Source: Verrucomicrobiota bacterium (GTDB lineage Bacteria > Verrucomicrobiota > Verrucomicrobiia > Verrucomicrobiales > DEV007). From it: a DNA stretch of 35,723 nucleotides. The stretch's first letter is position 1. The number at the start of each line of letters is the position of its first letter. Of this stretch, positions 1 to 35,723 are shown piece after piece. Location of the stretch: contig DAOUQC010000053.1 of assembly GCA_030625775.1 (NCBI GenBank), positions 1-35,723 on the forward strand, read 5' to 3'. A program made the translations under genes and the position numbers. The notes under the pieces were generated by a model, which did not search any database, was not told where the DNA came from, and saw only the letters and a list, made by a program, of their open reading frames with translations.

Positions 1-177
1 TTCGCTGCTTCCTTCGGGAAGCAAGGAAGGCATGGCTTCCTTCATCGTGGTGACAAAAATCTGCCCTTCGAATATGTCAAACATCCAACCGAGGGAAGCG
101 ATCAGCAATACCAGCCATTGGTAGCGGGTGACATTTTTGTACCAAGGGGTATCAGGGATGGGGCTGGAGTCAGGCAT
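1..177 (-). CDS. MFS transporter, N-terminal fragment (runs off left edge)
   Basis: Only the first 59 codons lie in the window. The reading frame starts at an ATG (complement of 175-177) and stays open to base 1. After a short polar N-terminus there is one clear hydrophobic helix, about residues 18-36, containing GWMFDIFEG. An acidic residue inside the first helix followed by a short loop is typical of major facilitator superfamily sugar or organic-acid carriers, so this is read as an inner-membrane secondary transporter. The substrate cannot be told from this fragment. The upstream side (178-567) holds a family 1 repeat rather than another gene, so its promoter must lie within or beside that repeat. 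Confidence 0.6.
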   Translation of the reverse strand, partial: MPDSSPIPDTPWYKNVTRYQWLVLLIASLGWMFDIFEGQIFVTTMKEAMPSLLPEGSSE

Positions 178-328
178 GAAGGAGGGAGAGGGTTATTATT
201 ATGAAAACATAGCAAATGATCGATGTGTTGCAAGTTTCGAGAAAATATTGGAATCGAGTGTTTGTGGCTGCACCCAAATGAGCGCGTGGGGCAAATTTTA
301 AGGAGTTTGCATCACCTTTGAATGAACA

Positions 329-553
329 CGTGGGACAAATTTGACTTTGACCGCTTTGCTTGACCTTGCAGGTCACCTGTTTGCCTCCGGCTATCTACAC
401 TGCGTTCCGGTTCGCTTCGCTCGGCTGTCTATCTTCGCTTCGCTACGGTTCCATATTTGTCGAGTGGAGCTTACGTCGCTCTTGAATGACAGAAACGGAA
501 CAGGAGTGCAACGGAGATAGCCAGAGGCAATTCTGTCCTACGGTTCTGTCCCA
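329..553 (+). repeat. Family 1 dispersed element, copy A (long form, about 225 bp)
   Basis: This fills most of the gap between the MFS gene and msrB. It begins with CGTGGGACAAATTT and ends with ATTCTGTCCTAC followed by TTCTGTCCCAC, so its ends are inverted repeats of each other. Internally it holds a TGACC-TTGCA-GGTCA palindrome and a larger stem pairing GGTTCCATATTTGTC with GACAGAAACGGAAC. The first 50 bases after the leading C match copy C (18349 onward) exactly by eye, and positions 503-538 are the exact reverse complement of 28740-28775 in copy D. A decayed extra end, CGTGGGGCAAATTT, lies outside it at 285-298. Nothing else is recognisable in 178-328. Confidence 0.75.
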
Positions 554-567
554 CACTAGCTTTGTCG

Positions 568-1014
568 CTAGTCCAAATCTTTCAGGAATGCTCCATAACC
601 CTCTGTTTCCATTTCGTCTTTGGGGACAAAACGCATGGCGGCTGAGTTCATGCAGTAGCGTAAGCCTGTTGGTTCGGGGCCGTCTTTGAAAACGTGTCCG
701 AGGTGTGAATTGCCATGTTTGCTACGGATTTCCTTTCTCGGTAAGATCATTTTGAAATCGATCTTTTCGACAATATTATCGGTAACCAGAGGTTGGAAAA
801 AACTGGGCCAACCGGTTCCCGAATCATACTTGGCATTTGAAGCAAACAGGGGTTCGCCCGAGACGATGTCGACATAGATGCCGTCCGCCTTGTTATCGTG
901 ATACTCGTTTTCAAACGGGCGCTCGGTGGCAGATCGCTGTGTGACTTGATACTGCAGGGTCGTCAACTGCTCCTGAAGCAGATCATCGGAGGGTATCGGG
1001 TAGGATTTAGCCAT
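568..1014 (-). CDS. msrB: Peptide-methionine (R)-S-oxide reductase MsrB, one-cysteine form without zinc site
   Basis: MsrB reduces the R epimer of methionine sulfoxide in oxidised proteins. The 148-residue protein is a full single-domain SelR fold. It has SGEPLF (52-57), GWPSFF (68-73), HLGHVF (104-109) and the catalytic motif [11 protein letters not shown] (119-129) with nucleophile Cys121. Cys121 is the only cysteine in the protein. The two CxxC zinc-binding pairs found in many MsrBs are absent, and the position that holds the resolving cysteine in Neisseria-type enzymes (SGCGWPSF) is Thr here. Regeneration must therefore use thioredoxin directly or another reductant. There is no signal peptide, so it is cytoplasmic. 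It stands 164 bp downstream of the oxidoreductase gene and is probably transcribed alone or by read-through. Confidence 0.95.
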
Positions 1015-1178
1015 AGTGGGAAGAAGGAAGCTGTTTAGGTGCCTGGCTTGTCAGGGCTGTAATTTTGAAGATTTATCTAACATTCGATAATAACTCGACA
1101 AGAACTATTTTTCCTGAAATTGCTTGGAACTCCAAGCCTGAACACCTTAAAGGCTAAGCTGCTAATTCCCTTTGCCGC

Positions 1179-2543
1179 TCATCCAACCTGGGCCCAGCCG
1201 TCACGGTATTTGCGGTTGATCAATTTATCCGCTTCGGCATTGCCAGTAGTCATTTCTTCACGATTCCAAGTGAGCTTGGTGCCGTTGCCAACCTGGGCTG
1301 CTATGGTGCCGAGCAGCATCAATTCGGTGAGCGGTGCTGCGTAGCTGAAATTTGATTTGGCCATTTTCGGGTCACCGGCTTTACAGGCTGCTATCCACTC
1401 CTTGTGATGACCCGGTGAGCGCTCCATGGTTTTGGGAGGCTCGACAAATTTCTTTTTGTCGGCATCGGCGACCATTTGCGGAGCACCGCCGTGGCTGCCG
1501 TGCATGAATGTGAACTCGCTGCCGTAGTAGATACATCCACTGCTGGGAGTTTTCTTTTTATCATCCATGTTTTTTGGGCGCGGCATCGCATAACTTCCAT
1601 CATACCACATCAACTTGACTGGGGGTGCATCACCACGCGCCGGGAATTCATAAGTGATTTTGCAGGATGCAGGGTGGGAGACTTTTTCGCTGCCGGGAGT
1701 TTTGCGTTCGATGTTTGCCGTCACACTGGAAGGCACTCCTAATCCAAGTGACCAAACGGGGTGATCGAGAATGTGGGCTCCCATGTCACCGAGAGCTCCG
1801 GTGCCGTAGTCGATGTATCCACGCCATTTGAAAGGTACGATCTGGCTGCTGTATGGCCCCATTGGAGCGGGACCGGTCCAGATATCCCAGTCAAGCGTTG
1901 GAGGCACTTCCTCTGCCGCAGGTCGCAGCATATCCTGTGGCCAACTGGGGCGATTGGTGCAGGTGTGGACTTCACGAATTTCACCTACTGAACCGGACTG
2001 AACCCATTCGTTGGTGCGACGTGCACCTTCGTTGGCATGCCCCTGGTTTCCCATCTGGGTGCAGAGACCCTTTGCTTCAGCCGTTTTCTGCAGAGCACGG
2101 GCTTCGGCGATAGTCAGGGTGAGAGGTTTTTCGACATAAACATGTTTGCCTGCATTCATCGCGGCCATTGCAACAATGGCGTGATTGTGATCGGGAGTCG
2201 AAACGACAACGGCATCGATATTACCCGCTTCTTTTGAAAGCATCTCGCGCCAGTCCTTGTAATACTTGCTCTTGGGGTTGGCTTTCAGTGAGTCGGCGCA
2301 GCGGCGTTGATCAACGTCGGCATATGCGTAGTGGGTTTCACTGACACAGCCTTTGATATTGGCGGCTCCCCGGCCTCCGGCTCCCACAAAAGCGAGGTTG
2401 AGCTTGTCATTTGCTCCCAGGACTCCCGACGGCAGAAATTGAATGCCGGCAAAAGCGCTGGTCGCACTGGCTGTTGTTGTCAGAAATCGACGACGTGAGG
2501 GGGAGAAGTTGTTTTGTTTGGAAGCGGGTGTTTTCTTGGCCAT
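1179..2543 (-). CDS. Tat-exported Gfo/Idh/MocA-family oxidoreductase
   Basis: This family uses a bound NAD(P) to oxidise or reduce sugars and related polyols. The 454-residue product starts at the ATG at 2543. An in-frame TTG 14 codons upstream is also possible, but the ATG puts the twin-arginine signal at the usual distance. The signal is SRRRF (16-20) followed by a hydrophobic stretch to about residue 38. A Rossmann fold follows, with GAGGRG at 54-59 and the family's EKP motif at 138-140. The Tat signal implies export already folded with its cofactor. Such exported members are abundant in Planctomycetes and Verrucomicrobiota and are linked to carbohydrate use, but the substrate here is unknown. 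It follows the M50 protease gene by 42 bp and may share its transcript. Confidence 0.9.
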   Translation of the reverse strand: MAKKTPASKQNNFSPSRRRFLTTTASATSAFAGIQFLPSGVLGANDKLNLAFVGAGGRGAANIKGCVSETHYAYADVDQRRCADSLKANPKSKYYKDWREMLSKEAGNIDAVVVSTPDHNHAIVAMAAMNAGKHVYVEKPLTLTIAEARALQKTAEAKGLCTQMGNQGHANEGARRTNEWVQSGSVGEIREVHTCTNRPSWPQDMLRPAAEEVPPTLDWDIWTGPAPMGPYSSQIVPFKWRGYIDYGTGALGDMGAHILDHPVWSLGLGVPSSVTANIERKTPGSEKVSHPASCKITYEFPARGDAPPVKLMWYDGSYAMPRPKNMDDKKKTPSSGCIYYGSEFTFMHGSHGGAPQMVADADKKKFVEPPKTMERSPGHHKEWIAACKAGDPKMAKSNFSYAAPLTELMLLGTIAAQVGNGTKLTWNREEMTTGNAEADKLINRKYRDGWAQVG

Positions 2544-2585
2544 GGGAGAGTCTGCTACAGAGTAATCCCTCTGGCAAGTGGGCAA

Positions 2586-3506
2586 TCACATCCATCGCGT
2601 TACCATATGGATCATTTCCTGGATCGATTCCATCAGGCGCTGGTGGAAAGTCGCCAGGTTGTTGGCCCAGGTCAGGGCAAAATATTCCCAGCTGACGTTT
2701 GGTGAAGCCAGAACAAGAAAGCTTGATATGAGCAGGATGTTGATCAGGGAAATCAGGGCGATTGAAAAAAGCAGGCCGTTTTGTTGCAGGTCGGGCTGGT
2801 CACGGTTGATCATCCACAGGGTGAAGGTCAGGTGGAAAGTCCAAGTTAGACCGATGGCGGCGAACAACAGGCGTTCGTGGATGATGGTGATGGGGTATTC
2901 GGGGAAAATTAATGGTACGATCCACCACATTACGATGATGATCATGGTGTAAAAGGGGATGAAGTAGGGGGAGAGGGAGATGATGAAGTTGTTTTTATTG
3001 GTCAGGATATGACCGCCGGAACTGGAGATATGCAGCCCTTTCACATTGCCTCCACAGAAGAGGATGAAAACAGCATGGGTGAGTTCGTGGCCAGCGACGT
3101 AAAACCACAGCATGAGCCGACTTCTCAGCCCGAAAAAGAGCACCAGCCATAAGGAAGAACCAATGACAAAAAACCAGAACTCTCCAGTGCGCCAGAAGGC
3201 TCCGTTTTTGGCGGCGTGGGCAAAGCTTAAAAAAAACGATTCCAACGAAATCCAGACGAGAGGCAAGAGAGCGATGCCGATCAGCAGACGCAACCAGTGC
3301 ATGAGTCCCATCGAGGGGGCGGCGACAGGAATTGATTCACCCTCAATAAAAGCAGCGATTTGTTTGTTGCTGGTGCTGGCCTTCCCACGTCTCCCGGCAG
3401 CTGCAGATTTTTTATGAGGTGAGGATTTACGGCCTTTGGCACTTGCTGATGCGGCAGCCTTGCGTCTCTGGCCGGATCTTGAGTTGGTGCCTTTGGGTAG
3501 CGTCAT
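2586..3506 (-). CDS. M50-type (site-2-protease-like) membrane metallopeptidase
   Basis: The 306-residue protein has a lysine/arginine-rich, low-complexity N-terminus (about residues 1-50) followed by six or so hydrophobic segments. Inside one of them is HELTH (140-144), the zinc-binding HExxH motif, followed by CGG and a GGH turn (164-166) as in the M50B-like branch. No clear second zinc-ligand motif of the NPDG type could be picked out by eye, so catalytic activity is likely but not proven. It is an inner-membrane protein that would cut substrates within or near the bilayer. The start is the ATG at 3506. It sits between efp (104 bp upstream) and the oxidoreductase gene (42 bp downstream). 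The substrate is unknown, and the basic N-terminal tail is unusual. Confidence 0.75.
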   Translation of the reverse strand: MTLPKGTNSRSGQRRKAAASASAKGRKSSPHKKSAAAGRRGKASTSNKQIAAFIEGESIPVAAPSMGLMHWLRLLIGIALLPLVWISLESFFLSFAHAAKNGAFWRTGEFWFFVIGSSLWLVLFFGLRSRLMLWFYVAGHELTHAVFILFCGGNVKGLHISSSGGHILTNKNNFIISLSPYFIPFYTMIIIVMWWIVPLIFPEYPITIIHERLLFAAIGLTWTFHLTFTLWMINRDQPDLQQNGLLFSIALISLINILLISSFLVLASPNVSWEYFALTWANNLATFHQRLMESIQEMIHMVTRWM

Positions 3507-3610
3507 TGGTCTGACGGAACCTTACCTGTTATGGGCGAAATTCCTTTTGTCGTTCCAGTTTGGCGACATCGGGATTTCACCCACATTGATCGCAGAATTA
3601 CAAAACCGGA

Positions 3611-4171
3611 CTAGACTCGACTGAGGTATTTGCAAGTGGCGCTGTCTACTTTGATGACGTCACCAGGTTTGCAGAAAAGAGGCACTTGGACTCGCAGACC
3701 TGTTTCGAGCGTTGCTTCCTTGGTAGGGTTGTTGGCGGTGTCGCCTTTGACTCCCGGTGCCGACTCGGCGATTTTGAGTTCGACGGACGAGGGAGGATCA
3801 ACACTCACAGGTTTGCCGTCGAGATAAAGGACTTCGACCTGCAGCGCATCGATCAGCAGGTTGGTAATGCCACCGAGCATTTCCTCGGACAGGGTGACCG
3901 TATCAAAGGTAACAGGATCCATGAAATGATAGCCGCTTGGGTCGCTGTAGCTGAATTCCAGTTTTTGCCGTTCGGTCATGACAAGATCGACTTTGTCACC
4001 GGAAGCAAAACGGATGTCTTTGGTTTTTCCCGATTGAAAGGATCGGATGGTGGCCATGATCAAGGCATTACCTTTACCGGGAGTGCGGTGTTCAAGGTGC
4101 AGCACAATCCCGCTTTCTCCCTTGTAAGAGATACATTGCCCTTTTTTGATTTGAGTTGCTACGACTGCCAT
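3611..4171 (-). CDS. efp: Translation elongation factor P
   Basis: EF-P binds between the P and E sites of the ribosome and relieves stalling at consecutive prolines. The 186-residue length and the three-domain layout match the family: a KOW-like N-terminal domain, then two OB folds. The tip loop reads HRTPGKGNA (28-36), with Lys33 at the position that is modified in other bacteria. A lysine there fits either a lysylated (EpmA-type) or an unmodified protein and argues against the rhamnosylated-arginine type. The C-terminus has TGLRVQVPLF and ends KYLSRV, close to the usual EF-P ending. No modification enzyme gene is in the window. It lies 77 bp downstream of the kdsD-type gene. Confidence 0.95.
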   Translation of the reverse strand: MAVVATQIKKGQCISYKGESGIVLHLEHRTPGKGNALIMATIRSFQSGKTKDIRFASGDKVDLVMTERQKLEFSYSDPSGYHFMDPVTFDTVTLSEEMLGGITNLLIDALQVEVLYLDGKPVSVDPPSSVELKIAESAPGVKGDTANNPTKEATLETGLRVQVPLFCKPGDVIKVDSATCKYLSRV

Positions 4172-4248
4172 AAGTTGAAAAGATTAAACAGATTGAAGCA
4201 CGAAACTTAACAGATATTAAGGGTTTTGGCGAGCGTAGAATTGTGTTT

Positions 4249-5220
4249 TTACAGGATATGCAGGCGGGTGAGATCCTGGATGTCGATGAGGCCGAGCGGT
4301 TGATTGTCGTCATCGACGACAACAAGGTCATCGATGCGGTGTTCCTCCAGCAGGGCGAGAACCTCAGCGGCCAGTTTGCCAGCGGGGATGGAGATGGGAT
4401 CTGCTGTCATGAAGTCTCCGACGCTGCGGCTGCCAAGATCGTCCTGGGTTTGAAAAGCACGGGTGAAATCGCCCTGGGTGAAAATGCCGGCTAGGGAGCC
4501 GTCTTCATGGGTTACGATGACGGCTCCGGTCCGGGCGGCGGTCATTTTTTCCAGAGCACTCTTAATGGTCTCTTGCGGGCAGAGGATGACGATGTCGTCG
4601 CCGCTGCGCATGATGTCAGATACTTTGGTGAGCAGGCTTCGTCCCAGGGCTCCGCCGGGATGCAATTGTGCAAAGTTTTCTTTTTTGAATCCCCGGGCCT
4701 CAAGCAGTGTCATAGCCAGGGCATCACCCAGCACCAGCATATTGGTGGTGCTGGAAGTGGGGGCGAGATTCAGTGGACAAGCTTCGCGTTCAACATGGAC
4801 ATCCAGAGTGATGTCCCCGACTCGTGCAAGTGTCGAGTCAGAATGGCCCGTGATTGAGATCAGGGGCACCCGCAGTCGTTTGAGGTGGGGTAAAATATCG
4901 AGCAGTTCACGGGTTTCTCCCGAATAGCTGAAAGCGATGACAACGTCGCCTTCAGCGACCAGACCGAGATCACCGTGCAGGGCATCCTGACAATTGAGCA
5001 CGGTGGAGGTGGCCCCGGTTGAGTTCAGGGTGGCGGCAATTTTGTGACAGATATTACCCGATTTTCCAACTCCGGCGATGACGATTTTCCCCCGCAGATC
5101 AAGTGCGTCGTGCAAAGCCTTGACCGCTTGCCCGAAGGAGTCATCGAGGCGATCATGGAGACGGCGCAGTTCGTCGATTTCTAGTTGAATGACACGTCGT
5201 GCTTTTTCCTGGTAGTCCAT
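4249..5220 (-). CDS. kdsD: Arabinose-5-phosphate isomerase (KdsD/KpsF family, SIS plus two CBS domains)
   Basis: The enzyme interconverts ribulose 5-phosphate and arabinose 5-phosphate, the first committed step toward Kdo of lipopolysaccharide. The 324-residue product starts at the ATG at 5220, which gives the standard N-terminus MDYQEKARRV. A start upstream would overlap the divergent gene. The SIS domain carries GVGKSG (50-55), a SYSGET sugar-phosphate loop, ACPLNLAPTSSTT and HPGGALG. Two CBS domains fill about residues 205-324, ending RLHIL. All family hallmarks are intact. It is transcribed away from a GT4 glycosyltransferase with 33 bp between start codons, which suits a shared role in cell-surface glycan synthesis. 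Related SIS-CBS isomerases of similar length exist, but the motifs make KdsD the best call. Confidence 0.9.
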   Translation of the reverse strand: MDYQEKARRVIQLEIDELRRLHDRLDDSFGQAVKALHDALDLRGKIVIAGVGKSGNICHKIAATLNSTGATSTVLNCQDALHGDLGLVAEGDVVIAFSYSGETRELLDILPHLKRLRVPLISITGHSDSTLARVGDITLDVHVEREACPLNLAPTSSTTNMLVLGDALAMTLLEARGFKKENFAQLHPGGALGRSLLTKVSDIMRSGDDIVILCPQETIKSALEKMTAARTGAVIVTHEDGSLAGIFTQGDFTRAFQTQDDLGSRSVGDFMTADPISIPAGKLAAEVLALLEEHRIDDLVVVDDDNQPLGLIDIQDLTRLHIL

Positions 5221-5253
5221 TCGGGTAACAAGTGCTATGTGCTGTATTTGACG

Positions 5254-6426
5254 ATGAGTTCCAAACCGATAGTGGCATCCTTTTGTTCGACGTTTCTGGC
5301 GCCGGAGATGTTGCACGTTTATAGGCAAATTATCGGTCTGTCGAATTTTGAATCCCTCATCCTAACACAAAAGCGGATTCATGCGGATAAATTTCCCTTT
5401 GATGAAAAAAGGGTGATTCTATTGCCACGTCCGAACGGGGTGTTGAGGGAGCTGCGTCGGTTCTGGTATCGTAAGTGTTGCAAGGCTCCCTGGGTGATTT
5501 CCAATCGGGAGTGTAAGGGGATTGAAAGGATTTTGGAGGAAAGGGGGGCGGAAGTGCTGCACGTTTATTTCGGGCACATTGGGATGCATCTGGTGCCCTT
5601 GTTAGAATCAAAGAGTCGTTGCTGTCCGGTGGTTGTCAGTTTTCACGGAGCTGACGTAGGAGTGGACATGGACAAAGCGGCGTATCTTGTGGCGATGCAG
5701 GCGGTGTTTGCCGGGGCCGACCGGATTCTGGCGCGCTCGCAATCCCTGGCAAAGGTCTTGCATCAATTGGGGTGCCCTGAGGGTAAAATTCGCATTTCAA
5801 GGACAGGTATTCCGTTGGATCAGTGGCCGCTTCAAGCGAGGGTGTCACCTGCCGGAGGGGAGTGGCGTTTGGTACAGGCCTGTCGTTTGATTGAAAAAAA
5901 GGGTTTGGATGTGAGCTTGAGGGTACTGGCAAAATTACGTGAAAGTTTCCCCGAAATACGACTGACCTTGATCGGTGAAGGGCCTTTGCAAGCTGAGATG
6001 GAAAGCTTGGCAGCTGAGCTGGGCATTACCGGGGCACTTGAGTTCACTGGCTTTGTTGGAGAAGATCGCCTGCGGGAGGAGTTTGCCAAAGCGCATGTAT
6101 TCATCCACCCGAGCCGCATCGGTAAGGATGGCAATCAGGAAGGCGTTCCCAACGCGATGCTCGAAGCGATGGCGACCGGTCTGCCTGTAGCAGCCACCTT
6201 GCACGGAGGAATTCCAGAAGCGGTGGAGGATGGAGTTAGCGGAATTCTGGTAGAAGAAGATGATTGGCAATCACTGGCTGAAGGCTTGAAAACTTTGCTG
6301 GAAAATGAGCAGCAGTGGAAGGCGATGGGTTCAGCTGCGAGCGCAGGTGTTGAATCACGCTTTTCGCAAGAAAAACAAATTGCGGATTTGGAAGGGATTT
6401 ACCGCGATGTGATTGAGGAAGGGTAG
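5254..6426 (+). CDS. GT4-family glycosyltransferase
   Basis: The 390-residue protein has the two-domain GT-B layout of family 4 retaining glycosyltransferases. The N-terminal half includes SFHGADV (acceptor side, with the conserved HG). The C-terminal half has EKKGLDVSLR, LTLIGEGPLQ and the nucleotide-sugar binding stretch NQEGVPNAMLEAMATGLPV, with the E-x7-E spacing. The chosen start is ATG 5254. An upstream in-frame start at 5185 would overlap kdsD and add a poorly conserved tail. No strong ribosome-binding site precedes either. It is probably cytoplasmic, adding a sugar to lipopolysaccharide or another surface glycan, given the adjacent kdsD. The donor and acceptor are not predictable. Its TAG stop lies inside the end of a family 1 repeat. 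Confidence 0.88.
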   Translation: MSSKPIVASFCSTFLAPEMLHVYRQIIGLSNFESLILTQKRIHADKFPFDEKRVILLPRPNGVLRELRRFWYRKCCKAPWVISNRECKGIERILEERGAEVLHVYFGHIGMHLVPLLESKSRCCPVVVSFHGADVGVDMDKAAYLVAMQAVFAGADRILARSQSLAKVLHQLGCPEGKIRISRTGIPLDQWPLQARVSPAGGEWRLVQACRLIEKKGLDVSLRVLAKLRESFPEIRLTLIGEGPLQAEMESLAAELGITGALEFTGFVGEDRLREEFAKAHVFIHPSRIGKDGNQEGVPNAMLEAMATGLPVAATLHGGIPEAVEDGVSGILVEEDDWQSLAEGLKTLLENEQQWKAMGSAASAGVESRFSQEKQIADLEGIYRDVIEEG

Positions 6427-6533
6427 GACAAAACTCCGATTTTGTCATTGTGGGGTGACGTAGGAGGATGCTCGAAGACGACAAAATCGGCACCGAAGCA
6501 CAGCGTAGATTGCCGCAGGCAATTTTGTCCTAC
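6423..6533 (+). repeat. Family 1 dispersed element, copy B (short form, 111 bp)
   Basis: Bounded by GTAGGACAAAAC at the left and CAATTTTGTCCTAC at the right, which are near-perfect inverted repeats. Inside is an exact 11-bp inverted repeat, CCGATTTTGTC / GACAAAATCGG, able to form a long hairpin. The right half, with GCCGCAGGCAATTTTGTCC, matches the right end of copy C. The left end includes the TAG stop codon of the glycosyltransferase, and the right end lies about 52 bp past the stop of the convergent aspS gene. Confidence 0.75.
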
Positions 6534-6585
6534 AGATACGTGCCGAAGGCTTGGAGTAGGAAAGTTCGCGCTCCTTTGCGAACGC

Positions 6586-8376
6586 TCAATCCTCCTTTTT
6601 TTCCTTCAAGGTGGACTTCACATACAACTCGCGCAGTTGTTTGAAGTCGACATCAGCCGGGCTGGCACTCATCAGATCCTGTCCCTTGTTGTTTTTCGGG
6701 AAAGCCATCACGTCGCGAATACTATCCTCTCCGCAGACGAGCATCACCAGTCGATCCATTCCAAGGGCGATGCCGCCGTGTGGAGGTGCTCCGAAGTTGA
6801 AGGCGTCGAGCAGGTGGCCAAATTCGCTGACTTGAGTGTCTTCATCGATTCCCAGAATGCTAAACATTTTTTGTTGCAGCTTGGACTCGTGGATTCGTAA
6901 GCTGCCGCCGCCGAGTTCGGTGCCATTGAGGATGACATCGTAGGCTTCAGCACGAGCCTGGCCACGGGTTTCTTCGTTTTCCAGCAAGGCCATGTCTTCG
7001 GCGATGGGGCGGGTGAAAGGATGGTGAACAGCGTTCCACTTGCCTTCTTCCTCGTCGTAGTCGAGCAGGGGAAATTCGGTGACCCAGAAAAAATCGTATT
7101 CTTTGTTGTCCTTCAACAACTCTTGAATGTCGGCGACTTCCAGGCGGATGCGTCCGAGAACTTCGCAGACCGTTTTCCAAGTGTCGGCACCAAAGAGGAT
7201 GAGGTCACCTTCTTCGATTTTCATTATCTCGGTGAGTGCGGCTTTTTCTTCGTCGCTGAAAAACTTAACGATTGGAGATTTCCATTCGCCGTTTTCCACT
7301 TTGATGAAAGCGAGGCCCTTGGCGCCTGTTTCCTGGGCAAGTTCGGTCAAACGGTTGATTTGTCCGGTAGTCACGCAGGCAAAACCTTTGGCGTTGATCG
7401 CTTTGACCACACCTCCATTGTCCAGAGTGCCTTTGAAAACCTTGAAGCTGCTTTGGGCAAAAACTTCACTGAGGTCGGTCAGCTTCATGTCAAAACGTCG
7501 CTCGGGTTTATCGCTGCCCCAGGTGTTCATTGCGTCGTAGTGGGTGATGCGTTCGAACTGAGTAGGAATCTCAACATCCAAGGCATTTTTGAAAATGCGG
7601 GCGAGCATTTTTTCGGTCAGTCCGAGGATGTCATCCACCGTGACAAACGAAGCTTCGATGTCGATCTGGGTGAACTCGGGCTGGCGGTCAGCACGCAGAT
7701 CTTCGTCACGGAAACAGCGTGCGATTTGATAATAGCGCTCGATGCCACCGACCATCAACAGTTGTTTGTATTGCTGCGGCGCCTGGGGCAGGGCATAAAA
7801 TTTTCCAGGATTCAGCCGTGAAGGAACGAGGAAGTCGCGTGCACCTTCAGGGGTGCTTTTGGATAGAATCGGCGTTTCGATTTCGATGAAACCAGATTCG
7901 TCCAAGCTGTCTCGGGTGGCTTTGGTCACCAGGTGGCGCAGCTTTATGTTACGAGCCATGCGCGGGCGGCGCAGGTCGAGGTAGCGATATTTCATCCGCG
8001 TATCCTCGTGCAGGTTGTCTTTGTCCAGTTGGAAAGGAAGCACAGCGGCACTGTTGATAATCTTCACTTTTTCGACCAGGATTTCCACTTCACCGGTGGC
8101 GAGCTTGTCGTTGGTGGTGCCTTCCAGGCGAGCATCGACACGACCGGTGATGGTGATCACATCTTCAGCGCGCAGTTTGTGGCTGGTCTCTGAAGCTTCA
8201 CCGCTTTCTTCCGGGCGGAACACAGCCTGGGTGAGGCCTTCGCGGTCACGCAGGTCGATGAAAATCACGCCGCCGTGGTCACGGGTGGAATTGACCCAGC
8301 CGGTCAAAGTGACGGTGTCGCCGACTTGTTCGGCACGTAACTCGTTGCAGTGATGGGTACGGTAGATATTGCTCAT
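6586..8376 (-). CDS. aspS: Aspartyl-tRNA synthetase, bacterial type
   Basis: Charges tRNA-Asp with aspartate, and possibly tRNA-Asn if non-discriminating, which cannot be decided by eye. The start is ATG 8376 (MSNIYRTHHCNEL), giving 596 residues, the usual bacterial length. The N-terminal OB-fold anticodon-binding domain contains TGWVNSTRDHGGVIFIDLRD. The class II core has motif 2 FRDEDLRADRQPEFTQID and motif 3 GIALGMDRLVML near the end. The insertion (GAD) domain typical of bacterial AspRS lies between them and includes AINAKGFACVT. It ends in a charged tail. It is 52 bp downstream of hisS in the same direction, the common hisS-aspS arrangement, so the two are probably cotranscribed. Confidence 0.97.
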   Translation of the reverse strand: MSNIYRTHHCNELRAEQVGDTVTLTGWVNSTRDHGGVIFIDLRDREGLTQAVFRPEESGEASETSHKLRAEDVITITGRVDARLEGTTNDKLATGEVEILVEKVKIINSAAVLPFQLDKDNLHEDTRMKYRYLDLRRPRMARNIKLRHLVTKATRDSLDESGFIEIETPILSKSTPEGARDFLVPSRLNPGKFYALPQAPQQYKQLLMVGGIERYYQIARCFRDEDLRADRQPEFTQIDIEASFVTVDDILGLTEKMLARIFKNALDVEIPTQFERITHYDAMNTWGSDKPERRFDMKLTDLSEVFAQSSFKVFKGTLDNGGVVKAINAKGFACVTTGQINRLTELAQETGAKGLAFIKVENGEWKSPIVKFFSDEEKAALTEIMKIEEGDLILFGADTWKTVCEVLGRIRLEVADIQELLKDNKEYDFFWVTEFPLLDYDEEEGKWNAVHHPFTRPIAEDMALLENEETRGQARAEAYDVILNGTELGGGSLRIHESKLQQKMFSILGIDEDTQVSEFGHLLDAFNFGAPPHGGIALGMDRLVMLVCGEDSIRDVMAFPKNNKGQDLMSASPADVDFKQLRELYVKSTLKEKKED

Positions 8377-8428
8377 GGTTTGAATAGGGTGATATGGTAA
8401 ATCAAAGGGTTTGGAAAAGCTGTTGTGG

Positions 8429-9694
8429 TCAGACAATGTAAAGGTCAACTACAGCGGTTTCGATCTCGCTTTCATCGCAGGTAGTTTCTTCCCGGGTTGC
8501 CAGGGTTTTGATAGTGATTTGTGGATAGTCCCCACCTATCACCACTGCAAGGTCGGCATTTTGCTGTTCGGCACTTTGGTATTGTTTGTTCACTTTCATC
8601 GCGGTGAGAGGAAAATTCACCCTCAGGCCGTCTTCACGCAATCGCTGGACGATCTGCAATCCAGCCGTGCGTTGCCCTTCATCGGCTATCACCACAAAAA
8701 CATCCAGGCTGTCTTCAGCCACTTCTTCTTCGAGCTGTTTATTAGCGGCCTCGGTTTCACGAATAAAATCGGTCACCACCACATCCCCCATGGCAAAGCC
8801 TGCTGCGGGCATGTCTACTCCACCGATCAATTGAACCAGTTGGTCATATCGTCCGCCTCCGGCAATGGCGCGCATGCCTTTGCCGATATCAAAAATTTCA
8901 AAAACCGGACCGCTGTAATAGGCGAGCCCACGCACGATACTCAAATCGATGCGGACAAAATCCCGCATGCCGCGTGCACCCAGATCCCTCAGAATTTGCT
9001 GCAGTGACTCGCATTTTTCTTCGGCGATGCCCGAGTCAATGAACTTCCTCACCGCAGCCAGACTAGTGCCCAGTTCGGCCAGTTTCGCTTCCAGCTTGTC
9101 AGCCTTGTCACGCTCGAGCTTGTCGATCACTTGCAGAAAAATATCTGTTTTTTCGACGTCGATGCCTTCTTGCTCGACGAACAGCGACCACGCGCTGCGG
9201 TCGCTCAGTTTGATGGCAAAGTCTTCCGCTCCAAAACCCAGATCGCGCATCAGGTCGATCGACAGTGCTATCAGCTCGGCGTCCGCTGCGGGTGAGGACT
9301 CACCAAGGATGTCACAGTTGAACTGATAAAACTCCCGCAAGCGCCCCTTCTGTTGTTTTTCGTAGCGGAAAAACTGACCGATGGAAAACCACTTGAGAGG
9401 TTTGCGAAAATCGCGTTGCCGGGCGGCCGCCATGCGGGCAAGGGAAGGGGTCAGCTCCGGGCGCATCGACACAGCCCGCTCACCCTTGTCAGTGAAACAA
9501 AACAGCTGGTTGGCGATTTCCTCCCCGCTTTTGCGTTTGTATAAATCGGTCGGTTCGAGGATGGGGCCATCGTATTCGACAAAACCATAGCTCTTCGCCA
9601 CCGCACGCCATTTCCCGAAAAGGTAATTGCGTGCCGCGCAGTCAGCCGGATAAAAATCGCGAAATCCCGGCAGAGTCTGGAATTTCTGAGCCAT
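8429..9694 (-). CDS. hisS: Histidyl-tRNA synthetase
   Basis: Charges tRNA-His. The 421-residue protein shows class II motif 2 (MRPELTPSLARM), the FRYEKQQKGRLREFYQFN strand-loop that contacts ATP and tRNA, and the HisRS-specific stretches RGLAYYSGPVFEIF and IAGGGRYDQLV, followed by an anticodon-binding C-terminal domain. In the first of these the more common wording is RGLDYYTG. The Ala variant is seen in some HisRS lineages and is not a sign of damage. The start is ATG 9694. It is divergent from recF with 94 bp between them and probably heads a hisS-aspS transcript. Confidence 0.96.
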   Translation of the reverse strand: MAQKFQTLPGFRDFYPADCAARNYLFGKWRAVAKSYGFVEYDGPILEPTDLYKRKSGEEIANQLFCFTDKGERAVSMRPELTPSLARMAAARQRDFRKPLKWFSIGQFFRYEKQQKGRLREFYQFNCDILGESSPAADAELIALSIDLMRDLGFGAEDFAIKLSDRSAWSLFVEQEGIDVEKTDIFLQVIDKLERDKADKLEAKLAELGTSLAAVRKFIDSGIAEEKCESLQQILRDLGARGMRDFVRIDLSIVRGLAYYSGPVFEIFDIGKGMRAIAGGGRYDQLVQLIGGVDMPAAGFAMGDVVVTDFIRETEAANKQLEEEVAEDSLDVFVVIADEGQRTAGLQIVQRLREDGLRVNFPLTAMKVNKQYQSAEQQNADLAVVIGGDYPQITIKTLATREETTCDESEIETAVVDLYIV

Positions 9695-9788
9695 GTGAAG
9701 CGGCGAGAAGATGCACGCGAAGGGCAGGAATTCAATGGAAAAAATTGCGCAGAAGCACGGACTTGTGCCACTGTAATCTCCCTACGCC

Positions 9789-10865
9789 ATGCTATCCTCT
9801 CTCGAATTGAATCAATTTCGCTGTTTTGAGTCTCTGCGACTGGATTTGCAGCCGGGGCTGACGATTTTTGTTGGCAACAACGCCCAAGGCAAGACTTCCA
9901 TTCTCGAAGCGGCTTGTGCGGTGCTGCGTTTGCAATCGCCGAGAACCTCGACTCTGGGCGATCTGATCCGGATGGGGCCGGGAGCGGGTAAGGGTTTTTC
10001 GGTGCGTGGGCAGTACGGCGATTGTGAGTTGAGCTTGCGGCATACCGCCAAGGGGGGGCGCAAATTGGCCGTCGATGGAGAGAACCAGGGGCGTTCATCT
10101 GCGTATTTGCGCTACAGCGGTCTGGTCGTTTGGATCGCATCCGATGATCTGGCTTTGGTCAAAGGTGGAGGCAGCACCCGCAGGCGTTACCTTGATTTCA
10201 TGGCGTCCCAGCTTTTTCCGCTCTATCGGCCAGCACTTAAAGCTTATGATCGTGCTTTGCGATCGCGGAATTTTTTGCTCAAGCGTGATGCCTCGCCTAA
10301 TTGGGCGCAGATCGATGCTTACACCAAAATTCTGATTGAGAACGGCGGAGTGTTGACCCGGCACCGTAGTGAACTCGTGGCCGCCTTGGCCCCATTGGCA
10401 GCGGCTTCGCAAAAACAGATCAGCGGGCAGGACGAATCCTTGAGTATAGAGTACCAGGCTGCTTCCGGTACCGGGGATGATCTTGCGGCTGAGCTACTTC
10501 GTCGTCGTCCGGATGAACTTCGCCGTCGCCAGACCCTCGCCGGACCGCATCGAGATGACCTGACTTTCATGGTGAACGACATGCCTGCCGCAAAATTTGC
10601 CTCTGAAGGCCAGCAGCGTACTTTGGCCCTGGCTTTAAAATTAGCTCAAAGCCACTTGTTTATCGGGAAAACCGCCCGTCCGCCGGTCTTGCTCATCGAT
10701 GATGTGTTCGGGGAACTCGACCCCGATCGTCGCAATGCCTTGATGGAAGCCTGGCCTGAAGATTCACAAAAACTTGTCACCACCACTCACCTCGATTGGT
10801 TGGATTCCAGCCGCGTCGATGCCCGAATCTGGAAAGTTGACTCGGCTCAGTTACGGCAGGCTTGA
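9789..10865 (+). CDS. recF: DNA replication and repair protein RecF
   Basis: RecF is an SMC-like ATPase that helps load RecA at single-strand gaps. The 358-residue protein starts MLSSLELNQFRCFESLRLDL, the characteristic RecF opening. Walker A is GNNAQGKT (29-36). The ABC signature is SEGQQRTLALAL (about 270-282), and Walker B with D-loop is PPVLLIDDVFGELD (about 297-311). It is a full-length, intact member. Unlike the classical dnaA-dnaN-recF order, it stands alone here, divergent from hisS and followed by tRNA-Phe. It lies under 3 kb from another SMC-type repair complex, SbcCD, but nothing suggests coregulation. Confidence 0.96.
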   Translation: MLSSLELNQFRCFESLRLDLQPGLTIFVGNNAQGKTSILEAACAVLRLQSPRTSTLGDLIRMGPGAGKGFSVRGQYGDCELSLRHTAKGGRKLAVDGENQGRSSAYLRYSGLVVWIASDDLALVKGGGSTRRRYLDFMASQLFPLYRPALKAYDRALRSRNFLLKRDASPNWAQIDAYTKILIENGGVLTRHRSELVAALAPLAAASQKQISGQDESLSIEYQAASGTGDDLAAELLRRRPDELRRRQTLAGPHRDDLTFMVNDMPAAKFASEGQQRTLALALKLAQSHLFIGKTARPPVLLIDDVFGELDPDRRNALMEAWPEDSQKLVTTTHLDWLDSSRVDARIWKVDSAQLRQA

Positions 10866-10907
10866 AGGGAGTCTTTGGAAGCCTCCTGAAATCCTTGGTA
10901 TTTCTGG

Positions 10908-10935
10908 TTGTCAATTCAAGGGAGCGGGGTAAAGG
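10908..10935 (+). promoter_or_regulatory. Possible sigma-70-type promoter for tRNA-Phe
   Basis: TTGTCA at 10908-10913 and TAAAGG at 10930-10935 are separated by 16 bp and point toward the tRNA about 60 bp downstream. A small CCGGT-CACT-ACCGG palindrome follows at 10972-10985. The -10 match is weak, so this is only a candidate. Confidence 0.25.
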
Positions 10936-10998
10936 TATCGCACTTCTCACCTTGGTGTGTGAAAAACCTGTCCGGTCACTACCGGAAAATACCGAAGC

Positions 10999-11071
<73 letters not shown>

Positions 11072-11259
11072 CCTCTGGTTTCCTATCAGAGGATCTTCCG
11101 TCGCTATTCAAAGTTTGTTAAAAGGCGTGTTCAAAGCAACGCTTTGCAAAAACAGTTAGCGAATTTGCGCAAAATTCTCAGCTGAACAAATCCTACTCCA
11201 TTACTTCCTAAAAGAAAACGTAGTGGGGGGCCACACCAGGTTTTGGGAAAAGGCGCAAC

Positions 11260-11679
11260 TTACCACCAGGCGCCATAGGGGCCCCAGACCCCCCAGGCCT
11301 CTGTGGCCATCATATGTAAATCAACCGTCTCATTCACCGCATCCTGGTGACGCATTTCAGCCGTATTCTGGTGAACATCCCACCCTTCGTATCTCCTGTA
11401 ATTCTCCAACCTGCCCACATACAGACTCTTGTCTTTAATCGCATCAGCATAAAAATAGAAAGTCTTTCCGTCTCGGCGACGTTTAGTCACCACCAACTGC
11501 TCCAGGGTTTTCAGATGCGCGAGTTTTTCCGGAGTATCGGCTTCCATTTTTTTGAATCCTGCACGTGAGAGTTCCCGCCTTGTGTCGAGCAGATTCACTT
11601 CTGCAACTGACCTGCAACTTATCAAGCCAAGACCTGTGAAGAGAAGAACGATTGTTATATTCAAAAAATTCTTTTTCAT
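11260..11679 (-). CDS. Small predicted lipoprotein, function unknown
   Basis: This 139-residue protein is not recognised. It opens MKKNFLNITIVLLFTGLGLISC, a lipoprotein signal peptide with lipobox LISC and lipidated Cys22. The mature part is hydrophilic and mixed-charge, with a helical stretch (DTRRELSRAGFKKMEADTPE), a central RRRDGKTFYFYADA strand region and a tryptophan- and glycine-rich C-terminus (WGVWGPYGAWW). The KFYFYAD-type segment and the acidic/basic helix suggest a small periplasmic alpha/beta fold anchored to the outer membrane. The start is ATG 11679. The 295-bp gap to the divergent DUF4136 lipoprotein gene must hold the promoters for both, but no clear boxes were found in it. 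Confidence 0.7.
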   Translation of the reverse strand: MKKNFLNITIVLLFTGLGLISCRSVAEVNLLDTRRELSRAGFKKMEADTPEKLAHLKTLEQLVVTKRRRDGKTFYFYADAIKDKSLYVGRLENYRRYEGWDVHQNTAEMRHQDAVNETVDLHMMATEAWGVWGPYGAWW

Positions 11680-11974
11680 ATTATTTTCCGTTTTTAAAAT
11701 TTTATCTAGCCGGGCAACTTTTACAGAAGCTCTTTTTGCCCTGGCTCAGGACAGTGCGCATTAAGAGTGATCTAATTTTAACGACTTGCGGGGTATTGCA
11801 ATTTCTAAATTTTCGCAGGAAAACTATATCAAGCCAATGCTGAGGAAGACCCTGAAACCTGTTACCACCCAATAGATCAAGCCTTGTGCAAAAAACGCAT
11901 TGACTCCGAGGTGAGTATTATGCCAAAAGCTTGCCTATCAGAATAATCGAAAACTTCTTTTAGAAGGCCAAACC

Positions 11975-12550
11975 ATGAGCACCAAACTACGCTTCTTTTT
12001 CGTTCTTGCCCTGACACCTTTTGTGCTCAGTTCGTGCTCAACCCTCAAGGTTGATTCCGATCACGCGGCATCGAGCGATTTCTCAAAATACTCCACTTAC
12101 CGATGGATCGCGGCTCCTTCCAGTGCCGGAGGTGGAAAACCTCGTGTTGACAATCCCATACTTCGCAAAGCCGTTCATGAACAAGTTGATGAGCAATTGC
12201 AAAAAAGAGGTTTTCGCCGGGTCGACCAGGGGTCGAGCGATCTACTCGTCGGTTACTTCGCTTCTGCCACCAGCAAAACCCAGGTGACTCAAGTGGATAG
12301 CAGCATGGGCTTCAGTTCCGGCCTACCGCACTACGTCCGCACCGAATACATGATGCCCTCCACTGCTACCCTCGTAAATCACTTTGAAGAAGGATCCCTC
12401 ATTGTCGGTGTCGGGGATGCGAGAACCCGGCAAATTCTCTGGCGTGGTTCCGCCGAGGCCCAGATCGACCTCGATGACAGCATCAGTCGCCGTCAGAGCA
12501 GGGTTCAGAATGCTGTTTCAAAAATGTTCCGAGGTTTTCCAAAAAAGTGA
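11975..12550 (+). CDS. DUF4136-family lipoprotein
   Basis: The 191-residue protein has a lipoprotein signal peptide ending LSSC, with lipidated Cys21. The mature domain begins VDSDHAASSDFSKYSTYRW, the opening of the DUF4136 fold, in which a short strand is followed by the F-x-x-Y-x-T-Y/F-x-W signature. It continues with a helix (LRKAVHEQVDEQLQKRGF), a central strand DLLVGYFAS and a late ARTRQILWRGSAEAQID segment that closes the fold. The family is common in outer-membrane-associated lipoproteins of Gram-negatives. Its biochemical role is not known. The start is ATG 11975. The GACGGA-CTA-TCCGTC hairpin 15 bp after the stop (12565-12579) lacks a T-run. Confidence 0.85.
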   Translation: MSTKLRFFFVLALTPFVLSSCSTLKVDSDHAASSDFSKYSTYRWIAAPSSAGGGKPRVDNPILRKAVHEQVDEQLQKRGFRRVDQGSSDLLVGYFASATSKTQVTQVDSSMGFSSGLPHYVRTEYMMPSTATLVNHFEEGSLIVGVGDARTRQILWRGSAEAQIDLDDSISRRQSRVQNAVSKMFRGFPKK

Positions 12551-12903
12551 TCCCGTGATCCTAAGACGGACTATCCGTCAGCTTCTGTAATATGCCTATA
12601 GCACATAAGCTCGTGTAAGTAAGAATTCCGGTGCTTTATTGGCCGATTAGAAAACTATTCAGATGACCCTGAGGATCGTATATTTGTCGGAAGCCCTTTT
12701 GGCACCTGTGTGTGGGTAGTTGTTTTTATTACAGGGGCTAACACTATCTTCGATGCAGGTTGAAGCATTGGAATGATAGGAAAGCTTACACCTTCGAATG
12801 CCTGCCTGATGCTTCAGGAAAGGATCATTTGTGTAGAGACCTCAGACCAGGTGGCCTGGGCTGGGTATGTGCCGGAACTTCGTCCTTGGTGAAGGAGTGC
12901 TGC
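12551..12903. other. Intergenic region without recognisable gene
   Basis: This 353-bp stretch lies between convergent genes (DUF4136 lipoprotein and a small membrane protein). It contains the short palindromes GACGGA-CTA-TCCGTC at 12565-12579 and CCAGG-TGG-CCTGG at 12847-12859, neither followed by a T-run. No open frame of credible length, tRNA-like fold or family repeat was seen. Confidence 0.5.
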
Positions 12904-13119
12904 CTATTTCGTGGAAAGCCAGAAAAGTAGTCGGGCAAAAAGGAGCATTACGGCCACCTCGATGGTGAGGGGCATCAATGCTGAAAATGAGCTGCTGTCC
13001 ATCGACACTACCATTGTCTTTATTATGTCGAAATAACCGTAAACCCTGTAGACGGCAAACAAGATTACAGCGACACCAAGGATTATCAGGAATTTTGAAA
13101 AAATTTGTGCAATTATCAT
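12904..13119 (-). CDS. Small inner-membrane protein, 71 residues, function unknown
   Basis: The product consists almost entirely of two hydrophobic helices: about residues 8-30 (LIILGVAVILFAVYRVYGYF) and 48-67 (LMPLTIEVAVMLLFARLLFW). A short polar loop of about 17 residues joins them, and the tail is basic (STK). The pattern of two clean helices with a charged end supports a real small membrane protein, although no strong ribosome-binding site precedes the ATG at 13119. The family was not recognised. It lies alone between two large gene-free stretches. Confidence 0.5.
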   Translation of the reverse strand: MIIAQIFSKFLIILGVAVILFAVYRVYGYFDIIKTMVVSMDSSSFSALMPLTIEVAVMLLFARLLFWLSTK

Positions 13120-13547
13120 AGTGCGGATGTGGGGGGGATGAAGAGGGGGGGTCGTTTTTTACAGTAGTTTATGTGAACAGATCATATGCTTGCCTGCTAA
13201 GGTAAGTCAATGGGGGGAATGAAAGTGGTGGACATTGATTAACATTCAGAGCTGTAGAGCTTCGCCTAATTTGCTCCACGTCAGGGTGGGGAACTGTGGA
13301 AAACCCGAAGGCAAGGGCTTTTTGATGAAAACTGGGTTTAATGATTCTGACCCTGCGGGTGTCCTGCCCCTGGGTTTAGCGTGGGAGCATGTTGAATCGG
13401 GTGATTTTGAAAAATATTAAGGCTTGTTTTTTTGATTGTCAGTTTGTTTGTTTTCCATGGGATATTGGATGGACTCACGAGGGTGCTGACGATATAGGAA
13501 GGTGTTTGGTTTTATTTTTTGGTAATCAGAAATTCTCCGCTAATTAG
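13120..13547. other. Intergenic region upstream of sbcD
   Basis: A 428-bp stretch with no credible gene. It holds G-runs (13131-13149) and A/T-rich DNA just before sbcD (about 13423-13520), which probably contains its promoter, though no well-spaced boxes were found. A TTG-initiated 61-codon frame at 13235-13420 has no coding character. Confidence 0.45.
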
Positions 13548-14762
13548 ATGAAAATCCTCCATACGGCAGATTGGCACCTGGGCCAGAATTTCCATGGGCG
13601 GGATCGTTTGGACGAGCAGCGGGTTTTTATCGATTTCCTGTTGGCGACAATCGAGTCGCGGGAGATCGATCTGCTGATCGTGGCGGGGGATATTTTTGAT
13701 ACGGCCAACCCTCCGCGGGCAGCGGAGCAGCTTTATTACGATTTTATCACCCGGCTGTATGCCTTGGAGCATTGTGAGGTGGTGATTGTCGGGGGGAATC
13801 ACGATTCAGCGGCCCAGTTGGAGGCGCCACGCGGTGTTTTGTCCCATTTGCGCATTCACGTCGTCGGGGCGTTGCCCGATGATTTGTCACAAGCTGTTTT
13901 GCGTTTCGAGTGCAGGGGCCGGCGGCTCTGCGTTGCGGCGCTTCCTTTCCTGCGGGATCGGGATGTGCGGCGGGCGGTCGAGGGGGAAAGTTTTGATGCG
14001 ATGGAGGCGCGCACCAAGGCGGGGATCGTCAAGGTTTATCGGGATATGGCGGCTCTGACGGCAAAGGACAAAAAGCCGGATGAAATTATTCTCGCTACCG
14101 GGCATCTGACGGCGGTCGACGGCGCTTTGACGGATGGAGAGCGCAGTATTCATATAGGCAAGCTTGGTAGCATCGGGGCCGGGCAGTTGGGGCCGGGCTT
14201 TGATTACGTTGCTCTGGGGCATTTGCATCATCCACAGGCGGTGGGGAATGAGGAAAATATCCGCTACTCGGGCAGTCCTATTCCACTTAGCTTTTCAGAG
14301 TCGGATAAAAAAGAGCTGCGGCTGCTGACTATCACTGAAGGTCATGGCTTCGAGCATGAGGCGCTTGCCATTCCACTTGCCCGACGGCTGCTGCGTTTTT
14401 CCGGCAGCCTCAACGAGGTGCTCAAGGCGATCGATGAACTGAGTGTCGCTGATGATGAACTGTGTCCCTGGATTGAAGTTACCCTGACGGAGGGGGAGAT
14501 CAGTCCGGCGATCAATGACCAGGTCAGGGTGGCGGCTGCGGGAAAAAAGGCGGAGGTGCTGAAGGTCGGCAGACAGATCAGTGCGGTTCGTTTGGATGAG
14601 GAGGGGCTCGATTCAGAATCCAGCAAGGCGATCCATGAGTGGGAGCCGCAGGCGGTTTTTGAGAAGCGGGTGGAAACTTACCAGGGGGATGTTGATGCCG
14701 ATAAGTTGAAGGAATGTTTTAACCATGTGCTGACTGCGGTGCAGGAGGAGCAAGCTCGATGA
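13548..14762 (+). CDS. sbcD: Nuclease SbcCD subunit D
   Basis: SbcD is the Mn-dependent nuclease subunit (the bacterial Mre11) that opens hairpins and trims DNA ends together with the SbcC ATPase. The 404-residue protein has the calcineurin-type phosphoesterase motifs: TADWHLG with Asp8 and His10, VAGDIFDTA with Asp48, and GGNHDS with Asn84, His85 and Asp86. ATGHLTA and YVALGHLHHPQ come later. A C-terminal capping domain follows, of the kind that contacts the SbcC coiled coil. Its TGA stop overlaps the ATG of sbcC by 4 bp (ATGA), which indicates translational coupling. Confidence 0.96.
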   Translation: MKILHTADWHLGQNFHGRDRLDEQRVFIDFLLATIESREIDLLIVAGDIFDTANPPRAAEQLYYDFITRLYALEHCEVVIVGGNHDSAAQLEAPRGVLSHLRIHVVGALPDDLSQAVLRFECRGRRLCVAALPFLRDRDVRRAVEGESFDAMEARTKAGIVKVYRDMAALTAKDKKPDEIILATGHLTAVDGALTDGERSIHIGKLGSIGAGQLGPGFDYVALGHLHHPQAVGNEENIRYSGSPIPLSFSESDKKELRLLTITEGHGFEHEALAIPLARRLLRFSGSLNEVLKAIDELSVADDELCPWIEVTLTEGEISPAINDQVRVAAAGKKAEVLKVGRQISAVRLDEEGLDSESSKAIHEWEPQAVFEKRVETYQGDVDADKLKECFNHVLTAVQEEQAR

Positions 14763-17700
14763 AAATCCTCAAAGTCACTTTTAATAATCTGAATTCGCTC
14801 AAGGGGGAGCACTGTATCGACTTCGAAAACGGCTTGCTCGGCGAGGCGGGCATATTTTCAATCACCGGCCCGACGGGGGCGGGCAAGAGCACGATTCTCG
14901 ATGCGATCACGCTGGCTCTATTTGGCAAGGCGGCTCGTTATGAGAGCGAGGCCAGTCCGGGGGAGATGATGACCCGTGGCACGGGTGAATGTGCTGCCGA
15001 GGTGTTATTTGAATGTCGTAAAGGGCGCTACGTTGCCAAATGGACCCGTGCCCGTGCGCGTAAAAAAGCCGGGGGAAAGCTCCAGCACGCCAAGCGGGAA
15101 ATTTCTGAAATGGGATCAGGGGATATTCTCGCAGAAAAAATCAAAGAGGCGGACGATCTGGTGGAAGAACTCACTGGCCTCGATTACCAGCGCTTCCTCA
15201 GATCGGTGTTGCTGGCGCAGGGGCGATTCAAAGAATTCCTGGATGCGGGTGACAATGAACGTGGTGACTTACTGGAAAAAATCACCGGCACGGAAATATA
15301 CTCCCGTATCAGTCGGAAGACTTACGAATTTCAGTCTGAAAAAAAGGACCAGATTGACCAGGCCCGACAGCAAATGGATGGCTTGCAGCTGAAAAGTGAG
15401 GAGGAGCTGGATGCTCTGCGCAAAGAGCAGTCTGAAAAGGAGGAGGCCTTGCAGGACTTGGAAAAAACAGGCGCAGGATTGAAAAAAAAGATCAAGCTCT
15501 TTGAGGACTTTGATAAACAGAGCAAAACACTCGATGAATTAAAACAAGAGCTGGAGGCTTGGAAAATCGAAGACGAGGCCTTTGCCGCTGAGCGTGAACG
15601 CCTGGGCAAACATGAAGCGACGCAGGTATTTCAGGAGGCTCTGATCAAGCTTGATGAGCAGAGGTCGCAGCATCGGGCCTTGTCCATGCAGTTGGAGGGT
15701 TTATCAGCGGACGCCAGGCAAAAACAATCCAGGGCGGGAACGGTTCTCATCGCTACGGTGGCTTTTGTCGAGACGGCGATCAAAACAAAGGCTGGTGAGA
15801 TCCAAGCGGGGGAAACAAAGAAGGAGAAATTTGCCGATGAGGAACAGGTGGTTAATGCTTGGCTCAAAACCTATGATGCGGACAAGGGAATCGAAGTAAT
15901 TTTGCCTGATATCCGCAGTCTCGGGGAAACAATCCGTAGTCAGCATGCCGAGCAAGCTGGTCAGCAGGAGCGGCTGGATCAGGTGGCCAGTGATCAGGAG
16001 CAGCTCGAAAAGGATTGGGTGCAAAAAAAAGCAGAGATGGCTGCTTCAAATGAAAAGTTGGTGATCGCACGAAGTGCTCTTGAAGCAGCTGAAAAAAGCT
16101 TTGTTGAATCGGCTGGGGAACAAAGCATCGAGCAGTGGCGGGAGCAGGCGAAATTCCAGCGGACAGAAGGGGAGGGGGGCAGGAATTTGCAAAGTATTCG
16201 CCAGGTCTGGTCGGCAACATTCGAAAAGGCCGAGCAAAGTGAGCAGGTGCTCCCGGTTTTGCGTGAAGCTTGCAAAAAGGCCAGGCAAGTCCACAGCAAT
16301 CAGCAGGAGGTCAATGGCAAAGCGCAAGCGGTGCTGGAGGACAAGGAGCGTATTTATCAGCAGGCTCGTCTGATCGCTACCTACGAGCAGCAGCGTGGTG
16401 ATCTTAAATCGGGAGAAGCTTGTCCGCTTTGTGGTGCGGAAGAGCATCCATATGCGGAGCAGCTTGAAAACAATGAAAATGCCGACCTGCAGGCTCTGAA
16501 CGAGCAGAAAAAGGTGGTGCAGCTTGAGAGGGAGGCGCTCAATGACAAGTCGCAGCAAGTGGTTAAGGCTGAAAGTGCTCTCGATCACCAGGAACTGAAA
16601 AATAAAGAATTGGGTGATACCCTGCAACAAAAAGTGGCTGAATTTAATGCGGCGGCAGAGCAGATCGCCTACTCTTCATCGATTGAAGAGGTCCAGGCTT
16701 TCGAGGATTTTTTGCTAAAGATCGAGCAGCAGCGTGAGCAGACGGAAAGCAGAATCGAGAGGCTTGAAATTCTTGAAAAAGAGCAAAGGGAAAAGCGGCA
16801 GGGTTTTGAAAAGCTGGAAGGCGAACAGCGTGTGGCGGGCTCACAGCTCGAAAGTCTGGAGCAGTTAAAAGATAAATTGGTGGAGACAGGCCAGGGGCTG
16901 GAGAAAAGGATCGCAGATGGCGGGGTGGCAATTTTGTCACTGCTCAAAAAGTTCAATCAAAAGTTGGTTGGTTATGGCGGGAAGGTTTCTGCCGCTGATG
17001 AAACGCAGCGCTGTAGCAAGGATTTGGAGGGGCGTGTTTATGCCTATCATTCCAAGGTCAAAGAGCTTGAGTCCGCGAGGGGGCAGATCAAGGATCTCGC
17101 TGGGCAGCTCAAAATGTTGGGGCAGGAACTCAAACGCTTCGAAGAGGAAGGTGGTGTGTGGAGGGACAAGTTGGAGGGGTTTGATAAAACTGTGGAGCAG
17201 GATCTGGCGATGGATTTGGAGGTGTCAGGGGACGAAATGCAGCGCCGTCAGAATTGCCTGGAGATGAATGATGAGGCCAGGCAAGCGGAGCAAAAGTTTA
17301 AGCAGCAGGGTGAGGTCTGCGAGCAACAATCCCAAATTATCAAAGCTGATACTGAGGCGATTAGGGTCTCTCTGGATGAGTCACCTTTTGAGTCTATCGA
17401 TGCACTTAGGGAAGCCCGCTTAGATGCCGGGAGTTTGAAGCAAATCAAGCTCAAACAGGAAGGTTTGAAGGAGAGACGGCATACCCTGCAGGGGCAGATG
17501 GTGCAAACACAGAAGGAGCTCAAAAAGTTGGAGGATGAGCTTATTCCCAGTGCCGATGAGTTTGTCACTATAGAGTTTGAATTCAAGGAGCTGAGCGAGC
17601 AACAGAATGCAAATAACAGGCGTCTGGGTGAAATTACTTTGCTCATCAAGCAGGATGCCGAGGCCCGGGTTGAGCAGGCGGGACAGCTCAAGCAGATCGA

Positions 17701-18229
17701 GGTCTTGGAAAAAGAGCTGCGTCCCTGGAGTGAACTCAATGCCCTGATAGGTTCGGCCAACGGCAGTGTGTTTTCAAAGTTCGCCCAGGGGCTGACTTTA
17801 GCGCAACTGCTGCAACTGGCGAATCGTCATCTCATCGAGATCAATGACCGTTATCAAATCCAGCGCAGCAGTGAGGGCGAGTTGGGTTTGCAAATCATCG
17901 ATTTGTATCAGGGGGATGCGGTGCGTCCCACTCGCAGTCTTTCCGGGGGTGAGTCGTTTTTGATCAGTCTGGCGCTGGCGCTCGGCCTTTCTGATTTGGC
18001 GGGCAGTGATACCCGGATTGAGAGTTTGTTTATTGACGAAGGTTTTGGTACGCTGGATTCCGAGACTTTGGATATGGCTTTGGCTGCTTTGGAGAACCTG
18101 CGTATGAGTAATCGCACGATCGGCATTATTTCCCATGTGGATGCGCTCAAGCAGCGTATCAGTGCACAGATACAGGTTAGTAAGTCGAGTAACGGATATG
18201 GGGCTTTGGAAATTGTGAATGGGGGGTAG
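14759..18229 (+). CDS. sbcC: Nuclease SbcCD subunit C
   Basis: SbcC is the SMC/Rad50-like ATPase partner of SbcD. The 1156-residue length is within the family range. Walker A is GPTGAGKST (37-45). Long glutamate-, lysine- and glutamine-rich coiled coils run from about 190 to 1000. They are interrupted by the zinc-hook motif CPLC, Cys555 to Cys558, almost at the centre, where two molecules would dimerise. The C-terminal ATPase half has the signature SLSGGES (about 1060-1066) and Walker B LFIDEGFGTLD, with Asp1093 and Glu1094. All functional motifs are intact. It is cotranscribed with sbcD. The end of the gene runs into a G-rich tract and a family 2 repeat, so transcription probably ends in the repeat region. 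Confidence 0.96.
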   Translation: MKILKVTFNNLNSLKGEHCIDFENGLLGEAGIFSITGPTGAGKSTILDAITLALFGKAARYESEASPGEMMTRGTGECAAEVLFECRKGRYVAKWTRARARKKAGGKLQHAKREISEMGSGDILAEKIKEADDLVEELTGLDYQRFLRSVLLAQGRFKEFLDAGDNERGDLLEKITGTEIYSRISRKTYEFQSEKKDQIDQARQQMDGLQLKSEEELDALRKEQSEKEEALQDLEKTGAGLKKKIKLFEDFDKQSKTLDELKQELEAWKIEDEAFAAERERLGKHEATQVFQEALIKLDEQRSQHRALSMQLEGLSADARQKQSRAGTVLIATVAFVETAIKTKAGEIQAGETKKEKFADEEQVVNAWLKTYDADKGIEVILPDIRSLGETIRSQHAEQAGQQERLDQVASDQEQLEKDWVQKKAEMAASNEKLVIARSALEAAEKSFVESAGEQSIEQWREQAKFQRTEGEGGRNLQSIRQVWSATFEKAEQSEQVLPVLREACKKARQVHSNQQEVNGKAQAVLEDKERIYQQARLIATYEQQRGDLKSGEACPLCGAEEHPYAEQLENNENADLQALNEQKKVVQLEREALNDKSQQVVKAESALDHQELKNKELGDTLQQKVAEFNAAAEQIAYSSSIEEVQAFEDFLLKIEQQREQTESRIERLEILEKEQREKRQGFEKLEGEQRVAGSQLESLEQLKDKLVETGQGLEKRIADGGVAILSLLKKFNQKLVGYGGKVSAADETQRCSKDLEGRVYAYHSKVKELESARGQIKDLAGQLKMLGQELKRFEEEGGVWRDKLEGFDKTVEQDLAMDLEVSGDEMQRRQNCLEMNDEARQAEQKFKQQGEVCEQQSQIIKADTEAIRVSLDESPFESIDALREARLDAGSLKQIKLKQEGLKERRHTLQGQMVQTQKELKKLEDELIPSADEFVTIEFEFKELSEQQNANNRRLGEITLLIKQDAEARVEQAGQLKQIEVLEKELRPWSELNALIGSANGSVFSKFAQGLTLAQLLQLANRHLIEINDRYQIQRSSEGELGLQIIDLYQGDAVRPTRSLSGGESFLISLALALGLSDLAGSDTRIESLFIDEGFGTLDSETLDMALAALENLRMSNRTIGIISHVDALKQRISAQIQVSKSSNGYGALEIVNGG

Positions 18230-18242
18230 GGGGTAGGGGGGA

Positions 18243-18347
18243 TGGATTATGAATTATGAATGAGGGGGGAGAGATGCAAAATACAATACCATTGCGTGGG
18301 TGTTGGGGGCGTTCGGGAGGAAAGGATGGGCAATCCATTTTACGGGG
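18243..18347 (+). repeat. Family 2 palindromic repeat, copy 1
   Basis: It begins 14 bp after the sbcC stop with a direct repeat (ATTATGAATTATGAATGAG). The core of paired imperfect palindromes is next: TGCAAAATACAATACCATTG on the left and GGGCAATCCATTTTACGG on the right, joined by a G-rich GTGGGTGTTGGGGGCGTTCGGG. The same order and spacing occur in copy 3 (23788-23888). It ends one base before family 1 copy C, so the two repeat families sit side by side. Confidence 0.7.
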
Positions 18348-18348
18348 T

Positions 18349-18530
18349 GTGGGACAAATTTGACTTTGACCGCTTTGCTTGACCTTGCAGGTCACCTGAC
18401 TCGCTTCGCTCGGCTGTCTATCTTCGCTTCGCTACGGTTCCATATTTGTCGAGTGGTGATTACGTCATGCTTGAATGACAGAAACGGAGCAGGAGTGTAA
18501 CGTAGACCGCCGGAGGCAATTTTGTCCCAC
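18349..18530 (+). repeat. Family 1 dispersed element, copy C (182 bp)
   Basis: It starts GTGGGACAAATTTGACTTTG and ends GCAATTTTGTCCCAC, inverted repeats of one another. Its first 50 bases equal copy A (330-379). It then lacks about 32 bases present in A and resumes with TCGCTTCGCTCGGCTGTC, staying identical through GTTCCATATTTGTCGAGTGG. It lies between the convergent sbcC and response-regulator genes. Confidence 0.75.
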
Positions 18531-18588
18531 GGGGACGGGGATCCATGTTATGGGGGGTGAGTGTGGGGTTTTTTGGGATTTTGCCAAG

Positions 18589-19278
18589 TCAGCGGACTCG
18601 ATAACCCACACCCCGGACGGTTTCGATCAAGGTGGGCTTGGTCGGGTCGAGTTCGATGTGTTTGCGTAACTTTACGATGTGTTGGTCGAGGGTGCGTGAC
18701 TCGGGGTAATAGTCAATTCCCCAGCAATGGTTGAGTAAGGAGTCGCGGCGGACAGCTTCTCCACGGTGCTGATGAAGGAAAGATAGAATCGATATTTCCC
18801 GGGGGGACAACTCGACCTCGGCACTGTCGGAGTTGCGAGTGGCACGTAGTTGGGCTGGATAAACCGTGAGTTCTTCAGCGATGCAAAAACTGTTGGGTGT
18901 CTGGTCGTGGCTCGACCTTTCTGAGCGTCGTAGAGCTGAGCGGATGCGGGCGAGCAGTTCGTGTTTGCCAAAAGGTTTGCGAATGAAATCATCGGCGCCG
19001 AGTTCGAGTCCGACAACGACATCGATCTCTTCGTTCTTGGCAGAAAGAAAGAGGATGGGGAGCATTTTGTCACTAGCGCGAATGTGTCGGCAGACTTCGT
19101 AACCGTCGGCTTCGGGCATCATGATATCGAGGCAGACGAGATCAGGATTTTCCTGCTCCCAGATTTGCATGGCCTGCTTGCCGGTCTTGGCGAGTAAGGT
19201 GGAAAAGCCCTCGCTGCTCAGGCAGGCGTCGATGGATTCCAGGGTAACGGGATCGTCTTCGGCGATGAGGATTTTCAT
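18589..19278 (-). CDS. OmpR/PhoB-family response regulator
   Basis: A DNA-binding response regulator of 229 residues. The receiver domain (1-115) has the acidic pair Asp8-Asp9, the phosphorylation site Asp51 in CLDIMMPEADG, Ser79 in LFLSA and Lys101 in RKPF. A winged-helix output domain (about 130-229) ends VRGVGYRVR, the standard OmpR-type C-terminus, with the recognition-helix region SRTLDQHIVKLRKHIE. The ATG at 19278 gives the canonical MKILIAEDD opening. A longer frame upstream overlaps the kinase gene and is rejected. It is the last gene of a four-gene leftward unit, 25 bp after the kinase gene, and is the evident partner of that kinase. Its targets are unknown. Confidence 0.93.
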   Translation of the reverse strand: MKILIAEDDPVTLESIDACLSSEGFSTLLAKTGKQAMQIWEQENPDLVCLDIMMPEADGYEVCRHIRASDKMLPILFLSAKNEEIDVVVGLELGADDFIRKPFGKHELLARIRSALRRSERSSHDQTPNSFCIAEELTVYPAQLRATRNSDSAEVELSPREISILSFLHQHRGEAVRRDSLLNHCWGIDYYPESRTLDQHIVKLRKHIELDPTKPTLIETVRGVGYRVR

Positions 19279-19303
19279 TTGTTGTGGCCTAGTGGAATTT
19301 GGA

Positions 19304-20914
19304 TCACGATGCCATGGTAACAACGTTTTTTACAGACAGGGGAAGAGTCAGAATGAAACGGCAACCTTCATGACTTGTTTGATCACAGGGTTCCATCACC
19401 AGTTTTCCGTTCATGCTTTCTGCCAGGTCGCGGGCGATGGCGAGTCCAAGACCGGTTCCAGAAACTCCCTCAGTGGTTGCATCGCTGAGGCGGACGAAGG
19501 GTTTGAAAATTCGAGCAGCTTCTGATGCTGGAACACCCGGGCCAAAGTCGGTGATGGAGAGGGAGACCGTTTTGTTGCTTGAGATTGCCTTGATCGAGAT
19601 TTCAAATTTACCGCCGTCGGCAGCATATTTTTCTACGTTGGATATGAGGTTGCCGATGATCTGGCTGAGGGCATCGGGATCGACGAGAGCAAAAACCGGG
19701 GAATCAGGCAGGGATTGTCGAGCAGTGAGATTTTTGCGCGAAAGGGTGGGAGCGAACTGGAATAATACAGAGTCAATAATCTGTTTAACATCACAGGGGA
19801 TAAGTCGTAGTATTTGCCGGGATTTTTCAGAGAATGGGTGGGTTTTTTCACGGGTGGAAAAGGTGAGTACATTTTCAAGCAAACGGCTGAGGCGATTGGC
19901 TTCTTCACTTATCAGCTCGAGACGTTTTATTTGAGGGCGATTTTCATTCGTAAGCGAATCGGAAAGAAGGTCGATATTGAGGAGAATATTGGTCATCGGG
20001 GTACGAAGTTCATGGGAGATTTGATTCACGAAGGAGACCCGTTGTTCGGCGAGATGAAGAGCACGTTGCTGCTGGGTGTAGCCAAAAATACCGGCAATTA
20101 CCAGTACCACAGCTAATGTCGCGGAGCCTATCAGAACTGGTTGATTGTAGGCAATGGTCATTTCTTTTTTTCCCCAGGAAGAAATTTTCCAATCGCCGAA
20201 GGTGGAGGGTAAGGGGATAAGAAGATCAGGATCGCTTCCAGTAATGGGGACTTCCGTTGAGATGATGACCTTTCCAGAGGGGTTTTGCAGTGTTGCGGGA
20301 ATTCCTGCTGCCTCAATCGGAGCAAAAGCGTCAGTCAACCAGTCGGCTAGGGCGGCATCCATTTCGGCAGATGTTATCTCTGGATTGATTCGCAATACCA
20401 TGACGGTTTTGTAATCGAGTCTGGCAGCAAAATGGGGGGGGTGTCCGGGTTGTCTGATCCATTGGAAGTCGACGCCGGATTTTGCTCTTTTAATTTCTGC
20501 TATATCGACAATGATGCCCCCGCTTACAGAGGGGTCCCCGCTTTGCCGGGGCAGAGAAATTGGGCTTGAACGGTCCGTTTCCCGCAAGTCGAGATAATTG
20601 GGGTTTTGAGCTTCTCTGAAAATGCTCACCTGCTCGACGCCGACAATATTACGACAGATTGCGGAGATTTTTATGTTACTGGATCCAGAATGAATCTGAT
20701 CCCGAATATCGAGCAAGTGTTTTTGGTAGAGTGAATCGAGGCTTCCGAGTTCCTCAAGAAGCCGGGTGGAAAAATTTGATAGCGGTTTACGATCCTGCTT
20801 CAGAGTGGTGGTTTTTTCCTCGCGGGCAAAACGAAAGCCAATGATCAGCACAGTGACCGCTGAAATCAGGATCAGGCTTAGAATTGCGAGGGGGATGTGT
20901 TTGGCTGATGGCAT
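19304..20914 (-). CDS. Sensor histidine kinase with large periplasmic domain
   Basis: The 536-residue protein starts at ATG 20914. The in-frame TTG three codons upstream is less likely. Membrane helix 1 is about 8-28 and helix 2 about 258-279, framing a periplasmic sensor of roughly 225 residues that matches no domain recognised here. The HisKA domain has NQISHELRTPMTNILL with phosphoacceptor His301. The ATPase domain shows the N box (NLISNVEKYA), ITDFGPGVP and the G2 box GTGLGLAIARDLA. All catalytic boxes are present. It lies 25 bp after the secretin-core gene A and 25 bp before the response regulator, so the signal it reads probably concerns the two secreted proteins of the same unit. That functional link is inferred from gene order. 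Confidence 0.92.
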   Translation of the reverse strand: MPSAKHIPLAILSLILISAVTVLIIGFRFAREEKTTTLKQDRKPLSNFSTRLLEELGSLDSLYQKHLLDIRDQIHSGSSNIKISAICRNIVGVEQVSIFREAQNPNYLDLRETDRSSPISLPRQSGDPSVSGGIIVDIAEIKRAKSGVDFQWIRQPGHPPHFAARLDYKTVMVLRINPEITSAEMDAALADWLTDAFAPIEAAGIPATLQNPSGKVIISTEVPITGSDPDLLIPLPSTFGDWKISSWGKKEMTIAYNQPVLIGSATLAVVLVIAGIFGYTQQQRALHLAEQRVSFVNQISHELRTPMTNILLNIDLLSDSLTNENRPQIKRLELISEEANRLSRLLENVLTFSTREKTHPFSEKSRQILRLIPCDVKQIIDSVLFQFAPTLSRKNLTARQSLPDSPVFALVDPDALSQIIGNLISNVEKYAADGGKFEISIKAISSNKTVSLSITDFGPGVPASEAARIFKPFVRLSDATTEGVSGTGLGLAIARDLAESMNGKLVMEPCDQTSHEGCRFILTLPLSVKNVVTMAS

Positions 20915-20939
20915 GCGATCCAAAAGCGTATCAGGAGTG

Positions 20940-21770
20940 TTAATGATAGGGAATCAAATCTGCTCGTACTAGAACGAGGATTTTTTTATCCTTGTTACGC
21001 GGAGGGGTGTGGATGCCGAGTAGATTGTATTTTCCGGGAGCCACTTCAATCTGGGTGATGTCCTTCATAGTGTAAAAAGCAGGCATCAAGACGTTTTCAA
21101 CACCCCAGGCGCTATTCTCAAAACCTTTGCGGGTGAAATAATGATCCTCCAGCCGGGTAACGATAGTAGGTGAGAGACTAAGAGTGATGAGCTTGTGATC
21201 GGAGGACAAAATGGGGTCGACTTCAAGTATGCTGCCGATTTTTTTCAGGTCAAAAGTATTCGGTATGGCATGAGTCATGTGGATTTCAGATTCTCCCGGA
21301 CCCTTTTTTTTGTGACTGGGTTCCGAGCTGCTTTCTGCTCCAACATAAGGGAGAACCGGGGATTCGTAATTTGTAGGGTAATAATCCTCACGCACGGATT
21401 CCGTAAGGGCTCTTTGGCCACTTCTTCCTCGAATCCACATGGTCTCCACCAGTTCGGCATCCCCTTTGTCGATCGCTTGTTCCAATGCGTCACGCAATTC
21501 AGCAACATCACTTGCTTTTGATGTGAATTCTCCAAGCAATGTGTTGGCCTTTTTGGAATCCAGGGAGATGTATTCGATCAAAATGCCGATGGAGGGTTTG
21601 ATGCCTGCAAAACCGACGTTTCCTTTGCCGTCCTTAGTGAAAAAGACTTTCTTTTTGACTTCAGTATTCTTTTTTTCTGCAATAGGGGCCCCGGCTTTTT
21701 CTTGTGCCGGCAGGGTTGCGGGAGAGAGGGTTAGGAAGAGGGCGCTTATTAGGGGAAATGTAAATTTCAT
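20940..21770 (-). CDS. Secreted secretin-core-like protein, paralogue A
   Basis: The 276-residue protein has a signal peptide (about 1-22, ending ATLPA-Q). The rest resembles the C-terminal core of secretins of the type II pathway, without the N0/N1 ring domains or any pilotin-binding tail. Recognisable pieces, in order, are IGILIEYISLD (61-71), the RSGQR-x-TESVREDYYPTNY stretch (116-135, like the SGQxA...REFxYPTEY of verrucomicrobial secretins), IGSILEVDPILSSD (178-191) and the closing strands KYNLLGIHTP and KKILVLVRADLI. About 46 of 80 residues in the first core segment match the neighbouring paralogue by hand count. A secretin-derived periplasmic or outer-membrane protein is the best description. 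Pore formation is doubtful because the protein is so short. It is the second gene of the four-gene unit. Confidence 0.65.
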   Translation of the reverse strand: MKFTFPLISALFLTLSPATLPAQEKAGAPIAEKKNTEVKKKVFFTKDGKGNVGFAGIKPSIGILIEYISLDSKKANTLLGEFTSKASDVAELRDALEQAIDKGDAELVETMWIRGRSGQRALTESVREDYYPTNYESPVLPYVGAESSSEPSHKKKGPGESEIHMTHAIPNTFDLKKIGSILEVDPILSSDHKLITLSLSPTIVTRLEDHYFTRKGFENSAWGVENVLMPAFYTMKDITQIEVAPGKYNLLGIHTPPRNKDKKILVLVRADLIPYH

Positions 21771-21797
21771 TGGATTTTTTTTGAAGTTGAAGGGAAT

Positions 21798-22676
21798 TTA
21801 TTTTGCAAGAAACAGATCTGTTTTTAGCAGGACGATGATGCGTTTACCGGGTTCTTTATAGGGGGTGTGAAAGCCTAGTAAGTTGTAGTTGCCAGGGATT
21901 GTTGTGATTTGGAGGGTGGTCTTATTTATGTAGAAGCTGGCCATTGAGATATTGTCGATTCCGTGAGCCGTGTGCTCGAAGCCCGGGCGGGTGAAGTGGC
22001 GATCCTCCAGCCGGGTGACAATTTCAGGGGCAAGGGAGATATCGATCATGTTGCTGTCCGAGGAGATGACAGGATCAACTTCCAGTGTCAGTCCGACGTG
22101 GCGCGTTTCGAATGCGGTGGGAGTGGCAGAAGTGATATGGATTTGGGAACTCGTGCGTTCCTTAATATCCGTATTCTGCGAGGCTTTCGCTGTCTGCTGT
22201 TTTGTGCCGGTCTGAGAGGATTGCAGCGCTTCGTCCTGGGGTTCAATTGGGGCATTACCACCAATGATTTCCGGGGGGGTATATTCGGTGGGGTAAATGT
22301 CTTCCCTTACCGATTCTGTTTTAACGCGTTGTCCGCTCAGGCCTCGGAGCCATCCTGTTTCGATCAATTCAGCTTGTCCTTTTTTTATCATTTCACCCAG
22401 TGTGTCACGCAGTTCTCCGGCATCTGCTGCTTTGGGGGAATATTGGCTGATTAACTTGTTGGCCTTTCGGTGATCCAGTTTGAAATACTCAAGCAGGATG
22501 GCGACCTGGGGGCTGCTCTTTTTTTCGACAACTTTGGAGTCGGTATTGCTTTGTTTTTTTGTATCGTTATTCTCCTTTTTATTTTGTGCTGACAGGGGTG
22601 CCATGAGGGCGATGAGAATGCAGAGTGCCAGGGCTGGGCAGAGAAGCGTGTGTTTGATGGGGCTTTTTTTATTCAT
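21798..22676 (-). CDS. Secreted secretin-core-like protein, paralogue B
   Basis: The tandem paralogue of the preceding protein, 292 residues from ATG 22676. A TTG six codons upstream is possible but unneeded. The signal peptide ends LMAPLSA-Q (30/31) and is followed by a lysine-, asparagine- and serine-rich linker. The core has VAILLEYFKLD (58-68), LSGQR-x-KTESVREDIYPTEY (113-132), then a longer glutamine/threonine-rich insert (about 140-178) than in A. The strongly secretin-like TPTAFETRHVGLTLEVDP (185-202) comes next, and the final strands are NYNLLGFHTP and RIIVLLKTDLF. As in A, the N-terminal ring domains are missing. It heads the four-gene unit (27 bp before paralogue A). Its upstream region contains a family 2 repeat. 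Paralogues in tandem point to duplication followed by divergence of the insert. Confidence 0.65.
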   Translation of the reverse strand: MNKKSPIKHTLLCPALALCILIALMAPLSAQNKKENNDTKKQSNTDSKVVEKKSSPQVAILLEYFKLDHRKANKLISQYSPKAADAGELRDTLGEMIKKGQAELIETGWLRGLSGQRVKTESVREDIYPTEYTPPEIIGGNAPIEPQDEALQSSQTGTKQQTAKASQNTDIKERTSSQIHITSATPTAFETRHVGLTLEVDPVISSDSNMIDISLAPEIVTRLEDRHFTRPGFEHTAHGIDNISMASFYINKTTLQITTIPGNYNLLGFHTPYKEPGKRIIVLLKTDLFLAK

Positions 22677-22755
22677 GAATCGTATTTTATCCAAGTTGTT
22701 GTTTTGAGGGTCAAATTACTGTGAAAGGTTTGTAAAAGTTCTGTAAAAAGGAAAA

Positions 22756-22868
22756 GGGTGCTTGGGGCTTGGAGACGTTCGGGGAAACGGATTGGTAATC
22801 AATTTACGGGGTGGTTTTTGGGGGAGATGTAAAACGCAATGCCATTGCGTGGGTGCTTGGGCGTTGCC
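22756..22868 (+). repeat. Family 2 palindromic repeat, copy 2 (rearranged)
   Basis: The same sequence blocks as the other copies but in swapped order. The right-hand block comes first (GTTCGGGGAAACGGATTGG, then AATCAATTTACGGGGTGG). The left-hand block (GTAAAACGCAATGCCATTGC, then GTGGGTGCTTGG) comes second. This is what two partial tandem units would give. The perfect palindrome CGCAATG-C-CATTGCG is intact. It lies between the divergent secretin-like and isochorismatase genes and ends about 30 bp before the latter's start. Confidence 0.65.
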
Positions 22869-22899
22869 GAGGCTTGTAGGGGTGTGGTAGCTTGTGGGC

Positions 22900-23790
22900 A
22901 TGAAATTTCACTTTACCTTGTCGCGAGCGATGCTCTGCGCTTTGATTTTGATTGTGAGCCCCTTTGTCCATGCTGAAAACGACAAGCTTGTTTTGAAGCT
23001 GCGTTCGAGGTTGGCGGATGGAGGCGCGGTAAAGCTGGATCAGGTTGAATGGGATCCGGGAAAGACTGCGCTGATTATCTGCGATATGTGGGATGATCAT
23101 TGGTGCAAGTCTGCTTCACGGAGGGTTACTGAAATGGCTCCGGTGCTGAATGAAACGATCAAGGCGGCGCGTGAGAAAGGGGTCTTTATTATCCATGCAC
23201 CCAGCTCGGTGACTGATTTTTACAAGGGCACACCGCAGCGTAAACTTGCACAACAAGCGATTTTTGTGAAAACTCCGAAACCACTATCAACTAAGGATCG
23301 CTGGGGGACGAAGTGGTGCTGGCCGGATCCGGAGTTCGAGGGGGTGCTGCCGATTGATGATTCGGATATGGGTTGCAGTTGCAAGGAGCCGAAATGTGAA
23401 ATCAAACCACCGTGGACTAGGCAAAACAAGTTGATCGATATGGTAGAGGGGGATGCGATCACTGATAATGGACAGGAAACCTGGAATCTGCTTGAAGAGC
23501 GGGGAATCAAAAATGTTATTCTAGCCGGCGTGCATTTGAATATGTGTGTGCTGGGTAGGCCTTTTGGGATTCGTCAGATGGTCAAGCAAGGTAAGAGCGT
23601 GGCGTTGATGCGTGACATGACGGATACGATGTACAACCCGGGTCGTCCGCCGGGGGTTGATCATTTTAGCGGAACGGATCTGGTCATCGAGCATGTGGAG
23701 AAATTCTGGTGCCCGTCTTTTACCAGCAATGATATTACCGGGGACAAGGCTTTTCGTTTTACCAGGGACAAGCGGGGTGGAGGGGGATGA
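22900..23790 (+). CDS. Exported isochorismatase-family cysteine hydrolase
   Basis: A 296-residue protein with a signal peptide (about 1-25, FVHA-END). The isochorismatase-like alpha/beta fold shows TALIICDMWDDHWC with the catalytic Asp62 and GVHLNMCVLGRPFGIRQM with the nucleophile Cys216. A lysine or arginine of the triad lies near 174-177 (RQNK). Between the two halves is an insert carrying Cys140, Cys159, Cys161 and Cys166 (MGCSCKEPKCE), which could form disulfides or bind metal in the periplasm. Members of this fold hydrolyse amides or vinyl ethers, and the substrate here is unknown. The start is ATG 22900, and a GTG two codons upstream is an alternative. The C-terminus, RGGGG, is encoded by the G-rich tract at the edge of a family 2 repeat. 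Confidence 0.85.
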   Translation: MKFHFTLSRAMLCALILIVSPFVHAENDKLVLKLRSRLADGGAVKLDQVEWDPGKTALIICDMWDDHWCKSASRRVTEMAPVLNETIKAAREKGVFIIHAPSSVTDFYKGTPQRKLAQQAIFVKTPKPLSTKDRWGTKWCWPDPEFEGVLPIDDSDMGCSCKEPKCEIKPPWTRQNKLIDMVEGDAITDNGQETWNLLEERGIKNVILAGVHLNMCVLGRPFGIRQMVKQGKSVALMRDMTDTMYNPGRPPGVDHFSGTDLVIEHVEKFWCPSFTSNDITGDKAFRFTRDKRGGGG

Positions 23791-23888
23791 ATTGTGAATT
23801 GTGAATGAGGGGGAGGATGTAAAACGCAATGCCATTGCGTGGGTGTTGGGGATGTTCGGGGGAAACGGATTGGCAATCCATTTTACGG
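23788..23888 (+). repeat. Family 2 palindromic repeat, copy 3
   Basis: The best-preserved copy. It has TGAATTGTGAATTGTGAATG, a G-run, GTAAAACGCAATGCCATTGC, GTGGGTGTTGGGGATGTTCG, then GGATTGGCAATCCATTTTAC. Two short palindromes (CGCAATG-C-CATTGCG and GGATTG-G-CAATCC) are flanked by inverted GTAAAA / TTTTAC ends. By hand, 16 of 21 bases match between the left arm and the reverse complement of the right arm. The first three bases are the stop codon of the isochorismatase-family gene. It lies between that gene and the convergent sulfatase gene and could act as a bidirectional terminator. Confidence 0.75.
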
Positions 23889-23906
23889 AAGAGGTGCAAA
23901 TTGCAG

Positions 23907-25283
23907 TCAGGGCTTTTTCTGGCCCTGCAGATGCCAATCGTGGCCGTCGGCCATGATGCTGGCGTTGATTTTTAAGAGCTTTGTTTTCAGCTGTTCAAGA
24001 AGCTTGGGTTTGTCGGCAGCAAGATTTTTTGTCTGGGCAGGGTCATTCTTGAGGTTGAAGAGTTGGTAGCCTTTATAACCGCCGGTCTTTATCGTAGGGA
24101 TCCAGGCTTCCTGGAACATGTTGTTTTTTGAGACTTCGAAGTCGGGTTCTGCGACGAGGGAATAGTCGCCATCGCGCATGGCCACAATCGGGCGGGCTTT
24201 TTGTAAATGCCAGAACAGGGGCTGGTGCCGTTGGAATCTTTTCTCACCGCCCTTCAGCAGTGAAGAAAGATCGGATCCGTCCAAGTGCACGCCTTTTGGT
24301 TTTTCCAGATTGAGTAGTCCGCAGACGGTTGGCAGCACGTCGACCAGTCCTGCGGGAGCATTGGTGACCCGGTTTTCGAGGATGACGCCGGGCCAGTTGA
24401 AAATGCCAGGCACTCGAATGCCGCCTTCCCAGTTCATGCCTTTACGCCCACGTAAACCTCCGGTCCGGTCATCGCGATAGCTGCCGTTGTCCGAGCCATA
24501 GATGATGAGGGTGTTTTTCGGATCAGCGATCTGCTTGAGCTTGGCAAGCAGGCGGCCAATGGCCCGGTCGGTATTGTCGACTGTGCCGGAATAGACGGCG
24601 CCTTTGTCTCTCAGTTTGCCGTATTCGGAAACGATTTCATCCGGTGCGGCGATGGGGGCATGGGGTTCGTGAAACCAGATATTGAGAAAAAAAGGAGCGT
24701 CGGCTTTACGGTGTTGATCGAGCCAGGTGATCGCTTCGTCGACGATGATCTGGCACGAGTAACCTTTGATTTCTCCGACGGCTTCACCATTGCGAATAAA
24801 ATTATTCGGATTGTGGTGACTGGGGATGGCATTGTTCGCGGTGGCAAACCAATAGTCGAAGCCGTGTTTGTCGGGGGTCGGTTTGTTGCGAACTTTGGTG
24901 GGCAGCCCGAGATGCCACTTGCCGATATGGGCAGTGGAGTAGCCGGCTTTTTTCAGGATTTCCGCCAAAGTGATCTCCCGTTCCAACAGGTGGGAGTTTT
25001 GTGACTCATCATGGATCCAACTGTAAACTCCTGCACGAATGTGGTGGCGTCCGGTTAGCAATACGGCGCGAGAGGGAGAGCAGACTGCGCATCCGGAATA
25101 AAAATCTGAAAAGCGGGTTCCTGTGGCTGCCAGCGAATCAATGTTTGGTGTTTTAACCGGACCACCGTAACAGCCAACGTCCTGATAGCCAAGATCATCC
25201 GATAAGAGCATCACCACATTGGGTCTGGCTTGAAGTGAGGCGGTGAGAGTGAGGAAGAATGAGAGGAAGAGAAAACGGTTCAT
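23907..25283 (-). CDS. Exported formylglycine-dependent sulfatase
   Basis: A 458-residue arylsulfatase-family enzyme with an N-terminal signal peptide (about 1-19). The metal-binding opening PNVVMLLSDDLGYQDVGCYG includes Asp29 and Asp30. The catalytic motif is CSPSRAVLLTGR, with Cys68 as the residue converted to formylglycine. The second signature AGYSTAHIGKWHLG follows, then the metal-site region YGSDNG. It would remove sulfate esters from polysaccharides or small molecules in the periplasm, a common trait of marine Verrucomicrobiota and Planctomycetes. The maturation enzyme (anaerobic or aerobic FGE) is not in the window. The start is ATG 25283. It is convergent with the isochorismatase gene. 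The nearest upstream relic is a broken DUF1501 gene, a frequent sulfatase neighbour. Confidence 0.93.
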   Translation of the reverse strand: MNRFLFLSFFLTLTASLQARPNVVMLLSDDLGYQDVGCYGGPVKTPNIDSLAATGTRFSDFYSGCAVCSPSRAVLLTGRHHIRAGVYSWIHDESQNSHLLEREITLAEILKKAGYSTAHIGKWHLGLPTKVRNKPTPDKHGFDYWFATANNAIPSHHNPNNFIRNGEAVGEIKGYSCQIIVDEAITWLDQHRKADAPFFLNIWFHEPHAPIAAPDEIVSEYGKLRDKGAVYSGTVDNTDRAIGRLLAKLKQIADPKNTLIIYGSDNGSYRDDRTGGLRGRKGMNWEGGIRVPGIFNWPGVILENRVTNAPAGLVDVLPTVCGLLNLEKPKGVHLDGSDLSSLLKGGEKRFQRHQPLFWHLQKARPIVAMRDGDYSLVAEPDFEVSKNNMFQEAWIPTIKTGGYKGYQLFNLKNDPAQTKNLAADKPKLLEQLKTKLLKINASIMADGHDWHLQGQKKP

Positions 25284-25484
25284 GATGAGCTTTCATTACA
25301 GGGACGAGCAAGATTTTTCAAGGGGGGAGCAAGTTTTTTTAAGGGAGGAGGGGGAGTTTCTGGTTCCTGATGCTTTGTTCTTTCTATTTGATTGGGAGGC
25401 GGAAAACACGAAGCACAAAGAATAGCGAGCAGCGTTTCAACTAAACAGGGCTTTCATCGCTTCGCTGTGGTAAAGGAAATGGGG

Positions 25485-25766
25485 CTAGTCAATTTTGTCA
25501 GAGGAACCGATGCCTCGCTCTTTTTGAACACCACCACCGGCGGGAAAAACAGATTGCAGGGCATCCCAGTGTTCGTATCCCGGCAGGGGGACTTTGGTAA
25601 TCTTAGGTACACGGCCAAATTTGCAGGTCATTACATTCAGGGTGTCTTTGAGTAGACCACGATCTTGAAGGTCATCGAGCAGGGCTGGAATTGCACGTTC
25701 CATCGGCGGAAGCAGGAAGTTCTTGTGATTGGGGAAGTTTTTCATCGCTTTCGGGATGAAGGGCAT
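25485..25766 (-). pseudogene. DUF1501 gene remnant (C-terminal fragment)
   Basis: The 93-codon frame matches only a late segment of DUF1501 proteins. AIPALLDDLQDRGLLKDTLN, KFGRVPKIT, GYEHWDALQSVFPAGGG and GSSDKID line up with NAVSALIEDLKAEGLFDKTL, EFGRTPRIN, GRDHHSAVFTTMWAGGG and GSSDENG of the intact gene at 33814-35124. The upstream three quarters and the last 60 or so residues are missing. The conserved EFGRTP and GRDH motifs have decayed to KFGRVP and GYEH. It ends at a stop codon with no continuation found in the other frames of 25284-25484. The front end runs into the start region of the rightward gene at 25807. This is a degraded remnant of a second DUF1501 locus. Confidence 0.75.
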
Positions 25767-25806
25767 TAATTATGAAGCGAATCTTGACGGGGTGGAATCA
25801 CAGCCA

Positions 25807-26331
25807 ATGGAAGAGCAGAACAAGCTAATGAGCAAAGCCCGCACGTTATGGCGTGTAGTGAAAAGAGGGTTGCAACATGCTTTGTTCCCAATGCTGGTAT
25901 TGGTGGTATTTTCTTTGATCGTGAAAGAAAACTACCCGTTTTCGAATTTTCCGATGTATTCCAAAATGTCGCCGTCTACTGAATATTATATTCTGGAGGA
26001 TGGAGAGGGGCAGGCACTTCCTGTGAAAAACTGTTTTGGTCTCAGCGCATCCGCACTGAAAAAAATGTATGTGAAACGGCTGGATAAACTGGCGGTTAAA
26101 AGGTCCGAGGAGAAGGGTTATCAAATGCGTCGGCCAAAATTGTCATTAGAGGACCAGGGGGCAGCCGGAGAGGATTTGCTGGATTACCTGTTGCCCAGAG
26201 GGGATAAAATTGTTTGGTGGAAAAAAAACCGCCCGGATGTCATTAGAGTGGTTAGGGTAGTGATCGAGAGAGAGGATGACCGGGGTTTGATAGAGACACC
26301 GACTGTTCTGGTTGAGCGTAGGCTGAACTAG
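25807..26331 (+). CDS. Single-pass membrane protein of an uncharacterised two-gene unit
   Basis: A 174-residue protein of unrecognised family. After a basic N-terminus there is one membrane helix (about 25-40, ALFPMLVLVVFSLIV), immediately followed by KENYPFSNFPMYSKMSP. This proline/aromatic signature is seen next to membrane anchors in proteins paired with HTTM-like membrane proteins. The rest is a soluble, charged domain of about 120 residues, probably on the outside. The start is taken as ATG 25807. ATG 25828 (MSKARTL) is equally possible, and an earlier frame start at 25729 would run into the DUF1501 relic. The stop is 8 bp before the next gene, which implies cotranscription. Confidence 0.65.
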   Translation: MEEQNKLMSKARTLWRVVKRGLQHALFPMLVLVVFSLIVKENYPFSNFPMYSKMSPSTEYYILEDGEGQALPVKNCFGLSASALKKMYVKRLDKLAVKRSEEKGYQMRRPKLSLEDQGAAGEDLLDYLLPRGDKIVWWKKNRPDVIRVVRVVIEREDDRGLIETPTVLVERRLN

Positions 26332-26339
26332 GACAAATC

Positions 26340-27290
26340 ATGACTACCACGATGCAGCAAACAATTTCCAAATACTGGCAAGTGCCGGCTCGGGGCTTCT
26401 GGGAATGGTTTTTCATGCGCCTGTGTTTTGCCGGGGTAGTGTGGTGGTCACTTCCCCACCCGGGCTCGATGGTGGTTATGGATTCACAACCTTACCCGAC
26501 CGGCCTGGCAAATTATATTGATCTGACTTTTTTTGCCGACCCCCAGGTTTACCGGATTTGTTATTATCTTTTATGTGGGGCTTTGATTTTATATTCACTG
26601 GGATTGCTGTTGCCCTTGGCCCTCCCCACGGCTGCCGGTATTCACATTGGCATGATCACGCTCCACAATTCGCAGGGGGCAACCCATCACTCGTTCCAAC
26701 TGGTTTCGCTGATCCTGCTGGCGCAGTGGGTGGTGTGCTGGATCCCCTGGGTGAGACGGCTTTTTGGGAAGCCTCCCTTGAAACTACCGGAGGGGCTGAA
26801 GTGGCGTGATTACATGGCCTGGTATAGTCTGCAGGTGATCGCTGCAGCTTATGTGATTGCCGGTGTTATCAAGCTGATAAATACCGACGGCAGATGGATT
26901 ATTGACTCGCCCAATCTGGCGGTGCAGATGATGAAGACCAATGCCCAGAACTATTACAACTGGTTGCAGGCCGACGCCGTTTACGAGCAACGGGCAACGG
27001 TGGCCCAGTTCATGATCGATAATCCGAATGTCACTCGTTTGTTTTTGGGGACGGGTTTGTTGATTGAGTTGCTGGCTTTTTTGTTGCTGGTGAATCGTGC
27101 GTGGGCCCTGGTGATGGGGGTTTTTATCCTTGCCCTGCATTGGGGAATCGATATGACGATGGGTCTGACTTTCAAATACCAGATGGCCGTGGTGGCGATT
27201 TTTTTGATCAATGTGCCGTTTTGGGCGGGCTGGTTGGGGCGGAAGATTTTTGCTAAAAAAGGCGAGGGGATGCTTTCTTCAGATGTATAG
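26340..27290 (+). CDS. Polytopic membrane protein, HTTM/DoxX-like
   Basis: A 316-residue protein with about seven hydrophobic segments, including ICYYLLCGALILYSLGLLLP, LVSLILLAQWVVCWIPW, LIELLAFLLLVNRAWALVMG and MAVVAIFLINVPFWAGWLG. Conserved-looking loops such as GATHHSFQ and ALHWGIDMTMGLTFKYQM hold histidines near the membrane face. The overall plan resembles HTTM (vitamin-K-carboxylase-like) and DoxX-like membrane proteins, but the assignment is tentative and no catalytic claim is made. The start is ATG 26340, with AGGA of the preceding stop region (TAGGACAAATC) as its ribosome-binding site. Together with the preceding gene it forms a two-gene unit convergent with the flavoprotein gene. 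Confidence 0.6.
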   Translation: MTTTMQQTISKYWQVPARGFWEWFFMRLCFAGVVWWSLPHPGSMVVMDSQPYPTGLANYIDLTFFADPQVYRICYYLLCGALILYSLGLLLPLALPTAAGIHIGMITLHNSQGATHHSFQLVSLILLAQWVVCWIPWVRRLFGKPPLKLPEGLKWRDYMAWYSLQVIAAAYVIAGVIKLINTDGRWIIDSPNLAVQMMKTNAQNYYNWLQADAVYEQRATVAQFMIDNPNVTRLFLGTGLLIELLAFLLLVNRAWALVMGVFILALHWGIDMTMGLTFKYQMAVVAIFLINVPFWAGWLGRKIFAKKGEGMLSSDV

Positions 27291-27354
27291 AAAAAATCAG
27301 AAAGAGCGGGGTGAAAAAAAGGATGCTTGGTGGCGGTTGACGGAATTTTGACTA

Positions 27355-28623
27355 TCAGGATACGAGTGGTGCTTGCCCGATTGCATGCCCTGCAAGATAA
27401 GCGGTCGTCCAGGCGTTTTGGAAATTGAAGCCACCGGTGATGCCATCGATGTCGAGGAGTTCGCCGGCGAAGTGGAGGCCGGGGCAGAGCCGGCTTTCCA
27501 TCGTTTGCAGATTGACTTCTTTCAAACGCACGCCGCCGCAGGTGACAAATTCATCTTTGTTCATGCTTTTGCCGACCACCTTGAAATACCCGTCCTGCAA
27601 TTCGGTGATTAGCTTTTGCTCTGTTGTTTTGGGAAGCTGTGACCAGGTGCAATCCGGTTGAACTCCAGCACTATGGCACAAACGCTGCCACAGTCTTTTG
27701 GGGATATTTTCAAATACGGAGGCGCCGCTGACACGGCGTTTGCCACCTTCCTGGCGAGCCTTGTCCAGTTGCTCCCTGGCTGCCTGGGAGTCTCCCAACC
27801 AATTAACCCGCAAGGTGAAATGATAGTCCAGTCCGGCCAGTTTGCGTGCACCCCATGCGGACAAACGAAGAGCTGCCGGGCCGCTCAAGCCCCAATGGGT
27901 GATCAGGAGCGGTCCCGAGCTATTGAGTTTGGGTGTGCCTTGCACGATGAGTTTAGCCGAGGGGACTGACAATCCTTGCAGGCCTTCGATTCTTTCATCC
28001 GTGATTTTAAAAGTGAAGAGGGAGGGCACGGCGGCTTCGGTGCTGTGGCCAAGGTCCTGGGCGAGTTTTTCACCACTGACATTCCGAGTGCCGCCGGTCG
28101 CAAGCAGGATGGAATGACTGCTCAGCGTTTTGCCCTCATCGGTGGTAACTTCGAAGCGGGTACCGTTGTTTGTTGAATCGTTACCGTCGTTGCGTAGGAT
28201 TTTTTTGACTCCTTGAGAAAGTTTCATCTCAACGCCGGCTTTTCCGGCTTCGTTTAGCAAACAATCAATAATGGTCTGTGAGTCGTCTGTAGTGGGAAAC
28301 ATGCGCCCATCGCTTTCTGTTTTCAGTTGCACTCCACGAGATTCGAACCAGTCGACGGTGTCTTGTGCTCCCCAGCGATGAAGGGGCCCTAGCAGGGCAC
28401 GTTCGCCACGAGGATAGCTGAGGCTCATTTGCCTGGAGTCAAAGCAGGCGTGGGTGACATTGCAACGACCCCCACCAGAGATTTTCACTTTGCCGAGAAA
28501 GTGCGGGGACTTTTCCAGAATGAGAATGCGTGCGTCGTTGCCCAGTTCACTTGCTGCGGTGAGGGCACCAAAAAATCCTGCGGCGCCTCCGCCGATAACG
28601 ATCAGATCCCATGTTTTGTGCAT
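27355..28623 (-). CDS. BaiN/HI0933-family FAD-dependent oxidoreductase
   Basis: A 422-residue cytoplasmic flavoprotein. It opens with the dinucleotide-binding motif VIGGGAAGFFGALTAA and then has GKVKISGGGRCNVTH, the hallmark of the HI0933/BaiN (RdsA) family. Further family stretches are LLATGGTRNVSG, THWGLSGPAALRLSAW, FVTCGGVRLKEVN, and the C-terminal FAD-contacting GLHFAGELLDIDGITGGFNFQNAW. Length and all motifs are normal. Some relatives reduce bile-acid intermediates, but most are uncharacterised, so the substrate is open. The start is ATG 28623. Upstream on its own strand lies a family 1 repeat. Confidence 0.92.
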   Translation of the reverse strand: MHKTWDLIVIGGGAAGFFGALTAASELGNDARILILEKSPHFLGKVKISGGGRCNVTHACFDSRQMSLSYPRGERALLGPLHRWGAQDTVDWFESRGVQLKTESDGRMFPTTDDSQTIIDCLLNEAGKAGVEMKLSQGVKKILRNDGNDSTNNGTRFEVTTDEGKTLSSHSILLATGGTRNVSGEKLAQDLGHSTEAAVPSLFTFKITDERIEGLQGLSVPSAKLIVQGTPKLNSSGPLLITHWGLSGPAALRLSAWGARKLAGLDYHFTLRVNWLGDSQAAREQLDKARQEGGKRRVSGASVFENIPKRLWQRLCHSAGVQPDCTWSQLPKTTEQKLITELQDGYFKVVGKSMNKDEFVTCGGVRLKEVNLQTMESRLCPGLHFAGELLDIDGITGGFNFQNAWTTAYLAGHAIGQAPLVS

Positions 28624-28735
28624 GGGTGTTCGATAGTCGGGGATGAGGGTGGGCTCAAGGGAAAGTGGATGGGGAAGAAGATAGCAGAGAGAGGGGGGAG
28701 AGCTATAGGTGTTTAGGCTGTAGGAATGAGGAGAA

Positions 28736-28844
28736 CGTGGGACAGAATTGCCTCTGGCTATCTCCGTTGCACTCCGGTTCCGATTTTGTCATTGTGAGGC
28801 GTAGAGAAGGGAGGAAGACGACAAATATGGAAATTTGTCCCACG
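28736..28844 (-). repeat. Family 1 dispersed element, copy D (short form, 109 bp)
   Basis: Ends are CGTGGGACAGAATT and AAATTTGTCCCACG, inverted repeats with one mismatch region. It lies in the opposite orientation to copy A: 28740-28775 is the exact reverse complement of 503-538. It occupies the divergent gap between the flavoprotein gene and the ECF sigma gene. The remaining flanks, 28624-28735 and 28845-28900, show no other gene. Confidence 0.75.
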
Positions 28845-28900
28845 AAGTGCAGACAGGCGGAGTCAATAAATGCAAATAGGACGATGATCACAGGGCTTTC

Positions 28901-28929
28901 TGTAACAAAACTCCGTTTTGAGGTTATAG
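28901..28929 (+). promoter_or_regulatory. Candidate ECF-type promoter of the sigma factor gene
   Basis: TGTAAC (28901-28906), 17 bp, then TTATAG (28924-28929). The extended left part TCTGTAACAAAAC recurs as TCTGTAACAGAAC at 31337-31349 with the same 17-bp spacing to TTAT. TGTAAC is an established -35 sequence for some ECF sigma factors (Bacillus SigX type). Position and repetition suggest that the sigma factor drives its own gene. Confidence 0.5.
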
Positions 28930-28985
28930 TAATATGAGGAAGGTAGCTGCTTTGTAAGCAGTTATGATTGTTATTGGAGTGCCTT

Positions 28986-29591
28986 ATGTGGCTGAATATG
29001 GAAAATCATCTGGATAGCGAAAGCGAAGGAGAGGTCGCTGAAGACGAATTGATCCGTGAAGTGCAGAACGGGAATCTGGCGGCTTTCGAGCAACTGATTC
29101 ACCTGCATTCATCGAGGTTGCGGGCTTTTGTGTCCATGCGTCTGCCGGTGTCCCATTTGATTGACGAGATCGCCCACGAGGCTTTTGTTTTTGCCTATCG
29201 CCATCTGGATGACTTCACCTTGGGCAGCAATTTCGGAGCCTGGCTGCGGGCGATCGCAAACAATCTGGTTCGAGCCGAAGTATTGCGTTACAGTCGCTCG
29301 GTCAAAAACCAGGCCAATTATCTTGAGCATTGTCTGGTGGAATCTGACACTGGGGAAGGGCTTGCGCCCGAATCACCGATAGTGCTTTATCTCGAGGAAT
29401 GTCTGGGAGATTTGCCGGACGGGCAGAGGGAGTTATTGCAGCGGCGTTATCGGCTCACGGAATCCACACGGGACATGGCGGAGGCGATGGGGCAGAGCGA
29501 GGCGTGGGTGCGCACGACTTTGTGCCGGGTAAGGCGGGCATTGCGAACTTGTGTGGAGGGTAAGCAGGAATTGAAGGTGGTGGCTAATTAA
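28986..29591 (+). CDS. ECF-subfamily RNA polymerase sigma factor
   Basis: A 201-residue sigma-70-like factor with only regions 2 and 4. Region 2 (about 30-105) includes AFEQLIHLHSSRLRAF, DEIAHEAFVFAYRHLDDF and FGAWLRAIANNLVR. Region 4 (about 140-190) includes LPDGQRELLQRRY and the helix-turn-helix segment TRDMAEAMGQSEAWVRTTLC, followed by RVRRALRTCV. The start is ATG 28986, which has GGAG six bases upstream. The TTG six codons earlier and the ATG at 28998 are alternatives. It directs RNA polymerase to a small set of promoters. It is 16 bp upstream of the FecR/LamG protein gene, the standard PVC arrangement in which the neighbour acts as a membrane regulator. Confidence 0.93.
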   Translation: MWLNMENHLDSESEGEVAEDELIREVQNGNLAAFEQLIHLHSSRLRAFVSMRLPVSHLIDEIAHEAFVFAYRHLDDFTLGSNFGAWLRAIANNLVRAEVLRYSRSVKNQANYLEHCLVESDTGEGLAPESPIVLYLEECLGDLPDGQRELLQRRYRLTESTRDMAEAMGQSEAWVRTTLCRVRRALRTCVEGKQELKVVAN

Positions 29592-29607
29592 TAGTGGGTA
29601 TTTAAGA

Positions 29608-31329
29608 ATGGAAAGCGACAGAACAGAACGATTGGATGCATACCTCGCCAGAGAATTGCAACAGAGTTCTGTGTCTCTGGTCGAGGCTGAGATCCGGGGG
29701 GATGAAGCGTTTAGCAAAGAGTTTGTGCTTCAGTCGCAGATGGATGCTGCTTTGACAGTGCTGCTGGCAGATGAAAAAAATACGCAGGATTTTGCCCAAG
29801 GGGTGATGGCCAGTGTGCAGACGGAGCCGGAGCGGGTCTTGGCAAAATCAATTTTATCAGAAATTCTTGATGAGCGTGAAGCGGCCAGTCAGCGGCATCA
29901 ACCCAGGGCTTTTGATTGGTGGGTGTGGACTAAGACGGCAGCCATTGCAGCGGTTGCGGCAGTTGCTGCGGTATGGGGCTTGCAGTCGGTGCAGTTGGAT
30001 TCCGGGAATGGTCAGGTGGCACCGCAGCCGAAATTCCTTGCTCGTTTAACGGTCGATGAGAATGCGCAATGGGATGAAAGCAGTTTGAAAGTCCGGGAAG
30101 ACGGGTGGCTGGGTTCGGGGCGCCTGAATTTGCAGAGCGGTCTGGCGGAGGTGACTTTTGGTTCGGGGGCACGGGTATTGCTGGAAGGTCCAGTGGTGTT
30201 CGATATCGAGCAGATGAACCGTGGGTTTTTGAAGCGGGGGCGGGCAACGGCTGAAGTGCCGGGACCGGCCAGCGGATTTGTGATCAATACCCCGCTGATG
30301 AATGTGGTGGATCTGGGAACTCGCTTCGGCCTGAAGGTGAAGAACAATGGTGAGTCGGAAGTTCATGTGATGCAGGGGGTGGTGGAAGTGAGCCGGAGCC
30401 GGGGACGTTCAGTGCCTTTGGTGCTGACGGAGGGGTTGGCGGTGCTTGCTGACAGGCGTCCGCAAAGTCGCTTGAAGCCACTTGTTTATGCTGGTCACGA
30501 GTTTGTCTTACCCGAGCAGGAGGCGAGCATTCTGGCGACGACCCGTTTTTTGCATTACGGCTTTGATGAATCCGGGGGTGCCGATATTGACGATACGGGA
30601 GTGGGAATGGCCGGGGGACCGTTTGATGTTTCGTTGTTGCCGGTGGAGGAGGGGGTAGCCCATGCTTCGCCAAAAAGGACCGCTGGAGTGGTGGGGCGAG
30701 GATTGGTGTTTGAGATGGGCTCCCGGATGGAGGCAAATGCTCCGTCGCGGTTGGCGGGCGGGACTCAAGCCTGGTCAATGATGTTGTGGATGAAAGTGCT
30801 GTCAAAAGCGGGGGGCAATGGGGAGCAGGAAATAGTGACTTGGGGATCGGGGGATCAGCCTTGGAAAATGGGTTGGAATGGCGATGCTGAAGCTGGCACC
30901 GAGGGAGCTTTGCGAGCTGACTATGGAAAAGGCTACGCAGTTGGCTCTACGGATTTGCGTGATGGGCGATGGCACCATTTGGCTTTGATTTTCATAGGAG
31001 CGGAAGAGAATGAGGAGCTGGCTTTGCACGGGGGAAATGAGCCGGAAGAAGCAGATTTGGTCGACGTGGCCACTCATACCCGGCTTTATGTGGATGGCAA
31101 ACTTGAATCCTTGAGTGGCGGACATTCCGAATTTGTGAATTCATTGTCAGCCGACTCAGAAAGCGAGCTTGCTTCATTTTCCTTGGGAGGAGGAGGGGGC
31201 TTTGCAGGCTGGTTGGATGAGTTTTATCTGTTTGAGGCGGCGGCTTCATCGGCAAGCGTATTAGAATTATATGAAATGGGTATACCCCGTGACAGCAAAG
31301 CCTTTAAAAATGGGGTGAATGAAAAATGA
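29608..31329 (+). CDS. FecR-domain transmembrane protein with C-terminal LamG domain
   Basis: A 573-residue type II membrane protein. Residues 1-100 are a cytoplasmic, acidic, helical region (DRTERLDAYLARELQQSSVS) that probably contacts the sigma factor. A membrane helix follows at about 107-126 (alanine/valine-rich). The FecR domain (about 145-265) contains GSGARVLLEGPVVFDI and the signature INTPLMNVVDLGTRFGLKV. Its HVMQGVVEVSR segment leads into a linker, then a LamG/concanavalin-like fold (about 310-565) with AWSMMLWMKV, DGRWHHLALIF and RLYVDGKLESL. The LamG part suggests binding of an extracellular glycan and signal transfer to the sigma factor. Proteins with this plan follow ECF sigma genes across Planctomycetes and Verrucomicrobiota. 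Control of the sigma factor is inferred from context. Confidence 0.9.
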   Translation: MESDRTERLDAYLARELQQSSVSLVEAEIRGDEAFSKEFVLQSQMDAALTVLLADEKNTQDFAQGVMASVQTEPERVLAKSILSEILDEREAASQRHQPRAFDWWVWTKTAAIAAVAAVAAVWGLQSVQLDSGNGQVAPQPKFLARLTVDENAQWDESSLKVREDGWLGSGRLNLQSGLAEVTFGSGARVLLEGPVVFDIEQMNRGFLKRGRATAEVPGPASGFVINTPLMNVVDLGTRFGLKVKNNGESEVHVMQGVVEVSRSRGRSVPLVLTEGLAVLADRRPQSRLKPLVYAGHEFVLPEQEASILATTRFLHYGFDESGGADIDDTGVGMAGGPFDVSLLPVEEGVAHASPKRTAGVVGRGLVFEMGSRMEANAPSRLAGGTQAWSMMLWMKVLSKAGGNGEQEIVTWGSGDQPWKMGWNGDAEAGTEGALRADYGKGYAVGSTDLRDGRWHHLALIFIGAEENEELALHGGNEPEEADLVDVATHTRLYVDGKLESLSGGHSEFVNSLSADSESELASFSLGGGGGFAGWLDEFYLFEAAASSASVLELYEMGIPRDSKAFKNGVNEK

Positions 31330-31338
31330 ACAAAAATC

Positions 31339-31367
31339 TGTAACAGAACCGGACGATGGTGTTATTC
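31339..31367 (+). promoter_or_regulatory. Candidate ECF-type promoter of the DUF1549/DUF1553 gene
   Basis: TGTAAC (31339-31344), 17 bp, then TTATTC (31362-31367), the same layout as the motif before the sigma gene. It starts 10 bp after the FecR gene's stop. A transcript from here would have a leader of about 145 bases before the ATG at 31520. A nearby TTGTTACTG (31370-31378) is partly inverted with CTGTAACAG and could be an operator or hairpin. Confidence 0.5.
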
Positions 31368-31519
31368 CCTTGTTACTGGGCACCTGCAGAATCAGTTGGT
31401 TCGCTCATCCCCCCTACATTCCCTCTCAGCCCTTAAGAATTTCTATTCACCCCCTCATGCTGGCTGCTTAGATTGCAGTAAAAATAATTTTCCCCGAAAA
31501 CAATTAGAGAAAGATAAGA

Positions 31520-33748
31520 ATGAATCGGAACAACATTACCAAACAAATAGGTGCCGCCTTGGTAGGCATGGTATTGATCACATCGTCGATTTCAGCGAAT
31601 GCCAGAGTGTGGAAAGACCAAAAAGGGCACGAAGTTGAGGCTGAATACGTGGGGTATGAAAAAACCGCACAGGGTTTGATGGTCAAATTGAAATCGGCAA
31701 AGGGGGATATCAAACTTCCTTTTTTGCAATTGAGTGCGGAAGACCAGGCCTATGTGAAAGAGCAAGCTGCGTCTCAAGCACCGGTACTTTCGGGGAGTCC
31801 CTCGCAAAAAATTGATCAGATGATCATGACAAAATTGAAAGCAGCTAATGCCGAAATCCGGGCTCGAGGTGCGGCTCTGTCAAAAGAGGAGGGCTTGAGC
31901 AAGCTTGAAAGACAAAAAAAAGCAGAGGAGCTGGTTTACGAGGAGAAGATGACCCTGCCAAACAAACGGATGTCGGATCAGCAGTTTGTGCGTCGCGTGT
32001 ATTTGGATATTGCTGGTCGTATTCCCACCTACAACGAGGCGGTGGATTTTCTTGAGTCAGGCGGTAAGGACAAACGTGCCAAGCTGATTGATGAACTGCT
32101 CGACTCGGAAGCGTACGTCATGAACATGTTCAATTGGTATAGTGACTTGCTGCGTATCCGCGACGGAGTGGTCATGGGTGGCGGAGGTCAGTTGAAGGCG
32201 ATCGGCTATGTGGATTGGGTGAAGGACAGTATCCGTGAGAACAAACCTTTCGACAAGATAGTGCAGGAAATGCTGACTGCGACAGGCACCTTGTGGGACA
32301 ATCCGGCGACGGGTTATCTTGTCACTGACAATGGCATGCCTTTGTGTAATTTGTCGAATACCTTCACGGTATTTCTGGGAACGGAAATCACCTGCGCCCA
32401 GTGTCACGACCACCCCTTTGAAGAGGTCTACCAGATGGACTTTTACAAAATGGCTTCATTTTTTGGTGAGACGAATACACGCGGCGGCGGAAGCATGATG
32501 GCGATGGGGAAGAAGAACCGTTCGCGCTCTGAGCGTGACCGCTTGAACAAGTTGCTGTTGGACGGAGGGAAATTACGGAAGAATGCAAAGACGGACAACC
32601 AACTGAATCAAATTCTTGGCACCTACGGCTACAATGTGAGTGATGGGGGGGGGAACAAGGTTAAACTTCCGCATGACTACAAGTATGATGACGCAGATCC
32701 CAACGCAGCTGTGGCTCCAGCGACTTATTTTGGTGAGAAAGTGGATGTGAGTAAACATGGGAGCCCTCGTCAGGCATTTGCTGTGTGGATGACTTCAAAA
32801 GAAAATCCTCGCTTCACCGTGAATCTGGTGAACAGGCTTTGGAAGCGTGCTTTTGGTTTGGCGCAGATTGAGCCGGTGGATAACATCCCGGGTGACCTTG
32901 GTGGTCAGGCACAGAATTACGAGTTGCTGAAGTTTCTGGAGGATACGATGCACGAGCTGGATTATGATGTGAGAGGCTTCATGCGGGTTCTATATAATAC
33001 TGACGCTTACCAACGTGAGGCGTGTCATGTGTCTCCGACGCTGACTCAGATTGATCGCGGGGAATACCATTTTGCCGAACCCGTTTTGCGTCGGATGACT
33101 GCCGAGCAGCTGTGGGATTCACTGGTGACCTTGACAACTTCAAACCCAGAATCGATGCAACGTCGGGGCTTGGAAGATTATCAAGCCGTGATGAACACCG
33201 ATCTGGCAACCCTTAAAACCGCGGATGAAGTGATGAATTTCAAGAAGCAGTTTGCTTCGGTCGGATCGATCAAGGGAATGAGCGGAGAGATGGGGAGTAA
33301 AGAGGCTATGGCTGCTTCGAGAGTGGGAGGAGAGCAGATGGTGAGAGCTTCTGAACTTGCCTTGCCGCAGCGACCCGGGACTTTCCTCAGGATGTTCGGT
33401 CAGTCGAATAAGCAGTTGATCGAAAACAACACCACCCTGGGCTCAACCCCGCAGGTGATGGCCTTGCTGAACGGAAAAATCACCAATCAGGTTCTGACTG
33501 ATGCCAAAGCTCATCTGGTTAATGAAGTGGTGAACAACACCCGCGGCAGAGGGGGGAAAACAGAGAAGATTTTCATGAGTATTCTGGGGCGTTTCCCCAC
33601 GACGGCCGAAAAAAGTGCAGCCTCCAGTGGCATGCGTGTTTCCAAAGACAAGGGCAAGCCGATGAACAAGGAAGCGATGGAAGTGGCCAAGATGGGGAAT
33701 GTGATATGGGCTTTATTGAATACCCGTGAATTTCTATTTATCCAATAA
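31520..33748 (+). CDS. SHD1-DUF1549-DUF1553 exported protein (PSD1/cytochrome-like family)
   Basis: A 742-residue protein with a signal peptide (about 1-28, ISANA-RV). An SLA1-homology-like domain follows, WKDQKGHEVEAEYVGYE through KLPFLQLSAEDQ (30-75). A charged helical linker leads to DUF1549, starting at DQQFVRRVYLDIAGRIPTYN and ending near the cytochrome-like heme motif CAQCHDHPFE (Cys292, Cys295, His296). DUF1553 fills the second half (about 410-720), with PRQAFAVWMTSKENPRFTVN and NRLWKRAFG. This pairing is the PSCyt2-PSD1 architecture of Planctomycetes and Verrucomicrobiota. It is periplasmic. The enzymatic role is unproven, though glycan or redox roles are often suggested. It is preceded by its own ECF-like promoter and followed by the DUF1501 gene after 65 bp. 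Confidence 0.92.
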   Translation: MNRNNITKQIGAALVGMVLITSSISANARVWKDQKGHEVEAEYVGYEKTAQGLMVKLKSAKGDIKLPFLQLSAEDQAYVKEQAASQAPVLSGSPSQKIDQMIMTKLKAANAEIRARGAALSKEEGLSKLERQKKAEELVYEEKMTLPNKRMSDQQFVRRVYLDIAGRIPTYNEAVDFLESGGKDKRAKLIDELLDSEAYVMNMFNWYSDLLRIRDGVVMGGGGQLKAIGYVDWVKDSIRENKPFDKIVQEMLTATGTLWDNPATGYLVTDNGMPLCNLSNTFTVFLGTEITCAQCHDHPFEEVYQMDFYKMASFFGETNTRGGGSMMAMGKKNRSRSERDRLNKLLLDGGKLRKNAKTDNQLNQILGTYGYNVSDGGGNKVKLPHDYKYDDADPNAAVAPATYFGEKVDVSKHGSPRQAFAVWMTSKENPRFTVNLVNRLWKRAFGLAQIEPVDNIPGDLGGQAQNYELLKFLEDTMHELDYDVRGFMRVLYNTDAYQREACHVSPTLTQIDRGEYHFAEPVLRRMTAEQLWDSLVTLTTSNPESMQRRGLEDYQAVMNTDLATLKTADEVMNFKKQFASVGSIKGMSGEMGSKEAMAASRVGGEQMVRASELALPQRPGTFLRMFGQSNKQLIENNTTLGSTPQVMALLNGKITNQVLTDAKAHLVNEVVNNTRGRGGKTEKIFMSILGRFPTTAEKSAASSGMRVSKDKGKPMNKEAMEVAKMGNVIWALLNTREFLFIQ

Positions 33749-33813
33749 GGGAGAGGGCATCAGGAAAGTGTCTGTAGCTGATTTAATATAAAAGTAAGAA
33801 AGGAAAGCAAATA

Positions 33814-35124
33814 ATGAAAGAAGGTCTGAATAGTTTGGACGGCCAGAGTCGCCGTAAGTTCATGATGAGCGCTGCAAAAAGCGCGTTAGGGGTGAGCATG
33901 GTTCCCATGTTGGGAAGTAATAATGTTTTTGGGGCGGCCAGTGGAGGTAAAGCGGAGCATTGTATCTTTCTTTACATGAGCGGGGGAATGACCCATCTCG
34001 ACACCTTTGATCCGAAACCTGGAGCAGAAACCCAGGGGAAAACAGGTACAGCCAAAACGCCGGTCGCCGGGATTGAGATTTCAGAATTTTTGCCCAAGCT
34101 GGCAAAAGGTTTTAAGGATATTGCGCTGGTGCGCTCGATGCAGCTTTTGACAGCTGATCATCGCGGGGCAAGCTATCAAGTTCATACGGCCTATTCCCGC
34201 AAAGCGACGATTATTCATCCTACGACGGGACCGTGGGCGCAGCGACTGCTGGGCAAAAAACATGATACTCTGCCGGACAGTGTGGTGATTGGTGGCGGCG
34301 GCAATCATTCAGGGTCCGGGTTTATGGGGCCGCTGTTGAGCCCATTGCCTATTGGTGATCCGGAAAAGGGGATTCAGAACGTGAAAGCCACGGTGGATGA
34401 GCGGGCCTTCGGCAAGCGGATGAAGATGATCGACACCTTCGATGCGGGATTCCAGAGCAAGTTTAAGACCGAGGAAGTAAAAGCCTATTCGGATTTTTAT
34501 GATGAAACTCTAAAGTTGATGAAGAGTGAAGATCTTGAAGTATTTGATTTGAGCAAAGAGAAGCAGGAAAAACGTGCGGCTTACGGTATGAACCGTCTCG
34601 GTCAGGGATGTTTACTGGCAAAACGCCTGGTGGCCAATGGCGTGAGACATGTCGAAGTGACCTATGGTGGCTGGGACATGCACAATGATTTGTGGAATGT
34701 GATCCCCGAACGTGCGGGTACCGTGGACAATGCGGTGTCTGCTTTGATTGAGGATTTGAAAGCCGAGGGGCTGTTTGACAAGACTCTGATTGTGTTGGCT
34801 TCCGAGTTTGGTAGAACACCACGGATCAATGCCAATGGCGGACGGGATCACCATTCGGCGGTGTTTACCACGATGTGGGCTGGCGGCGGTATTGTCGGAG
34901 GGCAGGTTTATGGATCTTCCGATGAAAATGGGGTCGCGCCGAAGGAAAATCTGGTAGGTGCCAAAGAGCATAACGCCACGATTGCCCATGCGATGGGCAT
35001 GCCTTTGGACAAAGTTATTTACGCACCGTCCGGACGCCCGTTCATGGTGGCAGGTCACAAGCTGGATCAGAAAACCAAGGAAATGGTGCCCGAGGCAGAA
35101 CCCATTATGCAACTATTCTCCTAA
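33814..35124 (+). CDS. DUF1501 protein, Tat-exported
   Basis: A 436-residue member of the DUF1501 (sulfatase/alkaline-phosphatase-fold) family. The Tat signal is QSRRKFMMSAAKSALG (11-26). The core begins CIFLYMSGGMTHLDTFDPKP, where the metal-binding Asp lies. Later stretches are RHVEVTYGGWDMHND, SEFGRTPRINANGGRDHHSA and MWAGGGIVGGQVYGSSDENG, all intact. The ribosome-binding site AGGAAAG lies 6-7 bases before ATG 33814. Proteins of this family almost always follow a DUF1549/DUF1553 gene and are thought to act with it in the periplasm on an unknown polymer-derived substrate. It is probably cotranscribed with the preceding gene, with the terminator after it ending the unit. Confidence 0.93.
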   Translation: MKEGLNSLDGQSRRKFMMSAAKSALGVSMVPMLGSNNVFGAASGGKAEHCIFLYMSGGMTHLDTFDPKPGAETQGKTGTAKTPVAGIEISEFLPKLAKGFKDIALVRSMQLLTADHRGASYQVHTAYSRKATIIHPTTGPWAQRLLGKKHDTLPDSVVIGGGGNHSGSGFMGPLLSPLPIGDPEKGIQNVKATVDERAFGKRMKMIDTFDAGFQSKFKTEEVKAYSDFYDETLKLMKSEDLEVFDLSKEKQEKRAAYGMNRLGQGCLLAKRLVANGVRHVEVTYGGWDMHNDLWNVIPERAGTVDNAVSALIEDLKAEGLFDKTLIVLASEFGRTPRINANGGRDHHSAVFTTMWAGGGIVGGQVYGSSDENGVAPKENLVGAKEHNATIAHAMGMPLDKVIYAPSGRPFMVAGHKLDQKTKEMVPEAEPIMQLFS

Positions 35125-35156
35125 AAGAAAAAAGGTCTCTTTTTAGTCGAAAAAGT

Positions 35157-35189
35157 AAAAAACCCGGAAGGTTTCCTTTCGGGTTTTTT
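35157..35189 (+). terminator. Rho-independent terminator after the DUF1501 gene
   Basis: AAAAAACCCGGAAGG, a TTT loop, then CCTTTCGGGTTTTTT: a 15-bp stem with one imperfect pair, ending in a run of six T. It starts 32 bp after the DUF1501 stop. The A-run on the other side makes it bidirectional, so it can also end transcription of the convergent permease gene. Confidence 0.9.
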
Positions 35190-35223
35190 CTGCTCGGGTG
35201 TAAGGGGAATTCTCAGTTCTCCA

Positions 35224-35723
35224 TCAATCCTGTAGCATCTGAATCAGCAGGGCATTGCCCCAGTGGCTGGCGAGGGTGACAAGAAGAGCGGCAAGGATCA
35301 GGCTGGCAGTGGTAATCAGGAAAAGCTCAGCGGTAACAAATCCGACAGTGGTCAGGCGGCCGCAGCCGAGGCGGAAGATGGTGGTGAGTTCGCGGGCGCG
35401 CAGACGCAGGCTGAGGATGAATACCAGCAGGATGGTCAGGGCGGTGGAGAGCCCGACAACAATGACAACAACATCGAGTACGGTTTTGATCCGGAAGATA
35501 GCGTCGATCAGCTCCTGCATGATGACTGGCGGGCGGATGAGTTGCAGGGGCTGGTCTTTGGTCTGGTAACGGCCGAGTAGCAGGGTTTTGGCTTTTTCGT
35601 TTTTTGGGGCAACGATGGCCGAAGTGATGGGGAAGGTGCTGTTGGCACCATGGAAATGAAAACTGCCGACATTCTCGGGAGTGATCTCGATGTAAGTGAT
35701 CAGTTTGGCGTTGGCTGTCACTG
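35224..35723 (-). CDS. FtsX-like ABC transporter permease, C-terminal part (runs off right edge)
   Basis: At least 166 codons, open to the window edge. The apparent first codon at 35721 is an internal GTG. After an extracytoplasmic stretch come a helix VVVIVVGLSTALTILLVFIL, the cytoplasmic turn LRLRARELTTIFRLGCGR (the REIgilRalGa-type coupling loop of MacB/FtsX permeases) and a further hydrophobic hairpin VTAELFLITTASLILAALLV. The protein ends QMLQD soon after the last helix. It is the membrane subunit of an ABC complex of the FtsX/LolC/MacB class, and the cargo is unknown. The upstream part and any ATPase gene lie outside the window. Confidence 0.8.
   Translation of the reverse strand, partial: VTANAKLITYIEITPENVGSFHFHGANSTFPITSAIVAPKNEKAKTLLLGRYQTKDQPLQLIRPPVIMQELIDAIFRIKTVLDVVVIVVGLSTALTILLVFILSLRLRARELTTIFRLGCGRLTTVGFVTAELFLITTASLILAALLVTLASHWGNALLIQMLQD

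Follow-up and report, generated by a model that had tools for sequence, protein, structure and literature searches.

Short predicted secretin derivatives accompany a conserved, probably autoregulated two-component system in Verrucomicrobia

Within a 35,723-nucleotide stretch of DNA from a Verrucomicrobiota bacterium (assembly GCA_030625775.1, contig DAOUQC010000053.1; hereafter the window), two secreted proteins that appear from sequence and modelled fold to be secretin-derived are encoded together with a sensor histidine kinase (HK) and a response regulator (RR), and this gene order recurs across several families within the bacterium's order, as well as in a single genome from elsewhere. We refer to the two proteins and their homologues by a descriptive name given here, 'short secretin core' (SSC). 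Our reading, held with moderate confidence, is that the locus represents an autoregulated three-component envelope-signalling operon, in which the SSC is the main output and most likely also a periplasmic partner of the kinase. Each component is of a known kind; the novelty seems to lie in how they are combined, a kinase having a gateless secretin derivative as its constant neighbour. The initial annotation of this DNA, made from the sequence alone, knew of no described system linking short secretin relatives to a two-component pair, and a search of open-access full text (subscription papers being outside its scope) likewise found no earlier description of an SSC-HK-RR system.

The four genes (Table 1) are ordered A, B, HK and RR, and the ORF calls place intergenic gaps of 27, 25 and 25 bp between them, in agreement with the coordinates from which the initial annotation had proposed a single leftward unit. 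A and B share 43% identity over 286 aligned positions, and the N-terminus of each reads as a Sec-type signal peptide with no lipobox cysteine. A short TTG extension is possible upstream of the HK start codon. Above the Pfam cut-offs, the kinase matches HisKA and HATPase_c and the regulator Response_reg and Trans_reg_C; with the SHELRTP motif present in the kinase (P0003), the pair falls among HisKA/OmpR-PhoB two-component systems.

Table 1. Features of the SSC-HK-RR operon and its upstream region, in positions of the window.
Feature	Positions	Strand	Description
Gene A, short secretin core (SSC), secreted	21798-22676	-	292 aa, ATG, Sec signal peptide
Gene B, SSC, secreted, paralogue of A	20940-21770	-	276 aa; AlphaFold model pLDDT 86.6, predicted secretin C-domain fold
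HK, sensor histidine kinase	19304-20914	-	536 aa, ATG; TM helix, ~225-residue periplasmic sensor, TM helix, HisKA, HATPase_c
HK N-terminal sensor region, residues 1-291	20042-20914	-	Both TM helices and periplasmic domain; served as search profile
RR, OmpR/PhoB-type response regulator	18589-19278	-	229 aa; Response_reg and Trans_reg_C
Predicted regulator-binding array, upstream of operon	22709-22748	-	TTTTACA GAAC TTTTACA AACC TTTCACA GTAA TTTGACC; four repeats, 11-bp phase

Secretins are familiar as gated pores of the outer membrane. The best curated match of both paralogues is NCBIfam NF042912, the Amuc_1098 secretin (E-values of 1.3e-22 for A and 5e-17 for B), confined in each case to positions ~591-690 of the 805 in the profile, that is, to its C-terminal part. 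The Pfam Secretin family is approached by A below threshold (0.0059) and is not matched by B; an SSC from a related genome clears the cut-off (2e-7, 31.2 bits). Over 162 aligned positions, B also shares 33% identity with the full-length secretin encoded in the same genome. Profiles of the SSC and of the sensor, run against the PDB by sequence alone, found nothing convincing. The AlphaFold model of B, derived from a 50-row alignment, matched 28 solved secretins at Z-scores of 9-14, the next best structure reaching 5.4, and secretins were the only matches of the model in Foldseek (best E-value 2e-7). By profile match and predicted structure, A and B are secretin-derived proteins with the C-domain (barrel) fold, which bears out the secretin relationship suggested in the initial annotation.

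The description of the paralogues as lacking ring domains also stands: only ~200 residues follow the signal peptide and linker, all of them within the C-domain match, and both length and C-domain alignment indicate that the N0-N3 periplasmic ring domains are absent from A and B. In alignments, the VPxLGxxPxxGxLF lip motif near the C terminus is absent from A, B and the other SSCs; it is present in a secretin of the same genome (L003; VPVVGDLPLVGRLF). Our reading of the sequences is that SSCs also seem to dispense with the long gate-strand stretch that separates the first strand from the next helix in a full-length secretin. Other SSC subfamilies occur without the kinase, beside VIT-domain proteins, which implies that there are SSC functions independent of this kinase. 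In the SSC tree, the twins of the window's clade apparently descend from one SSC akin to those at loci L044-L046, and the fused two-domain form has a deep split of its own, each with moderate support; by this topology, paired SSC domains may have arisen more than once. The fused form, found in many relatives, did not feature in the initial annotation.

The periplasmic domain of the kinase, previously described as of no recognised type, can be assigned a likely resemblance. In an AlphaFold model of HK residues 1-291 (pLDDT 93), two alpha/beta modules follow a TM helix and a long helix, and a second TM helix comes after them; among solved structures the model best matches KinD, CqsR, TlpA, LuxQ and similar PDC/dCache sensors over ~165-180 residues. 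The model therefore resembles double-Cache (tandem PDC) sensors; Z-scores of 7-9.4 are only middling and Pfam Cache families gave no match in the kinase, and we name the domain 'double-Cache-like'.

The association of these genes is strongly conserved. In the window's family, kinase loci found by similarity and with visible upstream DNA carry one or two SSC domains before the kinase, encoded by twin genes, by one single-domain gene or by a gene that holds two such domains. Searched with the sensor profile, 72 of the order's 387 genomes gave a match. Among 20 loci from two other families, nearly all have an SSC before the kinase and the regulator after it, the exceptions being L169, which the SSC model failed to hit, and L183, which an assembly gap interrupts. 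As a control independent of the SSC, kinases in named genomes were retrieved by kinase-core peptides only, and those with flanks visible and a sensor match of E<=1e-15 were counted as sensor-positive; although these loci come partly from the same genomes as the similarity and profile searches, an SSC stood upstream and a response regulator downstream of all sensor-positive kinases (48/48), whereas no SSC adjoined any of the 20 retrieved kinases without a strong sensor match; at many of these, a von Willebrand A (VWA) protein takes its position. The gap between SSC and kinase has a median of 18 bp, and the genes overlap in 16 of 49 cases. Carriers include Luteolibacter, Haloferula, Prosthecobacter, Verrucomicrobium, Rubritalea and Chthoniobacter flavus, and sensor identities fall to ~15-20% across many genera. 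The genome outside the order (L310) has SSC, kinase, regulator and a four-repeat box, on what is apparently the same contig as a Kiritimatiellaeota MAG record (L213). Order is thus kept in relatives far beyond chance, and the four-gene arrangement, for which a search across Verrucomicrobiota had been proposed, is conserved; the genes form a unit, as first suggested, and of the conditions under which the initial annotation would have failed, the two that sequence can address, an order lost in relatives and an origin unrelated to secretins, are both contradicted. The system is absent from the sampled genomes (2.2-3.3 Mb) of one genus in a neighbouring family (g19), and a search for related loci using P0002 alone or a wide SSC alignment gave no match.

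Several candidate exceptions were set aside on inspection. An apparent SSC-kinase fusion in L183 (Rubritalea profundi) is a 945-aa frame that crosses a block of N marking a scaffold gap. Two loci that seemed to lack an SSC (L201 and L216) have one, obscured by overlapping open frames. What looked like another copy of the operon in G056 (contig C37) sits at a contig start, is 91% identical and most likely reflects strain variation rather than a second system.

A conserved promoter module precedes the first SSC gene. Its consensus is TTTTACA-N4-TTTTACA, often continued in 11-bp phase by one more repeat and then TTTGAC, and the fourth repeat of the window's array overlaps the likely -35 element (TTGACC, 22709-22714). 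The pattern TTT[TGC]AC-N5-TTT[TGC]AC occurs in 30 of 39 upstream regions and in approximately none of the shuffled sequences, with a spacer of 5 in all 30 and one further match at spacer 4; the box usually lies 53-76 bp before the ATG. Under the strict pattern, about a quarter of operons have no clear box, some through contig ends, and with a slightly looser pattern 38 of the 48 kinases have one, four of the ten misses having no upstream sequence. This module of 11-bp repeats, which implies autoregulation, is an addition to the initial annotation. A generic scan for promoters and terminators returned counts at or below those of shuffled sequences.

In the 4.88-Mb genome to which the window belongs, the exact motif TTTTACA-N4-TTTTACA occurs once, at this operon, where a one-mismatch match (22720-22737) overlaps it. 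Further targets in this genome were considered and rejected: neither the one-mismatch sites on contigs C127 and C150 nor the two-mismatch sites (47, against 55 for a reversed-pattern control) exceed the control. When 74 genomes of the family were scanned for the box, many sites lay at further SSC-HK-RR operons. Two others precede a gene for a ~135-aa secreted protein with no Pfam family match, and a search with this protein recovered another copy behind a box missed by the first motif search. All four of its close relatives stand behind a box, three as separate genes and one as the first gene of the SSC operon in G021, which gives independent support to the box as a real regulatory element. 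From the PhoB-type homology of the regulator, the conservation of the repeats and their autoregulatory position, we infer that the RR would bind this box. A place in the phosphate regulon was also considered, because the box resembles the 11-bp repeats of Pho and WalR-type regulators, but rejected: the PhoU genes lie elsewhere, and both proteins fall far short of the NCBIfam PhoB and PhoR cut-offs (182.6 against 296.2 bits for the RR, 116.7 against 334.2 bits for the HK).

In the circuit that we propose, the secreted SSCs would be produced in step with the double-Cache-like kinase and the PhoB-like regulator. Activation of the kinase would lead the phosphorylated regulator to bind the 11-bp-phased TTTTACA repeats, which sit just upstream of, and run into, the predicted -35 element of its own operon, and so turn the operon on; in some relatives it may also switch on the small secreted protein. 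The SSC would then be the main output of the circuit and, most likely, also a dedicated periplasmic partner of the sensor domain that closes a feedback loop. Because the regulon detected in the genome is the operon itself, the SSC is probably the circuit's output, and its retention so close to the kinase makes a physical feedback partner the most likely additional role. That binding by the regulator activates, that the SSC contacts the sensor, and that the sensed state is that of the outer membrane or of the pilus/secretin machinery are presumed steps, and the paralogues may be the sensed component or a kinase partner, as the initial annotation had supposed. A more specific version, which we put forward tentatively, is that the SSC is a soluble periplasmic co-receptor, made from a pilus-type secretin barrel stripped of its rings and gate, through which a dedicated kinase would learn the condition of the outer membrane or of full-length secretin; the circuit would be self-contained and directed chiefly at its own operon.

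A rival account makes the SSC a regulated output only: the kinase itself senses a small periplasmic ligand, and the SSC, without touching the kinase, has its site of action at some other part of the envelope, such as the outer membrane, peptidoglycan or a full-length secretin. Double-Cache domains usually bind small ligands directly; the sole target detected in the genome is this operon, making the SSC a likely effector; some SSC subfamilies live beside VIT-domain proteins and have no kinase; and strict linkage of SSC and kinase is also expected of a plain output. Ordinary outputs, however, tend to drift away from their regulators, whereas an SSC adjoins every one of the 48 sensor-positive kinases, often with overlapping start and stop codons, and related kinases often keep a secreted VWA protein in the same place, which suggests a need for some secreted partner, whatever its kind. 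We consider an exclusive output role possible, if rather doubtful.

We think it improbable that the outer membrane contains a small ring or pore of SSCs, secretin-like but ungated, whose production the two-component system times. Retention of the long strands and fold of the secretin C domain would suit such a pore, and paired or tandem SSC domains could make a mixed ring, but the ring-building N domains, the lip motif and the S domain are all missing, fused two-domain forms fit poorly into a closed homomeric ring, and a channel with no gate would come at a high cost for the cell. Chance proximity of the genes, or a functionless relic of one lineage, has nothing in its favour, is scarcely credible and is in effect refuted by the persistence of the system in many genera at such low sensor identity and by the conserved promoter module.

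Across many Verrucomicrobia, a two-component system seems to have taken over the secretin barrel domain as its dedicated partner or output. Confirmation would give this little-understood phylum a defined signalling circuit that has a clear DNA box, one main target and partners open to testing, and would offer a model for periplasmic monitoring of envelope machines.

Parts of the system have counterparts elsewhere. The closest sequence relative of A and B, and one with which they would share the C-domain fold, is Amuc_1098 (PilQ), the type IV pilus secretin of Akkermansia and its relatives. In comparison, SSCs have ~200 residues rather than ~800-900, have neither ring domains nor lip signature, are far shorter in the region before the helix, which is the place of the gate strands in secretins, and are linked to a two-component system. 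Amuc_1098 itself is an abundant outer-membrane protein (PMC4960237).

The likeness to LuxP-LuxQ lies in a candidate secreted partner and a kinase with a predicted tandem-PDC-like sensor, LuxQ being among the matches of the sensor model. LuxP carries AI-2 and has a fold unrelated to that of SSC, and LuxQ is a hybrid kinase. LuxP exemplifies a periplasmic protein working with a tandem-PDC kinase (PMC8534201), whereas the candidate partner here is secretin-derived, the regulator is PhoB-like, and the partnership is suggested by gene linkage. FimS-AlgR of Pseudomonas aeruginosa activates the operon of PilY1 and the minor pilins, whose products feed back (PMC5979040), an analogous case of envelope or pilus components under two-component control, with feedback that is presumptive in our system. 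The proteins and kinase differ, there is no secretin part, and the abstract describes no operon shared by kinase and feedback proteins.

A further counterpart is the VWA-HK-RR operon of a related kinase group that the initial annotation had not mentioned and that includes kinases of other phyla. Kinase core and regulator are similar and a gene for a secreted protein often lies directly upstream of the kinase, but that protein, of ~440-465 aa, has a von Willebrand A domain and is no secretin derivative, and the sensor matches that of the window kinase weakly or not at all. A similar repeat lies upstream at two loci of the group. A VWA protein in the position of the SSC, together with these repeats, suggests a kinase lineage that pairs with a dedicated secreted protein, of which the SSC would be the version used in Verrucomicrobia.

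Genes for short secretin cores (SSCs, secreted secretin C-domain derivatives that lack ring domains and the lip motif) also occur in arrays and as two-domain proteins; because no SSC-operon kinase lies near these arrays at any of the four loci listed, the family is suggested to be larger and to have other roles. A further SSC subfamily adjoins a gene of approximately 1050–1190 amino acids, in which Pfam identified a vault/inter-alpha-trypsin (VIT) domain at L050, and the kinase of the SSC operons, with its double-Cache-like sensor, is absent beside this subfamily at the loci listed in the table. The N termini of the neighbours read at other loci look similar, and genes named by eye as MoxR-like, DUF58-like and BatA-like lie just upstream at L050.

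The box of 11-bp-phased repeats that precedes most SSC operons precedes every copy of a secreted protein family of approximately 135–143 amino acids, which has a GxWxNxxEDTRxCPKFEI-like pattern and no Pfam match, and is apparently an additional regulon member in some genomes. At two further loci (L153 and L145) the SSC operon looks broken despite a surviving box.

Additional loci and features of the window
Feature	Location	Remarks
SSC subfamily beside a ~1050-1190-aa gene	L049 5489-6442; L050 7505-11677; L053, L054, L055, L058, L065, L070, L071	
SSC arrays and two-domain proteins	L073 2925-6122; L074 6082-7563; L067 6382-8283; L064 2338-6378	
Box, truncated SSC	L153 4628-5035	Genome G032
Box	L145 4424-5586	Genome G011; REP-type transposase-like gene directly behind
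Small secreted protein	L147 432-860; L149, L150; L270	L149, L150: behind boxes
Secreted ~440-465-aa protein	L237, L239, L241, L251, L253-L255, L258, L263	Directly 5' of kinase
CACGCAATGGCATTGCGTTTTAC	Window 22829-22851, 23819-23841	Minus strand; two exact copies
Sigma factor, FecR/LamG-like protein, two further genes	Window 28968-35124	In a row; by eye only

Within the window, gene 22894-23790 lies between the two copies of the near-palindrome CACGCAATGGCATTGCGTTTTAC, which has the appearance of a dispersed repeat. Two genes of the sigma factor row resemble, by eye only, planctomycete-type DUF1549/DUF1553 and DUF1501 proteins.

Elsewhere, a secreted protein of approximately 440–465 amino acids, a kinase and a regulator form what looks like a widespread three-gene unit, and all four of the secreted proteins scanned contain a von Willebrand A (VWA) domain. 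The hosts of these kinase–regulator pairs are metagenome-assembled genomes labelled Desulfobacterota/Deltaproteobacteria, Hydrogenedentota, Acidobacteria and others, and the kinase core resembles that of the SSC-operon kinase.
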